Notes under the pieces: generated by a model
Told to the model about the DNA's origin: nothing
The model's database searches: none
The model's input: only the letters and a program-made list of their open reading frames with translations
Part shown: positions 1-64,000 of the stretch, piece by piece
Layout of the letters: each line of letters begins with the position of its first letter
How positions within the stretch are numbered: the stretch's first letter is position 1
Origin: Thauera sp. 28
GTDB taxonomy: Bacteria > Pseudomonadota > Gammaproteobacteria > Burkholderiales > Rhodocyclaceae
Assembly (NCBI RefSeq): GCF_000310145.2
Contig: NZ_AMXA01000013.1
Location: forward strand, 1 to 64,000
DNA: 64,000 bases
Reading direction: 5' to 3'
Translations under genes and position numbers: made by a program

Positions 1-1
1 G

Positions 2-289
2 CGCAAGGCCGACCGCGCGCAGGCTGCGGCCGACCGCCAGGCGCGGCTGGCGGCGCGCCGCCCGCTGGTAAAGGAAGTGGAGCAGATCGACAAGCGCCTG
101 ACCGCGTGGAACAAGGAAAAGGCGGAGATCGATGCGAAGCTTGCCGATCCGGCGCTCTACACCGGCCCGCAGGCAGGCGAGGTGCCGGCCCTCAACAAGC
201 GTCAGGCGGAGCTTGCCGAGCGCATCGAGGAGGCCGAGCTGCGCTGGCTGGAGCTCAACGAGGCTCTGGAGGCGATCCCGGCCGATTGA
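2..289 (+). CDS. ABC-F family ATPase, C-terminal fragment
   Basis: This is the last 95 residues of a protein whose beginning lies outside the window. The visible part is highly charged and helical, with a two-stranded coiled-coil pattern (VKEVEQIDKRL near the start, ELAERIEEAELRWLEL near the end) and the DPALY turn between the strands. This matches the C-terminal coiled coil of YheS/Uup-type ABC-F proteins, which act on ribosomes rather than in transport. No ATPase motif is visible because that part is missing, so the call rests on the tail alone. Another coiled-coil protein is possible but less likely. The frame is open from base 2 to the TGA at 287-289. Confidence 0.7.
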   Translation, partial: RKADRAQAAADRQARLAARRPLVKEVEQIDKRLTAWNKEKAEIDAKLADPALYTGPQAGEVPALNKRQAELAERIEEAELRWLELNEALEAIPAD

Positions 290-302
290 GGCGCGGCGCC
301 GA

Positions 303-1568
303 TCATTGCGGCAGCCAGCGTACCGGGTCGATCTGCCAGCTTTCGAAGTCCTCGTGGCCGACAATGCGGTCCTGCGAACGGCGCAGGTCGATGTTCTGCG
401 GCTTGAGGTAGTGTCCGGCGGTGTGAAAGATCACCTTGACCACAGGCTGCATCGGCTTGTCGTCGTTCTGCGACTGAACCACCGCCAGGCGGCGGCTCTC
501 CAGCCGCACCAGGGCGCCGGTGGGATAGATGCCGACCGAGCGGATGAAGGCCTTGACCATGTCGGGCTTGAAGTGGCCGTCGGTCCAGGTCAGCAGCTTG
601 CGCAGCGCCTCGGTGGGCGCCATGCCCTTGTGATAGACGCGGTTCGAGGTGATGGCGTCGTACACATCGACGATCGAACCCATCTGGCCGTAGAGGCTGA
701 TCTCGTCGCCGCGCAGCTTGTTCGGGTAGCCGCTGCCGTCGAAGCGCTCGTGGTGCTGGGCAGCGACGTCGAGGGCGATCTGGCTGATGCCGGGCGAGGC
801 CTGCAGGATGATCTTGCTCTGCACGACGTGGCTCTTCATCTTGTCGAATTCGGCGTCGGTGAGCTTTGCCGGTTTGTTGAGAATCTCGTCGGGCACCTTG
901 GCCTTGCCCACGTCGTGCAGCAGGGCGCCGATCGCGATCTCCCGGATCGTCGGGCGATCGAGTCCGAGGGTGCGGGCGAATGCGACCATCAGCGCACACA
1001 CCGAAACCGAGTGCTGGAAGGTGTAGGCGTCGTGTTCCTTGAGGCGGGCCAGAGGCGCGAGGGCGTCGGGCTCGCAGAAGATGGAGTCGACGATGCGCTC
1101 GACCAGGGGCTCGATCTTCTCGAGCTCGATCTGCTTGCCGAGGCGGATGTCGGTCATCATGTCGCGCACGATGAGGTTGGCTTCGCCCTTGAGCGCGCGT
1201 GCGCGTTCGAACTCGCTGCCGGACTTGCGCGCGGTGGCGACGACGGGGGCCGGGGCGGCCTCTGGTTGCGGTGCTTCAGGCCTTGCAGGGGCCGCCTCGA
1301 CAGCCGGTGGTTCGACCGCGACGACCGCTTCGGGGTCAATGCCGCGCTTGATGTCGATGAGGATTTCCTGGACGCCGGTCTCGCGCACGCGGCGTACCGT
1401 CTCCTCGTCGCCGACGAGAAAGCTGTTGCGCAGGAAATTGTGCTCCAGCCAGCTGCACTTGAGGTCGTGGATGTACACGCCCGGCTTCAGGCTGGAGATG
1501 GGGATAGGCTTGATCACGTCATCGCGTCCGCGCGAGTTCTTGTGCCCCGGATTATCCAATACGGGCAT
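303..1568 (-). CDS. DUF3391 and HD-GYP domain c-di-GMP phosphodiesterase
   Basis: A 421-residue cytoplasmic protein with no signal peptide or membrane segment. Residues about 18-85 resemble the DUF3391 domain that often precedes HD-GYP. A Pro/Ala-rich linker follows (about 85-115), then an HD-GYP domain (about 150-350). The HD-GYP signature is complete: H186, HDVGK at 218-222, and HHERFDGSGYP at 272-282. An intact signature predicts hydrolysis of c-di-GMP through a metal centre. A GTG at about 1517 (VIKPIPISSLKPG) is an alternative start, since many relatives begin there; the ATG at 1568 is kept as the longest clean start. It converges with the ABC-F gene, 13 bases away. It is one of three c-di-GMP turnover genes in the window. 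Confidence 0.9.
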   Translation of the reverse strand: MPVLDNPGHKNSRGRDDVIKPIPISSLKPGVYIHDLKCSWLEHNFLRNSFLVGDEETVRRVRETGVQEILIDIKRGIDPEAVVAVEPPAVEAAPARPEAPQPEAAPAPVVATARKSGSEFERARALKGEANLIVRDMMTDIRLGKQIELEKIEPLVERIVDSIFCEPDALAPLARLKEHDAYTFQHSVSVCALMVAFARTLGLDRPTIREIAIGALLHDVGKAKVPDEILNKPAKLTDAEFDKMKSHVVQSKIILQASPGISQIALDVAAQHHERFDGSGYPNKLRGDEISLYGQMGSIVDVYDAITSNRVYHKGMAPTEALRKLLTWTDGHFKPDMVKAFIRSVGIYPTGALVRLESRRLAVVQSQNDDKPMQPVVKVIFHTAGHYLKPQNIDLRRSQDRIVGHEDFESWQIDPVRWLPQ

Positions 1569-1716
1569 GCGTTATGGCACTGGTCCGCAGGGCCCCGGTC
1601 GAGGAGTATTGCACGGACACCTTGCGGTCGGCTTGCGATTCGTGACCGGCCGACGTCCCCGTGGCCACACACTGCTAGAATCCCGGATTTCCCGAACCTG
1701 TTAGCTGGAGTGCGTG

Positions 1717-2328
1717 GTGCGTATCGTCTGTCTCGACCTCGAAGGTGTGCTCGTCCCCGAAATCTGGATCGAATTCGCCGAACGTACCGGCATCCCCGAG
1801 TTGCGCCGTACGACTCGCGATGAGCCCAACTACGACACCTTGATGAAGTACCGCCTGGACATCCTGGCGCAGAAGAAGCTCGGCCTGCCCGATATCCAGG
1901 AGGTCATCGCCAGCATGGGGCCGATGGAGGGGGCGCGTGCCTTTCTCGACGACCTGCGTGACGCCTATCAGGTGGTGATCCTGTCCGACACCTTCTACGA
2001 GTTTGCCAAGCCGCTGATGAAGCAGCTCGGCCTGCCCACGCTGTTCTGCCACAGCCTGGAGGCCAACGCCGAGGGCATCCTGGTGAACTACCACCTGCGC
2101 ATGCCGGACCAGAAGCGCGAGGCGGTCAAGCGCTTCAAGGAGCTCAACTTCAAGGTCGTCGCTGCAGGCGACTCCTACAACGACACCGCGATGCTTGGCG
2201 AAGCCCATGGCGGCATCCTGTTCCATCCGCCCGAGAACGTGGTGCGCGAGTTCCCGCAGTACCCGGTGGTGCGCGATTACGCTGCACTGCGCACCGAGAT
2301 CGACCGCGCATTTGCCCGCGCCGGCTGA
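1717..2328 (+). CDS. thrH: ThrH: phosphoserine phosphatase / phosphoserine:homoserine phosphotransferase
   Basis: A 203-residue HAD-superfamily enzyme that closely follows Pseudomonas ThrH. Motif I is DLEG, with nucleophile Asp7. The ILSDTFYEF segment gives Ser90, and motif IV is GDSYND at 151-156. In the characterised family the enzyme dephosphorylates phosphoserine and can move the phosphate to homoserine, linking serine and threonine synthesis. Two adjacent GTG codons (1714, 1717) could start the gene. The second has the better spacing from GGAG at 1707-1710 and gives the family's usual N-terminus. It is followed two bases later by purU, and the aspartate kinase follows 110 bases after that, so one-carbon, serine and aspartate-family metabolism cluster here. 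Confidence 0.92.
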   Translation: MRIVCLDLEGVLVPEIWIEFAERTGIPELRRTTRDEPNYDTLMKYRLDILAQKKLGLPDIQEVIASMGPMEGARAFLDDLRDAYQVVILSDTFYEFAKPLMKQLGLPTLFCHSLEANAEGILVNYHLRMPDQKREAVKRFKELNFKVVAAGDSYNDTAMLGEAHGGILFHPPENVVREFPQYPVVRDYAALRTEIDRAFARAG

Positions 2329-2330
2329 GC

Positions 2331-3218
2331 GTGTTGCCCGATATGCACCGCGAACGCTTCTACACCCTCTCCGCCTCCTGCCCCGACCGTGTCGGTATCG
2401 TCGCCCGGGTTTCCGGCTTCATTGCCGAGCACCAGGGCTGGATCCTCGAGACCTCGCTGCATGCGGAGCCGCCGCTGGAGGCGGGTGAGGTTGGGCGCTA
2501 CTTCATGCGCATCGAGATCAAGGCCGACTCCCTGCCCTTCCATCTTGCCGAATTCCGAGAGCGCTTCCGCCCGCTTGCCGAAGAACTCGAGATGGAATGG
2601 AAGATCTCCGATTCGGCGGTCAAGAAGCGGGTCGTGGTGCTGGTGAGCAAACAGGAGCACTGCCTGTACGACCTGCTCGCGCGCTGGCAATCGAAGGAGC
2701 TCGACATCGAGATTGCGTGTGTGGTCTCCAATCACGACACCTTCCGCGGCTTCGTCGAGTGGCACGGCATTCCCTTCCATCACGTGCCGGTGACGGCCGA
2801 CAACAAGTCGAACGCCTACGCCGAGGTGCGGCGCATCTTCGAAGAGGTGCGTGGCGACACCATGGTGCTGGCGCGCTACATGCAGATCCTGTCGCCCGAG
2901 CTGTGTGCAGCCTATCCGGGACGCATCATCAACATCCACCACAGTTTCCTGCCCAGCTTCGTCGGTGCCAAGCCCTATCACCAGGCTTACGCCAAGGGCG
3001 TCAAGCTGATCGGTGCCACCTGCCACTACGTCACTGCCGACCTCGACCAGGGGCCGATCATCGAACAGGACGTGATCCGCATCGACCACTCCGATGCGGT
3101 CGAGGACATGGTGCGCTACGGCAAGGACATCGAGAAGACCGTGCTCGCCCGCGGCCTGCGCTACCACCTCGAGGACCGGGTGCTGGTGCACGGCAACAAG
3201 ACCATCGTGTTCCGTTGA
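2331..3218 (+). CDS. purU: Formyltetrahydrofolate deformylase PurU
   Basis: A 295-residue enzyme that hydrolyses 10-formyl-THF to formate and THF, balancing the one-carbon pool. Residues about 10-90 form an ACT domain beginning after SASCPDRVGIVARV. Residues about 100-290 form the formyl-transferase fold. The catalytic triad expected of the family is present: Asn201 and His203 in NIHHSFLPSF, and Asp239 in ADLDQGPII. The GTG at 2331 lies two bases after the thrH stop. An ATG at 2343 (MHRERFY) is equally plausible, and neither has a strong ribosome site. It is probably co-transcribed with thrH. Confidence 0.93.
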   Translation: MLPDMHRERFYTLSASCPDRVGIVARVSGFIAEHQGWILETSLHAEPPLEAGEVGRYFMRIEIKADSLPFHLAEFRERFRPLAEELEMEWKISDSAVKKRVVVLVSKQEHCLYDLLARWQSKELDIEIACVVSNHDTFRGFVEWHGIPFHHVPVTADNKSNAYAEVRRIFEEVRGDTMVLARYMQILSPELCAAYPGRIINIHHSFLPSFVGAKPYHQAYAKGVKLIGATCHYVTADLDQGPIIEQDVIRIDHSDAVEDMVRYGKDIEKTVLARGLRYHLEDRVLVHGNKTIVFR

Positions 3219-3241
3219 AACCTGCGCGCTGTTCGCACCGA

Positions 3242-3263
3242 GCCCCGCGCGGGGCCTGTCCTT
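3242..3263 (+). terminator. Possible terminator after purU
   Basis: GCCCC-GCGC-GGGGC forms a short, very GC-rich hairpin directly after the purU stop, followed by CTGTCCTTTA. The T tract is weak, so this may only attenuate transcription into the aspartate kinase gene. Confidence 0.4.
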
Positions 3264-3328
3264 TATTGCGCTGAAACAATACGATAACGGGTTTGGATCG
3301 GCCCGCAACCAGAACTGGAACTCACTTC

Positions 3329-4750
3329 ATGCAAAGCCCTGGCAATCAGATGATCTCGGTGGAGAAGATCGGCGGCACCTCGATGTCCGCATTCGGCGAC
3401 GTGCTGCGCCACATCATGCTCTACGACAGCGCCCGGATCTACGGCCGCATCTTCGTGGTGTCGGCTTACTCGGGTGTGACCAACCAGCTTCTGGAGCACA
3501 AGAAGACCGGCCAGCCCGGCATCTACGCCCTCTTTGCCGACGGCGCTGACTACCATGCCGCGCTCGACGGCCTGGCCGTCAGCCTCAAGCAGCTCAACGC
3601 CGGCTTTGCCGAGCTGGGCCTGCCGCTCGACGTGGCCGATGCCTTCGTCGATGAGCGCATCGGCGAGGTCAAGAAGTACCTCGACGCGATGCACCATGTG
3701 CTCGCCAGCGGCTACATCCGTCGCGAGGACGTGCTGCTGGCCGCGCGCGAGGTGCTGGCCTCCATCGGCGAGTCGCACAGCGCCTTCAACAGCGTCGAGA
3801 TGCTCAAGGCCAAGGGGATCAAGGCCATCCTGCTCGACCTCGCCGGCTTCCATGACGACGAGGCGTGGACCATCGACGAGCGCATCCACAACAGCTTCAA
3901 GGGCCTGGACATCGCCGGCAACGTGATTGTTGCCACCGGCTACACCAAGGGCACGGAAGGCATCATGCGCGAGTTCGACCGCGGCTACTCCGAGGTCACC
4001 TTCAGCAAGATCGCGGTCGAGGTGCGCCCGGCAGAAGCTGTCATCCACAAGGAGTTCCACCTGTCCTCGGCCGACCCCAACATTGTCGGCCTGGAGAACG
4101 CGGTGGTCGTGGGCGCCACCAACTACGACGTCGCCGATCAGCTCGCCGATGTCGGCATGGAGGCGATCCACCCCAAGGCGGCCAAGCCGATGGAACTTGC
4201 CGGTATTCCCATCCGCCTCAAGAACACCTTCGAGCCCGAGCATCCCGGCACGCTGATCACCAAGGACTACGTCGGCGAGCGCGCCCGTGTCGAGATGGTG
4301 ACCGGCAGCGACAAGGTCACCCTGGTCGAGATTCACGATCCGAGCATGGTGGGTACGGTCGGCTTTGACCTGGGCATCATGGAGATCTTCTGCCGGCACG
4401 GCATCTCCTACATCCTCAAGGCCACCAATGCCAACTCCATTGCCCATGTGCTGTGGGAAAGCTCGGTGACGCCGGCGCTGGTCGCCGAACTCGAGGCGCG
4501 CTACGAGGTGGTCACCGTCAAGCCGAGCGCGATCGTGTGCGCGATCGGTTCGAACATCAGCATTCCGGGCGTGCTCGCGCGCGCCGCCCAGGCCCTGGCC
4601 GATGCACAGGTGAACGTGAACTGCGTGTCGCAGACGCTGCGCCAGGTGAACATGCAGTTCATCATCGAGCGCAGTGACTACAAGAACGCGATCATCGCCC
4701 TCAACCACACGCTGTGTGTCAGCCCGGGAGTGCCGGTCCCGCGTGCTTGA
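3329..4750 (+). CDS. Aspartate kinase
   Basis: A 473-residue aspartokinase catalysing the first step towards lysine, threonine, methionine and, in some bacteria, ectoine. The N-terminal kinase signature reads KIGGTS at 13-18 (consensus K-x-G-G-T-S). Two ACT domains occupy about 320-460, the second including IGSNISIPGVLARA. The length and the VEKIGGTSM start look more like the Ask_Ect/long aspartokinase branch than the short alpha/beta LysC common in betaproteobacteria, but no ectoine genes are nearby, so that subgroup is an inference. The ATG at 3329 was chosen over an upstream TTG (3293); a further ATG at 3350 is possible. A second, housekeeping aspartokinase probably exists elsewhere. Confidence 0.88.
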   Translation: MQSPGNQMISVEKIGGTSMSAFGDVLRHIMLYDSARIYGRIFVVSAYSGVTNQLLEHKKTGQPGIYALFADGADYHAALDGLAVSLKQLNAGFAELGLPLDVADAFVDERIGEVKKYLDAMHHVLASGYIRREDVLLAAREVLASIGESHSAFNSVEMLKAKGIKAILLDLAGFHDDEAWTIDERIHNSFKGLDIAGNVIVATGYTKGTEGIMREFDRGYSEVTFSKIAVEVRPAEAVIHKEFHLSSADPNIVGLENAVVVGATNYDVADQLADVGMEAIHPKAAKPMELAGIPIRLKNTFEPEHPGTLITKDYVGERARVEMVTGSDKVTLVEIHDPSMVGTVGFDLGIMEIFCRHGISYILKATNANSIAHVLWESSVTPALVAELEARYEVVTVKPSAIVCAIGSNISIPGVLARAAQALADAQVNVNCVSQTLRQVNMQFIIERSDYKNAIIALNHTLCVSPGVPVPRA

Positions 4751-4790
4751 ACCCCGCACTGCAGCCTGGACTGCAGTGGCAAAGCGGCAT

Positions 4791-4820
4791 GATCGAGGCG
4801 ACCTGCGGGTCGCCTCGATC
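4791..4820 (+). terminator. Hairpin terminator after aspartate kinase
   Basis: A perfect 13-bp stem (4791-4803 with 4808-4820) closes a TGCG loop and is followed by GTTTCC. A second perfect 8-bp stem, CACTGCAG/CTGCAGTG, sits just upstream at 4757-4778. Together they probably end transcription of the aspartate kinase gene and insulate the next promoter. Confidence 0.6.
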
Positions 4821-4869
4821 GTTTCCGGGGGCGGGGAGTGCAGAGGCAGGCCGCAGAGGCGGCGGAGTT

Positions 4870-4883
4870 CAAACGATCGTTTG
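4870..4883. promoter_or_regulatory. Operator 1, CAAAC-N4-GTTTG palindrome
   Basis: CAAAC-GATC-GTTTG is a perfect palindrome. It matches the published form of binding sites for PsrA/FadR-like TetR regulators of fatty-acid metabolism (CAAAC-N2-4-GTTTG). It overlaps the -35 element of the promoter at 4881-4908, where a bound repressor would block RNA polymerase. The regulator itself is not in this window. Confidence 0.7.
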
Positions 4884-4908
4884 ACTCGGGCTTATGTCCG
4901 TATAAAAT
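4881..4908 (+). promoter_or_regulatory. Sigma-70 promoter of the acyl-CoA dehydrogenase cluster
   Basis: TTGACT (4881-4886) and TAAAAT (4903-4908) are separated by 16 bp, a close match to a housekeeping promoter. The predicted start falls at about 4915, inside operator 2, leaving a leader of about 64 nt before the ATG at 4979. Confidence 0.7.
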
Positions 4909-4922
4909 AAAACGAACGTTTG
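4909..4922. promoter_or_regulatory. Operator 2, AAAAC-N4-GTTTG near-palindrome
   Basis: AAAAC-GAAC-GTTTG has the same half-sites and spacing as operator 1, with its centre 39 bp downstream, close to four helical turns. It covers the predicted transcription start. Two phased sites around one promoter suggest strong repression by a fatty-acyl-CoA-responsive TetR regulator. Confidence 0.65.
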
Positions 4923-4978
4923 ATTGAGTCTGCCCTCGTGCAGGCCGGTCGCCCGACACCACCCGGAGGAGATACGCA

Positions 4979-6775
4979 ATGCCCCAGTACGCCCCACCCT
5001 TGCGCGACATGCAGTTCGTGCTGCACGAGGTCATCGACGCCGTCGGCCAGCTCCAGGCCTGCCCGCCGCACGCCGAGCTCGATGTCGACACCTTCAACGC
5101 CGTGCTCGAGGAGGCGGGGAAGTTCGCCGCCGAGGTGACCTTTCCGCTCAACGTCGGAGGCGACAGCGAAGGTTGCAAGCTCGATCGTGCCACGCACGAG
5201 GTGCGCGCACCCGCCGGTTTCAAGGAGGCCTACGCGCAGTACGTCGCCGGCGGCTGGCCTTCGCTGGCCTGCGATCCCGAGCACGGCGGCCAGGGCCTGC
5301 CCCTGGTCCTCAACCAGTGCCTGTACGAGATGCTCAACAGCGCCAACCAGGCCTGGACGATGTATCCCGGCCTGTCGCACGGCGCCTACGAGGCCCTGCA
5401 CGCGCATGGCTCGCCCGCCCAGAAGGCGCTGTACCTGCCGAAGCTGACCAGCGGCGAATGGACCGGCACCATGTGCCTGACCGAGCCACATTGCGGTACC
5501 GATCTCGGGCTGTTGCGCACCAAGGCCGAGCCGCAGGGTGACGGCACCTACCGCATCAGCGGCGAGAAGATCTTCATCAGCGCGGGCGAGCACGATCTCG
5601 CCGCCAACATCGTGCATCTGGTGCTGGCCCGCCTGCCCGACGCGCCGGTAGGCAGCAAGGGCATCTCGCTCTTCATCGTGCCCAAGTACCTGATCAACGA
5701 CGACGGCTCCCTCGGCGCGCGCAACGGCATCTTCTGCGGCGGCCTGGAGCACAAGATGGGCATCCACGGCAATGCCACCTGCCAGATGGTGCTCGAGAAC
5801 GCGATCGGAACGCTTGTGGGCGAGCCCAACAAGGGCTTGCAGGCCATGTTCGTGATGATGAACGCCGCCCGCCTCGGCGTAGGCAACCAGAGCCTGGGGC
5901 TGACCGAGGTTGCCTTCCAGAACGCGCTTGCCTACGCCAAGGAGCGCATCCAGATGCGCAGCCTCACCGGTCCCAAGGCCACCGACAAGCCGGCAGACCC
6001 GATCATCGTGCATCCCGATGTACGCCGCATGCTGCTTACCGCCAAGGCCTATGCCGAAGGTGCGCGCGCGCTGCTGTGCTTCTGCGCGGTGCTGTCGGAC
6101 AAGGAGCTGCACCACCCTGACGAACAAGTGCGCCAGGACAGCGCCGAGCTGCTTGCGCTGCTGACCCCTATCGCCAAGGCCTTCGTCACCGACAACGGCT
6201 TTGCCGCCACCAACGAGTGCATGCAGGTCTTCGGTGGCCATGGCTACATCAAGGAGTGGGGCATGGAGCAGTTCGTGCGCGATGCCCGCATCAACATGAT
6301 CTACGAGGGTACCAACACCGTGCAGAGCCTGGACCTGCTCGGACGCAAGGTGCTTGGCAACAACGGCGCCACACTGCAGAAGTTCGGCCGCATGGTGGGC
6401 GCGCTGCTGCGCGAAGAGGGGGGCAATGAAAAGATGTCGGAGTTCATCAGCCCGCTCGCGCAACTTGCCGAGCAGATGATCAAGTTCACCACCGAGATCG
6501 GCGCCAAGGCCTTGCAGGACCCGGATGAGGCGGGAGCCGCCGCGGTGCCTTACCTGCGCGTGGCTGGGCACCTGGTGTTCGGCTACTTCTTCGCGCTGAT
6601 GGCCGCGGTCGCGCTCAAGAAGCTCGCCGCCGGCAGCACCGACCCGTTCTACACTGCCAAGCTGCAGACCGCACGCTTCTACTTCGCCCGCCTGTTCCCG
6701 GAGACGGCGATGCTGATGCGTGCGGCGCGTGCGGGCAGCGCGGCGCTGATGGATACGGATGCCGCACTGGCCTGA
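4979..6775 (+). CDS. Acyl-CoA dehydrogenase, long (DmdC/FadE-like) type
   Basis: A 598-residue flavoprotein that oxidises an acyl-CoA to the 2-enoyl-CoA. Recognisable segments are the FAD-contact region [13 protein letters not shown], the [14 protein letters not shown] segment, and the catalytic-base region IYEGTNTVQ with Glu443. It is about 200 residues longer than classical short- and medium-chain enzymes. The extra C-terminal domain is typical of the 3-methylmercaptopropionyl-CoA dehydrogenase-like branch, but the true substrate cannot be read from sequence. A strong ribosome site, GGAGGAG, lies just before the ATG. It leads a cluster with a thioesterase and a cupin protein behind the operator-flanked promoter. 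Confidence 0.92.
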
Positions 6776-6838
6776 TGCCGGGTAACCGGGGGGCCTCCGC
6801 CCTCCGGCCCGTAGCACTCGAGGAGGGATGGCTTACAG

Positions 6839-7330
6839 ATGTCGAAGAGCACGAGTACAAACGAAAGCCCGGTTCAGTTCGAGCCCGAGTTCATCGCCGG
6901 TGTGCGCGAGATTTTCGAGCGCAATATCGCATTCAATGCGCTGATGGGCCTGCGCATCGAGGACATCGATGGGGTACGTGCCACCGGGCGAATCGAGATG
7001 CGCCCGGAACTGGTGGGACACTTTCTGCACAACCGCATCCACGGCGGGGTCATATCGGCCTGCCTCGACGCCATGGGCGGCCTGGCGGTGATGGGGGCGA
7101 TCGGCGCCCGTCATCTGGACGAGCCGGTTTTGCAGCGCCTGCACCGTTTCTCCCGTCTTGGAACCATCGACCTGCGGGTCGATTACCTGCGCCCCGGCAT
7201 CGGTGAGTCCTTCCGCATGGAGGCCGAGGTGCTGCGCCTGGGGTCGCGCGTCGCCTCGACGCGGATGGGCTTTCTCGCCGCCGATGGCAAGCTGCTCGCC
7301 ACCGGCTCGGCGGCCTACATCGTGTCGTGA
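6839..7330 (+). CDS. PaaI/YigI-like hotdog thioesterase
   Basis: A 163-residue single-domain hotdog-fold protein. The central helix region reads HNRIHGGVISACLDAMGG, with the HGG motif that PaaI-type thioesterases use to position the thioester. The second half has the usual beta strands (TIDLRVDYLRPG, ASTRMGFLAADGKLLATG). It probably hydrolyses an acyl-CoA formed or accumulated by the neighbouring dehydrogenase. A ribosome site AGGAGGG lies 8-14 bases before the ATG. Its end overlaps the GTG start of the cupin gene by four bases, suggesting translational coupling. The substrate is unknown. Confidence 0.85.
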   Translation: MSKSTSTNESPVQFEPEFIAGVREIFERNIAFNALMGLRIEDIDGVRATGRIEMRPELVGHFLHNRIHGGVISACLDAMGGLAVMGAIGARHLDEPVLQRLHRFSRLGTIDLRVDYLRPGIGESFRMEAEVLRLGSRVASTRMGFLAADGKLLATGSAAYIVS

Positions 7331-7683
7331 GCGGTGCGATGAGTGCGCCTGTTGCCACCATCCAGCGCGGCAAGCTCGCTGCCGCGCTGCCGCCGCCAGC
7401 CGGGGGCGAGATCTTCCAGACCCTGTTCGCCAACCCGGCCTGCCGGATCGAGCGCATTGTCTCCCATGGCCATGCAAGCGCCTCCGGCGAGTGGTACGAC
7501 CAGGCCGGGGACGAGTGGGTAGCGCTGCTCGCTGGCGAGGCCGTGCTCGAGTTCGACGGCGGCGACACGATCGCACTCACCGCAGGCGACTGGCTTGCCT
7601 TGCCTGCGCACTGCCGGCACAGGGTGGCGTCAACCAGTGCGGATGCGCTATGGCTGGCGGTGCATTGCACAGCATCGGGCTGA
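7327..7683 (+). CDS. Small cupin-domain protein
   Basis: A 118-residue single-cupin protein. Motif 1 corresponds to HGHASASGEWYDQAGDEW, followed by a strand AVLEFDG. Motif 2 corresponds to GDWLALPAHCRHRV with a histidine in the expected position. The beta-barrel would hold a metal. Similar small cupins are annotated only by fold, and I cannot assign a reaction. The GTG start overlaps the thioesterase stop as GTGA; an ATG at 7339 is the alternative. It is probably the last gene of the acyl-CoA dehydrogenase operon. Confidence 0.8.
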   Translation: MSGAMSAPVATIQRGKLAAALPPPAGGEIFQTLFANPACRIERIVSHGHASASGEWYDQAGDEWVALLAGEAVLEFDGGDTIALTAGDWLALPAHCRHRVASTSADALWLAVHCTASG

Positions 7684-7716
7684 GTCGCGCAGCCCGTTGG
7701 GGGGCGGAGCGACGCC

Positions 7717-7741
7717 GGCCGTCTCCGAGGCCGAGACGGCC
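7717..7741. terminator. Hairpin between convergent cupin and atzF genes
   Basis: A perfect 9-bp stem, GGCCGTCTC/GAGACGGCC, with a 7-base loop lies in the 72-bp convergent gap. No T run follows on either strand, so it is at best a weak bidirectional terminator. Confidence 0.35.
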
Positions 7742-7755
7742 CGCTGCATCTCTCC

Positions 7756-9615
7756 TTACCGACTTGCCAGGTAACCCCGCCAGCCACCGAAGTGGCTGAT
7801 CTCGGTCGCACCGGCGATGCCTGAGGGCTCGCAGATGAAGCCGATCTCCCAGCGGCCGTCCGCCAGTTCGACCTTGCCGAGCCCGAGCGGGCTCGGGATG
7901 CCGGCCAGGAAGCTGCCGAACTCGGCAGCGGGCAGTTCCCACACCTCCACCTCAATGGCGCACCCGTCTTCGGCCACCCTGACCATCCCCGGGCGCAGCG
8001 GTGGGCCGCCGGCCAGCGCGTAGAGCCGGTAGTGCGGACTGCTGACAGTGCGTTCGAGCAGTCGCGCACCGCGTGTGGTGAGCTGGTGGTTCAGCGGCAG
8101 GCCTTGCAGGTGGGCGCCGCACACGACGATGGCGAGCCGGTCGTGCTGGGCGCGGCCGACGGGGCGGGGGGTGTCGAGCGCGTGCCCCCCGGTGAGCGGC
8201 AGCTCGGCCTGGACGCGCTGGAAAGCGTCGGCGAGCGAGAGCAGGTATTGGTCGGTGAAGGCGCGGCCGAACAGGGTAACGCCCCAGGGCAGCGCGTTCT
8301 TCATTACTGCGCTGGGCACGGCCACGGCCGCGTAGTCGAGCAGGTTCATGAAGTTCGTGTAATGGCCGAGGTCGCTGTTGCGCAGCACCGGTTCGGCTGC
8401 GAGCTCGGCCAGTGTCACCGGGCGACCGATGGTGGGTGTGAGCACGCAGTCGAGCTCGGCGAGCAGTGCGTCACAGCGTGCCTTGTAGGCCTGCAGACGG
8501 TACTGGGCCTCGAAGGTCTGGACTGCGGTCGCGCCTGGTGCCTTGGCGAGCACAGCCCGGATCACCGGTAGCACGGCGTCCGGCGTGCGCTCCATGAGCG
8601 GGCCGACCACACTGTAGCGCTCGGCCACCCAGGGGCCCTCGTAGAGCAGGCGGGCAGCCTCGAGGAAGGGCGTGAAGTCGATCTCCACGGCCTCGCCGCC
8701 GATTGCGCGCAGCCGCTCGATGGCGCTGGCGAACAGCGCCGGCCCCTCCGTGCAGCCGAAGAACTCGAGGTCCGCGGGGCGCGGCACGCCGAAGCGGAAG
8801 GGCAGCGGCGTGCCGAAGGCGGCGGCGTGGTTCCAGGACGGGTTGTGGCGGCTGTAGGGGTCGAGCGCATCAAGGCCAGCGCACAGACCCAGCAGGCGGG
8901 ACGCCTCGCTGGCGGTGGCGGTGAAGAAGGTGACGCAGTCCAGTGTGCGGCAGGCCGGCACGACGCCGGCGGTCGACAGCAGGCCGCGCGAGGGCTTGGT
9001 GCCGACCAGGTTGTTGAACGCGGCCGGCACCCGGCCGGAGCCCGCGGTGTCGGTGCCGAGCGCAAAACTCGCGACGCCAAGGGCAACGGCCAGCGCCGAA
9101 CCGGCACTCGAGCCACCCGCGGGGTAGTCGGGCAGCACCGCATTGCGGCAGGCACCATAGGGTGAGCGGGTGCCGTTGAGCCCGGTGGCGAACTGGTCAA
9201 GGTTGGCCTTGCCGATGGGGATGGCGCCGAGCGCGACGAGGCGCTCGACCACGGTCGCCGAGCGTGCCGGCGTGTAGGCGAACGCCGGGCAGGCTGCCGT
9301 GGTCGGGATGCCGGCAAGGTCGATGTTGTCCTTGATGGCGAAGGGGATGCCGAACAGGGGCAAGTCGGCTGGCGACTGATGCTCGAGCGCGGCGAGGTAG
9401 GGCTCGAGTTCGGCTTCGTCGAGCACGTGGATGAACAGCCGGTACTCCGCGTTGAGCGCGAGCGCGCGGGTGCGCAGCGCGCCGATCAGGCCGCGCGGCT
9501 CGATGCGGCCGTCGCGATAGGCGGCAAGCAGGGCGTCGAGACGCAGGTCGAAGGGGTGGCTGAGGGAATGGCCGAAGGGATCGCCGAGGGCTTGGTCGAA
9601 CTGCGGGGTGTTCAT
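7756..9615 (-). CDS. atzF: Allophanate hydrolase AtzF
   Basis: A 619-residue amidase-signature enzyme that hydrolyses allophanate to two ammonia and two CO2, the last step of guanidine or urea breakdown by the carboxylase route. The Ser-cisSer-Lys triad is recognisable: Lys95 in FAIKDNID, Ser169 in GGSSAGS, and nucleophile Ser193 in DTAGSGR. A C-terminal domain of about 130 residues (from about 480) matches the extra domain of AtzF, which is reported to act after the amidase. The ATG at 9615 overlaps the carboxylase stop as ATGA, so the genes are coupled. Upstream in-frame codons exist but fall inside the carboxylase gene. It is the last gene of the leftward guanidine operon. Confidence 0.95.
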   Translation of the reverse strand: MNTPQFDQALGDPFGHSLSHPFDLRLDALLAAYRDGRIEPRGLIGALRTRALALNAEYRLFIHVLDEAELEPYLAALEHQSPADLPLFGIPFAIKDNIDLAGIPTTAACPAFAYTPARSATVVERLVALGAIPIGKANLDQFATGLNGTRSPYGACRNAVLPDYPAGGSSAGSALAVALGVASFALGTDTAGSGRVPAAFNNLVGTKPSRGLLSTAGVVPACRTLDCVTFFTATASEASRLLGLCAGLDALDPYSRHNPSWNHAAAFGTPLPFRFGVPRPADLEFFGCTEGPALFASAIERLRAIGGEAVEIDFTPFLEAARLLYEGPWVAERYSVVGPLMERTPDAVLPVIRAVLAKAPGATAVQTFEAQYRLQAYKARCDALLAELDCVLTPTIGRPVTLAELAAEPVLRNSDLGHYTNFMNLLDYAAVAVPSAVMKNALPWGVTLFGRAFTDQYLLSLADAFQRVQAELPLTGGHALDTPRPVGRAQHDRLAIVVCGAHLQGLPLNHQLTTRGARLLERTVSSPHYRLYALAGGPPLRPGMVRVAEDGCAIEVEVWELPAAEFGSFLAGIPSPLGLGKVELADGRWEIGFICEPSGIAGATEISHFGGWRGYLASR

Positions 9616-12600
9616 GCTTCCTCCAGGATCAGGACGCGTTGGCCGGCGCGTACCGGCGAGCCGGGCTGCACACGGACCTCTTTGACGATGCCGTCGCGTG
9701 GCGCGGTGAGGGGGATCTCCATCTTCATCGACTCGAGCACGACCAGCGTGTCGCCTGCGCTGACGCGCTGGCCGGCCTCTACCCGGACCTGCCACAGGTT
9801 GCCGGCGATGTGGCTCTCGATACCGTGCTCGCCGTGGCCGAGTGCCGCATCCTCGCCCAGGTCGGGGGCGACGTCCTCAGCCTCGAAATGGGCCTGGCCG
9901 CTGGCGATCCAGCGTTCGCGCTCGGCGTCGAAGGCGGCGCGCTGCTGGGCGCGGAAGGCGGCGATGCCGTCGGCTTCGCGGGCGAGGAAGGCCTGGTAGT
10001 CGGAAAGGCGCAGCGTGCTCGGCTCGATCTCGATCGTGTGGCGGCCGAGCGGGAAGTCGTGGCGGATGCGCAGCAACGCCTCGGCCGACACCGGGTGGAA
10101 GCGGATCTGGTCGAAGAAGCGCAGCAGCCAGGGCTTGCCGTCGAAGGCCGCCACCTGGCGGTAGCGGTTCCACATCTGCAGCGTGCGGCCGACGAACTGA
10201 TAGCCGCCCGGCCCTTCCATGCCGTAGATGCATAGATAGGCGCCACCGATGCCGACCGAGTTCTCGGCGGTCCAGGTGCGCGCCGGGTTGTACTTGGTGG
10301 TGACCAGGCGGTGACGCGGGTCGAGCGGCGTGGCCACCGGCGCACCCAGGTAAACGTCGCCCAGGCCCATCACCAGATAGCTCGCCTCGAACACCGCGCG
10401 CTGCACTGCGTCGAGATCGGGCAGGTCGTTGATGCGGCGGATGAACTCGAGGTTGCTCGGGCACCAGGGGGCGTCCTTGCGCACCGTGGTCATGTATTTC
10501 TCGATCGCCAGGCGGCAGGCGGGGTCATCCCAGGACAGCGGCAGATGCACGATGCGCGAGGGCACTTCCAGATCGTCCTGGGCGCAAACGCCCGCCCAGA
10601 GTGCTGCGATGCGTTCGAGCAGTTCGGCCAGCGGCAGGGTCTCCGGCCGGTAGTGCAGTTGCAGTGAGCGGATGCCGGGGGTGAGATCGACCAGGCCGTC
10701 CAGCCCAAGGGCCTCGATCGCCTGCATCAGCGCGTGGGCGCGGAAGCGCAGCACGAGGTCGAGTTCGGCCGGGCCGATCTCCAGCAGCAGGTGGGTGTCG
10801 CCGGAAAGGCGCGCCACCAGCCGGGTGTCGGCTTCGCCGAGTTCGAGCACGATGGGCGAAGCGGGCGTGATGGGCGCGCTATATGCCGGGTAGGGCTGGG
10901 CGAGGGTGTGCGCCTCGGCCTGCCGGGCACCCGCGAGCTCACGAGCAGTAGCGAGTGCCACCGGCACGAAGCGCAGCTTGTCGCCGGCCTTCAGCTGGCC
11001 GAGCTGCCACAGGTCGGCCTCGATCACCGTCACCGGGCAGACGAAGCCGCCCAGGCTGGGGCCGTCGGGGCCGAGGATGACCGGCATGTCGCCGGTGAAG
11101 TCCACCGCGCCGACCGCGTAGGGGTTGTCGTGGATGTTGGACGGGTGCAGCCCGGCCTCGCCGCCGCTGTCGCGTGCCCATTCCGGCTTGGGGCCGATCA
11201 GGCGCACGCCGGTGCGGCTGGAGTTGAAATGCACCTCCCAGTCGGTGGCGAAGAAGCGCTCGATGTAGGCTGGGCTGAAGTACTCGGGCGCGCCGTGCGG
11301 ACCGTAGATCACGCGTAGCTCGCGTATGGCCGGCAGGGCCGGGGTCAGCGTGGCGGGCAGGCTGCTGCCGGCGGCGGACTCGCTCAGCGGGAGCAGGTGC
11401 AGTACGTCGCCGCCGCGCAGCGCGCGGCCGCCATGGCCGCCGAACTGGCCGAGGGTGAAGGTGCTTTGGCTACCCAGGTAAGCCGGCACGTCGAGGCTAC
11501 CGCGCACGCACAGGTAGCTGCGGGTGCCGCTGCCGGCGATGGTGCCGAAGACCAGGCGGCTGCCGGCCGGAATGAAGATGGCCGTGTTCATCGGTTGCGG
11601 CTGGTCATCGAGGGCGAGCGGAATGTCCGCGCCGGTGACTGCCACCACGGCATCGCAGTTGAAGCGCAGCACCGGCCCACTCATGGTGATTTCGAGCGCA
11701 GCGGCGCCTTCCGGATTGCCAAGCAGGCGGTTACCCAGGCGCAGGGCGCGGTCGTCCATCGGACCGGAGGGAGGCACTCCCACGGCCCAGTAGCCCAGCC
11801 GCCCCGGCCAGTCCTGTACCGTGGTCTGGGTGCCGGCAGTGATGAACTCGATGCTGTGGCTGCGGTAGCGCAGGCCCTCCAGGCACCGCGTCCACGGCTG
11901 GCCGCTGGCAAAAGGCGCATCGGCGAGGATCTGGCGCAGGTAGTCGCGGTTTGTCTCGACACCATACAGGCGGCTGGAGGCGAGTGCCTCGTCCAGGCCA
12001 GCGATGGCCGCCTTGCGGTCGTCGGCGTGGGTGATCAGCTTGGCGATCATGGGATCGAAGTACGGCGGGATCTCGCAGCCGGCCTCCACCCAGGTGTCGA
12101 TGCGCAGCGCCTGGCCGTCGGCGGGCGGAAAGGCCACCGCCGTCAGCAGGCCGGGGCAGGGCTGAAAGTCGCGGCCCGGGTCTTCGGCGTACAGTCGCGC
12201 CTGGATGGCGTGGCCGCGCGGCCGCAGGCCGGCCGCAAGCTCGGCCAGCGGCGGCAGTTCGCCGGCGGCGAGTTGCACCATCCACGCCACCAGGTCCACA
12301 CCCCAGACTTGCTCGGTGACGCCATGTTCCACCTGCAGGCGGGTGTTCACCTCGAGGAAGTAGAAGGCGCCGGCCGCGCTGTCGTACACGAATTCCACCG
12401 TGCCGGCTGAGCGATAGTTCACCGCGCGTGCCAGTCGCACCGCGGCTTCGCACAGCGCCTCGGCCGTGCCTGCAGGCAGGTTCGGCGCCGGTGTTTCTTC
12501 CAGCACCTTCTGGTTGCGGCGTTGCACCGAGCAGTCGCGAACGCCGAGCGCGATCACTTCGCCAGCGCCGTCGCCGAACACCTGCACTTCCAGGTGGCGG

Positions 12601-13214
12601 GCGCGTTCGATGTATTTCTCGATGAAAACCCCGGCGTCGGAGAAGTTGTTCTCGCCCAGGCGGCGCACCGCGTCGAACTGCTGCGCGAGCTCAGCGGCGT
12701 CCCAGCACACGCGCATGCCGATGCCACCGCCGCCCGCGGTGCTCTTGAGCATGACCGGGTAGCCGACGGTGGCGGCGGCGGCGAGGGCCTCGTCCACCGA
12801 GGCGAGCAGACCGGTGCCTTCGAGCATGGGCACGCCATGGGTCTTGGCCAGCGCGCGTGCGGTGTGCTTGAGGCCGAACACCCGCAGTTGTTCGGGGGTG
12901 GGGCCGATGAAGGCGATGCCGGCAGCCTCGCAGCGTTCGGCGAAGGCGGCGTTCTCTGACAGAAAGCCGTAGCCGGGGTGGATGGCGCCGACGCCGCGCT
13001 CAAGGGCGATGGCGAGGAGCTTGTCCACCGCAAGATAGGTCTGCGCCGCCGCGCCTTCACCCAGGCTGTGGGCCTCGTCGGCTTCGATCAGATGGCGGCT
13101 GGCGGCGTCGGCTTCGGAATACACCGCCACCCCGGTCGTGCCCAGGGCCTTGAGGGTGCGCAGGATGCGGCAGGCAATCGCGCCGCGGTTGGCGATCAGG
13201 ACTTTGTCGAACAT
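9612..13214 (-). CDS. Guanidine/urea-type biotin-dependent carboxylase
   Basis: A 1200-residue multidomain carboxylase. Residues 1-450 are a biotin carboxylase (FDKVLIANRGAIACRI start, ATP-grasp region with KSTAGGGGIGMR). About 470-1000 carry the KipI/KipA-like carboxyltransferase domains. The C-terminus is a biotin carrier domain with Lys1164 in ESMKMEI. Annotation pipelines would call it urea carboxylase. The guanidine-I riboswitch and the two UAAP genes in the same operon argue that its physiological substrate is guanidine, which it would carboxylate to carboxyguanidine. The ATG at 13214 gives the family's N-terminus. Allophanate hydrolase is a separate downstream gene here, not fused as in fungal urea amidolyase. 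Confidence 0.9.
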   Translation of the reverse strand: MFDKVLIANRGAIACRILRTLKALGTTGVAVYSEADAASRHLIEADEAHSLGEGAAAQTYLAVDKLLAIALERGVGAIHPGYGFLSENAAFAERCEAAGIAFIGPTPEQLRVFGLKHTARALAKTHGVPMLEGTGLLASVDEALAAAATVGYPVMLKSTAGGGGIGMRVCWDAAELAQQFDAVRRLGENNFSDAGVFIEKYIERARHLEVQVFGDGAGEVIALGVRDCSVQRRNQKVLEETPAPNLPAGTAEALCEAAVRLARAVNYRSAGTVEFVYDSAAGAFYFLEVNTRLQVEHGVTEQVWGVDLVAWMVQLAAGELPPLAELAAGLRPRGHAIQARLYAEDPGRDFQPCPGLLTAVAFPPADGQALRIDTWVEAGCEIPPYFDPMIAKLITHADDRKAAIAGLDEALASSRLYGVETNRDYLRQILADAPFASGQPWTRCLEGLRYRSHSIEFITAGTQTTVQDWPGRLGYWAVGVPPSGPMDDRALRLGNRLLGNPEGAAALEITMSGPVLRFNCDAVVAVTGADIPLALDDQPQPMNTAIFIPAGSRLVFGTIAGSGTRSYLCVRGSLDVPAYLGSQSTFTLGQFGGHGGRALRGGDVLHLLPLSESAAGSSLPATLTPALPAIRELRVIYGPHGAPEYFSPAYIERFFATDWEVHFNSSRTGVRLIGPKPEWARDSGGEAGLHPSNIHDNPYAVGAVDFTGDMPVILGPDGPSLGGFVCPVTVIEADLWQLGQLKAGDKLRFVPVALATARELAGARQAEAHTLAQPYPAYSAPITPASPIVLELGEADTRLVARLSGDTHLLLEIGPAELDLVLRFRAHALMQAIEALGLDGLVDLTPGIRSLQLHYRPETLPLAELLERIAALWAGVCAQDDLEVPSRIVHLPLSWDDPACRLAIEKYMTTVRKDAPWCPSNLEFIRRINDLPDLDAVQRAVFEASYLVMGLGDVYLGAPVATPLDPRHRLVTTKYNPARTWTAENSVGIGGAYLCIYGMEGPGGYQFVGRTLQMWNRYRQVAAFDGKPWLLRFFDQIRFHPVSAEALLRIRHDFPLGRHTIEIEPSTLRLSDYQAFLAREADGIAAFRAQQRAAFDAERERWIASGQAHFEAEDVAPDLGEDAALGHGEHGIESHIAGNLWQVRVEAGQRVSAGDTLVVLESMKMEIPLTAPRDGIVKEVRVQPGSPVRAGQRVLILEEA

Positions 13215-13268
13215 GGTTTCACCCGATGGAGTCGAGCTGCGGCGGGTCGTCCCGCCCGGATCGGTGCC

Positions 13269-13286
13269 GCGGGGGTCGTCCCCCGT
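13269..13286. other. Hairpin between UAAP2 and carboxylase genes
   Basis: CGGGGG-TCGT-CCCCCG forms a compact hairpin in the 95-bp gap inside the guanidine operon. It may stabilise or process the mRNA. There is no T tract, so it is not an obvious terminator. Confidence 0.3.
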
Positions 13287-13309
13287 GGGGCTGCAGGCAG
13301 CCAGGGGTG

Positions 13310-13960
13310 TCAGCGCGCGGCGGCGTCCCAGATCAGGACTTCGGCCGGGGTGGGGTTGTAGCCGTTGCACGGGTTGTTCAACTGCGGACAGTTGGAAATC
13401 AGCACGATCACGTCCATCTCGGCGCGCAGTTCCACATACTTGCCGGCGGCGGAGATGCCGTCTTCGAAGCTCAGCCCGCCTTCCGGCGTGACCGGCACGT
13501 TCATGAAGAAGTTGATGTTGGCACCGATGTCGCCCTTGTCCAGACGGCCGTCATGCAGGCAACCGCACAGGAAGTTGTCGCGGCAGGCGTGCATGTGCAG
13601 CTTGTCGAGCGCGTAGCGCACGGTGTTGCTCTCCTGCGCGCAGGCGCCACCCAGGGTGTCGTGGCGACCGCAGGTGTCGGCGACGATGGTCAGCAGCGGC
13701 TTGCCCAGGTTGGAGTACAGCACCGTGCCGGTACTCAGGTAGATGCTGGCCTGGCGGCGCAGGGTGCGCTGGGGGTCGTAGCGCTCGCGCGGGTTGGCCG
13801 CGCTGTAGAACAGGGTGTCGACGGCCTGGTTGCCCTCCAGGTCGAGTAGGCGGATGGTCTGGCCGGCCTTGACTTCGCCGACCCAGGGCTCGCCGGCGGG
13901 GATCAGGTGACGGGCGACGGCGGTTTCAGGAGTGAGTGCGCTGGCGGTGAGTGTGCTCAT
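13310..13960 (-). CDS. Carboxyguanidine deiminase-type subunit (UAAP2 family)
   Basis: A 216-residue protein of the urea carboxylase-associated protein 2 (DUF1989) family. It shares the [11 protein letters not shown] and conserved Cys/His segments ([27 protein letters not shown]) with its partner gene just upstream. Published work on this family describes the two proteins as subunits of carboxyguanidine deiminase (CgdA/CgdB), which converts the product of guanidine carboxylase to allophanate. I do not assign which subunit is A or B. The start at 13960 leaves 11 bases to the end of the UAAP1 gene. The longer open frame extending upstream merely runs over UAAP1. Confidence 0.88.
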
Positions 13961-13971
13961 GGTGGCGGCCC

Positions 13972-14715
13972 TCACAGGTAGAGGTTTTCGGTGTTGATGA
14001 AGCCGCGCACGTTCTCCGGGCGCGAGGTCCGGCAGTGCTCGGCAATGGCCGGGTCGGCCTGCATCCAGCTCAGGCGTACCGGCCTGGGCGCGTAGTCCGG
14101 CGATGGATCCATCGGATGCTGCAGGGCGGTCATCACCACCAGCGTGTCCATCGGCGCGTACAGCTCGATATGGTCGCCGGGCTTGCTGTTGCCGGGCACG
14201 AAGTGCATGCCGCCCGCCGCATCCACGCTGACGCGGGAGAACAGGTTCAGCACCATCAGCAAGTCCTCCAGCCCCATCCCCCATTTGCCCAGCTCCACCA
14301 GCAGGTTGTCGGTGCCGTTGCGGTGGCAGGCGTTGCGCAGCGTCTGGTAGGGGCCATCGCCGTACTTCGCGCGCACTTCGTCGGCATTGAGCACGCCGCC
14401 CAGGCTGTCGCTCCAGCCCGTGGTGTCGGCGGTGATGGCCGCCAGCACGCGGCCCATGTCCGAGTACAGGCAATGGCCGCGGGTGAGTTTGGCGGTGTGC
14501 TGGCACTTGAGCGAGTCGGGCAGGTTCAGGCGTTCGGTTTTCTCGAAAGCGTTGAACAGCAGCATGCTGACGTTGGCGCCGCCCTCGATATCGGTGAGGC
14601 GCAGCAGCCGGCCGCGGCGCAGGATGAAGGAGCGGTGGCCGCCACCGGGCAGGACTTCCTCGTGCAGCGCGGGGTAGGGCAGCGGGCTGGCGTGGGGCGT
14701 GAGCGTGTTGGTCAT
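13972..14715 (-). CDS. Carboxyguanidine deiminase-type subunit (UAAP1 family)
   Basis: A 247-residue protein of the urea carboxylase-associated protein 1 (DUF1989) family, related to the next gene. Matching segments are [42 protein letters not shown] and [19 protein letters not shown]. It presumably pairs with UAAP2 to form the deiminase that releases ammonia from carboxyguanidine. It follows the transporter ATPase gene after 10 bases, tying uptake to catabolism in one transcript. Confidence 0.88.
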
Positions 14716-14725
14716 GGGGAACTCG

Positions 14726-15514
14726 TCATGCGGTCTTGAGCGCGCCGGTCACATGGGCGGGCAGCGCGGCGACGGCCTCGCGGGTGGCGCGGCGGTCGAG
14801 GTTGAGGGGGAGGTCGTAGGTGATGCGGGCGCCGTAGGCGCCGGGTGCCTGCGGGTCGTTGCGCACCTTGTCGAACACCAGCAGGCGGGTGCCGAGGGTG
14901 AAGCCCTCGGACAGGTCATGAGTGACCATCAGCACGGTGAGCCCCGTCTCCTGCCAGAGCTCGAGCAGCAGCGCGTGCATGTCCTTGCGGATGCCGGGGT
15001 CGAGCGCCCCGAAGGGCTCGTCCAGCAGCAGCATGCGCGGCTTCATGATCAGCGCCTGGGCAATCGCCAGGCGCTGCTGCATGCCGCCGGACAGCTGGCT
15101 GGGGTACTTGTCGAGCGCGTGGTCGAGGCCGACGCGGCGCAGCAGCTGCGCGGCCTGCGTGCGCGCCTCGGCCTTGGCGCGGCCGAACAGGCGACCAAGC
15201 AAGGGGGCGCGCGGCAACTCCAGCCCGAGGGCGACGTTGTCGAGCACGCTCAGGTGCGGCAGGACCGAGTAGCGCTGGAAGACGATGCCGCGGCTGGGGT
15301 CGGGTTCGGCCACCAGGGGCTTGTCGTCGAGCAGGATCTGGCCCCTGTGCGGGCGCTCCTGGCCGAGCAGCATGCGCAGGAAGGTGGACTTGCCGCAGCC
15401 GGAGGCACCGACCAGGGCGCAGAACTCGCCCTGGTCGATGTCCAGGCGCAGATTTTCGAGCACCGTCTGGTCGCCATACTGCTGCCAGACATTGCGGACC
15501 TGGATGAAGCTCAT
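14726..15514 (-). CDS. ABC transporter ATP-binding protein, guanidine operon
   Basis: A 262-residue ATPase of the nitrate/sulfonate/taurine (NitT/TauT) type. Walker A is GASGCGKST, the signature is LSGGMQQRLAIAQAL, and Walker B is RMLLLDEPFGALD. It energises import of the substrate recognised by the binding protein three genes upstream, inferred to be guanidine or a related nitrogen compound. Its ATG overlaps the permease stop as ATGA. The C-terminal 30 residues (after the H-loop region VTHDLSEG) are longer than in minimal NitT ATPases but typical of the urea carboxylase-linked set. Confidence 0.9.
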   Translation of the reverse strand: MSFIQVRNVWQQYGDQTVLENLRLDIDQGEFCALVGASGCGKSTFLRMLLGQERPHRGQILLDDKPLVAEPDPSRGIVFQRYSVLPHLSVLDNVALGLELPRAPLLGRLFGRAKAEARTQAAQLLRRVGLDHALDKYPSQLSGGMQQRLAIAQALIMKPRMLLLDEPFGALDPGIRKDMHALLLELWQETGLTVLMVTHDLSEGFTLGTRLLVFDKVRNDPQAPGAYGARITYDLPLNLDRRATREAVAALPAHVTGALKTA

Positions 15515-16326
15515 GCTCGACCTCCTTCGTACCAGGGGAAGGCGGCACGGGTCAGACGCTTCAGGCCGAGATCCATCAGCCAGGCGAGCAGCGTGATCCA
15601 TGCCACGTAGGGCAGGATCACGTCCATGGCCAGGTAGCGGCGGACGAGGAAGATGCGGTAGCCGAGGCCGTCGGTGGAGGCGATCGCCTCGGCGGCGATC
15701 AGGAACAGCCATGCAGAACCGAGCGCCAGCTGCAGCGCGATCAGCAGGCGCGGCAGCAATTGCGGTAGCACCACGCGCAGGATCAGCGTCCAGGTGTTGG
15801 CGCCCAGGGTCTGGGCCTTGATCAGCAGCTCGGCGGGGATCTCTCGCGCACGCTGTTCGAGGTCGCGGGCGATCACCGGGGTGATGCCGAGCACGATCAG
15901 CATTACCTTGGATAGCTCGTCCAGGCCGAACACGATGAACAGCACCGGCAGGATGGCCAGCGGTGGAATCATGGACACCACGGTGAGCAGCGGCGACAGC
16001 GCGGCGCCGAACAGCGGTAGGCTGCCGGCGAGGATGCCCAGGCTGAGGCCGAGTGCAGCAGCAATGGCCAGCCCCATGGCGAGCCGCTTCAGGCTCGCGG
16101 CCGTGTCGTCCCACAGCAGGTAGCGGCCGCTGCGCGGATCCTCCTTGAAGGCCATGCGCTCGACAGCGTCGGCCATCTGCACCACGCTGGGCAGCAGCTT
16201 GTCCTGCGGGTTCTCGGCCAGGCGTGCGGCCGAGCCGGCGAGGTAGGCGACCAGCAGCAGGGCGAAGGGCAGCATCGCCAGGCTGATCCGCCAGCTGGGG
16301 CCGGGTTTTCGGTTGATCAGGCGCAT
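15511..16326 (-). CDS. ABC transporter permease, guanidine operon
   Basis: A 271-residue inner-membrane permease with about six hydrophobic segments, the first at residues 15-35. The cytoplasmic coupling loop is recognisable around AQTLGANTWTLILRVVLPQLLP (the EAA loop of NitT/TauT permeases). The ATG at 16326 was chosen because GGAG lies 7 bases upstream and it gives the family's N-terminus; the longer frame adds a Pro/Arg-rich stretch. Its stop overlaps the ATPase start. It forms the channel for the uptake system of this operon. Confidence 0.9.
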   Translation of the reverse strand: MRLINRKPGPSWRISLAMLPFALLLVAYLAGSAARLAENPQDKLLPSVVQMADAVERMAFKEDPRSGRYLLWDDTAASLKRLAMGLAIAAALGLSLGILAGSLPLFGAALSPLLTVVSMIPPLAILPVLFIVFGLDELSKVMLIVLGITPVIARDLEQRAREIPAELLIKAQTLGANTWTLILRVVLPQLLPRLLIALQLALGSAWLFLIAAEAIASTDGLGYRIFLVRRYLAMDVILPYVAWITLLAWLMDLGLKRLTRAAFPWYEGGRA

Positions 16327-16423
16327 CGGGGGCTCCGTGGCTCCAAGGCTAGGGGGCGGCCGCCGCCTGTGCCATGCAGCCGGGGCTGCAGGCACGCGGG
16401 GCAAGCGTGCCGGGGCGGAAGCG

Positions 16424-17500
16424 TTAGTCGAGCTTGCCGTCGGCGGCCATCCGCATGTAGGTCGGGTCGAAGCGCAGCTTCACGTTGGCGGCGTTGCCGG
16501 TGGTGCCGCCAGGGAAGCTCATGCCCACTGCGTCGGCGCTGCGCGCGCCCTCGCCGAGCAGGCCGTGTTTGAAGCTGAACTCGGCGACCTTGGTCATGGT
16601 TGCCGGCAGCGCCGCGCTTTCGGTGAAGGCCAACGCCTCGGCGGCGGAGTAGAACATGCGGGTGGCGGCGAGTTGGGCTTCATAGCCGGCGAGGTCGGTG
16701 CCCGCCGCTGCGGCCATATGGGTGCGCGCCGCCTCCCCGGCGGGGGTGTCGGCACTCATGACCGACATGACCTCGTACCAGGCGCCGGCCAACGCCTTGC
16801 CAAGAGCCGGGTTGTCGCCCAGGGTGCGGGTATTGACCACCATCAGGTCGATGATCTCGCCGGGGATCTGGCTGGAGTCGAACACCTTGCTGACCTTGGG
16901 CATGGCGGTGACCTCGGCGAGCAACGGGTTCCAGGTCGCCACCGCCTGTACCCCCGAGGTGGCGAAGGCGGCTACCAGGTCGGCATCGGAGGTGTTGACC
17001 ACCTTGATGTCGCGCTCGCTCAGCCCGACGGACTCGAGCCCGCGGGCGAGCAGGTAGTGAGAGACCGAGAGCTCGACCAGGTTGACCGGCAGGCCCTTCA
17101 GATCGGCCAGTGTCTTGCCCTCGCCCTTGAGCACGATGCCATCGTTGCCGTTGGAGAAGTCGCCGACGATCAGCGCGGTGGAGTCGACGCCGCCTGCGGC
17201 CGGGATCGTCAGTGCATCCATGTTGGTCATGGCGCAAGCGTCGAAGCCGCCCGCGGTGTACTGGTTGATCGACTCGATGTAGTCGTTGACCTGAACGACG
17301 TCGACCTTGATGCCGTATTTGTCCGCCCACTTGGCCATGATGCCGCTCGAGGCCGCGTATTCCCAGGGCATCCAGCCAGCGTAGATCGTCCAGCACACCT
17401 TGAAGCTGGATTTGGGCGCGGCCTGGGCGGGCGTTGCCACGGCGAGGGACAGCGTAAGCGCAGCCGCTGCGGCTGCTGCAAGGGTGCGGAACTGGGTCAT
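16424..17500 (-). CDS. ABC transporter periplasmic substrate-binding protein, guanidine operon
   Basis: A 358-residue secreted binding protein with a clear signal peptide (hydrophobic run to about 22, cleavage after TPAQA). The mature part has the NitT/TauT binding-protein fold, with CWTIYAGWMPWEYA and GGFDACAMTNMDAL near the ligand pocket. It is the first gene of the operon and has a GGAGG ribosome site 6-10 bases before the ATG. The guanidine-I riboswitch occupies its leader. The ligand is inferred from operon content (guanidine or a close relative) and could instead be a guanidine-yielding compound. Confidence 0.9.
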   Translation of the reverse strand: MTQFRTLAAAAAAALTLSLAVATPAQAAPKSSFKVCWTIYAGWMPWEYAASSGIMAKWADKYGIKVDVVQVNDYIESINQYTAGGFDACAMTNMDALTIPAAGGVDSTALIVGDFSNGNDGIVLKGEGKTLADLKGLPVNLVELSVSHYLLARGLESVGLSERDIKVVNTSDADLVAAFATSGVQAVATWNPLLAEVTAMPKVSKVFDSSQIPGEIIDLMVVNTRTLGDNPALGKALAGAWYEVMSVMSADTPAGEAARTHMAAAAGTDLAGYEAQLAATRMFYSAAEALAFTESAALPATMTKVAEFSFKHGLLGEGARSADAVGMSFPGGTTGNAANVKLRFDPTYMRMAADGKLD

Positions 17501-17549
17501 GAGAACCTCCGTGCGGTTATCGGGTCGGGCGGGAGCGGCACATCACCGG

Positions 17550-17670
17550 TGACGGTGCGTTCTCCCGGGCTTTTATCCCGCCGTGTAACCTCGCCAGAGG
17601 TCGATGACTCTCGGACCAGCCACCCGCTCGCGCGGGCCGGAACCCTAGTCATCCATTCCAGATTGTGCTG
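17550..17670 (-). promoter_or_regulatory. Guanidine-I (ykkC) riboswitch
   Basis: On the minus strand the leader carries the hallmark sequences in the right order: CTAGGGTTCCG (17648-17638), GGTCCGAGAG (17617-17608), ACACGG, then GGGATAAAAGCCCGGGAGA (17579-17561). These are the conserved joining regions of the ykkC aptamer, which binds guanidinium. It is followed by a TCACCGGTGA palindrome and then the ribosome site of the transporter gene, so control could act by an alternative structure before the start codon. The motif match is strong. The exact expression platform is not resolved by eye. Confidence 0.93.
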
Positions 17671-17714
17671 TGCGACGTCCGTGCTTAGGCGCCGCTCCTG
17701 CATGGTCAACGTAA

Positions 17715-17730
17715 AGCGAGGATCGTGCCA
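17715..17730 (-). promoter_or_regulatory. Sigma-54 promoter of the guanidine operon
   Basis: Minus-strand TGGCAC-GATCC-TCGCT matches the -24/-12 consensus (TGGCAC-N5-TTGCW) with GG and GC exactly 12 bp apart. The predicted start is near 17704, about 35 nt before the riboswitch. NtrC-like sites lie 65-115 bp farther upstream. Confidence 0.75.
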
Positions 17731-17793
17731 GCTCCCAAGTCCCTGTGTTTGCTGGGCGTTTCGTGCCTAACATCGGTCAAGATCAATACTGGC

Positions 17794-17830
17794 TGCACTG
17801 ATTTGGTGCATCGTGCTCGAGCATGGTGCC
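17794..17830. promoter_or_regulatory. Two NtrC-like enhancer sites
   Basis: Site 1 (17794-17810) is TGCACT-N5-GGTGCA, matching the NtrC consensus TGCACY-N5-GGTGCA at all specified positions. Site 2 (17814-17830) is TGCTCG-N5-GGTGCC, a weaker match on the same axis with its centre 20 bp away. Their position upstream of the sigma-54 promoter is right for an enhancer activating the guanidine operon under nitrogen limitation. Confidence 0.75.
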
Positions 17831-17925
17831 GGCTGGTGTTTGCACCACGCCGGGATCTGCCCGCATCGAGGTGTACCTTGCGCATGCCGGGTGTCGCAGC
17901 CGGCAGCTCGGCGAGTGCAGGGGGA

Positions 17926-17957
17926 GGAAAAAAAACGGCGCCCCGCAGGGCGCCGCT
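17926..17957 (-). terminator. Rho-independent terminator of the amt/glnK operon
   Basis: On the minus strand a GC-rich stem (CGGCGCCC/GGGCGCCG around a short loop) is followed by eight T. It lies 55 bp past the end of the last ammonium transporter gene and separates that operon from the guanidine operon. The 18011-17501 gap also holds the enhancer, promoter and riboswitch listed separately. Confidence 0.9.
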
Positions 17958-18011
17958 CGAAACAGGACCGGAGGAGAGCGGTCCCGCAGGTGAAGTGCTT
18001 GGCCTTGCGGC

Positions 18012-19340
18012 TCAACTGCGATAAGCGGACTCCCCGTGCGCCGTGATGTCCAGGCCCTCGCGCTCCTCTTCTTCGGGCACGCGCAGGCCGACCAGGATGT
18101 CCGCGATCTTGTAGGCGATGAAGGCGACCACTGCCGACCACACGATGGTGACGATCACGCTCCAGGTCTGGATCCAAACCTGGGCGCCCATGGCGAAGTC
18201 CTCGCCGCCGGTGCCGCCCAGGGCGGGCGCAGCGAACACGCCGGTGAGAATCGCGCCGACGATGCCGCCCACGCCATGCACGCCAAACACGTCGAGGGCG
18301 TCATCGGCGCCCAGCATGTGCTTGAGGCCATTGACGCCCCACAGGCAGATGAAGCCGGACAGCGTGCCGATCACGATCGCGCCCATCGGGCCCACCGAGC
18401 CGCAGGCAGGGGTGATGGCGACCAGGCCGGCGACCGCGCCCGAGGCCGCGCCCAGCATCGAGGGCTTGCCCTTGAGCAGGGCCTCGGCCAGCGACCAGGC
18501 CAGCACCGCGGCGGCGGTGGCGAACAAGGTGTTGATGAAGGCGAGCGCCGCGCCCGAGGTGGCCTCGAGGTTGGAGCCGGCATTGAAGCCGAACCAGCCC
18601 ACCCACAGCAGCGAAGCGCCGACCATCGTCAGCGTCAGGCTGTGCGGTGCCATCGATTCGCGACCGAAGCCGATGCGCTTGCCGACCATGTAGGCGCCCA
18701 CCAGGCCAGCGATACCGGCGTTGATGTGCACCACCGTGCCGCCGGCAAAGTCGAGCGCACCGTCCTCCAGGAGGTAGCCGCCCGGACCCCACACCATGTG
18801 GCAGATCGGCAGGTAGCAGAAGGTGAACCAGATCACCGAGAAGATCAGCACCGCCGAGAACTTCATGCGCTCGGCGAAGGCGCCGACGACGAGTGCGCCG
18901 GTGATGCCGGCAAAGGTGGCCTGGAAGGCGATGAAGGCGAATTCGGGCAGCTTCACGTTGTCGGTGAAGGTGTCGGCGAGCGAGTCGATGGTGACGCCGG
19001 ACAGGAAGACCTTGTCGAGCGAGCCGATGAAGGGGGTGCCCTCGGTGAAGGCCAGGCTGTAGCCATAGACGGCGAACAGCAGTGCGTTGAGCGAGAACAC
19101 GGTCATCACCTGCATCAGCACCGACAGCATGTTCTTGGCGCGCACCAGGCCGCCATAGAACAGCGCCAGGCCGGGCAGGGCCATCATCAGCACGAGAAGC
19201 GTCGCGGTCATGATCCAGGCGACATCGCCCTTGTGCACCTCGACGGCGGCTTCGGCCGCCTCCTGGGCGAGGGCGCCGCCGGAGACGGCGGGCAGGCCGA
19301 CAAGAAGGCTTGCAGACAGCAGCGTATGGATTGTTTTCAT
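18012..19340 (-). CDS. amtB: Ammonium transporter (second amt copy of the block)
   Basis: A 442-residue Amt/MEP/Rh channel with a signal-peptide-like start (residues 1-25), an extra alanine-rich stretch and eleven membrane helices. The pore twin histidines are recognisable in VVHINAGIAGLVGAY and GVHGVGGIVGAI. The conserved FNAGSNLEATSGAAL segment follows. It lies 15 bases after a glnK gene. GlnK is known to plug AmtB when ammonium is plentiful, so the pair is a regulatory unit. It is the last gene before the terminator at 17926-17957. It is clearly diverged from the other amt at 19793-21142, not a recent duplicate. Confidence 0.95.
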   Translation of the reverse strand: MKTIHTLLSASLLVGLPAVSGGALAQEAAEAAVEVHKGDVAWIMTATLLVLMMALPGLALFYGGLVRAKNMLSVLMQVMTVFSLNALLFAVYGYSLAFTEGTPFIGSLDKVFLSGVTIDSLADTFTDNVKLPEFAFIAFQATFAGITGALVVGAFAERMKFSAVLIFSVIWFTFCYLPICHMVWGPGGYLLEDGALDFAGGTVVHINAGIAGLVGAYMVGKRIGFGRESMAPHSLTLTMVGASLLWVGWFGFNAGSNLEATSGAALAFINTLFATAAAVLAWSLAEALLKGKPSMLGAASGAVAGLVAITPACGSVGPMGAIVIGTLSGFICLWGVNGLKHMLGADDALDVFGVHGVGGIVGAILTGVFAAPALGGTGGEDFAMGAQVWIQTWSVIVTIVWSAVVAFIAYKIADILVGLRVPEEEEREGLDITAHGESAYRS

Positions 19341-19355
19341 TTTGGGTGTGCTCGC

Positions 19356-21142
<1,787 letters not shown>

Positions 21143-21155
21143 TGCATGTTCTCCC

Positions 21156-21557
<402 letters not shown>

Positions 21558-22319
21558 TCAGAATTCCTTCGTGAAGGACAGCACGTAGCGGTCGCCGGCC
21601 GCGTTCTTGCCATTGCTGCCGAAGCAGTAGGGCTGACCAAGTGCGCAGCTGCCATTGGCGTCGGAGTCCGAATAGCTGAATGCAACGGTGCCGAAGCCGA
21701 CGTCCTTGCTGATGCCCAGGCCCCAGTCGGTGTAGGTCGCATCGCTGTTCTTGCGGATGCGCTGGTGGCCGACGTGCGCCGACAAGGTCCAGGTCGGGGC
21801 GACCTCGTACTCGGCGTTGAGCTCCAGATAGTTGCTGTTGCGGGTCTTCTCGCCATTCGTGCCCGTCCACCCGAACAGGTGCTTGGAGACGGCGTGCGAG
21901 TACTTCAGCTCTAGGAACTGCCAGCCCAGCGACAGGTAGACCTCGGTCGAGTCCGGCGACGGCGTGCCGGCGATCTTGTCGCCCGGGTAGTAGTACTGGA
22001 TCACGCCGACGTCGTAAGACAAGGGGCCTGCTTCGCCCGCATAGCCGACGTAGAGGTCGAGCTCGAGGCTGTTGTTGGTCTTGGCGATGTCGTCGACCCA
22101 ACCGACGTTCGAGCCCCAGGTGCCGATGTAGAGCCCGCTCTCGTGCGCGTAGTCGAAGCCGCCCTGCAGTGCCGGCTTGCCCTGCGACTGGGTGATGCCG
22201 CGGAAGACGTAGTCCGTGGTGATGGTCAGGTTGGCGCTGATGGGGCCGTCGCCGGCATGGGCGACGCCTGCGAAGGGCAGTGCGGCAAGAAGGGCGGTGG
22301 TGAGAAGGGACTTGCGCAT
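21558..22319 (-). CDS. TorF-family putative outer-membrane porin
   Basis: A 253-residue protein with a signal peptide (cleavage after GVAHA, about 22). Repeated alternating hydrophobic/polar strands end in FTKEF, a typical aromatic-terminated outer-membrane beta-barrel. The NLTITTDYVFRGITQSQGKPALQGGFDY opening is the signature of the TorF-like (TIGR02001) putative porin family, which often sits with glnK-amtB in Rhodocyclales. It is the first gene of the block behind a sigma-54 promoter, so it may admit ammonium or small nitrogen compounds through the outer membrane (inference). CAGGAG precedes the ATG. Confidence 0.88.
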   Translation of the reverse strand: MRKSLLTTALLAALPFAGVAHAGDGPISANLTITTDYVFRGITQSQGKPALQGGFDYAHESGLYIGTWGSNVGWVDDIAKTNNSLELDLYVGYAGEAGPLSYDVGVIQYYYPGDKIAGTPSPDSTEVYLSLGWQFLELKYSHAVSKHLFGWTGTNGEKTRNSNYLELNAEYEVAPTWTLSAHVGHQRIRKNSDATYTDWGLGISKDVGFGTVAFSYSDSDANGSCALGQPYCFGSNGKNAAGDRYVLSFTKEF

Positions 22320-22362
22320 GATGAACTCCTGAGCGGGTTTCGGGTTTTGACGCTGATCCCAA

Positions 22363-22378
22363 AGCACGGCGTGTGCCA
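22363..22378 (-). promoter_or_regulatory. Sigma-54 promoter of the porin-glnK-amtB block
   Basis: Minus-strand TGGCAC-ACGCC-GTGCT has a perfect -24 element and a -12 element retaining the essential GC, 12 bp from GG. The start is predicted near 22352, giving a leader of about 33 nt. Confidence 0.75.
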
Positions 22379-22485
22379 GCAAACTGAAGTGATTGTTAAA
22401 TATGAAGTTATCAGGATGATTGGGGGGGCGCAGCCGTTGTTTTGCTGCGCTGCCGCACGGATTCATGCACGAGAATGGCTCGGTA

Positions 22486-22536
22486 TGCACCGACTTGGTG
22501 CATCGAGCCGGGCCGTGACTGCCAGCTTCTGGTGCA
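22486..22536. promoter_or_regulatory. Two NtrC sites upstream of the porin-glnK-amtB block
   Basis: Site 1 (22486-22502) is TGCACC-N5-GGTGCA, a perfect NtrC palindrome. Site 2 (22520-22536) is TGCCAG-N5-GGTGCA with one good half. Their centres are 34 bp apart, about three helical turns, and they lie 110-160 bp upstream of the sigma-54 promoter, the usual enhancer arrangement. The rest of the 22320-22590 gap shows nothing else clear. Confidence 0.8.
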
Positions 22537-22590
22537 TCGCGGGCGGCGTGCTAGACTTCGCGCCATTCCTCACGTTTCAGGCAGGCCACC

Positions 22591-22848
22591 ATGAGCACTC
22601 CCCGCATCCTTGACGAAATCGGCGCCAAGCTCTCCGAGCTCGCCGCCAACAGCCCGGTTCGCGACATCGAGAAAAACGCCAAGGCGCTCATCGGCAGCGC
22701 GTTCGGCAAGCTGGAACTGGTGACGCGGGAGGAGTTCGAGGTGCAGCGCGAGATGCTCGCCCACAGCCGCCAGAAGCTCGCCGAACTTGAACAGCGGGTG
22801 GCAGAGCTCGAGCGTCTGCTTGCCGCAGAGGCAGACCGCAGCGTTTGA
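22591..22848 (+). CDS. ubiK: Ubiquinone biosynthesis accessory factor UbiK
   Basis: An 85-residue protein of the YqiC/UbiK family. The N-terminal half has an amphipathic helix (ILDEIGAKLSELAANSP) and the C-terminal half (about 48-80) is a coiled coil ending in LEQRVAELERLLAAEA that forms trimers in the family. UbiK helps the membrane-associated ubiquinone-synthesis complex. It lies divergent from the nitrogen block and 89 bp before yifB. Confidence 0.9.
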   Translation: MSTPRILDEIGAKLSELAANSPVRDIEKNAKALIGSAFGKLELVTREEFEVQREMLAHSRQKLAELEQRVAELERLLAAEADRSV

Positions 22849-22882
22849 CCACAGTCCGGATCGATCTGTCCGGAATAGTTTT

Positions 22883-22910
22883 TTGTCATTTTTTGCTTCT
22901 CCGCTAGACT
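22883..22910 (+). promoter_or_regulatory. Sigma-70-like promoter of yifB
   Basis: TTGTCA (22883-22888) and TAGACT (22905-22910) with 16-bp spacing lie just before yifB. CCGGAG at about 22926-22931 is the ribosome site for the ATG at 22938. Confidence 0.5.
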
Positions 22911-22937
22911 GGCGCTCCGTCCAGTCCGGAGAACCGC

Positions 22938-24440
22938 ATGTCCCTTGCGCTGGTGCGCAGTCGAGCGCTCGACGGCCTCGAAGCCCACGAGGTCATGGTC
23001 GAGGTGCACCTGGCCAACGGCCTGCCGGCATTCAACCTCGTCGGTCTGCCCGATACCGAGGTGCGCGAGGCGCGTGATCGTGTGCGCGCCGCGATCCAGA
23101 CCTCGCAGTTCGAATTCCCTCAACGCCGGATCACCGTCAATCTCGCGCCTGCCGACCTGCCAAAGGAGGGCGGGCGCTTCGATCTCGCCATTGCCGTTGG
23201 CATCCTGGCCGCGTCCGGTCAGGTGGCTGATGGGAGCCTTGACGGCATCGAGTTCTGTGGCGAGCTGTCGCTGACCGGCGGCCTGCGCGGGGTGCGTGGT
23301 GTGCTGGCGGTGGCGCTGGCCGCAGCACGTGCGCGCCGTAAGCTGGTGCTGCCGGCCGACAATGCTGCCGAGGCCGTGCTCGCCCAGGATGCCTTCGTGC
23401 TGGGGGCTGCCAGCCTGCTTGAGGTGTGCGCTCACCTCAATGGCCATACCGTGCTGCAGCGTGCGGCATCACGGCCTCCCGAGACAGCGTTACGCGACGG
23501 CATGCCCGACCTCGCCGACGTGCGTGGTCAGTTGCAGGCGCGTCGCGCGCTTGAGGTGGCAGCAGCAGGTGCGCACTCGATCCTGCTTTTTGGCCCGCCC
23601 GGCACGGGCAAGTCGATGCTCGCTCAGCGTCTGCCGGGGCTGTTGCCGGTGATGACCGAGGCGGAGGCGGTCGAGAGCGCCGCGCTGTTCTCGCTCGAAG
23701 GGAGCTTCGATCCCGCGCGCTGGCGCCAGCGGCCCTTCAGGGCGCCCCACCACACCGCTTCGGCTGCCGCGCTCGTCGGCGGCGGGGCGATGCCGCGGCC
23801 AGGCGAGATCTCGCTGGCAAACCACGGCGTGCTCTTCCTCGACGAGCTGCCGGAGTTCGATCGCCGTGTGCTCGAGGCTTTGCGCGAGCCGCTCGAGAGC
23901 GGCACGGTGACGGTGTCGCGTGCGCGCAAGCGCGCTGAGTTTCCAGCCCGCTTTCAGCTCGTGGCCGCGATGAATCCGTGCCCCTGCGGCTATGCCGGCC
24001 ATCCGCATCGCGCCTGCGTGTGTACGCCTGAGCAGGTGGCGCGCTATCGCGCGCGCATCTCCGGCCCGCTGCTCGACCGCATCGATCTCAGCGTTGAAGT
24101 GCCTGCGATCGCGCACGATGAGCTTGCCAGCGCCAGCCCGGGGGAGGATTCGGCCGCGGTGCGCGCACGCGTGGCGACGGCGCGCTCGCGTCAGTTCGAA
24201 CGCCAGGGCACGGTCAATGCCCGCCTCGAACCGGGGCAGGTCGAGCGCTGGTGCACACCGGACGCCGCCGGGGCGAGCCTGCTCAAGCAGGCAATGAGCC
24301 GCCTCAACCTGTCCGCGCGTGCCTATCACCGCATCCTGCGCGTCGCGCGCACGCTCGCCGACCTGGCTGGCCTGGCTCAGCCCGGATCCGCGCAGGTGGC
24401 CGAGGCCATCCAGTACCGGCGCAGCGTCGATGGGCGCTGA
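22938..24440 (+). CDS. yifB: YifB/ComM-type Mg-chelatase-like AAA+ ATPase
   Basis: A 500-residue cytoplasmic ATPase. Residues 1-190 form the ChlI-like (Lon-protease-fold) domain, 190-390 the AAA+ domain with Walker A GPPGTGKS at 219-226 and Walker B LFLDELPEF, and the C-terminal 100 residues the Mg-chelatase-related lid. A Cys-rich segment MNPCPCGYAGHPHRACVC is typical of the family. ComM homologues are reported to be helicases that promote branch migration during natural transformation. That role here is by homology only. Confidence 0.93.
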   Translation: MSLALVRSRALDGLEAHEVMVEVHLANGLPAFNLVGLPDTEVREARDRVRAAIQTSQFEFPQRRITVNLAPADLPKEGGRFDLAIAVGILAASGQVADGSLDGIEFCGELSLTGGLRGVRGVLAVALAAARARRKLVLPADNAAEAVLAQDAFVLGAASLLEVCAHLNGHTVLQRAASRPPETALRDGMPDLADVRGQLQARRALEVAAAGAHSILLFGPPGTGKSMLAQRLPGLLPVMTEAEAVESAALFSLEGSFDPARWRQRPFRAPHHTASAAALVGGGAMPRPGEISLANHGVLFLDELPEFDRRVLEALREPLESGTVTVSRARKRAEFPARFQLVAAMNPCPCGYAGHPHRACVCTPEQVARYRARISGPLLDRIDLSVEVPAIAHDELASASPGEDSAAVRARVATARSRQFERQGTVNARLEPGQVERWCTPDAAGASLLKQAMSRLNLSARAYHRILRVARTLADLAGLAQPGSAQVAEAIQYRRSVDGR

Positions 24441-24565
24441 TCGCGGGCGCCCGCCCCCGCACTGGGTTAAGCTGGTGTCCTTGTTCCCGAACCGACCTGG
24501 ATGCCGTAGGCGCACTGCCTCACACGGGCTGTGTGCTTCCTTCCCGCATCCGGCTGACTCCTTAC

Positions 24566-25759
24566 ATGCCTGCCAACGCACTCTGGTTGCCCTGGCTGCT
24601 CGCGGCATTGTCCGCGATCGGCCCATTCTCGATCGACACCTACCTGCCTGCCTTTCCGCGGATCGGCGCCGATCTCGAGGCGACAGCGATCCAGGTTCAG
24701 CAGACCCTGAGCGCCTACATGCTGGGGCTGGCGGGCATGGTGCTGTGGCACGGTGCGCTGGCCGACCGCTATGGGCGCCGGCGTGTGCTGCTCGTGCTGA
24801 CCGCGGTGTTCGCCCTGGCCTCGATACTGTGTGCCGCCGCGCCCAGCATCGAGTGGCTGTGGCTGGGGCGCGTCCTGCAGGGCGTATGCGGCGGCGCTGG
24901 CGTTGTCGTGGGCCGTGCCGTGGTGCGCGATGTTCATGAGGGGGCGCAGGCGCAACGTCTGATGGCGAGGGTGATGCTCATCTTCGCCCTTGCGCCGGCG
25001 ATCGCGCCGTTGGTGGGCGCCGCCCTCCTTGCGCTCGCCGGCTGGCGCTCGATCTTCATCTTCCTGGCCGTGTTCGGTATCGCGCTCACGCTGGCGACCT
25101 GGCGCCTGCTGCCCGAGACCTTGCCGGTGGCGGAGCGCCAGTCGCTGCACCCGGCGCAACTGTTGCGCGGCTACCGGGCGGTCTTCGGCAGCCCGGCCTT
25201 CGTGCTGCTCGGCTTGACCGCCGCACTCAATTTCTGCGGCTTTTTCCTCTACGTCATGTCCGCACCCGTGTTCATCCTTGAGCACCTTGGCCTGGGTACG
25301 ACGGGGTTCATCTGGCTGTTCGGCCCCGCCGTGGGCGGAATGATGCTCGGCTCGCTGCTCTCGGAGCGCATGGCCGGGGTCTGGCGGCCGGGGCGCACCG
25401 TTGGGGCGGGTTTTGCCCTCATGTTCGCGGCCGTGCTGGCAAACCTGCTCGTGTCCGCGGGCTTGCCTGGGGCGGAGCGTTGGATCGTGCTTGCGGTCGG
25501 CCTCTATTGCTGCGGCATGTCGATTGCCACGCCGACACTGAACATCCTCGCCCTGGATCTGTTTCCGGCGCGTCGCGGCATGGCGTCGAGCTGCCAGAGC
25601 TTCATGCAGATCGGCATCAATGCGCTGCTGGCGGGCGTGGTGGCGCCATTGCTGTGGACGAGTACGCTCAGCCTTGCCACAGGCATGGCGCTGTTCGTGG
25701 GGCTCGGTGTGTCGTGCTGGCTGCTGTGGATGTGGCGGAGGCGCCAGGCGACGCTGTGA
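24566..25759 (+). CDS. Bcr/CflA-family multidrug efflux MFS transporter
   Basis: A 397-residue major facilitator with twelve membrane helices. The Bcr/CflA opening is visible (PFSIDTYLPAFPRIGADL), with motif A GALADRYGRRRVLL between helices 2 and 3 and GRAVVRDVHEG after helix 4. This drug:proton antiporter family is known for bicyclomycin, chloramphenicol and sulfonamide export. The true substrate is unknown. The ATG at 24566 gives the family start; a much longer upstream frame overlaps yifB and is not coding. Confidence 0.9.
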   Translation: MPANALWLPWLLAALSAIGPFSIDTYLPAFPRIGADLEATAIQVQQTLSAYMLGLAGMVLWHGALADRYGRRRVLLVLTAVFALASILCAAAPSIEWLWLGRVLQGVCGGAGVVVGRAVVRDVHEGAQAQRLMARVMLIFALAPAIAPLVGAALLALAGWRSIFIFLAVFGIALTLATWRLLPETLPVAERQSLHPAQLLRGYRAVFGSPAFVLLGLTAALNFCGFFLYVMSAPVFILEHLGLGTTGFIWLFGPAVGGMMLGSLLSERMAGVWRPGRTVGAGFALMFAAVLANLLVSAGLPGAERWIVLAVGLYCCGMSIATPTLNILALDLFPARRGMASSCQSFMQIGINALLAGVVAPLLWTSTLSLATGMALFVGLGVSCWLLWMWRRRQATL

Positions 25760-25774
25760 GTGCGGGCCGTGCGC

Positions 25775-26167
25775 TCAGCACTGCGCCCAGGGCAGGCCGT
25801 CGAAGCGCCAGCCATTGACCGAGTTGCGGTGGTGGTTGGCGTCGAGTTCGCCTTCGAAGCCATGGCTGACGTTGTAGACGGTGGTGAAGCCCGCCTGTTC
25901 GAGCGCCTCGCCCGCGACTTCTGAGCGATTGCCGGAGCGGCAGATGAGCAGGATCGGGCGGTGGCCGCCGTTGCCGGCGAGTTTCTTGACCTCGCCCACG
26001 AAGTTCGGATTCACCTCCCAGTCTGGGCCGTCGTTCCACGACACATGGATGGCGCCCACCGGATGGCCGACGAAGAGGTATTCGATCTCGCTGCGGACGT
26101 CGATGAGCAGTGCGTCCGGCCTGGACTGCAGCAGCGCATGGGCTTCCTTCGGCGTGATGTGTTGCAT
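25775..26167 (-). CDS. Single-domain rhodanese
   Basis: A 130-residue cytoplasmic rhodanese. The active-site loop is CRSGNRS at 76-82 with nucleophile Cys76, and the domain opening DALLIDVRSEIEYLFVGHPVGAIHV is standard. It would carry sulfane sulfur as a persulfide. There is no fused domain. It converges with the MFS gene 16 bases away and shares an upstream intergenic space with the orphan ATPase pair. GGAG lies about 8 bases before its ATG. Confidence 0.92.
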   Translation of the reverse strand: MQHITPKEAHALLQSRPDALLIDVRSEIEYLFVGHPVGAIHVSWNDGPDWEVNPNFVGEVKKLAGNGGHRPILLICRSGNRSEVAGEALEQAGFTTVYNVSHGFEGELDANHHRNSVNGWRFDGLPWAQC

Positions 26168-26196
26168 TTGCAGGGCTCCGGCTCCGTGGGTGAAGG

Positions 26197-26202
26197 ATTA
26201 TA
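26197..26202 (-). promoter_or_regulatory. -10 element of the rhodanese promoter
   Basis: On the minus strand a perfect TATAAT lies 29 bp before the rhodanese ATG. The -35 region (CGACCC at 17-bp spacing) is poor, so the promoter may be weak or activated. Confidence 0.45.
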
Positions 26203-26245
26203 TTCTGAACAACGGATACGGGTCGCGGCGCATCCACGTCCTGCA

Positions 26246-26971
26246 CTAGTCGCCGCCGAGATAGGCGCGACGTACGCGCGTGTCCTCGAGCAGGGACGGG
26301 CTGCGCCCGCTGAGGACGATGCGGCCGTTCTCCATCACGTGCCCCTGCGCGGCGAATTCGAGCGCGAGGCGGGCATTCTGCTCGACGAGCAGGATCCCCA
26401 GTCCGGCTGTCGACACCGAGTCCAGCACCTCGAACACGGTGTCGACGATGCGTGGCGCCAGCCCCATTGAAGGCTCGTCGAGCAGCAGCAGGCGCGGGCG
26501 CGACATGAGTGCACGGGCGATGGCGAGCATCTGCTGCTCGCCGCCGGAGAGTGTGCCGGCGGTCTGGTGCAGGCGCTCGTGAATCCGCGGCAGCATGGTG
26601 AAGACCTTGTCGAGGTCGGCCTCGATGCCGTGGCGATCGTTACGCGCATAGGCGCCCAGGCGCAGGTTCTCGGCCACCGTCAGGCGCGCGAACAGCCCTC
26701 TCCCCTCGGGCACCAGGGCGATGCCGCGGCGCACGCGCGCGTGGGCTTCCAGCTTGTCTATGTCTTCGCCCGCAAAGCGCAGCCTCCCTGCAGCCAGCGG
26801 CGTGGCCCCGGCAATGGCGGCCAGGGTGGAACTCTTGCCCGCGCCATTGGCGCCGATCAGGCAGTGGCGATCGCCTTCGCAGATGGTGAATGAGACCCCT
26901 TTCACCGCCTCGATGCCGCCGTAGGCGACGGTCAGCGCGTCGACCTGCAGCAGCGTGCGGTCACCTTGCAT
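26246..26971 (-). CDS. livF: LivF-like HAAT ABC ATPase (orphan pair)
   Basis: A 241-residue ATPase of the branched-chain amino-acid (HAAT) type. Walker A is GANGAGKSS, the signature LSGGEQQMLAIARAL, and Walker B RLLLLDEPSMGLAP. The LivF identity comes from the MGLAP run and short length. The ATG at 26971 has GGGAGG 5 bases upstream and overlaps the LivG-like gene by 11 bases. No permease or binding protein follows: the next leftward gene is a rhodanese. This pair therefore either serves a distant transporter or backs up the divergent complete system. Confidence 0.85.
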   Translation of the reverse strand: MQGDRTLLQVDALTVAYGGIEAVKGVSFTICEGDRHCLIGANGAGKSSTLAAIAGATPLAAGRLRFAGEDIDKLEAHARVRRGIALVPEGRGLFARLTVAENLRLGAYARNDRHGIEADLDKVFTMLPRIHERLHQTAGTLSGGEQQMLAIARALMSRPRLLLLDEPSMGLAPRIVDTVFEVLDSVSTAGLGILLVEQNARLALEFAAQGHVMENGRIVLSGRSPSLLEDTRVRRAYLGGD

Positions 26972-27728
26972 GACTGCCTCCCAGGTAGGCGGCAATCACG
27001 ACGGGGTCGTGCCGCACCGCTGCGGGTGTGCCTTGCGCGATCAGCCGACCGAAGTCGAGTACGGCAATGCGGTCGCACGCTGCCATGACCAGGCTCATGT
27101 CATGCTCGATCAGGACGATGGTGACGCCGTCGGCCCTGATGCGCTCGAGCAGGCGTTTCAGTACGCCCGTCTCGGTGGCGTTCATGCCCGCCGCGGGTTC
27201 ATCGAGCGCGAGCAGGCGTGGCTGGCCGGCGAGCGCACGGGCGATCTCCAGCCGGCGTTGGTCGCCATAGGACAGCGTGCCGGCAGCGGCGTCGGCAAGG
27301 TGCGCGATGCCCACATAGTCGAGCCAGCGCAGGGCGCTGGCGCGGCAGGCCGCCTCCTCGGCACGCGCCGCGCGCGTTCCCGCCAGGGTGGCCCATAACC
27401 CGGTCCGCGCTCGGGCGTCGGCGGCGACCATGGCGTTCTCGAGCACGCTCAGCTCGCGGAACAGGCGGGTGTTCTGGAAGCTGCGGGCGATGCCGCAGCG
27501 TGCAACGGCATGCGGCGGGCCTGCAGGCAGGCGCTCGCCGCCAAGCGTGAAGTGGCCATTGTCGGCACGTTCACTGCCGGTGAGCAGGTTGAACAGGGTG
27601 GTCTTGCCGGCGCCGTTGGGGCCGATCAGTCCGAAGATCTCACCCTGTTCGACTTCGAACGAGATGTCGTCCAGCGCTTGCAGGCCGCCGTAGCGCTTGC
27701 TGACCTTGCACGCGTGCAGCAGGCTCAT
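26961..27728 (-). CDS. livG: LivG-like HAAT ABC ATPase (orphan pair)
   Basis: A 255-residue HAAT ATPase with Walker A GPNGAGKTT and a LivG-typical insertion after IARSFQNTRLFRELSVLENAM. The signature is degenerate (LSYGDQRRLEIARAL rather than LSGGQ), as in many LivG proteins. Walker B is RLLALDEPAAGMN. The ATG at 27728 gives the conserved start; longer frames upstream run antisense to the divergent gene. It is coupled to the LivF-like gene and diverges from a complete HAAT operon that already has its own two ATPases. Confidence 0.85.
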   Translation of the reverse strand: MSLLHACKVSKRYGGLQALDDISFEVEQGEIFGLIGPNGAGKTTLFNLLTGSERADNGHFTLGGERLPAGPPHAVARCGIARSFQNTRLFRELSVLENAMVAADARARTGLWATLAGTRAARAEEAACRASALRWLDYVGIAHLADAAAGTLSYGDQRRLEIARALAGQPRLLALDEPAAGMNATETGVLKRLLERIRADGVTIVLIEHDMSLVMAACDRIAVLDFGRLIAQGTPAAVRHDPVVIAAYLGGSHAR

Positions 27729-28056
27729 GCGCCGCGACTCCGCGGCGGGCGCGGGCAGGTCGCAAGGGGGCGGCATGCGCCGGGCTTGCCCGTGGTGGTG
27801 GTACGCATGGCGGTCGGCAAGAATGGAAGCGGCATCGAGGTGGCCAGCGTTCAGGGGCGTGGGGCGTGCGGATGCACGGGTCTGGCAGCGGCATTCTCTT
27901 GCGGTTGGCCCTGACTTCTCGCCCCCTGGGGCTTGTTGTAGAGTCGTGAATCGTAACCGGATGGTAAAAAGACTTTGCCGTCGTGACCAGCGTGAGCAGT
28001 CGCAGCGGCCTTTCGCCGCCCCATCGGGGCGAGCTACGCGCAAGCAAGGAATGCTT
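27729..28056. other. Divergent intergenic region between two HAAT ATPase genes
   Basis: About 330 bp with no convincing gene. AAGGA at 28046-28050 serves the rightward ATPase start. No good sigma-70 or sigma-54 promoter could be recognised by eye, though at least one must lie here for each side. Small GC hairpins (for example around 27921-27931) have no clear role. Confidence 0.4.
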
Positions 28057-28896
28057 ATGCTTGAAGTGGATGGGTTGGTCAAAGCCTTCGGCGGCTTTCG
28101 TGCCGTCGACGGCTGTACGATGAGGGTGAACGAGGGCGAGATCCTTGGGCTCATCGGCCCCAACGGCGCTGGCAAGACGACCCTGTTCAACCTCATCGCC
28201 GGCGCCTTGCAGCCCACGGCCGGCACGATCCGCTTCCTGGGCGAGGATGTCACCCCGCTGTCGACCGACGCGCTCTTCCACAAGGGCCTGGTGCGCACCT
28301 TCCAGATCCCGCACGAGTTCGGCCGTCTCACTGCGCGCGAGAACCTGATGATGGTGCCGCCCGCGCAACCGGGGGAGGATCTGTTCGCCAACTGGCTGTC
28401 CTGGGGCAAGGTGCAGCGCGTCGAGGAGGCCGTGCGCCGCAAGGCAGACGAGACGCTCGCCTTCCTCGAACTCAGCCACGTCGCCGACGAGCGTGCGGGC
28501 AACCTGTCCGGCGGCCAGAAGAAGCTGCTCGAGCTGGGGCGCACGATGATGACCGACGCCAAATTGGTGCTGCTCGACGAGCCTGCTGCGGGCGTCAATC
28601 GCACCCTGCTGCGCAAGCTCGAGGAGAAGATCCTCATCCTCAACCGCGACTGGGGTTACACCTTCATCCTCATCGAGCACGATATGGAGATGATCGAGAA
28701 GCTGTGCCAGCCGGTGGTGTGCATGGCCGAAGGTAAGGTGCTGATCCAGGGCGACTTCCATACCGTGCGCTCGGACGCCCGCGTGCTCGAGGCCTATCTC
28801 GGCGAGACGCCCTCGGCCATCGAGCGCAATGAGTTCGAGCACGACCCCAAGGTCGAGCAGCTGCGCGAGCAGGAACTCCACAAGGAGGACCTGTGA
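28057..28896 (+). CDS. livG: LivG-like HAAT ABC ATPase
   Basis: A 279-residue ATPase, the first gene of a five-gene HAAT importer operon. Walker A is GPNGAGKTT, the signature LSGGQKKLLELGRTM, and Walker B LVLLDEPAAGVN. A C-terminal extension of about 25 charged residues follows EAYLGE. The ATG at 28057 is 6 bases from AGGA; the nearby ATG at 28051 is too close. Its stop overlaps the next ATG (TGATG), so translation is coupled. Confidence 0.9.
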   Translation: MLEVDGLVKAFGGFRAVDGCTMRVNEGEILGLIGPNGAGKTTLFNLIAGALQPTAGTIRFLGEDVTPLSTDALFHKGLVRTFQIPHEFGRLTARENLMMVPPAQPGEDLFANWLSWGKVQRVEEAVRRKADETLAFLELSHVADERAGNLSGGQKKLLELGRTMMTDAKLVLLDEPAAGVNRTLLRKLEEKILILNRDWGYTFILIEHDMEMIEKLCQPVVCMAEGKVLIQGDFHTVRSDARVLEAYLGETPSAIERNEFEHDPKVEQLREQELHKEDL

Positions 28897-29600
28897 TGCC
28901 CTTGCTCGACATGAAGGACGTGCGTGGCGGCTATGGCGACGCCGACATCCTGCAGGGCGTGTCGATCACGGTGGCCGAGCGCGAGATCGTCGTCATCGTC
29001 GGCCCCAACGGGGCCGGTAAATCTACCGCCATGAAGGCCGTCTTCGGGCTGCTCAACGTGCGTGGCGGGGCGATCGTGTTCGACGGCGAGGACATCACCG
29101 GCTGGGCGCCCAACCGCATCGTGCAGCGCGGGGTTTGCTACGTGCCGCAGGTGGACAACGTGTTCCGCGAGATGACGGTGCACGAGAACTTCGAAATGGG
29201 TGCCTTCCTGCGCGGCGGCGACCTCTCGGCCGCCTACGACCGCGTCTATGGCCTCTTCCCCGACCTCAAGGCCAAACGCAGGAACCTGGCGGGGGATCTC
29301 TCCGGCGGCCAGCGCCAGATGGTGGCGATGGGCCGCGCGCTGATGCTCGACCCCAAGCTGCTGCTGCTCGACGAGCCCACTGCCGGCCTCTCGCCCAAAT
29401 ACATGGAGCAGATCTTCCAGATCACCCGCGACGTACGCGACGCCGGCGTGTCCATCCTGCTGGTCGAGCAGCACGCCAAGCAGGCGCTGGCCTTCTGCGA
29501 CCGCGGCTACGTGCTGGCAACCGGCGCCAACCGCCACGAGGGCACGGGCCAGGCCCTGCTCGCCGATCGTGAAGTGGCCGAGATGTTCCTCGGCGGCTGA
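28896..29600 (+). CDS. livF: LivF-like HAAT ABC ATPase
   Basis: A 234-residue ATPase with Walker A GPNGAGKST, signature LSGGQRQMVAMGRAL and Walker B LLLLDEPTAGLSP. The TAGLSP run and the EQHAKQAL switch region are LivF-like. The preceding gene ends with GGAGG, which serves as ribosome site for this start. It partners the 28057-28896 ATPase in the membrane complex. Confidence 0.92.
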   Translation: MPLLDMKDVRGGYGDADILQGVSITVAEREIVVIVGPNGAGKSTAMKAVFGLLNVRGGAIVFDGEDITGWAPNRIVQRGVCYVPQVDNVFREMTVHENFEMGAFLRGGDLSAAYDRVYGLFPDLKAKRRNLAGDLSGGQRQMVAMGRALMLDPKLLLLDEPTAGLSPKYMEQIFQITRDVRDAGVSILLVEQHAKQALAFCDRGYVLATGANRHEGTGQALLADREVAEMFLGG

Positions 29601-29611
29601 CAGGACGAATC

Positions 29612-30481
29612 ATGCCCCTGCTCGATTTCCTCAACTTCTACCTGGTGCCGGGCATCGTCCTCGGCTCCATCTACGCGGTCGGCGCCATCGGCATCACGCT
29701 GGTGTTCGGCATCCTGCGCTTCGCCCACTTCGCCCATGGCGACATGGCCACGCTGGGCGCCTTCATCGCGCTCGCCCTCGTCGCCGGTGGCATGGACCCA
29801 TGGACGGCGCTGCCGGTGGCGATGGCGGCGACCGCGGTCGTGGCCATCGGCGTGGACAAGGCCTTCTACGACTACCTCAAGGCGCGGCCCAAGATCGTTA
29901 CCGTGATGGCCTCGCTGGGCGTGGCGCTGATGCTGCGCTCGGTGGTGCAGGTGGTGTGGGGCGTGGATCCCAGGACCTACGCCACCGGCATCGTACGACC
30001 GGATTCCTACTTCGGCATCCTGCTGCGTCCGCGTGAGCTCTACACCCTGGCCTCGGTGGTGCTGATCGTGGTCGGCCTCGCGCTCTTCCTGCGTCACTCC
30101 AAGTGGGGCAAGGCGATGCGAGCGATGTCCGACAACCCCGATCTGGCCCGTCTGTCCGGGGTGGACAACCGCAAGGTGACGATGCTGACCTGGGCCATCG
30201 TCGGCGCGCTGTGCGCGGCCTCGGGCTTCATGCTCGGCATCAACACCGAACTGCACTCGATGATGGGCTGGCAGCTGCTGCTGCCGATGTTCGCCGCCGC
30301 CATCGTCGGCGGGGTGGGGCGGGTCGAGGGCGCGGTGCTCGGAGGCCTGGTGGTGGGCATCGCCGAGGAGCTGTCGATCTTCATCCTGCCGGCGCAGTAC
30401 AAGGCGGCAACCGCCTTTGCGCTGCTGTTGCTCATCCTGCTCGTCCGCCCGCGCGGCCTGCTCAACGGCAAGGTGCTCTGA
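29612..30481 (+). CDS. livH: LivH-like HAAT ABC permease
   Basis: A 289-residue inner-membrane permease with about eight helices. The LivH signature GSIYAVGAIGITLVFGILRFAHFAHGD is near the start and the coupling helix is near RAMSDNPDLARLSGVD. It carries the substrate chosen by the binding protein encoded at the end of the operon. Its last base is the first base of the livM ATG (TGATG overlap). Confidence 0.92.
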   Translation: MPLLDFLNFYLVPGIVLGSIYAVGAIGITLVFGILRFAHFAHGDMATLGAFIALALVAGGMDPWTALPVAMAATAVVAIGVDKAFYDYLKARPKIVTVMASLGVALMLRSVVQVVWGVDPRTYATGIVRPDSYFGILLRPRELYTLASVVLIVVGLALFLRHSKWGKAMRAMSDNPDLARLSGVDNRKVTMLTWAIVGALCAASGFMLGINTELHSMMGWQLLLPMFAAAIVGGVGRVEGAVLGGLVVGIAEELSIFILPAQYKAATAFALLLLILLVRPRGLLNGKVL

Positions 30482-31428
30482 TGGATCTGCTCGGTCTCGC
30501 CAACTACGCGGTCTTCATGGCCATCCTCATTGGCATCTACGCCCTGCTCGCGCTCGGGCTCAACATCCAGTGGGGCTTCACCGGCCTGTTCAATGCGGGC
30601 ATCGCCGGTTTCTTCGCCATCGGTGCCTACACTTCGGCCATCCTCACCAGCCTGCCGGCAGCGCACCGCCTGGGCGGCTTCGAGCTGCCGATGGTGCTGG
30701 GCTGGGTGGCTGCGATGCTTGTCGCCGCCGCCATCGCCTGGCCGATCGGCAAGATCTGCCTGCGCTTCCGCTCCGACTATCTGGCGATTGCCACCATCGG
30801 CATCGCCGAGATCATCCGCCTGGTGATCCGTACCGAAGGTTGGCTCACCGGCGGCGTGCGCGGCATCACCGGAATCCCGCGGCCCTTCGGCGAGCTGCCC
30901 TACATGCAGTCGCAGCTGGCCTTCCTGGCGATCGTGGTGGTGCTGGTGCTGCTTGCCTACATGCTCGTCGAGCGCCAGGTCAATGCGCCCTGGGGCCGCA
31001 TGATGCGGGCCATCCGCGACAACGAGAACGCCGCCGCTGCCATGGGCAAGCGGGTGGCGGACCGCCGCCTGCAGGCCTTCGTCTTCGGTTCGGCGCTGAT
31101 GGGCCTGGCGGGCGCGTTGTTCGTGCATTTCAATCGCTCGATCACGCCTGAGGCGATCGACCCGATGATTGCCACCTTCCTGATCTGGATCATGCTCATC
31201 CTCGGCGGCTCCGGGAACAACCGCGGCGCCATCCTTGGCGCGGCGGCGATCTGGATCATCTGGTCGGTGTCCGAACTGCTCACCGACCGTCTGCCCACCG
31301 AGGTAGCGATCCAGGCCAAGTACGCACGCGTGTTCATCATCGGCCTGACGCTGCAGCTGGTGCTGCGTTTCCGGCCGGAGGGCATCGTGCCCGAGCGCCA
31401 GGCTGGTGCTGCATCGTCCCGACGATGA
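30481..31428 (+). CDS. livM: LivM-like HAAT ABC permease
   Basis: A 315-residue permease with eight to ten helices. LivM features are GLNIQWGFTGLFNAGIAGFFAIGAYT near the start and RAIRDNENAAAAMGKRV in the coupling region. It is shorter at the N-terminus than E. coli LivM, as usual for HAAT systems outside enterics. It pairs with LivH. A 114-bp gap separates it from the binding-protein gene. Confidence 0.92.
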   Translation: MDLLGLANYAVFMAILIGIYALLALGLNIQWGFTGLFNAGIAGFFAIGAYTSAILTSLPAAHRLGGFELPMVLGWVAAMLVAAAIAWPIGKICLRFRSDYLAIATIGIAEIIRLVIRTEGWLTGGVRGITGIPRPFGELPYMQSQLAFLAIVVVLVLLAYMLVERQVNAPWGRMMRAIRDNENAAAAMGKRVADRRLQAFVFGSALMGLAGALFVHFNRSITPEAIDPMIATFLIWIMLILGGSGNNRGAILGAAAIWIIWSVSELLTDRLPTEVAIQAKYARVFIIGLTLQLVLRFRPEGIVPERQAGAASSRR

Positions 31429-31542
31429 AGCCCGCCTGGCCCTGGTGCCTGACCGCTTTGCTGTGACCCCTTCCCTGACCGGGGCCGCGCTGCGCCCCAT
31501 TCAGACAACCCGTGCCCCCGGCACATTCTGGAGGTGACCCTA

Positions 31543-32748
31543 GTGAACAAGAAGACGCTCGCAACCCTCGTCGGCTCCCTGCTCGGTGCGGCCGTGCTGG
31601 CAAGCCCCGCGCACGCGCAGAACGTCAAGATCGGCCTGCTCGGCGGCATCTCGGGCCCGATCGCGGCAATGGCGCCGTCCATGCTCGACGCCTCGCGCCT
31701 GGCCATTGCCCAGGTCAACGAACAGGGCGGCATCCTCAACGGCGGCAAGCTCGATGTCGTGGTCGGCGACAGCGCCTGCAATCCGCAGAACGCCACCGAC
31801 GCCGCCACCAAGGCGGTCAACATCGACCGCGTCATCGCCACCGTCGGTCCGCACTGCTCGGGCGCGGTGCTGGCCGCGGCCAACTCGGTCACGGTGCCGG
31901 CAGGCGTGCTGATGGTGACGCCTTCGGGGACCTCGCCCGAGATCACCAAGATCAACGACAAGGACCTCGTCTATCGCACCGTGCCGTCCGACGACTACCA
32001 GGGCCGTGCACTCGCGCGCACCCTCAAGGCGCGCGGCATCGACAAGGTGGCGGTGGCCTACCTCAACAACGACTACGGCAAGGGCTTGGCCGAGTCCTTC
32101 AAGGCCGAGTACGAAGCCAATGGCGGCACCATCGCCGGCTACTCCGGGCATGAGGACGGCAAGGCTTCCTACCGCTCCGACCTCGCCCAGCTCGCCCGCG
32201 GCGGTGCCGACACCCTGGTCATCTTCGACTACGGCGATGGCACCGGCCTCACCATCCTGCGCCAGGCCCTGGAGAACAACTTCTTCAAGACCTTCATCGG
32301 TGCCGACGGCATGAAGTCCGAGGCCGTCATCCGTTCGCTTGGCGAGCAGAACCTGGGCGGCTTCTTCGCCTCGGCGCCGGTGGGCGAGGCCTCGGCCTCG
32401 CTCGATGCCTTCCGCGCCGCGTTCTCGGCCGCCGGTGGCAACCCCGACGCGATCTTCACCACCACCTCGTACGACGCCGCCTTCCTGGTTGCGCTCGCGA
32501 TCGAGAAGGCCGGTGGCGACAAGGCCAAGCTCGCCGAGTCGCTGCGCGCCGTGGCGTCGGCGCCGGGCGAGCCGATCATGGCCGGCGAGTGGGCCAAGGC
32601 CAAGCAGCTGATCGCCGAAGGCAAGGACATCGACTACAAGGGCGCCGCCGGCGACCACGAATTCGATGCCGCCGGCGACGTGCCGGGCAACTACGCCTTC
32701 TTCAAGGTCAGCGGCAGCACCTACGAGGCGATCGCCGACATGAAGTAA
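31543..32748 (+). CDS. HAAT periplasmic substrate-binding protein (LivK-like)
   Basis: A 401-residue secreted protein with a signal peptide (cleavage after SPAHA, about 25). The mature protein has the type-I periplasmic binding fold (KIGLLGGISGPIAAMAPSMLDA opening, VYLNNDYGKGLA-like hinge). Two cysteines, in GDSACNPQNATD and VGPHCSGA, probably form a disulfide near the pocket. The GTG at 31543 is preferred over a GTG at 31534 because GGAGGT lies 6 bases upstream. The ligand may be a branched-chain or other amino acid, an amide, or an aromatic acid. The sequence alone does not decide. Confidence 0.88.
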   Translation: MNKKTLATLVGSLLGAAVLASPAHAQNVKIGLLGGISGPIAAMAPSMLDASRLAIAQVNEQGGILNGGKLDVVVGDSACNPQNATDAATKAVNIDRVIATVGPHCSGAVLAAANSVTVPAGVLMVTPSGTSPEITKINDKDLVYRTVPSDDYQGRALARTLKARGIDKVAVAYLNNDYGKGLAESFKAEYEANGGTIAGYSGHEDGKASYRSDLAQLARGGADTLVIFDYGDGTGLTILRQALENNFFKTFIGADGMKSEAVIRSLGEQNLGGFFASAPVGEASASLDAFRAAFSAAGGNPDAIFTTTSYDAAFLVALAIEKAGGDKAKLAESLRAVASAPGEPIMAGEWAKAKQLIAEGKDIDYKGAAGDHEFDAAGDVPGNYAFFKVSGSTYEAIADMK

Positions 32749-32772
32749 GCCAGCATCCGTCGAAGGATGTGC

Positions 32773-32805
32773 GAAGGCCGGCCGGGGTAACCCGGGCCGG
32801 CCTTC
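32773..32805. terminator. Hairpin between convergent HAAT and aap operons
   Basis: A perfect 11-bp stem, GAAGGCCGGCC/GGCCGGCCTTC, lies midway in the 95-bp convergent gap. It is symmetric enough to serve both strands, though T runs are short. Confidence 0.6.
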
Positions 32806-32843
32806 TCGTTGGGCTGTCGGTGTCGATCGATCGCTGGTCCGGC

Positions 32844-33614
32844 TCAGTGATTGAGGATCTGGCCGAGGAAGGTTTTGGTGCGCTCGTTCTGAGGGTTGGA
32901 GAAGAAGGTCTCGGGCGGCGCCTGTTCGATGATCTCGCCGCGGTCCATGAAGATGACGCGGTCGGCCACGGTGCGCGCGAAGCCCATCTCATGCGTCACG
33001 CACAGCATGGTCATGCCGCTGTCGGCGAGCTGGATCATGGTGTCGAGCACCTCCTTCACCATCTCCGGGTCGAGCGCGGAGGTGGGTTCGTCGAACAGCA
33101 TGATCTTGGGCTTCATGCACAGCGCGCGCGCGATCGCGACCCGCTGCTGCTGGCCGCCGGAGAGCTGGCCGGGGTACTTGCCGGCCTGCTCGGGGATGCG
33201 AACGCGCTCGAGGTAGTGCATCGCCACCTCTTCGGCTTCGCGCTTGGGCATGTTGCGCACCCACATCGGCGCCAGCGTGCAGTTCTGCAGCACGGTGAGG
33301 TGCGGGAACAGGTTGAAGTGCTGGAACACCATGCCCACCTCACGGCGGATGGCCTCGATGTGCTTGAGGTCCGAGGTCAGCTCGACGCCGTCGACGACGA
33401 TGCGGCCCTTCTGATGTTCCTCCAGGCGGTTGATGCAGCGGATGGTGGTCGACTTGCCCGAGCCGGACGGCCCGCACAGCACGATGCGCTCGCCCTGCCT
33501 GACGGCGAGGTCGATGTCCTTGAGGACGTGGAATTCGCCGTACCACTTGTTCACGCCCTCCATGCGGATCATGATGTCCTCGCCGGGGGTGCGCGTGTTC
33601 GTCTTTTCGGTCAT
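32844..33614 (-). CDS. aapP: General L-amino acid ABC transporter ATP-binding protein AapP
   Basis: A 256-residue polar amino-acid transporter ATPase. Walker A is GPSGSGKST, the signature [15 protein letters not shown], and Walker [17 protein letters not shown], all intact. The N-terminus [21 protein letters not shown] is AapP-like. It is the last gene of the aapJQMP operon, 12 bases after aapM. The family imports a broad range of L-amino acids. Confidence 0.93.
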
Positions 33615-33626
33615 GACGGGGCGGTC

Positions 33627-34724
33627 CTATCGTTTGTGTCCGGTATGCAGGCGTCGTTCAAGATGCATCGAATAGCGCGACATGCCGAAGCAGAAGATCC
33701 AGTACACCGCAGCGGCGAAGACGTAGCCCTCGGTGGAGAAGCCCAGCCAGGCGGGGTCGACCGTGGCCTGATGGATGCTGTTGAAGAGGTCGAACAGGCC
33801 GATGATGATGACCAGGCTGGTGTCCTTGAAGAGCGCGATGAAGGTGTTGACGATGCCCGGAATCACCAGCTTCAGCGCCTGCGGCAGGATCACCAGCCCC
33901 ATCAGCCGCCAGTAGCCGAGGCCGAGCGCCCGGCCGGCCTCGTACTGGCCCTTCGGGATGGCCTGCAGGCCGCCGCGCACCACTTCGGCGATGTAGGCGG
34001 CCTCGAACAGCGTTACCGCGATGAGTGCGCGCAGCAGCTTGTCGATGCTGACCTGCTCGGGCAGGAACAAGGGCAGCATCACCGAGGACATGAACAGCAC
34101 GGTGATGAGCGGCACGCCGCGCCAGAACTCGATGAAGGTGACACAGATCACCCGGATTGCCGGCATCTCCGAGCGCCGGCCGAGCGCGAGCAGGATTCCG
34201 ATCGGCATTGCCCCGGCGATGCCGACCACCGCGATCACCAGGGTCAGCATCAGCCCGCCCCACTGGCTGGTCTCGACGACGTCGAGCCCGGGCCCGCCGT
34301 AGAGCAGCCAGAACGCCAGCCAGGGGTAGACGAGCAGGTAGCCCACTCCGTACACCCACTTCTTCGGCATCGCGCGGAAGAACAGTGGGGCGGCACCGAT
34401 GATGGCGAGGATCACCGTGAGGTCGACCCGCCAGCGCAGCTCCGCCGGGTAGAAGCCATACATGAACTGGCTGAAGCGACTCTGGATGAACACCCAGCAC
34501 GCGCCGCCGGCGCTGCAGTCGCTGCGGCTGGAACCGCTCCAGGTCGCGTCGAACAAGGCCCAGTTCAGCACCGGTGGCAGCGTCAGCCAGAGCAACCAGA
34601 TCGAGGCGAGCGTGAGCAGGGTGTTGAAGGGGCTGGAGAACAGGTTGGCACGCAGCCAGCCGATGGCGCCGACCGACATCGCTGGCGGTGGCAGGCTGGG
34701 CTTGAAGTGGTGTGTGGTGCTCAT
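33627..34724 (-). CDS. aapM: General L-amino acid ABC transporter permease AapM
   Basis: A 365-residue membrane permease. After an N-terminal helix and a periplasmic loop (residues about 60-90, with cysteines in SDCSAGGACW), the His/Glu/Gln-type permease domain follows, with FEAAYIAEVVRGGLQAIPKGQYEAGRALGLGYW as the conserved coupling region. It forms a heterodimer with AapQ. It lies 15 bases after aapQ. Confidence 0.92.
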   Translation of the reverse strand: MSTTHHFKPSLPPPAMSVGAIGWLRANLFSSPFNTLLTLASIWLLWLTLPPVLNWALFDATWSGSSRSDCSAGGACWVFIQSRFSQFMYGFYPAELRWRVDLTVILAIIGAAPLFFRAMPKKWVYGVGYLLVYPWLAFWLLYGGPGLDVVETSQWGGLMLTLVIAVVGIAGAMPIGILLALGRRSEMPAIRVICVTFIEFWRGVPLITVLFMSSVMLPLFLPEQVSIDKLLRALIAVTLFEAAYIAEVVRGGLQAIPKGQYEAGRALGLGYWRLMGLVILPQALKLVIPGIVNTFIALFKDTSLVIIIGLFDLFNSIHQATVDPAWLGFSTEGYVFAAAVYWIFCFGMSRYSMHLERRLHTGHKR

Positions 34725-34739
34725 CGGCGTGTCGCTCCC

Positions 34740-35924
34740 TCAGCGTTCGACCAGCGCGATGCGCTTGTTGTAGATGTTCATCAGGATCGAGATCGCAAGG
34801 CTGATTGCGAGATAGACGGACATCGTGATGGCGATGGTCTCGATTGCCTGTCCGGTCTGGTTGAGCGCGGTGCCGGCGAACACCGAGACGAGGTCGGGGT
34901 AGCCGATCGCAGCGGCCAGAGACGAGTTCTTGACCAGGTTGAGGTACTGGCTGGTGAGCGGCGGGATGATCACCCGCATCGCCTGCGGCAGGATGACGAG
35001 GCGCAGCGTCGGCCCCGGGCGCAGTCCCAGCGAGCGCGCGGCCTCGGTCTGGCCGTGACTGACGGCCTGGATGCCGGAGCGCACGATTTCGGCGATGAAA
35101 GCGGCGGTGTAGATCGAAAGTGCCACAGTGAGCGCCACGAGCTCGGGGATCACCACCCAGCCGCCACGGAAGTTGAAGCCGGTCAGCACCGGCACGCTCC
35201 AATGCAGCGGTGTTCCGGCAAGGCCGATGGCGGCCGCGGGCACGACGACCAGCAGCGCGATGCAGGCCGCGAGCAGCGGGAAGGCCTGGCCCGTTGCTTC
35301 CCGCCTGGCCTTGGCCCAGCGTGCCAGCACGACGCAGGCGAGGATGGCAAGCGCCAGCGCGGTGACGAAGGCCCAGAACCCATCGGCTGCGCTCGGCGAA
35401 GGCAGATAGAGCCCACGGATGTTGAGGAAGATCGCGTCGCCGACCGCATGGCTGTCGCGTGGCGGTGGCATGGCTCGCAACACCGCGAAATACCAGAAGA
35501 AGATCTGCAGCAATGGCGGGATGTTGCGGAAGATCTCGATGTAGATGGCAGCCAGCCGGCTGATCAGCCAGTTGGGTGACAGACGCGCGATGCCGACGAT
35601 GAAACCGATCATCGTGGCCAGTACGATGCCGAGCACGGCGACGAGCAGGGTGTTGAGCAGGCCGACGAGGAAGACGCGGCCGTATGTGTCGCTCTCGGTG
35701 TAGGGGATGAGGGCCTGCAGGATGCCGAAGCCGGCCGAGCGATCGAGGAAGTCGAAGCCCGAGGTGATGCCGCGCTGGGCCAGGTTGGTCTGGGTATTGT
35801 CGAACAGGTACCAGCCGATCGCGATCACCGTTGCAATCGCGAGGACCTGGAACACCAGGCCCCGGACCTTGGGGTCGTTGAGCATGGAGGCCCGCGGCGG
35901 CGGGCTGCTTGCCGGAGTATGCAT
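34740..35924 (-). CDS. aapQ: General L-amino acid ABC transporter permease AapQ
   Basis: A 394-residue permease, larger than usual amino-acid permeases because of the long N-terminal region and a central insert, as known for AapQ. The conserved coupling segment is AAFIAEIVRSGIQAVSHGQTEAARSLGLRPG. Eight or more helices are predicted. An in-frame ATG 13 codons downstream (MLNDPKVRGLVF) is an alternative start. An 89-bp gap separates it from aapJ. Confidence 0.92.
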   Translation of the reverse strand: MHTPASSPPPRASMLNDPKVRGLVFQVLAIATVIAIGWYLFDNTQTNLAQRGITSGFDFLDRSAGFGILQALIPYTESDTYGRVFLVGLLNTLLVAVLGIVLATMIGFIVGIARLSPNWLISRLAAIYIEIFRNIPPLLQIFFWYFAVLRAMPPPRDSHAVGDAIFLNIRGLYLPSPSAADGFWAFVTALALAILACVVLARWAKARREATGQAFPLLAACIALLVVVPAAAIGLAGTPLHWSVPVLTGFNFRGGWVVIPELVALTVALSIYTAAFIAEIVRSGIQAVSHGQTEAARSLGLRPGPTLRLVILPQAMRVIIPPLTSQYLNLVKNSSLAAAIGYPDLVSVFAGTALNQTGQAIETIAITMSVYLAISLAISILMNIYNKRIALVER

Positions 35925-36013
35925 GCGACGCTCGGTTGGTGAAGGTTGGGCTGCAGTCGAGGCCCGGGCGCCGCTGCCGCGGCGTCCGGGTCATGAGGCA
36001 TCAGCTGAGGCGT

Positions 36014-37042
36014 TCAGCGTACCGGCGGTGCGTACTGGAGGCCGCCGGCGTTCCACAGCGCGTTCTGGCCGCGTGCGATCTTGAGCTCGCTGCCCATGCC
36101 GACGTTGCGCTCGAACATCTCGCCGTAGTTGCCGACCTGCTTGACCATGTTGACCACCCAGTCCTTCGAGACCTTCAGGTCCTTGCCGTAGTCACCGTCG
36201 GCGCCGAGCAGGCGACGGACGTCGGGGTTGGTCGAGCTGGCGGCTTCCTTTTCGACGTTAGCCGAGGAGATGCCTGCCTCTTCGGCGTTGAGCAGGGCGA
36301 ACAGCGTCCAGCGCACGATGTTGAACCACTCGTCGTCACCCTGGCGGACCAGTGGCCCGAGCGGCTCCTTGGAGATCACCTCGGGCAGCACCACGTAGTC
36401 TTCCGGGTTAGCGAGCTTGATGCGCTGGGCGTAGAGCTGGGACTGGTCGGAGGTCAGCACGTCGCAGCGGCCGGCCTCGAGCGCGACGATGGTCTCGTCG
36501 GACTTGTCGTAGGTGATCGGGGTGTATTTCATGCCGCTGCTGCGGAAGTAGTCGGCGAGGTTGAGCTCGGTCGTGGTGCCGGCCTGGATGCACACCGCAG
36601 CGCCGTCGAGTTCCTTGGCACTCTTGACGCCGAGTTTCTTGTTCACCAGAAAACCCTGGCCGTCGTAGTAGGTGACACCGGCGAAATGCAGGCCCATCCC
36701 GGAATCGCGCGAGCTGGTCCAGGTGGTGTTGCGCGACAGTACGTCGACCTCGCCGGACTGCAGGGCCGTGAAGCGTTCCTTGGCAGTCAGCGGGGTGAAG
36801 CGCACCTTGCTGGCATCGCCGAACACGGCTGCGGCGACGGCACGGCAGACGTCCACGTCGATGCCCTTGTAGTTGCCCTGCGCGTCGGTGAAGGAAAAAC
36901 CGGGAAGACCGTCGCTGACACCGCACTGGACGTAGCCTTTCTTCATGACTGCGTCGAGCGTGGTGCCGGCGCTGGCATGAGAGGACAGGCCGAGCGTCGT
37001 TGCGGCGAGGATGGAAAGAGCTGCAGTTCTTACAGGCTTCAT
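36014..37042 (-). CDS. aapJ: General L-amino acid ABC transporter substrate-binding protein AapJ
   Basis: A 342-residue secreted protein with a signal peptide (cleavage after SHASA, about 25). The mature part has the type-II amino-acid binding fold, including GYVQCGVSDGLPGFSFTDAQGNYKGIDVDVCRAVAAAVFGD and the second-lobe segment CDVLTSDQSQLYAQR. It is the first gene of the aap operon with an AGGAGG ribosome site. Long in-frame extension upstream is rejected because it lacks a signal peptide at its start. Confidence 0.93.
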   Translation of the reverse strand: MKPVRTAALSILAATTLGLSSHASAGTTLDAVMKKGYVQCGVSDGLPGFSFTDAQGNYKGIDVDVCRAVAAAVFGDASKVRFTPLTAKERFTALQSGEVDVLSRNTTWTSSRDSGMGLHFAGVTYYDGQGFLVNKKLGVKSAKELDGAAVCIQAGTTTELNLADYFRSSGMKYTPITYDKSDETIVALEAGRCDVLTSDQSQLYAQRIKLANPEDYVVLPEVISKEPLGPLVRQGDDEWFNIVRWTLFALLNAEEAGISSANVEKEAASSTNPDVRRLLGADGDYGKDLKVSKDWVVNMVKQVGNYGEMFERNVGMGSELKIARGQNALWNAGGLQYAPPVR

Positions 37043-37211
37043 CAAACACCTCCTGAAGGGATGGGGTACCGACTGAGCAAGGACACTCCCGGCCGCCTTG
37101 GGCGTGTTGATTCCGGGGGGTGTTTCAAAGTATTTCGCGTGCAGTCGGGCTTCCGCAAGATGGCTAGGGAAACTACGGATACAGGCCAGGACTGGGCCGC
37201 GTGACGTCCTT

Positions 37212-37227
37212 TGCAGGAATTGTGCCG
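37212..37227 (-). promoter_or_regulatory. Possible sigma-54 promoter of the aap operon
   Basis: Minus-strand CGGCAC-AATTC-CTGCA keeps the essential GG and GC 12 bp apart and matches most of the -24/-12 consensus. The predicted start is near 37201, about 160 nt before aapJ. The rest of the 37043-37551 gap holds no gene. Confidence 0.5.
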
Positions 37228-37332
37228 AATCTTGTGCAATGCAATAAGTCTTTGATATGGCGTTGATATTACGATTGGGAATGTCGTGCCTGGAGCTCTT
37301 GAGCCCCTTCGTGGCGCATGGACAGGGTTCGC

Positions 37333-37349
37333 CGCACCATTGCTGGGCA
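37333..37349. promoter_or_regulatory. NtrC-like half-palindrome upstream of aap promoter
   Basis: GCAC-N7-GGGC differs from the NtrC core (GCAC-N7-GTGC) at one position and lies about 106 bp upstream of the candidate sigma-54 promoter. A related but 1-bp-longer TGCAC/GTGCA pair lies near 37397-37414. Confidence 0.35.
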
Positions 37350-37551
37350 CGTCTCACGGCGGCCTGCAGGTCAGCGCTACGCTTCGGATCGCACGTGCAC
37401 GCAGTGCGGTGCAAAATGCCGATCGAGAGTGCGTTGCGAAGATCCGCAGGCAAGTGTGCTTCCCGCCTGCATGCATCGTCCGAGGGGGCGGATCTGGGTG
37501 GCGAGTGCGCGGTAACATGGCGGTTCCGCTGCCTTGCCAACCGGAGCCACC

Positions 37552-38046
37552 ATGAAACGCCTGCTCGCCTGGATCTGCGGCCTGTTGTCCGCCATCGGCA
37601 TCACCGCCTGCGACTACATCAACGTCAAGGAGCTCAAGCCCGGCGTGTCGACCGCGGTGGAGGTGCGCGAGCGCTTCGGTCCACCGCACATGGAGTGGCG
37701 CAACGAGGACGGCTCGCTGACCTGGGAATACAGCCGTCAGCCCGAGGGAATCGAGTGTTTCATGATCACCATCGGCCCGGACCAGATCCTGCGCAGCATC
37801 GATCAGGTGCTGAACGAAGGCACCTTTGCCAGGGTCGAACGCGGCATGAACGCGGATCAGGTTCGCCGCCTGCTCGGCAAGGCGGCCTCCAGTCAGTTCT
37901 TCGCGCTCAAGCAGGAGACGGTGTGGGAATGGAAGATTGACCATGGCGAGGCCAGCGGCGGCGATGCGGTCTTCTTCACCGTCTCCTTCAACACCGACGG
38001 ACGGGTGACGGGAACGGGGCGATACACGCGCTACCGCGGCCGCTGA
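37552..38046 (+). CDS. BamE/SmpA-like outer-membrane lipoprotein 1
   Basis: A 164-residue lipoprotein. The lipobox is ITAC after a 25-residue hydrophobic signal, so Cys26 would be lipidated. The mature part carries two short repeats of the BamE-type pattern: KPGVSTAVEVRERFGPP and ERGMNADQVRRLLGKA, each followed by WEYS or WEWK. This KxGxxxxxVxxxxGxP pattern marks the SmpA/OmlA fold. E. coli BamE has a single copy and is shorter, so this is a paralogue rather than BamE itself. GGAG precedes the ATG. It is followed 18 bases later by a related gene. Confidence 0.85.
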   Translation: MKRLLAWICGLLSAIGITACDYINVKELKPGVSTAVEVRERFGPPHMEWRNEDGSLTWEYSRQPEGIECFMITIGPDQILRSIDQVLNEGTFARVERGMNADQVRRLLGKAASSQFFALKQETVWEWKIDHGEASGGDAVFFTVSFNTDGRVTGTGRYTRYRGR

Positions 38047-38064
38047 CGAAGCAGGGAGGCAAAG

Positions 38065-38721
38065 ATGGCAAACAGCAATGGCGGGGCAACCGGCATCGGT
38101 GGTAGTCCCATCTCGGCGTGGCCCTGGCCGGTGGCGCGCGCCCTGGCCTGGGCGATACTGGCCGTGCTTGTGATGCAGCTGGCCGGTTGCGCCGCATTCG
38201 CACCACCGCGCCCATACACGACCGAGGCCGAAGCGCTGGCCGAGCGTGGGGAGCCGACGCGGCGCTGGTCCAACGAGGACGGCACAACCACACTGGAGTA
38301 TGCGACTCAGCCCAATGGCTGGTCCTGCCTGATGGTCGAGGTGGACGCGGGCGGTGTCGTGCTGCGTCAGTGGGATGCGCTCGCGCCCGAGAACCTGGCA
38401 CGCGTCGAGCGCGGCATGGACAAGGAGCAGGTCTCGCGCCTGCTCGGCACGCATCGTTCCGAGCAGCGTTTCCGCAACTCCGGCGAAGAGGTGTGGGACT
38501 GGAACGTCCGCAATGACGGTCCGGGCATTGCGACCCTGTTCAACGTGCACTTCATCGACGACAAGGTCGTGCGCACCAGCCAGACCTATGTGTACCCGCG
38601 CGACGGTGTGCTCTTCGGCGGCTGGGCAGGCTACTACGGCCACCCCTGGGGGTGGGGCATGGGCTGGGGGTATCCGCGCCCGTTCTACCGCCATCCATTT
38701 GCGCATCCCTGGTACTGGTAG
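38065..38721 (+). CDS. BamE/SmpA-like outer-membrane lipoprotein 2
   Basis: A 218-residue paralogue of the preceding gene. A long N-terminus (about 40 residues) leads to the lipobox LAGC. The two repeat units read EALAERGEPTRRWSNEDG and ERGMDKEQVSRLLGTHR, with WDWN following. The C-terminal 40 residues are rich in Gly, Tyr, Trp, His and Pro (GHPWGWGMGWGYPRPFYR), unlike its neighbour, and would be exposed and flexible. AGGGAGG precedes the ATG. Role unknown; an envelope function is likely. Confidence 0.85.
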   Translation: MANSNGGATGIGGSPISAWPWPVARALAWAILAVLVMQLAGCAAFAPPRPYTTEAEALAERGEPTRRWSNEDGTTTLEYATQPNGWSCLMVEVDAGGVVLRQWDALAPENLARVERGMDKEQVSRLLGTHRSEQRFRNSGEEVWDWNVRNDGPGIATLFNVHFIDDKVVRTSQTYVYPRDGVLFGGWAGYYGHPWGWGMGWGYPRPFYRHPFAHPWYW

Positions 38722-38782
38722 GGGCGGCGGCGTGTGAGCGTGCTGGTTCCTGCCGACTCCCGCGCGAGATCTCCTTCAACAA

Positions 38783-38914
38783 CTCGCGGCTTGCGCCGCT
38801 CCTGCGGCAGAAACCGACGCGCGGGGGCCGTAGGAGCGGCGCCAGCCGCGAGGGTGTGAAGGCGACAGGGTCCCGGGGATTCTCCGAAGAGCTCGCGGCG
38901 GGTGCCGCTCCCAC
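38783..38914. repeat. Palindromic repeat cluster (REP-like), three units
   Basis: Unit A (38783-38807) and unit B (38830-38851, inverted) share the core CTCGCGGCTGGCGCCGCTCC, with one change in A. Unit C (38892-38914) is a third, more diverged copy. The same unit occurs at 45686-45708 and as an inverted pair at 57680-57752. All are intergenic and partly self-complementary, as in REP/BIME elements. The remaining sequence of 38722-39020 shows no gene. Confidence 0.75.
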
Positions 38915-39020
38915 GGTGAGCACCCCGCCGCTTTCGCGCCAGCATGTCGGCAGCGGCGACCACCCGGTCGCGCTTGCCTCCTTGGCAGTGCCGCGGCACT
39001 GCGGCTAGAATCGCAGCCTT

Positions 39021-39122
39021 GCCGAGGAGCGCTGCGACCCACCGAACCTGTGCGGGCCAGGCTCGGCAACCGATCAACGGCGCTCACAAACCTTCAGCCG
39101 GTTTGTGGCGCCGTTCGCTTTT
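39021..39122 (+). promoter_or_regulatory. S-adenosylhomocysteine (SAH) riboswitch
   Basis: The aptamer core is unmistakable: CCGAGGAGCGCTGC (39022-39035), GCCAGGCTCGG (39056-39066) and CGGCGCTC (39078-39085), the conserved elements of the SAH class found before metH and ahcY in betaproteobacteria. Directly after it a long hairpin (39076-39083 with 39108-39115, continued by CACAAACC/GGTTTGTG at 39085-39107) uses the same GGCGC strand, then TTTT. Aptamer and hairpin exclude each other, so SAH binding should turn metH on. Confidence 0.92.
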
Positions 39123-39168
39123 GTGCGTGGCGTTGCCCGGCGACCGTCGAACGACCGAGGACCGACCC

Positions 39169-42918
<3,750 letters not shown>

Positions 42919-42942
42919 TGCGCTGAGAGGCCCGACGCCGTG

Positions 42943-45558
42943 TCAGGCGGCGGGCGGGTGGGGCTCCAGGCGGGTGCCGAAGACTGTGCCGGGTTCGGGG
43001 CGGCCGATCAGGTAGCCCTGGAAGCGGTCGCAGCCTGCGGCCGCCAGCATGTCGAACTGCGCCGGCAGTTCGACCCCCTCGGCGATCACGCGCAACTCCA
43101 TGGTATGGGCGAGGGCGATGATGGTGCGCGCGATCGCCGCGTCGTTGGGGTCCGTCAACACATCGCGGACGAAGGAGCGGTCGATCTTGAGTGCGGTCAG
43201 TGGCAGCCGTTTCAGGTAGCTCAGCGACGAGTAGCCGGTGCCGAAGTCGTCGAGGGCAAAGCCGATGCCGAGCGCCCGCAACTGCTGCATGCGCTCGACC
43301 ACCGTTTCAGTGTCCTCGAGCAGCATGCTCTCGGTGAGCTCGAACTTGATCCAGGCGCCTGGAATGTTGCGGGCGCCGAGTATGTCCGTCACCGTCGCGA
43401 CGAAATCGGCATGGTGAAACTGGCGCGCGCTGACGTTGATGGCGATCTGGAGCGCGTGTTGCGGATAGGTCGCCGACCACGCCAGCAGTTGATCGCAGGC
43501 GGACTCGATCGCCCATGTTCCGAGGGCAATGATCAATCCGCTTTCCTCGGCCACGGGGATGAACTCTGCCGGTGGTACCTGCCCACGCTCGGGGTGACTC
43601 CAGCGCATCAGCGCCTCTGCGCCGACCAGCCTGCCGTCGACATCGACCACGGCCTGGTAGTGGAGATGGATCTGGCCCGCTTCCAGGGCGTGGCGCAGAT
43701 CGGCTTCGAGGCCGGCGCGCGCGCTCAGCTTCACCGCAAGCTCGGGGCCGAAGAAGCTCAGGCAGTTGCGGCCCAGCGCCTTGCTCTGGTACATCGCCAT
43801 GTCCGCATGCTTGAGCGCGGTTTCGGCAGTCCCTGCTTCCTGGCCGAACAGCACGGCGCCGATGCTGGCGGAGATATCGGCGTTGAACTTGTGTACCTGG
43901 TAAGAGTGCTCGATCACCTGCAGGATCTTGCGCCCGATCTCGCCCACCTGCTGCCGGGCTTCGTCGGGGTCTTCGCTCAAGTCCTCCAGGATCACGACGA
44001 ACTCATCGCCGCCCAGGCGGGCGACGGTGTCGCCGCTGCGAACCGCCTGCGAGAGCCGCCGGGCGACCTCGCGCAACAGTTCGTCGCCATGGTCGTGGCC
44101 GAGGGTGTCGTTGAGCACCTTGAAGTTGTCGAGATCGAGCAGCAGCAGCGCGCAGTGGCTGGTGCGGCGCCTGCCGGCCTCGAGGACATGGGCGAGACGG
44201 TCCATCAGCAGCCGCCGGTTGGGTAGCTGGGTGAGGGGGTCGAAGTAGGCGAGGGCGTGGATGCGATGCTCGGCCGTCTGCAACTCCTCCACCTGCAGTT
44301 GCAGCTGACCGGCCTGGGTGGCCAGCGCCGTCTGGTTGCGGCCGAGCAGGGTTCGCATCTCGTCGAGCGTGGTGCTCAGTTGGGCGAGCTCGGCGATTCG
44401 CGTGCGCAGTGGGGGCGGCCGGGAAAAGTCGAGCGCTCCGATGCGCTTGCCCTGCACTGCGAGCATCTCGAGCGGTGCAGCGATCGTGCGTGCCTGCCGC
44501 TGCGCGATGACGGCGGCGACGCCGATCAGAATGCCGAGTGTCGCGGCGATGGTGAGCCCGATGAGCGACCATGCCGGCTCGAACTCGCGGGCGGGGGCGA
44601 GAGTGAGTACCCAAAGGCGCTGCTCGCCCACCTCGTACGGTGTCATTGCCGCAATCCAGTCCTCCCCTTCCGAGTTGAAGCGGCTCGCCGAGAAGCGCGT
44701 ACGGCCAGCCTGGCGCCACAGCGACAGCGCGTCGTTGATGCTGGGCTGGCCTAGCGCACTGGCGGGGAGCATCAGTGTGCCCAGCCAGTCGCTCTCGGCG
44801 ATGTGGTCGGGGCGGCGTGGCAGCGCCAGCACCAGCTCTCCCTCGGTGAGCACGAGCGTGCTGCCGCTTGCACCGATGCGTGCCTCTCGCGTGCGCGTCG
44901 ACAGTTCGGCAAGCAGGATGTCGAGACCGATCGCCCCCTGGCTGCCATCGCTCAAGCTGACGGCCTGGGAAACCGTGATGCCCGGCTGGCCGGTGGTGTA
45001 GAAGGTGTATGGAGGCGTCCAGTAGCGCACGGTGCCTGGGCGGACGGCGCCCTCGTACCAAGGCCGCGAGCGGGCGTCGTAGTCGAGCGTCTGCCAGTGC
45101 TCGCTACGATTGCCGGCAACGTCCTCCTCGACGATGAGGTGTTCGCTGCCCGTGCCTGGAAGGTCGGTGCTGCGACTGCGCCACCGTCCGTCAGGCAGGC
45201 GCAGCAGCATCCAGCCGCGGCCCTCCTCGTTGCCGATCACGATCGAGCTGATGTTGCGGACATGGCTCAGCAGAGGCTTGAAGTAGCGTTCGGCGGCCTG
45301 CGTGTCATCGAAGGGTGCTTTCTGTCCTGCAAGCCACTCGGCTGCCGAGGGCAGGATCTGGCTGGGCAGTTCGACCGTCTCGCGCAGCGTGTTTTCGACC
45401 AGGTCGGCGACGCGGGTGAACTCGCTGGCAGTCAGGCGTTCGTGCAGTGGCAGCACGATGAGCCCGACCACGGCAGCCATGACCGCCAGCAGGCCGCCCG
45501 TGACGAGCAGCAGCAGGCGTTTGAAGATGACGTCGCGGAGCGTGGCGGGGCGGGACAT
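42943..45558 (-). CDS. Membrane sensor with Cache-like domain and GGDEF-EAL
   Basis: An 871-residue inner-membrane protein. A helix at about 11-35, a periplasmic Cache-like sensor (about 40-320, with SRPWYEGAV) and a second helix at about 330-352 precede the cytoplasmic part. The diguanylate cyclase motif GGDEF is intact at 516-520. The phosphodiesterase motif is EAL at 648-650, with supporting NVSARQF, ELTES, DDFGTGYSSL and EGVE motifs. Both domains look catalytically competent, so the protein could make or break c-di-GMP according to a small periplasmic ligand. It converges with metH 24 bases away. Confidence 0.92.
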   Translation of the reverse strand: MSRPATLRDVIFKRLLLLVTGGLLAVMAAVVGLIVLPLHERLTASEFTRVADLVENTLRETVELPSQILPSAAEWLAGQKAPFDDTQAAERYFKPLLSHVRNISSIVIGNEEGRGWMLLRLPDGRWRSRSTDLPGTGSEHLIVEEDVAGNRSEHWQTLDYDARSRPWYEGAVRPGTVRYWTPPYTFYTTGQPGITVSQAVSLSDGSQGAIGLDILLAELSTRTREARIGASGSTLVLTEGELVLALPRRPDHIAESDWLGTLMLPASALGQPSINDALSLWRQAGRTRFSASRFNSEGEDWIAAMTPYEVGEQRLWVLTLAPAREFEPAWSLIGLTIAATLGILIGVAAVIAQRQARTIAAPLEMLAVQGKRIGALDFSRPPPLRTRIAELAQLSTTLDEMRTLLGRNQTALATQAGQLQLQVEELQTAEHRIHALAYFDPLTQLPNRRLLMDRLAHVLEAGRRRTSHCALLLLDLDNFKVLNDTLGHDHGDELLREVARRLSQAVRSGDTVARLGGDEFVVILEDLSEDPDEARQQVGEIGRKILQVIEHSYQVHKFNADISASIGAVLFGQEAGTAETALKHADMAMYQSKALGRNCLSFFGPELAVKLSARAGLEADLRHALEAGQIHLHYQAVVDVDGRLVGAEALMRWSHPERGQVPPAEFIPVAEESGLIIALGTWAIESACDQLLAWSATYPQHALQIAINVSARQFHHADFVATVTDILGARNIPGAWIKFELTESMLLEDTETVVERMQQLRALGIGFALDDFGTGYSSLSYLKRLPLTALKIDRSFVRDVLTDPNDAAIARTIIALAHTMELRVIAEGVELPAQFDMLAAAGCDRFQGYLIGRPEPGTVFGTRLEPHPPAA

Positions 45559-45685
45559 GCGGATTGCCGGATGAATATGCGGATTCAGTGTTTCTTGTCC
45601 CCATTATGGGCGCTGTCGCGCGGAACGTCATGCTGCTTGCGTGCCCGGCAGTGCATCTGGGGCAAACGAACCGATCGACCCGTGG

Positions 45686-45708
45686 CGCGTGGCTGGCGCC
45701 GCTCCTGC
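45686..45708 (+). repeat. Single REP-like repeat unit
   Basis: CGCGTGGCTGGCGCCGCTCC followed by TGC is one copy of the repeat seen at 38783-38914 and 57680-57752. It lies in the divergent gap between the sensor GGDEF-EAL gene and the thioredoxin gene. A degenerate inverted partner may lie at about 45727-45745. Confidence 0.65.
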
Positions 45709-45790
45709 GAAGACCCATCGCGGTGGGTGAGCGAGGGAGCGGACGGGCTCGCGTGTATCATGCGGGTTTGACTTTCCTGGAATGGCTGTC

Positions 45791-46168
45791 ATGTCCACGC
45801 TCGAGATCACCGCCGACAACTTCAACGACACGGTCGAACAGAACGCAATCGTGTTCCTCGACTTCTGGGCCGCTTGGTGCGGCCCCTGCCGCAACTTTGC
45901 ACCCGTGTATGAGGCTGCGGCCGAGGCCAATCAGGATATCGTCTTTGGCAAGATCGACACCGAGGCGCAGCAGGATCTTGCCGCCGCATTCCAGATCCGC
46001 TCCATCCCCACCATCGCCGTGATCCGCGAGGGTGTCATGGTGTTCCGCGAGTCCGGTGCCCTGCCGGCGAGCGCGCTCGAACAGGTCATCCAGGGCGTGC
46101 GCGGCCTCGACATGGAGCAGGTGCGCGCCGAGATCGCAGCCCAGCAGGCAGGCCAGGCTCAGGGCTGA
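45791..46168 (+). CDS. Thioredoxin-like protein
   Basis: A 125-residue cytoplasmic thioredoxin-fold protein with the redox pair in WCGPC at 29-33 (Cys30, Cys33) and the cis-proline segment SIPTIAV. It is longer than housekeeping TrxA by a C-terminal 17-residue helix rich in Gln and Ala. ATG 45791 was chosen because TGGA lies 9 bases before it; ATG 45782 is too close. It probably reduces disulfides, with an unknown partner. Its end overlaps the convergent LysR gene by 10 bases. Confidence 0.88.
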   Translation: MSTLEITADNFNDTVEQNAIVFLDFWAAWCGPCRNFAPVYEAAAEANQDIVFGKIDTEAQQDLAAAFQIRSIPTIAVIREGVMVFRESGALPASALEQVIQGVRGLDMEQVRAEIAAQQAGQAQG

Positions 46169-47091
46169 CCTGCACCGCCGGCCGCATCGTCGTCGGGCGA
46201 TGCGTTGTCGAGGATGGCTTTCATGGCCCGGTGCGACAGCCTGCGTTCGGTGGTGATCGCGTACACCCGCGTGCGTACCTCCGCCATCTCACCGAGGCGC
46301 ATCACACCATACTGTGCGCGCACGTAGGGTTCGATCATGGTCGGTGCTGCGAACAGTCCGGCGCCACCCTGGCCGAAGGCTTTCAGCAGTGCGCTGTCGT
46401 CGAACTCGGCGATCACGTCGGGCTGCAACTGGCGCTCCTCGAACCAGCGCAGCATGGCTGCGCGGTGGGCGACGTCCTGCCCCGGTAGCAGGAAGGGGGC
46501 GCCGTCCAGCATCGCGGGGAAGGTCCCCTGCAGGGTGGGCACCAACTTTGGCGCCGCGAATACCGTGAGCCCGCTTTCGGCGAGCAGGGTGCTGTGGCCG
46601 CGCACGCCGACCTCGGCAGGCATCGCGCGATCGGCGATGATCAGGTCGAGCCGGCGCAGCGCGAGCTCGCCCAGCAGCTCGGTCAGTGGCGCCTCGCGGC
46701 ACACCAACCGCCCCGGCCGGTCGACGCGCAGCGCCGGCTCGATCAGGCGGTGGGCCACCGACTTGGGCATGCTGTCCGGGATGCCGATCCGGAACGGCAA
46801 GTCGCGGCGCAGCCCGTCGTCGCGCACGATCTCCACCACCTGCTCGCCCAGCGCGAAGATTTCTTCGGCGTGGCCGAGGATGCGCTCGCCCGCTTCGGTG
46901 AGTTCGAGCCGGCGACCGGCACGCCGGAACAGGGTCACGCCGAGCGTAGCCTCGAAGGTCGCGAGTTGGGCGCTGATCGAATGCGGTGCCAGGTTCAGCA
47001 TCCGCGCCGCACCTGCGATCGAGCCCACACGGGCCACCATCCAGAAGTAGCGCAGGTGCTTGAAGTTGAGATCGATATTTGCGTTCGCCAT
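46159..47091 (-). CDS. LysR-family regulator, NhaR-like
   Basis: A 310-residue LysR protein. The winged helix-turn-helix occupies about 8-67 (LNFKHLRYFWMVARVGSIAGAARMLNLAP). The YFWMV opening is typical of the NhaR branch, which responds to sodium or envelope stress in E. coli. The ligand domain is at about 95-295. It diverges from the TerB-like/PsiE-like genes, with an inverted repeat in the gap that would be its operator. The regulated genes here are inferred from position only. Confidence 0.88.
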   Translation of the reverse strand: MANANIDLNFKHLRYFWMVARVGSIAGAARMLNLAPHSISAQLATFEATLGVTLFRRAGRRLELTEAGERILGHAEEIFALGEQVVEIVRDDGLRRDLPFRIGIPDSMPKSVAHRLIEPALRVDRPGRLVCREAPLTELLGELALRRLDLIIADRAMPAEVGVRGHSTLLAESGLTVFAAPKLVPTLQGTFPAMLDGAPFLLPGQDVAHRAAMLRWFEERQLQPDVIAEFDDSALLKAFGQGGAGLFAAPTMIEPYVRAQYGVMRLGEMAEVRTRVYAITTERRLSHRAMKAILDNASPDDDAAGGAGQP

Positions 47092-47103
47092 GAGGTTCCA
47101 TCC

Positions 47104-47141
47104 AAAAAATCGATTTCTGGCCTAATGGTAATCGACTTTTT
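47104..47141. promoter_or_regulatory. Inverted repeat between LysR and TerB-like genes
   Basis: Arms of 14 bp (47104-47117 AAAAAATCGATTTC and 47128-47141 GTAATCGACTTTTT) are inverted and match at 12 of 14 positions, with a 10-bp spacer. The placement, just outside the regulator's own start and before the divergent gene, suits a LysR operator. Confidence 0.55.
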
Positions 47142-47248
47142 ATGAGAACTGTTCTCCGTTAAGGTCTGACTCACCTGCAACACGCAGTGCATTCCGACCG
47201 GGAATGTCAGGCGGTTGCAGTGCTTCCGACACCACAGGAGACATCGCC

Positions 47249-47656
47249 ATGCGCCACTACGAAGCCGACAGCACGCCCGCCGCCGCCCGCATCCTCGCCC
47301 TGACCGTACTGGCCGACGGCGGCCTGGATCGTGATGAGATCGATGCCGCAATGCGGACGGATCTCGCCCGCCGCCTGGGGATCGGTCAGCTCGAATTCGA
47401 ACGCATCCTGCGCGAGTATTGCGACGACCTCATGCTGGGTGCGCACTACATGGATGGCATGCGGCTCAGGCTGGCCGACGAGGTTCTCGATCTGGTTCTG
47501 GAAGACATCTCCGAACCCGCCCTGCAGCAAGCCTTGCTGCGCGCGATGCAGGACATCGTCAGCGCCGATGGCGTCGAGACGCTCGCCGAGATCGAGGTTC
47601 TCGGGCGCGCACTGGAGAAGTGGGGAATGAAGACATCCCCTGGAAAACTCAACTGA
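47249..47656 (+). CDS. TerB-like small acidic helical protein
   Basis: A 135-residue, entirely helical, acidic protein. Two segments, ADGGLDRDEIDAAM near residue 22 and SADGVETLAEIEVLGRALEKWGM near 105, repeat the ADGxxxxxE pattern of the TerB/DUF533-like fold, whose acidic face binds metal ions. No tellurite operon is nearby, so a stress or metal role is only an inference. The ATG at 47249 has AGGAG 9 bases upstream. It lies 72 bp before the PsiE-like gene. Confidence 0.7.
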   Translation: MRHYEADSTPAAARILALTVLADGGLDRDEIDAAMRTDLARRLGIGQLEFERILREYCDDLMLGAHYMDGMRLRLADEVLDLVLEDISEPALQQALLRAMQDIVSADGVETLAEIEVLGRALEKWGMKTSPGKLN

Positions 47657-47667
47657 GCGCCGCACGT

Positions 47668-47699
47668 CCGGCCTGCAGGTCCAACAGGGGGCAGGCCGG
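47668..47699 (+). other. Hairpin between TerB-like and PsiE-like genes
   Basis: CCGGCCTGC/GCAGGCCGG makes a perfect 9-bp stem with a 14-base loop. There is no T run. It may stabilise or process the shared transcript. Confidence 0.35.
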
Positions 47700-47728
47700 G
47701 CGCGGGCGGCAGGCATGGAGAGATCATC

Positions 47729-48202
47729 ATGTCAGACAACAGGAACATGCGCGCCTCCGAGCACGACAACCACCTCGGCGAGCGTGTCGACGACCCCCTG
47801 ATCGACCGCCTGCATTGGGTCATCCGCCAGGCGATCCGCGTGCTCGCGGTGCTGATGGTCGCAGTGATCCTGTGGACGGTAGCCGACGTCGTGCTCGTGC
47901 TCTACGAGAAGCTGTCCTCGCCGCCATTCCTGCTGCTCGATCTAAACGACATCTTCGTCGTCTTTGCGGCCTTTCTCGCCGTCCTGATCGCGATCGAGAT
48001 CTTCGTCAACATCACGCTCTACCTGCGCGACGATGTCATCCACGTCAAGCTGGTGATCGCGACCGCGCTGATGGCGATCGCGCGCAAGGTGATCGTGCTC
48101 GACCTCAGTACGCTCGAGCCGATGTACCTGTTCGCCATCGGCGTCATCGTGCTGGCGCTGGGCGTGACCTACTGGATGGTGTCGCTGCGGCCCGACAAGT
48201 AA
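47729..48202 (+). CDS. PsiE-family membrane protein
   Basis: A 157-residue inner-membrane protein with four hydrophobic segments at about 37-60, 68-92, 103-117 and 130-150. The pattern EIFVNITLYLRDDVIHVKLVIATALMAIARKVIVLD is the signature of the phosphate-starvation-inducible PsiE family, whose biochemical function is unknown. It probably shares a transcript with the TerB-like gene. No Pho box was recognised. Confidence 0.85.
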   Translation: MSDNRNMRASEHDNHLGERVDDPLIDRLHWVIRQAIRVLAVLMVAVILWTVADVVLVLYEKLSSPPFLLLDLNDIFVVFAAFLAVLIAIEIFVNITLYLRDDVIHVKLVIATALMAIARKVIVLDLSTLEPMYLFAIGVIVLALGVTYWMVSLRPDK

Positions 48203-48221
48203 GCGGTCGGGGCGCGTACGC

Positions 48222-49166
48222 TCACTCGAACAGGGCCCCTACGCTCTGGCCGCTGTGGATGCGCTCGATGGCGGCAGCAAAGAGCGGTGCAACATTGAGC
48301 ACGGTGAGCTTGTCGAGGCGTTTTTCCGCCGGCAGGTTGACGGTGTTGGTGACGACGATGCTGTCGAGCGCGGCGTTGCGCAAGCGTTCGATGGCTGGGC
48401 CACACAGCACGCCGTGGGTGGCTGCCGCATGCACGCTCTTCGCGCCTGCCGCCTTGAGCGTGTCGACCGAGGACACCAGTGTGCCGCCGGTGGCGATCTC
48501 GTCCTCGAAGATCACCACGTCGCGGCCGGCGACCTCGCCCACCACATAGCCCTGCTTGACCGTGGTGTCCGATACCCGACGCTTGTCGATGATCGCCATC
48601 GGGATGCCCAGCTTCTCCGAAAAACGCCCGGCCCGCTTGGCGCCGCCCGCGTCGGTGGCGACCGCGACCATGTTGGACAGGTCATAGCGGTTGCGGAAGT
48701 GCTCGACGATGAGCGTCACCGCGGTCAGGTGGTCAACCGGCACGCTGAAAAAGCCGTGCACCTGGTCGGCATGCAGGTCCATGGTGAGCACGCGATCGGC
48801 GCCGGCCGTGTGTAGCAGGTCGGCAATGAGACGGCCGGTGATCGAGATGCGTGGCGCGTCCTTCTTGTCCGAGCGTGCGTACGAGTAGTAGGGGATCACG
48901 GCGGTGATGCGCTGGGCCGAGGCGCTGCGCAGCGCGTCGAGTGTGATCAGCAACTCCATGATGTGTTCGCTCACCGGTTCGGTGAAGGACTGGAACACGA
49001 ACACGTCGCGCTCGCGCACGTTGTCCTGGATCTGCACCCGCAGGTTGTCGTTGGAGAAGCGCGAGATGTCCAGTTGCCCGAGCCGCATGCCCAGGCGCTG
49101 GCTGATGTCGCAGGCGAGGTCGCGGCTGGCGCTGCAGGCAAAAATCTGGAGTCCGTGCTTGATCAT
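48222..49166 (-). CDS. Ribose-phosphate pyrophosphokinase paralogue
   Basis: A 314-residue PRPP synthetase homologue: ribose-5-phosphate + ATP gives PRPP. The metal/ATP motif DLHADQVHGFF is at 130-140 and the RR pair of the flexible loop is in DKRRVSD. The PRPP-binding loop reads EDEIATGGT (221-229) instead of the usual DDMVDTAGT. Together with the ARSDKKDAPRISI segment this marks a divergent class rather than the housekeeping Prs, which should lie elsewhere near ispE. It converges with the PsiE-like gene and diverges from the SulP gene. Confidence 0.88.
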   Translation of the reverse strand: MIKHGLQIFACSASRDLACDISQRLGMRLGQLDISRFSNDNLRVQIQDNVRERDVFVFQSFTEPVSEHIMELLITLDALRSASAQRITAVIPYYSYARSDKKDAPRISITGRLIADLLHTAGADRVLTMDLHADQVHGFFSVPVDHLTAVTLIVEHFRNRYDLSNMVAVATDAGGAKRAGRFSEKLGIPMAIIDKRRVSDTTVKQGYVVGEVAGRDVVIFEDEIATGGTLVSSVDTLKAAGAKSVHAAATHGVLCGPAIERLRNAALDSIVVTNTVNLPAEKRLDKLTVLNVAPLFAAAIERIHSGQSVGALFE

Positions 49167-49301
49167 CGTGGCGATTCTCCGGTCGCGTCGGTCCGGGCGT
49201 GGCCGCGCGTCCTGGTGTAGTGGGCGGGGTGGCGTTCGCGTTGGGGCGGTGTCCTCCGCAATGCTACGACAAGACGCCCCTGCAGGCTTGCATCGGCGCT
49301 T

Positions 49302-49325
49302 CTTTTGCCACATCGTGGCGAAAAG
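49302..49325. promoter_or_regulatory. Palindrome upstream of the SulP gene
   Basis: CTTTTG-CCAC-ATC-GTGG-CGAAAAG is an interrupted palindrome in the 221-bp divergent gap between the PRPP synthetase paralogue and the SulP gene. It could be an operator or an RNA hairpin about 60 bp before the SulP start. Confidence 0.35.
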
Positions 49326-49387
49326 AACGAGGCGGGGGGAGACAGCAACCGAGCAATCGGCCGCACCCGCCAGGCTGTCGATCGGGC

Positions 49388-51004
49388 ATGGGTGAATCGA
49401 TGGAGCAGGGGGCTTCCGCGCTGGCGCGGCTGAGGGGGGATTTCTTCGGGGGACTGACGGCTGGCGTGGTCGCGCTGCCGCTCGCGCTGGCGTTCGGTGT
49501 CGCCTCCGGCGCGGGTGCCGCGGCCGGCCTTTACGGCGCGATCGTGCTCGGTCTCGTCGCGGCCCTGCTCGGTGGCACGCGGATGCAGATCTCCGGGCCG
49601 ACGGGGCCGATGACCGTGGTGTTCGCATCGGCACTCGTCGCTGTAGGTGGCGATCTTGGCATGGCGATGGCGGCCGTGCTGGTGGGTGGGATCGTGCAGA
49701 TCGGCCTCGGCCTGGTGCGTGCCGGGGCGCTCGTGCGCTTCATTCCCTACCCGGTCGTGTCCGGTTTCATGAGCGGCATCGGCGTCATCATCATCGCGCT
49801 CCAACTGGCGCCCTTGCTCGGCGCGCCGCCGTCGTCCTCGCCACTGGGGGCGATCCTCGGCCTGCCCGGCGTGCTCGGCGCTTTCAACGGGGAGGCGCTG
49901 CTGCTCGGCCTCATGACCCTCGTCATCGTGTTCCGGACACCGATGTCGATCAGCCGCATCGTGCCAGCGCCGCTGGTGGCGCTGCTGGCGATGACCGCGC
50001 TGTCCGCCCTCGCCGGCTTCGAGGTCGCGGTGATCGGCGAGATCCCGGTCGGTCTGCCCGAGCTTGCGCTGCCCAGCTTCAGCCTGGAGACGTGGACGAC
50101 CATCCTGGTGCTTGGCATCACGCTCGGCATGCTCGGTTCCATCGACAGCCTGCTGACCTCGCTGGTCGCCGATTCGGTGACACGCACCCGCCACCACTCC
50201 AACCGCGAGCTCATCGGCCAGGGCGTCGGCAACATGCTGTGCGCGTTTGCCGGCGGCCTGCCCGGCGCGGGCGCGACCATGCGTACCGTGGTGAACATCA
50301 AGTCGGGCGGGCGGGGACGGCTGTCGGGGGTCGTGCACGCGCTGTTCCTGCTCGCCCTGCTGCTCGGGGCCGGTCCGCTCGCGAGCGAGATCCCGCTCGC
50401 GGTACTGGCCGGGATCCTGATCAAGGTCGGGGTGGACATCCTCGACTACCGCTTGCTCAAGCTGCTGCGCAGTGCGCCGCGCGCCGACGTCGCGGTGATG
50501 GCGGCGGTATTCCTGCTGACTGTGCTGGTGGATCTGATCGTCGCCGTGGCCGCCGGTGTCATGCTGTCGATGGGGCTCATCATCCACCAGCTGGTCGCAC
50601 AGGCGAGCCTGCGCATCTGGCCGGTGCCGCGCGAGGCCGGCGAGGGCGAGGGAGGTCGTGACGCCGACATGGAAAGCGGCGTGCGCGTCATCGAGGTCGG
50701 CGGTCCTTTCTTCTTCGGCTCCACCAGCCAGTTGCTCGACCGTGTGGACCAGGTGATCGGCACCCGGGTCGCGGTGTTCGATTGCAGCCGGGTGCCCTTC
50801 ATGGACCTGTCGGCGCAGTTCGCACTCGAGGAGATGGTCGATCGCCTCAAGGCGCAGTCGATCGCCGTGCTCGTCGTCGTGCCGCCGGCGATTCATGCCC
50901 AGCTGTTGCGCCTGCACGCGCCAAACCTGCCCGCGGCCCTGTTGCGTCACGACCTTGCTGCGGCGCTAGGCGAGGCGCGTGCGCTGGTTGCCCCCGCTGC
51001 CTAG
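49388..51004 (+). CDS. SulP-family anion transporter with STAS domain
   Basis: A 538-residue inner-membrane transporter. About eleven to twelve helices span residues 20-400. The conserved GLTAGVVALPLALAFGVASG and GPTGPMTVV segments line the substrate path, and a cytoplasmic STAS domain occupies about 425-530. Substrates in this family include sulfate, bicarbonate and dicarboxylates. A bicarbonate role is tempting given the SbtA gene at the window's end, but the sequence does not settle it. Starts at 49388 or 49400 are both possible. Its TAG overlaps the convergent next gene by four bases. Confidence 0.9.
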   Translation: MGESMEQGASALARLRGDFFGGLTAGVVALPLALAFGVASGAGAAAGLYGAIVLGLVAALLGGTRMQISGPTGPMTVVFASALVAVGGDLGMAMAAVLVGGIVQIGLGLVRAGALVRFIPYPVVSGFMSGIGVIIIALQLAPLLGAPPSSSPLGAILGLPGVLGAFNGEALLLGLMTLVIVFRTPMSISRIVPAPLVALLAMTALSALAGFEVAVIGEIPVGLPELALPSFSLETWTTILVLGITLGMLGSIDSLLTSLVADSVTRTRHHSNRELIGQGVGNMLCAFAGGLPGAGATMRTVVNIKSGGRGRLSGVVHALFLLALLLGAGPLASEIPLAVLAGILIKVGVDILDYRLLKLLRSAPRADVAVMAAVFLLTVLVDLIVAVAAGVMLSMGLIIHQLVAQASLRIWPVPREAGEGEGGRDADMESGVRVIEVGGPFFFGSTSQLLDRVDQVIGTRVAVFDCSRVPFMDLSAQFALEEMVDRLKAQSIAVLVVVPPAIHAQLLRLHAPNLPAALLRHDLAAALGEARALVAPAA

Positions 51005-52224
51005 CCCGGGTAGAGCATGAAGGGCGCGCGCGTCTCGAGCCAGGCCGCCTCGTCGGCGCAGGCAAGGGCGTCGAGGTCCTGTGGGCGTGCGGCGGGGTCG
51101 TCCACCCACTCGCGCAATACCGGCGAACCGTTGATGAGGTCGATGGCGAGGCGGTCGAACTCGTATTCGTAGCCGAAGTCGCGCCACAGCGCATAGTCGG
51201 GCTGAAGCCGGCGAATGGCCTTGAAGGCCAGCGCCTGTAGCCGCCACGGGCGGAAGGCATGGTGCGCGTAGTGTTCAGGCGCCTCGACATGGATCTGCAC
51301 GCCGTTGCACAGGCGGCCCGCATGCTTGTGGAAGGTAGGCTCGAACCAGCAGTCTCGCAGCACACAGCCGCGCAGCCACTCGGGTGCGAGGGTACGCATC
51401 TCGGCGATCAGTGCGCGTGCGTCGAGATCGGGGGCGCCGAAGATCTCCAGCGGGCGTGTCGTGCCGCGACCTTCGGACAGGGTCGTGCCTTCGAGCATCA
51501 CGGTGCCGGCATAGCAGCGCGCCATCGACAGGTTGGGCGCGTTCGGGCTGGGGTTGATCCAGCTGCGTTCGCCCAGCGGCCAGCCGTAGCCGGGCGCTGC
51601 CTCGGGCTGCCAGCCCTGCATCGGAATCACGCGGCAGTCGACGTCGAGGCCCAGGGTGGCCACGAACCAGTTGGCGAGTTCGCCCATGGTCAGGCCGTGA
51701 CGCATCGGCAAGGCACCGGCGCCGACGAAGCTCTCCCATCCAGGCTGTAGCGTCGTGCCTTCGACCGGCCGTCCGGCCGGGTTGGGGCGGTCGAGTACCC
51801 ACACCGACTTGCCATGCTTCGCCGCTTCTTCCAGCACGTAGCGCAGGGTGGTGATGAAGGTATAGATGCGGCAGCCGAGGTCCTGCAGGTCGACCAGCAG
51901 CACGTCGAAGCTGTCCATCATCGCTGCGCTCGGCCGGCGCACTTCGCCGTACAGGCTGAACACCGGGATGCCATGCAGCGGGTCGCGATAGTCGGCCGAC
52001 TCCACCATGTTGTCCTGCTTGTCGCCGCGCAGGCCATGCTGCGGGCCGAAGGCGGCCGATAGCGTGATGTCGGGCAAGGCACCGAGGGCGTCGAGCGAGT
52101 GCTTGAGGTCGCGGGTCACCGATGCCGGGTGAGCGAGCAGGGCGATGCGACGGCCGGCGAGCGGGCGGCGTAGCGCCGGCTCGGCGAGCAAGCGGTCGAG
52201 GCCGAACTGGATGGATTGGGGCAT
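51001..52224 (-). CDS. DUF1343 / NamZ-like exo-muramidase family protein
   Basis: A 407-residue protein of the DUF1343 family. Characterised members (NamZ/YbbC) remove terminal N-acetylmuramic acid from peptidoglycan fragments. Family landmarks are RIALLAHPASV, FGPQHGLRGDKQDNM, SLYGEVRRPS, VLLVDLQDLGCRIYTFITTL and LDRPNPAGR. Unlike the Bacillus enzyme there is no signal peptide, so it would work in the cytoplasm on recycled muropeptides. The start at 52224 is the family start; the longer frame overlaps the next gene. It sits 5 bases after the DOMON-like gene, in one transcript. Confidence 0.88.
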   Translation of the reverse strand: MPQSIQFGLDRLLAEPALRRPLAGRRIALLAHPASVTRDLKHSLDALGALPDITLSAAFGPQHGLRGDKQDNMVESADYRDPLHGIPVFSLYGEVRRPSAAMMDSFDVLLVDLQDLGCRIYTFITTLRYVLEEAAKHGKSVWVLDRPNPAGRPVEGTTLQPGWESFVGAGALPMRHGLTMGELANWFVATLGLDVDCRVIPMQGWQPEAAPGYGWPLGERSWINPSPNAPNLSMARCYAGTVMLEGTTLSEGRGTTRPLEIFGAPDLDARALIAEMRTLAPEWLRGCVLRDCWFEPTFHKHAGRLCNGVQIHVEAPEHYAHHAFRPWRLQALAFKAIRRLQPDYALWRDFGYEYEFDRLAIDLINGSPVLREWVDDPAARPQDLDALACADEAAWLETRAPFMLYPG

Positions 52225-52229
52225 GCGGA

Positions 52230-52850
52230 TCAGGGCTGGGAGCGCGTTGCGGTGGCCAGCGTGAGGACGAACGTGTCGCGGGCGTGGAAGTCGGGCTGAG
52301 CGGGGGCATGGCGTACCGCCCAATACTCGAGTTGACCGTCCTTGCGTTCAATGACGGCAGCCAGGCTGACCTGGAGGTCGGTGCCCGGCGGCACCGCCGG
52401 CAGCAGTCCGGCCGGGACGCGTGCCTGCAGCACCAGGCTGCCCGCGTCGTGGGTGCACTGGATTTCGGGTGCCTGCTCGGCGGCAAAGCCGTCGACGCGC
52501 TGGCGCCAGCCCTGGAACGCGTACACCGCCCACTGGCCGCTGGGCGAGAAGTTGTACTCGCGGTAGGTCGGCTCTCCGGGCACCCCGAGGAAGACTTCGA
52601 AGCAGGTGTGCTGCCATAGGCCGTCGGCCGCGACAGAAGGCTGCGGCGCGGGAACGACGAGGCGGTCGATGCGGCTGTCGTCGAGACGGAACTCGAACAC
52701 TGCACCGCCTTCCGGTGCGGCGTACATGGTGGCGAGCAGGTGGCCGACCGGGCCGCTGCCGGCAACGGCTGCATCTGGGCTGCTGGGGTGGGGGCGCAGG
52801 CCTACCGTGATGGTCGGAACCTTGGGGCGCTCTGAGGGGCTGTGGGACAC
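52230..52850 (-). CDS. DOMON-like domain protein
   Basis: A 206-residue protein annotated in relatives only as DOMON-like. It has beta-strand-rich segments with conserved CFEVFLGVPGEPTYREYNFSPSGQWAVYAFQGWR and ends before ATRSQP. No signal peptide or membrane segment is visible. The fold suggests sugar or haem binding, but no function is known. It is co-transcribed with the NamZ-like gene, so a link to cell-wall sugar recycling is possible. Confidence 0.8.
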   Translation of the reverse strand: MSHSPSERPKVPTITVGLRPHPSSPDAAVAGSGPVGHLLATMYAAPEGGAVFEFRLDDSRIDRLVVPAPQPSVAADGLWQHTCFEVFLGVPGEPTYREYNFSPSGQWAVYAFQGWRQRVDGFAAEQAPEIQCTHDAGSLVLQARVPAGLLPAVPPGTDLQVSLAAVIERKDGQLEYWAVRHAPAQPDFHARDTFVLTLATATRSQP

Positions 52851-52968
52851 GGTCTTCGGGCAGTGGGCGGCAAAGGCGCAATGTTAGCCGCTGGGCCTGC
52901 GCACGGATACAGCCCGCTCCGGGTGTGTCATCGATCACGCTCGGAAACACTTTTCGATAGCCTGGATG

Positions 52969-52997
52969 TTGCAACGCACAAATCCCTTGTGTAATAT
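52969..52997 (+). promoter_or_regulatory. Sigma-70 promoter of a candidate small RNA
   Basis: TTGCAA (52969-52974) and TAATAT (52992-52997) with the optimal 17-bp spacing lie in a gap with no rightward gene immediately downstream. The predicted start is about 53003-53005. Confidence 0.75.
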
Positions 52998-53000
52998 CGC

Positions 53001-53069
53001 ACCTGTCTCCTCCACTCTCCTCGTGATGTGGATTCAGGCCCAGGCTCGAAAGCGCCTGGGCCTTTTTTT
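53001..53069 (+). ncRNA. Candidate CU-rich small RNA with anti-Shine-Dalgarno motifs
   Basis: A near-consensus promoter is followed by about 65 nt ending in a strong rho-independent terminator (9-bp stem GGCCCAGGC/GCCTGGGCC at 53037-53062, then seven T). Between them lie two CU-rich stretches, TCTCCTCC (53006-53013) and CTCTCCTC (53015-53022), complementary to ribosome-binding sites. No open frame fits. The layout is that of a short trans-acting RNA that blocks translation. It could instead be a leader attenuator for the MFS gene 70 bp downstream. Confidence 0.65.
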
Positions 53070-53139
53070 ACGCCCGGCCCGGCGGGCAAGGGGTTTCCCC
53101 GCTTGAGAAGACGCCTGTTCTCGCGGCAGACTCCGCTCC

Positions 53140-54306
53140 ATGCCCGCGTCGCCACTTGCCATCATCGTCCTTGCCCAGCTGTTCGGCACCTCGCTCTGGT
53201 TTTCCGCCAACAGCGCGGGCGGCGATCTCATGCTGGCCTGGGGCCTGAACAGCGCCGACATCGGCCGCCTGACCAACGCGGTCCAGTTCGGCTTCATCGT
53301 CGGCACGCTCGTGTTTGCGCTCACCGGCCTGGCCGACCGTTTTGCCGCCAGCCGCATCTTCGCGTGCAGCGCGCTCGTCGGCGCCGCGGCCAATGCGGGT
53401 TTTGCGTTGTTGGCGCAGGGTCTGGACGAGGGGCTCGCATGGCGTTTTGTCGTCGGCCTGGCGCTTGCCGGGGTCTATCCGCTGGGCATGAAGCTGGTGG
53501 TGAGCTGGGTGCCGGAACAGGCTGGCGCCGCGCTGGCCTGGCTGGTCGGCATGCTCACGCTGGGGACCGCGCTGCCGCATGGCGTGCGCGCGCTCGACGC
53601 CGGTTGGGGTTGGCAGCCCACCATCCTCGTGTCATCGCTGCTGGCGGTGGCGGCAGCGCTCATGATCTGGCGACTTGGCGACGGGCCTCATCTCGTGCGC
53701 CGGCGCGGCATGCCGCACCTGCGCCTGGGTGAGGTCGTCCTCGCCTTTCGTGCGCCGCGCCTGCGCGCATCTGCGCTGGGCTATTTCGGCCATCAATGGG
53801 AACTCTACGCGTTCTGGACGCTGGTGCCACTGCTGGTGACGGCGGCATGGGACGGCAAGGGCGGCGGGTCGGCGTTCGCGTTCGTGGCGATCGGCATCGG
53901 CGCTGCGGGGTGCGTGCTCGGCGGCATGCTCAGCCGCCGTGTCGGCAGCGCACGCGTGGCGGCGCTGGCATTGGCCGTATCGGCCCTGTGCTGCGCGCTC
54001 TATCCGCTGGCGAGCACCGCGCCGGCCGTGCTGGTGGGCGCGCTGATGCTGGTTTGGGGGGCGAGCGTGGTGGCCGATTCACCGCACTTCTCCGCACTTT
54101 CTGCGCAGGCTTGCCCGCAGCAGATCGTGGGCAGCGTGCTTGCGCTCCAGAATGCGGTAGGCTATGCATTTACGATGGCGTCCATCGAGCTTGCAACGCG
54201 CTTGTGGCCCTTGCTTGGCGATCGCGTCGCGTGGTTGCTCCTGCCCGGGCCGCTGCTCGGCCTGTTGGCGCTCCGGCCGTTGTGGCGACGCGGAGCATTG
54301 CGATGA
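53140..54306 (+). CDS. MFS transporter, substrate unknown
   Basis: A 388-residue major facilitator with twelve hydrophobic helices. The start [20 protein letters not shown] and [22 protein letters not shown] (motif A region) are recognisable, and a second motif-A-like segment [17 protein letters not shown] lies mid-protein. It resembles MFS proteins annotated only as such in related bacteria. It lies just after the candidate small RNA terminator and may be controlled by it. No strong ribosome site was seen before the ATG. Confidence 0.82.
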
Positions 54307-54388
54307 ACGAACTCCCCATTTTGGGTATGTTTCGCGCTATGGTTCGAGCTCCGACAGGCCGAGCGGGCGCATACATGCTTGCTGAGAA

Positions 54389-57163
54389 ATGCATTCCCAT
54401 CACCTGAGCTCCTTGAGTTCCCGACTGTGGCTCGTCATCGCGCTGGCGGTGCTGCCGCTGTTCGTCATGTTCGTGTTCGACTACCTCGGTCAGCGTGATC
54501 TGACGGTCAGTCAGGCCGAGCGCGACATGGCGCGCATGCTCGAGGCTGCGAAGCAGGAAGAGGCAATGGCCCTGCGCGCGGTGCGCAGCACGCTCGGCAT
54601 CATGGCGAACTCCGACAACCTCGCCAGCCTCGATGCCGAGGAGTGCAGCGGGATTGCCTCGCGGCTGCTGTCGACACTGTCCGATTTCAACAATCTGGGG
54701 GCTGCACTGCCCGATGGCACGCTGTTCTGCAGTGGCTTGCCGCTGCAGGGCGGGGTCCGGCTCGACGATCGCCAGTGGTTCAAGGACGCGTCCGCCGGCA
54801 GCGACATCAGCGCTGGAGAGTATGCCGTCGGTCGTATCTCGGGGCGGCCGTCGATGGTATTCGGCTATCCGCTGCGTGACGGGACGGAGTTGCGCGCGGT
54901 GTTGTTCGCATCGCTCTCACTGGCCTGGTTCGACCGCCTGGTTGCGGCCTACCGACTTCCTGAGGGCTGGGAGGCCATCCTGCTCAGCGACGCGGGCGAA
55001 GTGATTGCGCGTTATCCGGATGGCCACCCCTGGAAGGGCGTGCGCCTGCCGGAGGAGAGGCATGCCGCTTTCCTCGGCATCAAGACCGCAGCAGGTGGGG
55101 TCGGCGAGGTGGAAGGGCTGGAAGGCGCATTGCGCCTGTATGGCGTGCGGGGCGTGAGTTTCGCCGGTGACATGGTCGATGTCGTGATCGGGGCACCTCT
55201 GGGGCGATCCCTGGCCGACGTTGACCGGGCCTTCTCGGCACGGGTCGCGCTGCTTGCCCTGGTCGCCCTGATCTCGGCGCTGGCGGCGCGCTACGCCATC
55301 CGCGCCCTGATCGAGCGCTGGGCCGGCAGTACCCGCGAAGTGCTCGCGCGCATCGCCGAAGGCGCGCCGGCAACCTCCATAGCGCAGCCATCGGACGTGT
55401 TCGAGCTGAGGGCGGTCGAGGAGGGCATCGAGCGCATGGCCGTCGAGCTCGCACGCCGCGAGGCCGAACTGCGCCGCCTGTCGATGGCGGTCGAGCAAAG
55501 CCCCGAGAGTGTGGTAATCACCGACCCCCACGGCCGGATCGAATACGTCAATGACGCCTTCTGTCGCGTGACCGGATATGCGCGTGAAGAACTCATCGGC
55601 CAGAACCCTCGCATTCTCAACAAGGGGAGGACGTCCGAGGATACCTACCGCGAGCTGTGGGCGACGATCCTGCGTGGCGAGGTGTGGCGCGGCGAATTCG
55701 ACAACGTACGCAAGGACGGCTCCAGCTACACCGAGTTTGCCACGATCGCACCGATCAAGAATGCCGACGGCGTCATCACCCATTTCGTTGCCGTGAAGGA
55801 GGACATCACCCTGCGCCGGCAGTCCGAGGCCCTGGTGCACCGGCTCGCCTATTACGACGCGCTCACCGAACTGCCCAACCGGGCGCTGATGCGTGACCGC
55901 CTGCAGCACGCCGTGTTGTCGAGTGCGCATACCGGCGACTATGCGATGCTGCTGTTGCTCGACATCGACCGCTTCAAGCAGCTCAACGACACGCAGGGCC
56001 ATGCTGCGGGAGACCGTCTGCTGCAGGCGGTGGCGCGGCGCTTGAGACAGGTCTTGCGTGAGGAAGACACCGTTGCCCGCCAGGGCGATGACGACTTTGC
56101 CGTCATCGTCGAGCATCTCGGCCGCGGCAAGGAGGAGGCGCTGATACGGGCGGAGGGCATTGCCAAGGAGATTCAGGCCGTCCTCGGGGCGCCCTATGAC
56201 GACCTCGACGACAGCGGTCGTCCGCATTACATGTCCTTCAGCATCGGCATCACGCTGTTCCAGGGGCGCCAGTGGGCGATCGAGAACCTGCTCAAGCAGG
56301 TCGAGGTGGCGCTTTACATGGCCAAGGAAGAGGGGCGCAACACGACGCGCTTCTTCAGCCCGCAGATGCAGGCACGGGTGCAGGCCCACGCCGAGATGGA
56401 AGCTGCGCTGCGCCAGGCCCTGGACGAGGGCGTCTTCCAGTTGTTCTACCAGCCTCAGTTCTGCCGCGACGGCAAACTCGTCGGCGCCGAGGTGCTGGCG
56501 CGTTGGCCGGTCGAGGGCGGGCGGATGGTGTCGCCGGCGGATTTCATCCCTGTTGCCGAGGACACTGGCCTGATCGTGCCGCTCGGCGGCTGGGTGCTCG
56601 ACACCGCCTGCCGGCAGCTGGCGGCGTGGCAGGCGCAGCCGGGTACGCGCACGCTGAGCCTCGCCGTCAATGTAAGCGCGCGCCAGTTCCACCAGCCGGA
56701 CTTCGTGCCCCAGGTCACGTCAGCGATGCAGCGCCATGGCATCATGCCTTCGGCACTCAAGCTCGAGCTGACCGAGAGCGTGATCCTTGGCGATATTGAT
56801 GAGACGGTCGCGCGCATGGCGCAGCTGCGGACGCTGGGCGTACGTTTCTCGCTCGACGACTTCGGTACGGGCTACTCTTCGCTGTCCTACCTGCGCCGCC
56901 TGCCGCTCGACCAGATCAAGATCGACCAGTCCTTCGTGCGCGACATGCTCGACAATGCCGGCAGCGAGACGATCGTACTTGCCATCCTGGGCATGAGCCG
57001 CTCGCTCGGCCTGGAAGTGATCGCCGAGGGCGTGGAGACAGAGGCGCAGCACGCCTTTCTGCTCGAACATGGCTGCCAGCGCTTTCAGGGCTACCTGCTC
57101 GGCAAGCCCTTGCCGCTTGCAGCCTGGCCCGCGCACTGGCTGGACAGCTGCGCCGGCGACTGA
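54389..57163 (+). CDS. Membrane sensor with Cache-like, PAS, degenerate GGDEF and EAL domains
   Basis: A 924-residue inner-membrane protein. Helices at about 10-32 and 284-308 bracket a periplasmic Cache-like sensor. A HAMP-like stretch and a PAS domain follow (about 365-480, VVITDPHGRIEYVNDAFCRVTGY). The GGDEF motif is degenerate, reading GDDDF at 566-570, so cyclase activity is doubtful. The EAL domain reads EVL at 701-703 but keeps NVSARQF, ELTES, DDFGTGYSSL and EGVE, consistent with a working phosphodiesterase. It probably lowers c-di-GMP in response to an external or redox signal. It follows the MFS gene by 82 bp. Confidence 0.9.
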   Translation: MHSHHLSSLSSRLWLVIALAVLPLFVMFVFDYLGQRDLTVSQAERDMARMLEAAKQEEAMALRAVRSTLGIMANSDNLASLDAEECSGIASRLLSTLSDFNNLGAALPDGTLFCSGLPLQGGVRLDDRQWFKDASAGSDISAGEYAVGRISGRPSMVFGYPLRDGTELRAVLFASLSLAWFDRLVAAYRLPEGWEAILLSDAGEVIARYPDGHPWKGVRLPEERHAAFLGIKTAAGGVGEVEGLEGALRLYGVRGVSFAGDMVDVVIGAPLGRSLADVDRAFSARVALLALVALISALAARYAIRALIERWAGSTREVLARIAEGAPATSIAQPSDVFELRAVEEGIERMAVELARREAELRRLSMAVEQSPESVVITDPHGRIEYVNDAFCRVTGYAREELIGQNPRILNKGRTSEDTYRELWATILRGEVWRGEFDNVRKDGSSYTEFATIAPIKNADGVITHFVAVKEDITLRRQSEALVHRLAYYDALTELPNRALMRDRLQHAVLSSAHTGDYAMLLLLDIDRFKQLNDTQGHAAGDRLLQAVARRLRQVLREEDTVARQGDDDFAVIVEHLGRGKEEALIRAEGIAKEIQAVLGAPYDDLDDSGRPHYMSFSIGITLFQGRQWAIENLLKQVEVALYMAKEEGRNTTRFFSPQMQARVQAHAEMEAALRQALDEGVFQLFYQPQFCRDGKLVGAEVLARWPVEGGRMVSPADFIPVAEDTGLIVPLGGWVLDTACRQLAAWQAQPGTRTLSLAVNVSARQFHQPDFVPQVTSAMQRHGIMPSALKLELTESVILGDIDETVARMAQLRTLGVRFSLDDFGTGYSSLSYLRRLPLDQIKIDQSFVRDMLDNAGSETIVLAILGMSRSLGLEVIAEGVETEAQHAFLLEHGCQRFQGYLLGKPLPLAAWPAHWLDSCAGD

Positions 57164-57206
57164 GTCGTACGCACGCCGCCTCGAACCCCTTGTCTCAAGG
57201 AGTGTC

Positions 57207-57614
57207 ATGAAACACCGCATCGTCATCGCCGGGACCTGCCTGCTCACGGGGCTTGCCGGTGTGCCCCCCTGCTGGGCGCAGCCGTCGCTGGTGGATGGCG
57301 AGGCCTTCGTCCTTCGTTGTGGGGGGATCGGTGCCGACGAGTCCACGCGCATGCGCGCCGAAGTATCGATGTACGCCCTCACCTTGCTGTACGCCACCGC
57401 GGGTGGCGTTTATCTTGCCGATGTCCATACACGGGTCGAGGAGCCTCTGGGCGGCCGTAGTGTCGAGGCCCCCTGCGGCCCTGTTGGCCAGGTGAACGTG
57501 CCCGAGGCCGGGACCTACCGTGTCATCGCCACCCATGAAGGGGTGCGCCAGGAGCATTGGGTGGAGCTGCGCCCGGGCGGCGGTGCAACCCTGTCCTTGC
57601 GCTGGGCGGATTGA
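57207..57614 (+). CDS. Small secreted protein of unknown function
   Basis: A 135-residue protein with a signal peptide (cleavage after CWAQP, about 24) and a compact mature part. It has two cysteines (LRCGG and EAPCGP) that could pair, and a C-terminal beta region (NVPEAGTYRVIATHEGVRQEHWVELRPGG) resembling small immunoglobulin-like or prealbumin-like domains. I do not recognise a named family. AAGGAG is 6 bases before the ATG. It follows the GGDEF-EAL gene by 43 bp on the same strand. Confidence 0.75.
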   Translation: MKHRIVIAGTCLLTGLAGVPPCWAQPSLVDGEAFVLRCGGIGADESTRMRAEVSMYALTLLYATAGGVYLADVHTRVEEPLGGRSVEAPCGPVGQVNVPEAGTYRVIATHEGVRQEHWVELRPGGGATLSLRWAD

Positions 57615-57679
57615 GACGCAGGGAAAGTGCAGCCGCTGTGAGTCTGCTTGGGGAGGGTTGTGGCTGCGGCCTTCAGACC

Positions 57680-57752
57680 CTCGCGGCTGGCGCCGCTCCT
57701 ACGCAGAACCCCGCGCTGCTGCCCTCGCTGTGGGAGCGGCGCCAGCCGCGAG
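57680..57752. repeat. REP-like repeat, inverted pair
   Basis: Unit 1 (57680-57702) has the core CTCGCGGCTGGCGCCGCTCC plus TAC. Unit 2 (57730-57752) is its inverted copy with one base changed. Together they form a BIME-like pair 27 bp apart. They fill part of the 281-bp gap before trpS, where no gene was found. Confidence 0.75.
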
Positions 57753-57895
57753 CCTCCCAAGGCGGCACTCCATGTGGCGCCCTCGATGTCGTGATACGCC
57801 ACGCGAATGCCGCGTGTTGAGACGCAAGCGCCTTATGCAACGCGTGCCAAGCCGTTAAACTCGCGGTCTTTGTCCAGTTTCAGCCGGAGCCAGCC

Positions 57896-59206
57896 ATGAC
57901 TGTGCAGCGCGTCCTCACCGGGATCACCACCTCGGGCACCCCCCACCTCGGCAACTACGCCGGCGCCATCAGGCCGGCGATCGCCGCCAGCCGCCACCCG
58001 GGCGTGGAGAGCTTCTATTTCCTGGCCGACTATCATGCGCTGATCAAGACGACCGACCCGCTGCGCGTGCAGCGCTCGACCCTGGAGATCGCCGCCACCT
58101 GGCTCGCCGCAGGGCTCGACACCGACCGCGTGTGGTTCTACCGCCAGTCGGACATCCCCGAGATCCCCGAGCTCGCCTGGTTGCTCACCTGCATTGCCGG
58201 CAAGGGCCTGCTCAACCGCGCCCACGCCTACAAGGCCGCAGTCGACAAGAACACCGCTGATGGCCTGGACCCGGATGCCGGCGTCAACATGGGTCTCTAC
58301 ATGTACCCGGTGCTGATGGCGGCAGACATCCTGATGTTCAAGGCGCATTCCGTTCCGGTCGGCCGCGACCAGATTCAGCACATCGAGATGGCGCGCGACA
58401 TCGCTGGCAGTTTCAACCACCTCTACGGCGAGCACTTCGTGCTGCCCGAGGCGGCGATCGATGCCTCGGTGGCGACGTTGCCCGGCCTGGACGGGCGCAA
58501 GATGAGCAAGAGCTACGACAACACCATCCCGCTGTTCGCGCCCACGGCCGAGCTCAGGAAGCTCGTGTTCTCGATCGTCACCGATTCGCGGGCCCCCGGC
58601 GAACCGAAGGACGCTGACGGCTCCGCCCTGTTCGAGCTCTATCAGGCCTTCTCCCGGCCAGAGGAGGCGCGGGCGATGCGCACGGCCTTCGAGGAGGGGA
58701 TCGCCTGGGGCGAGGCCAAGCAGGCGCTGTTCGACAAGATCGAGGCTACGGTGGCGCCGATGCGTGCGCGCTACGAGGAGCTGATCGCCGACCCGGCACA
58801 GATCGAGACGCACCTGCTCGAGGGCGCGGCCAAGGCGCGCGCGATCGCCACCCCCTTCATCGCCGAACTGCGTCACGCCGTCGGCCTGCGCCGGCTCACG
58901 ACGATGGCCCAGCCCGCCAAGGCCGCCAAGGCCAAGGCGACTACCCAGCCCCAGTTCAAGCAGTACCGCGAGGGCGACGGCCGCTTCCACTTCAAGCTCG
59001 TCGCTGCCGACGGCGCCACCCTGGTCGTCAGCGAGGGTTTCGCAACGCCGCGCGAGGCCGGCGCGCTCGTGACCTATCTCAAGCAGGGGGGCGAGTTCGA
59101 GGTCGCAGGCGACGGCGTGTTCGTCAGCGGTGAGCGCGTGGCCGCGCTTGTCGGCGGCTGCGCGGCGACCGGACTGCGTGCTGCGCTCGCGAGCTTCGCC
59201 GAGTGA
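57896..59206 (+). CDS. trpS: Tryptophanyl-tRNA synthetase with C-terminal extension
   Basis: A 436-residue class I synthetase charging tRNA-Trp. The HIGH-like motif is HLGN at 17-20 and KMSKS is at 202-206. The catalytic core ends around residue 335, the usual length of bacterial TrpS. About 90 extra residues follow a Lys/Ala linker. They contain FKQYREGDGRFHFKLVAADG and VVSEGFATPREAG, resembling the YegP/DUF1508 repeat. The extension occurs in TrpS of several beta- and gammaproteobacteria; its role is unknown. No T-box or attenuator is visible upstream. Confidence 0.93.
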   Translation: MTVQRVLTGITTSGTPHLGNYAGAIRPAIAASRHPGVESFYFLADYHALIKTTDPLRVQRSTLEIAATWLAAGLDTDRVWFYRQSDIPEIPELAWLLTCIAGKGLLNRAHAYKAAVDKNTADGLDPDAGVNMGLYMYPVLMAADILMFKAHSVPVGRDQIQHIEMARDIAGSFNHLYGEHFVLPEAAIDASVATLPGLDGRKMSKSYDNTIPLFAPTAELRKLVFSIVTDSRAPGEPKDADGSALFELYQAFSRPEEARAMRTAFEEGIAWGEAKQALFDKIEATVAPMRARYEELIADPAQIETHLLEGAAKARAIATPFIAELRHAVGLRRLTTMAQPAKAAKAKATTQPQFKQYREGDGRFHFKLVAADGATLVVSEGFATPREAGALVTYLKQGGEFEVAGDGVFVSGERVAALVGGCAATGLRAALASFAE

Positions 59207-59352
59207 TACGTAGCGCGGCGGCGCTCGGGTGAGGTGGCTGTCCAGAAGCGGTGGTTTGGTGGCCATGGGCGGTGTGGCGCAGCTGTAACAGTGTGCTTTC
59301 CCAGCCTTGAAATCGGGATAATTGGTGCGATGCAATATCCTGCCCCTCAGCC

Positions 59353-62300
59353 GTGAAGCGCCACCCACCGAAAGCCAACAAAGCCCCTCAGTCCGCACGC
59401 GCACCCGCCCTGGCGCCAGCGCCGATGTCGTCCGCGCCGGCGCAGGAACCGGCGCTCGCCGCGCGCCGGCGGCGCCCCTGGCGCTTGTTTGGTGCGGCGG
59501 CCTTCCTGCTGCTTGTCGTCGCCCTGGTCGCGGGCGGCATCCTGCTCCGCCACGAACTCGACACCTCCCGCCTGCAGGCGCGCGAGATCGCGCGCTTTGC
59601 CGCCCGCCTGGACTACGAACGCATTGCGGGGCCGAGTGAGGCTGTGCTGTATCCGCAGCATGGCCCCTTCGATCAGCGCTTGGGCTACACCGAACTGCCA
59701 CGCTTCATTGAACGCCTGGGTGCGCGCGGCTTCGCGCTCACCGCACAGACGCGCTTCAGCGATGCCTTGCTCGATTACGTCGGCCAGGGTTTCTTCCCGC
59801 CCTATCGCGAGAAGGCGCGCGCCGGGCTCGACGTGCTCGACTGCCGCGGCGACGCGCTGTACGACTTCCGCTATCCCTACCGTGGCTATGCCAGCTTCGA
59901 GGCGGTGCCGCCAGTCGTCGCGGAGGCGCTGCTGTTCATCGAGAACCGCGGCCTGCTCGACGAGTCGCGGCCGCTGCTCAATCCGGCGGTGGATTGGGTG
60001 CGCTTTGCGCGTGCCGCCCTCGGCCAGCTCGGCCGCATGGTCAGCGCCGACCTCGACGCGCCTGGCGGCAGCACGCTGGCGACGCAGATCGAGAAGTATC
60101 GCCACTCGCCCGACGGCATCACCCACGATGCGCGCGAGAAGCTGCGCCAGATGGTGTCGGCCAGTGTGCGCGCCTACCGCGAGGGTGAGCACACCCTGCC
60201 GGTGCGCCGCCAGCTCGTGCTCGACTACCTCAACACCGTGCCGCTGTCGGCGGCGCCCGGCCATGGCGAGGTCAACGGCGTGGGCGACGGGTTGTGGGTG
60301 TGGTTCGCGAGCGATTTCGAGCGCGTCAATGCGCTGCTGTCCGCGCCTGAGGCGCTCGACGAGCCCGAGACACTGCAAGCCCAGGGCATGGCGCTGCGCC
60401 AGATGGTGGCGCTGATGATCGCCCATCGCCGCCCGTCGTGGTACCTGATGGGTGGGCGCGAGGTGCTCACCCGCACCACCGACGCGTACCTGCGCCTGCT
60501 CGCCGAGGCCGGCACGATCAGTGCCGCGCTGCGCGACGCGGCGCTGGCGCAGCCCCTGGTGTACCGCGACCTGCGCGCCAACCCACCGCTGCGCCCGGCC
60601 AACCCGGGCAAGGGCACGACCGCTGTCCGCGCGCGCCTGGCCGGTATGCTCGGCACCTCGCTGTACAGCCTGGACCGGCTCGATGCCGAGGTGGATACCA
60701 CGCTGCACGCCGGGCTGCAGCAGGCCGTCAGCGGCTACCTTGGCCGCCTGTCCGAACCGGCCTTCGCGCGCAGCCAGGGCCTGGTTGCCGACCGCATGCT
60801 GAACCCCGCCACGCTCGGCGCCGTGCGCTACAGCTTCACCCTGGTCGAGCGCACACCCGGTGGCAACCGCGTACGCGTGCAGACCGATACCACCGACCAG
60901 CCCCTCGACATCAACGAAGGCAGCAAGCTCGAGCTTGGCTCCACCGCCAAGCTGCGCGTGCTCACCACCTATCTCGAAATCGTTGCTGAGCTGCATGGCC
61001 GCCTGGCCGAGCTCGATGTGCCGGCGTTGCGCCGTGTCGAGGTTGACCGCCAGGACAACCTCACGCGCTGGGCGATCGACTATCTCGCCACGGCCCCAGA
61101 CCGCAGCCTGCCGCTGATGCTCGAGGCTGCGCTCGAACGCCGCTTCTCGGCCAATCCGGGCGAGGGCTTCTTCACCGGCGGCGGGCGGCATACCTTCGGC
61201 AACTTCAACAGCAGCGACAACCTGCGCGAGCCCACCTTGCGCGAAGCGCTGCAGGCCTCGATCAATCTGCCATTCGTACGCCTGATGCGCGAGATCGTGC
61301 GCCACACCATGTACCAGGTGCCCGGCAGTACCGCGCGCCTGCTCGAGGACAATGACGACCCGCGCCGCATGGAGTACCTCGCCCGCTTTGCCGATCGCGA
61401 GGGGCAGACCTTCCTGCGCCGCTTCTGGCGCAAGTACCAGGGCCGTACGCCGGAGGAAATGCGCACGATGCTGCTCGACGGCCTGCGTCCCACCGCCGAG
61501 CGCTTGGCCGCGGTGTACCGCTACCTCGAGCCCGAGGCGCCGCCCGAGGCGCTGGCGACCTTCCTCGCCCAGCGCCTGGGCGATGCCCGCCTCACCGAGG
61601 GGCGGGTCGCCCAGCTTTACAGTCGCCATGCGCCCGAGGCCTGGGACCTGCCTGACCGCGGCTACGTCGCCCGTGTCCATCCGCTCGAGCTGTGGCTGGT
61701 CGCCCACCGCCTGCACAACCCGGACGGCACCTTCGCCGAGGCCGTGGCCGCAAGCGCCGAAGAGCGCCAGGAGGTGTACCGCTGGCTGTTCCGCACGCGC
61801 TCGCGCAGTGCCCAGGACGTGCGCATCTTCACCATGCTCGAGGTCGAGGCCTTCCTCGACATTCATCGCCGCTGGGCGCGGCTGGGCTACCCCTTCGGCC
61901 ACCTCGTGCCCTCGCTGGCCACCGCGCTCGGCAGCTCGGGCGACCGTCCGGCGGCGCTCGCCGAGCTCATGGGCATCATCGTCAATGATGGTGTGCGGCT
62001 GCCGACGCAGCGCATCGACCGCGTGCGCTTCGCCGTCGACACCCCTTACGAGACCGGTTTTGCGGTGCGGCCCTCGGCGGGGGACCAGGTCATGCCGGTG
62101 GAAGTCGCCGCGGCCTTGCGCGGCGCACTGTCCGAGGTCGTCGAGGGCGGCACGGCGCGCCGCCTGGCGGGCACCTTCCGCCTCGCCGACGGCAGCGAGC
62201 TCGCGCTGGGTGGCAAGACCGGCACCGGCGACAACCGCATCGTCGTCGGCGGCCGTGCTGGTGTGGCGCTCAATCGTACGGCCACCTTCGTCTTCTATCT

Positions 62301-62874
62301 GGGGCCGCGCCACTTCGGCTCGCTCACCGCCTACGTGATCGGGCCCAACGCGGCATCCTACCGTTTCACGTCGGCGCTGCCGGTGCAGATCCTCAAGTCG
62401 ATGGCGCCGGTGCTGCTGCCTCACCTGGAGTCTGAGCCCGAACTGGCGTGCGCGCCTGTCGACGATCTGGCCCTGCCGGCTCCTGCCGTGCCTGCGCCCG
62501 ATGACGCCACGACAGCGGACCGCGTTACGCCCCGCGAAAGCGAGGCGCTGGACGGGGAGGCTTTGCACGATGAGGATGGGCTGCGGGAGGATGACTCGAG
62601 CCTGCCCGTCAATGGCGATGACACGGCGCCGCCCGCCGACTACGAGGCGCCCGAGCCCGACCCGCCGACGCTCGCCCCCGAGGGGGACGAGGGTGTGACT
62701 GCGGCGCCAGGCCTCACCGATGCCGCCGACTACGAACCCACCCGCCTGCGCGTCGGTCGCATCGGTGGTGCCGAGCTCAGCGCCGCGCCGCAGTCAGCCG
62801 GGCTTGCGCCGTCCGGTTCAGCTCCGGCGCCCGCGCCTGCAGGAAGCGCAGGAAGGCTGCAGCGAGGGGGCTGA
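59353..62874 (+). CDS. Very large bifunctional-type penicillin-binding protein (PBP1-like)
   Basis: A 1173-residue protein anchored by one helix (about 44-66) after an Ala/Pro-rich tail. The transglycosylase region (about 150-330) has divergent GT51 motifs: Glu197 in FIENRG, and GGSTLATQ at 238-245 in place of the usual GGSTITQQ. The transpeptidase keeps all three motifs: Ser530/Lys533 in GSTAK, SIN at 636-638, and KTG at 955-957. The C-terminal 150 residues are acidic and Pro-rich. GTG starts the gene, since no ATG fits. It is far larger than normal PBP1 (about 800). Its end overlaps the opposing LysR gene by 98 bp. Confidence 0.82.
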   Translation: MKRHPPKANKAPQSARAPALAPAPMSSAPAQEPALAARRRRPWRLFGAAAFLLLVVALVAGGILLRHELDTSRLQAREIARFAARLDYERIAGPSEAVLYPQHGPFDQRLGYTELPRFIERLGARGFALTAQTRFSDALLDYVGQGFFPPYREKARAGLDVLDCRGDALYDFRYPYRGYASFEAVPPVVAEALLFIENRGLLDESRPLLNPAVDWVRFARAALGQLGRMVSADLDAPGGSTLATQIEKYRHSPDGITHDAREKLRQMVSASVRAYREGEHTLPVRRQLVLDYLNTVPLSAAPGHGEVNGVGDGLWVWFASDFERVNALLSAPEALDEPETLQAQGMALRQMVALMIAHRRPSWYLMGGREVLTRTTDAYLRLLAEAGTISAALRDAALAQPLVYRDLRANPPLRPANPGKGTTAVRARLAGMLGTSLYSLDRLDAEVDTTLHAGLQQAVSGYLGRLSEPAFARSQGLVADRMLNPATLGAVRYSFTLVERTPGGNRVRVQTDTTDQPLDINEGSKLELGSTAKLRVLTTYLEIVAELHGRLAELDVPALRRVEVDRQDNLTRWAIDYLATAPDRSLPLMLEAALERRFSANPGEGFFTGGGRHTFGNFNSSDNLREPTLREALQASINLPFVRLMREIVRHTMYQVPGSTARLLEDNDDPRRMEYLARFADREGQTFLRRFWRKYQGRTPEEMRTMLLDGLRPTAERLAAVYRYLEPEAPPEALATFLAQRLGDARLTEGRVAQLYSRHAPEAWDLPDRGYVARVHPLELWLVAHRLHNPDGTFAEAVAASAEERQEVYRWLFRTRSRSAQDVRIFTMLEVEAFLDIHRRWARLGYPFGHLVPSLATALGSSGDRPAALAELMGIIVNDGVRLPTQRIDRVRFAVDTPYETGFAVRPSAGDQVMPVEVAAALRGALSEVVEGGTARRLAGTFRLADGSELALGGKTGTGDNRIVVGGRAGVALNRTATFVFYLGPRHFGSLTAYVIGPNAASYRFTSALPVQILKSMAPVLLPHLESEPELACAPVDDLALPAPAVPAPDDATTADRVTPRESEALDGEALHDEDGLREDDSSLPVNGDDTAPPADYEAPEPDPPTLAPEGDEGVTAAPGLTDAADYEPTRLRVGRIGGAELSAAPQSAGLAPSGSAPAPAPAGSAGRLQRGG

Positions 62875-63706
62875 GGCGCTTGCCGGCAGGGTAGACCACC
62901 TGCCATTGCGACATCACCGGTGTGTCGACGACCTGTAGCACGGCGATGCCTTCGTCCGCAGCGTGCGCCAGCGCATGGGCCGACAGCACCGACAGCCCCA
63001 GCCCGCCCGCGACGGCCTGCTTCACCGCCTCGTTGCTACCCAGCTCGAGGCGGGGGCGCAGCGCCATGTCGTGCGCAGCGAAGAAGTGTTCCGCCGCCTG
63101 CCGCGTGCCCGAACCCTGTTCGCGCAGCACGAATTCCTCATCCTCCAGCGCACGCACGGCGATGTCGATGTGCCCGGCAAGAGCGTGGTGGGTCGGGGCG
63201 ATCACCACCAGCGGGTTGCTCAGGAAAGGGGTCGCCACCACCACGGGCACCTCCGGCGGCCGGCTCATGATGTAGAGGTCGTCCAGGTTGTCGGCGAGGC
63301 GGCGGACCACCGCATCGCGGTTGAGCACCACCAGCGACACCTCGACCGCCGGCCGCTCGCGGCGGAAGTCGCCCAGCAGGCGCGGGATGAAGGTCTCCGC
63401 GGTGCTCACCACGGCCAGGCGCAGGCGGCCGACCACGTCGCCGCGCAGTTCGGCGAGCGTCTCGTCGAGGTTTTCCAGTTCCTGCTCGACACGCTGCGCG
63501 GCACCCACCACGGCATCGCCCGCTGTGGTCAGGTGCAGGCGGCGTCCGACACGCTCGAACAGGGGCAACCCGACCTGCTCGGACAACTGGCGAAGCTGCC
63601 CCGACAGCGTGGGCTGGGTCAGGTGCAGGCGCTGGGCCGCGCGCGTGACGCTGCCTTCGCGCGACACGGCGAGCAGCAGGCGGAGCTGGTGGAGAGTGAG
63701 ACGCAT
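62777..63706 (-). CDS. LysR-family regulator, CbbR-like
   Basis: A 309-residue LysR protein. The helix-turn-helix is at about 4-62 (LHQLRLLLAVSREGSVTRAAQRLHLTQPTLSG), and the effector domain (about 90-295) includes VVIAPTHHALAG. The opening resembles CbbR, the activator of carbon fixation genes. Here it diverges from an SbtA-type bicarbonate transporter, so control of inorganic carbon uptake is the natural reading. Its last 98 bp run antisense to the end of the PBP gene, so each coding end constrains the other. Confidence 0.86.
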   Translation of the reverse strand: MRLTLHQLRLLLAVSREGSVTRAAQRLHLTQPTLSGQLRQLSEQVGLPLFERVGRRLHLTTAGDAVVGAAQRVEQELENLDETLAELRGDVVGRLRLAVVSTAETFIPRLLGDFRRERPAVEVSLVVLNRDAVVRRLADNLDDLYIMSRPPEVPVVVATPFLSNPLVVIAPTHHALAGHIDIAVRALEDEEFVLREQGSGTRQAAEHFFAAHDMALRPRLELGSNEAVKQAVAGGLGLSVLSAHALAHAADEGIAVLQVVDTPVMSQWQVVYPAGKRLSPLAAAFLRFLQARAPELNRTAQARLTAARR

Positions 63707-63733
63707 GGCTGAGGTGACCGGCGCAGTAGCATA

Positions 63734-63775
63734 GATAAAAGACTATGTTAAACCTAAAAAGATACGATTTTTATC
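63734..63775. promoter_or_regulatory. AT-rich operator region between LysR and SbtA genes
   Basis: GATAAAA (63734-63740) and TTTTATC (63769-63775) form an inverted repeat with a 28-bp spacer, and CATAG/CTATG (63730-63747) is a second small palindrome. This AT-rich island in GC-rich DNA is the likely binding region for the LysR regulator. Confidence 0.5.
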
Positions 63776-63890
63776 CATGTGTGCACTGCGGCAGAATGTG
63801 TCCGCTCGCTGCCTCTCGCCAGGTGAGGCGGGCCGCAGCCCAGATCACCAGGATGCACGCCTAGCGAGCATCTCCACAGGAAGCCACAAC

Positions 63891-64000
63891 ATGGTCGATG
63901 CCGTACCCTTCTTCTTCGCCCTCGGCGTTGTCGCCTCGCTGGTGCGCAGCGGGCTGCGCCTGCCGGCGGCAGTGTTCGAGACGCTGTCGATCTACCTGCT
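63891..64000 (+). CDS. SbtA-like sodium-dependent bicarbonate transporter, N-terminal fragment
   Basis: Only the first 36 codons are visible. MVDAVPFFFALGVVASLVRS, followed by a second hydrophobic run, matches the first helix of the SbtA/DUF897 family, which takes up bicarbonate with sodium in cyanobacteria and many proteobacteria. CACAGGAAG precedes the ATG. It diverges from the CbbR-like gene, supporting an inorganic-carbon role. The rest lies outside the window. Confidence 0.75.
   Translation, partial: MVDAVPFFFALGVVASLVRSGLRLPAAVFETLSIYL

Follow-up and report, generated by a model that had tools for sequence, protein, structure and literature searches.

Thauera sp. 28 carries a putative guanidine-assimilation operon in which an NtrC/sigma-54 promoter and guanidine riboswitches very probably form an AND gate with two inputs in series. 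The operon lies on the minus strand of the window, that is, the whole stretch of 64,000 nucleotides analyzed here (contig NZ_AMXA01000013.1, positions 1 to 64,000). An earlier note on this DNA had placed NtrC-like sites, a sigma-54 promoter and a ykkC aptamer in this order on that strand and had read them as an AND gate; we confirmed the order from 17830 to 17560, and the gate reading appears well supported by the comparative evidence. Judging from sequence comparison, promoter plus aptamer would be the rule in our Pseudomonadota sample and not peculiar to Thauera sp. 28, and the arrangement is apparently a widespread and undescribed combination of two control layers, each of which is already known.

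When nitrogen is limiting, sigma-54 RNA polymerase at 17730-17715 would be activated by phosphorylated NtrC from a site about 80 bases upstream. The transcript, starting near 17704, would bear the guanidine-I aptamer, which by the function reported for its class would permit expression of the importer genes when guanidine is bound, and the guanidine-II riboswitch just 5' of the carboxylase start codon, an arrangement published in other bacteria, would gate the catabolic enzymes. In such a gate, the ATP-dependent use of guanidine would be paid for only when nitrogen shortage coincides with available guanidine.

Organization of the guanidine operon

Seven genes form one apparent operon, encoding a three-component importer, UAAP1, UAAP2, carboxylase and allophanate hydrolase (Table 1), and the locus is predicted to combine guanidine transport with carboxylation. 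The substrate-binding protein, annotated as "putative urea", is a probable guanidine importer component, and UAAP1/CgdA would, by the published pathway, be a carboxyguanidine deiminase subunit. The carboxylase, a member of a family of urea/guanidine type, is provisionally assigned to guanidine by the context of two guanidine riboswitches.

Table 1. Features of the guanidine operon and its leader in the window
Feature	Position	Strand	Remarks
Second NtrC-like site, weak, GGCACCATGCTCGAGCA	17814..17830	-	9/12 positions
NtrC-like enhancer site TGCACCAAATCAGTGCA	17794..17810	-	11/12 half-site positions; 80 bases 5' of -24 element, start to start
Sigma-54 promoter element (-24/-12) TGGCACGATCCTCGCT	17715..17730	-	16.1 of 19.6 bits; top score in window
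Transcription start, predicted	17704	-	rule of thumb, from -12 position
Guanidine-I riboswitch aptamer (RF00442)	17560..17659	-	93.8 bits, E 1e-15
P2 hairpin GACCTCTGGCGAGGTT of aptamer	17587..17602	-	5' strand able to pair with Shine-Dalgarno sequence of first gene
Shine-Dalgarno GGAGG of first gene	17506..17510	-	
ABC transporter substrate-binding protein ("putative urea")	16424..17500	-	TIGR03427, 562.7 bits, cut-off 333.9
ABC permease	15511..16326	-	PF00528
ABC ATPase	14726..15514	-	PF00005
UAAP1/CgdA, DUF1989	13972..14715	-	TIGR03425, 321 bits
UAAP2/CgdB, DUF1989	13310..13960	-	TIGR03424, 329 bits
Guanidine-II riboswitch, two ACGA-loop hairpins	13242..13285	-	36.9 bits; carboxylase start 28 bases on
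Urea/guanidine carboxylase	9612..13214	-	TIGR02712, 1847 bits
Allophanate hydrolase	7756..9615	-	TIGR02713, 796 bits
Terminator-like site 3' of upstream amtB	17933..17958	-	11-pair stem and T run

An Rfam search of the minus strand recovered the ykkC (guanidine-I) aptamer with a score of 93.8 bits (gathering threshold 63), over the full model (positions 1-107 of 107) and as the sole RF00442 match in the genome. According to the literature on this class, the aptamer would bind guanidine and raise expression; expression only with guanidine present, as the earlier note had it, would likewise follow from the riboswitch class. Two further RNA features of the window are an SAH riboswitch (39018-39092, plus strand, 62.3 bits) and a Betaproteobacteria toxic small RNA (RF02278; 53004-53069, plus strand, 68.3 bits).

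The guanidine-II riboswitch, absent from the earlier note, matches RF01068 above the gathering score of 32 bits, and its two ACGA loops agree with the ACGR loops of the class. A guanidine-II match was found in 23 of 40 genomes with guanidine-I, and in 19 genomes, by the coordinates read, it lies on the same strand, 3.4-5.3 kb 3' of guanidine-I when measured between starts. At 20 of 29 loci, the window included, guanidine-II is flanked by UAAP2 on the 5' side (at 4-278 bases, once 735) and by the carboxylase on the 3' side (at 14-39 bases in 18 of the 20). Of the 19 genomes with this downstream guanidine-II, one, G388 (L187), has it in front of a gene for a desaturase-like membrane protein some 325 aa long; desaturase-like genes behind guanidine-II might act on guanidino compounds. 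The presence of both riboswitch classes within one operon was considered as a novelty and dropped as already in print: the accessible texts describe operons of Raoultella, Klebsiella and Erwinia that begin with guanidine-I and have guanidine-II in front of the carboxylase (PMC12186494) and the dual arrangement in the guanidine carboxylase operon of Vreelandella boliviensis (PMC12508155), and these operons, as described there, share the gene functions of the present one as well as both riboswitches.

The aptamer and importer gene occur together in only 1 of 29 genus genomes, so a genus-level footprint is impossible, and the aptamer is found in 12 of 249 family genomes. Given this rarity in both genus and family, the operon was likely gained horizontally together with its promoter. 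An operon of the same type, annotated as urea genes, is carried by a 672-kb plasmid of Caballeronia sp. NK8 (L224), with the aptamer core and, beside other neighbor genes, a sigma-54 site of 16.1 bits. A search at E 1e-5 found relatives of the binding protein in 358 plasmid records.

Conservation of the sigma-54 promoter

The element TGGCACGATCCTCGCT has GG at -24, GC at -12 and the fixed spacing of sigma-54 promoters. The sigma-54 promoter claimed in the earlier note stood, with the highest of four matches of at least 12.5 bits on both strands of the window, scored with matrix values that we take to describe such elements. The usual start rule puts +1 twelve bases beyond the C of -12 and gives 17704, the very position predicted before. 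The genome encodes RpoN (470.5 bits, cut-off 277; one match over the cut-off).

For the survey, a site was counted if it scored at least 13.5 bits no more than 200 bases 5' of the aptamer core, a cut-off chosen after inspection of the first match lists. A family/class sample comprised 42 guanidine-I loci from whole genomes belonging to the family or the class of the window, which was included (of 38 class matches, eight second copies without a locus were left out of the sample). A contig sample, which is no census, comprised at least 120 stretches with 124 aptamers retrieved by a pattern that required the exact aptamer core; three leaders with too short an upstream sequence (L103, L114 and L152) were dropped, leaving 121, and L039, whose core an earlier expression had missed, was counted. 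Phyla of contig leaders were assigned from record titles.

Among the matches listed, a sigma-54 site precedes 97 of the 122 Pseudomonadota guanidine-I leaders: 16/23 in Alpha-, 14/19 in Beta- and 30/38 in Gammaproteobacteria, and 37/42 in the family/class sample (60/80 for the named Pseudomonadota contigs only). None of the 41 listed leaders from other phyla has one (Bacillota 0/27, Cyanobacteria 0/6, Actinomycetota 0/7, Campylobacterota 0/1). The opposite strand of the same listed Pseudomonadota leaders gave 1/122, and Markov-shuffled versions of the 200-nt leaders, 50 of each, were positive in 33/4000 cases for the named Pseudomonadota and in 17/2100 for the class sample. Among the leaders listed, 101/122 were positive at 11.5 bits and 70/122 at 15 bits, with 0/41 in the other phyla at either cut-off; after removal of near-identical leaders, 91/115 were positive, and 39 of 51 named groups had at least one positive leader. 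The matrix-free pattern TGGCA-N(k)-[TC]GC[AT] occurs at k=7 in 90 of the 122 listed Pseudomonadota leaders, in six or fewer at each of the remaining k values between 2 and 13, and in 0/41 listed leaders of other phyla at any of these spacings. This test is independent both of the matrix values and of the post hoc cut-off; the invariance of GG and GC inside the 97 sites is partly built in, as these were selected by matrix. The flanks of the 97 sites carry a mean of 0.11 bit.

Within the window's family, the -24/-12 element is found at all 13 guanidine-I loci, the window included. Lack of conservation in relatives had been set beforehand as the outcome that would refute the combination; conservation was found instead, with NtrC sites enriched upstream as well. 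When the window is aligned with eight close orthologues, the NtrC halves, the -24/-12 element, the aptamer and the Shine-Dalgarno (SD) sequence appear as conserved islands between diverged flanks. From the 3' end of the element to the CTAGGG core of the aptamer there are 44-84 bases in Beta- and 27-129 in Gammaproteobacteria; in Alphaproteobacteria the distance is 19-24 bases, and hence the predicted start lies nearly at the first aptamer helix.

Controls and exceptions

TPP riboswitch leaders of the same class have no sigma-54 site in 28 of 28 cases. Guanidine-II leaders (one locus, L184, was left out as too short) have a site in 2 of 28, both in genome G396, where L181 and L194 score 17.1 and 16.1 bits; one of the G396 guanidine-II leaders stands before a gene for a desaturase-like membrane protein weakly resembling an arginine hydroxylase family, the other before a carboxylase. 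Among sugE-type guanidine-II leaders, none of the five with sufficient upstream sequence has a site (the sixth is too short); two of these five genes score above NCBI's SugE cut-off and three just under it. Conversely, a homologue of importer, UAAP or carboxylase (E <= 1e-12) is present in 94 of the 97 sigma-54-positive guanidine-I stretches among the matches listed, a count that includes broad families such as ABC ATPases. Together with the TPP and sugE-type controls, this indicates that the promoter goes with assimilation operons.

The remaining 25 of the 122 listed Pseudomonadota leaders fall under the 13.5-bit cut-off, some of them with a degenerate element; no recognizable sigma-54 element was seen in the Nitrosomonas, Nitrosospira, three Rhodobacterales and Gluconobacter leaders. 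The gene scanned in Nitrosomonas (one) and in Gluconobacter encodes an APC-type permease (best match TIGR03428, below its cut-off) in place of an ABC importer. Missing rpoN as the explanation of the exceptions was rejected: only 3 of 16 exception genomes are without an rpoN match over the cut-off. As most exception genomes keep rpoN, other controls exist. The three Rhodobacterales leaders without a site are L075, L084 and L122; in two of their three genomes an rpoN match over the cut-off is absent.

Mode of action of the guanidine-I riboswitch

In beta- and gammaproteobacteria, guanidine-I might be a translational switch under NtrC/sigma-54, a reading to which we give close to an even chance: without guanidine, the P2 5' strand and loop would pair with the SD sequence of the first gene, and guanidine would let P2 fold and release that sequence. 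The alternative, possible and on balance doubtful, is that guanidine-I acts here through transcription termination, the mode presumed in the literature, so that the whole gate is transcriptional. In the accessible text of a review, guanidine-I usually acts on transcription (PMC12186494), and that of the V. boliviensis paper presumes a guanidine-I terminator (PMC12508155). The linker and the 3' part of the aptamer in the window can form a strong hairpin (-29.6 kcal/mol), which would suit termination, and Rho-dependent termination may be a further route. Terminator-like elements between aptamer and gene, however, were found in 4 of 92 sigma-54-positive leaders versus 20 of 27 in Bacillota among the matches listed, and a simple consensus scan of window positions 17400-18100 found no such site 3' of the promoter or the aptamer. 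This absence is not peculiar to sigma-54 leaders, as the listed Cyanobacteria and Actinomycetota have none either (0/6 each).

A further argument against termination comes from the matching of P2 with the SD sequence in 80 distinct leaders, out of the 97, that have an assignable P2 and an SD placed by rule. P2 scored 5.82 against its own SD region and 4.95 against those of other leaders (z 7.7, reached in 0/300 swaps), and there were 19 P2-SD helices of length 7 or more versus 5.0 by swaps (highest swap 10). The P1 and coding-start controls were flat in this own-versus-swapped pairing; P3 was weak both against the SD (z 2.1, 3/300 swaps) and, as a strand, against the linker (z 1.7, 17/300). 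No significant P2-SD excess was found in Bacillota (n=23), despite 3 long helices versus 0.7 expected, in Cyanobacteria plus Actinomycetota (n=7) or in Alphaproteobacteria (n=8). In two Pseudomonas leaders (L078 and L109) the P2-SD helix reaches 11 bp, and in other species its loop part and the SD flank change in concert; within the window, GACCTCTG stands opposite CGGAGGTT.

Folding predictions lean toward the termination reading insofar as they gave no general effect of the aptamer on the SD: across 78 leaders the predicted mean unpaired probability of the SD was 0.221 for entire leaders, 0.233 without the aptamer and 0.294 after shuffling of the aptamer. Real leaders lay below shuffled ones in 51 of the 78, with a gain above 0.3 in 5 and a loss in 6. 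A thermodynamic proof of SD hiding from fold energies was dropped for this reason. In the window, the mean unpaired probability of the SD is 0.00 in the free fold and 0.19 with the aptamer enforced. On the leader sequences, we suggest translational control in beta- and gammaproteobacteria as a supported hypothesis, not as a result.

NtrC sites and the source of transcription

The NtrC consensus is TGCACC-N5-GGTGCA. The earlier note had named two NtrC-like sites; the one at 17810-17794 (11/12) is good, the second among eight sites of at least 10/12 in the window, and the other, at 17830-17814, proved weak (9/12). It overlaps an equally weak site at 17823-17807 (minus strand, 9/12), and a right half-site, TGGTGCA, lies at 17847-17841. 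At the alignment place of the weak site 17814-17830, a GCACCA half is present in 5 of 9 aligned leaders, the window included. The window's top NtrC site (22486-22502, minus strand, 12/12) starts 124 bases 5' of another sigma-54 element, 22378-22363. That element (minus strand) precedes a gene for a TorF-type porin and then two successive glnK-amtB pairs. The two top sigma-54 elements of the window (17730 and 22378) also have its two highest-scoring NtrC sites (11/12 and 12/12, respectively), and the putative porin/glnK/amtB promoter region, 22363-22502, is an internal positive control for the site search.

The activator analysis covered 92 leaders, from the matches listed, with a promoter and enough upstream sequence. 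An unbiased count of hexamers 20-200 bases upstream put GCACCA/TGGTGC first (56 leaders versus 12.6 expected), followed by GGTGCA/TGCACC (36 versus 10.9). The inverted TGCACC/GGTGCA pair at 10/12 or better peaks at a gap of 5, in 32 of the 92 listed leaders versus 1.5 expected; at other gaps from 1 to 12 it occurs in seven or fewer, with smaller excesses at gaps of 7 (7 versus 1.3) and 10 (6 versus 0.9). Sites of at least 9/12 are present in 67 of the 92 listed leaders, a raw count; they lie mostly 80-129 bases 5' of -24, with pair spacings of about 21 or 31 bases. Judged against the consensus, the half-sites, gap and spacing are those of the NtrC pattern.

That the promoter is real but served by an activator other than NtrC, in which case the first input would not be nitrogen status, is unlikely. 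The NtrC model has about a dozen genome matches above 270 bits, of which one, ntrC itself, passes the cut-off (701 bits, cut-off 558.6), and the palindrome at 10/12 or better is missing from 60 of the 92 listed leaders; yet NtrC half-sites emerged first from the unbiased hexamers, the gap at which the palindrome is most frequent is that of NtrC, the site before the operon is similar to the one preceding the porin/glnK/amtB genes, and a like-named cluster in Burkholderia cenocepacia is ntrC-dependent according to the accessible text of PMC5491218.

We consider it very unlikely that the operon is mainly read through from glnK/amtB, with only a minor part for the local promoter. The gene amtB does lie 511 bases away on the same strand, and the upstream genes are themselves provided with a sigma-54 element and a 12/12 NtrC site that could drive them. 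A terminator-like site (17958-17933) stands between amtB and the operon, however; no glnK/amtB homologue was found upstream of any of the 70 listed named Pseudomonadota leaders with 1-3 kb of sequence, yet most of the listed Pseudomonadota leaders have the promoter, and the plasmid copy L224 keeps its site beside other genes. Matches like the -24/-12 element exist elsewhere (the four in 64 kb mentioned above), but the single spacing in 90 of 122 listed leaders, the unconserved flanks and the absence from both the 41 listed leaders outside Pseudomonadota and the 28 TPP leaders make a chance match or a functionless inherited relic next to negligible.

Relation to published systems

The NtrC/sigma-54 regulon serves alternative nitrogen sources, with glnK-amtB, urtA and nitrate genes among its targets. 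The guanidine operon shares its -24/-12 plus TGCACC-N5-GGTGCA architecture and its logic, and differs in that the transcript additionally opens with an aptamer sensing the specific nitrogen source. Bacillota guanidine-I (ykkC) leaders with SMR-size genes have the same aptamer as the window and, unlike it, no sigma-54 site (0/27) and frequent terminators (20/27) among the leaders listed; the first two chosen reading frames have 95-160 aa in 21 of 28 listed Bacillota cases, SMR-size by length only. UAAP/carboxylase homologues, on the other hand, are present at L119, L150 and L152.

UAAP1 and UAAP2 contain DUF1989, which we take to be COG3665. In the accessible text of a sigma-54 matrix survey, 102 COG3665 genes are reported, 59% of them labeled "urea carboxylase" (PMC12316311), so the same promoter class is seen there before UAAP/CgdA-type genes; that text files COG3665 as poorly characterized, with no occurrence of guanidine and riboswitch in one reference title only. 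In an ntrC mutant of B. cenocepacia H111, a "urea carboxylase" cluster (I35_7283-7286) is lower or undetected, with log2 -6.0 for the carboxylase, and most NtrC targets are common to sigma-54, according to the accessible text of PMC5491218. The cluster is likened to the window operon by gene and product names only and is interpreted in that text, where neither guanidine nor riboswitch occurs, as serving urea use. Should the aptamer be present in the leader of the cluster, mRNA made without added guanidine would agree with the translational switch. The combination described here also suggests that genes labeled "urea carboxylase" within NtrC and sigma-54 regulons often serve guanidine use.

For V. 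boliviensis, the accessible text of PMC12508155 compares protein levels on guanidine (or methylguanidine) with those on ammonium, each as sole nitrogen source; this design shifts both inputs together and therefore leaves riboswitch and nitrogen effects unseparated. A word search of the main texts of PMC12186494 and PMC12508155, as accessible, gave no occurrence of NtrC, RpoN or sigma factor. The earlier note's impression that the combination has been little emphasized agrees with the open-literature matches listed, among which no paper joins a guanidine riboswitch to sigma-54/NtrC. Zero matches in the open literature were returned for "guanidine riboswitch" with NtrC, ykkC with "sigma 54" and "guanidine carboxylase" with NtrC, and further guanidine or NtrC papers, word-searched, held nothing on the combination.

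Implications

If the translational reading is true, nitrogen hunger alone would stock untranslated mRNA that guanidine opens at once, and the opening would occur twice per transcript, by guanidine-I at the importer and by guanidine-II at the carboxylase. The very probable AND gate tells when these bacteria would treat guanidine as food: assimilation operons appear tied to nitrogen hunger, and the five sugE-type guanidine-II leaders do not. Promoter and riboswitch would together make a natural two-input gate across alpha-, beta- and gammaproteobacteria.
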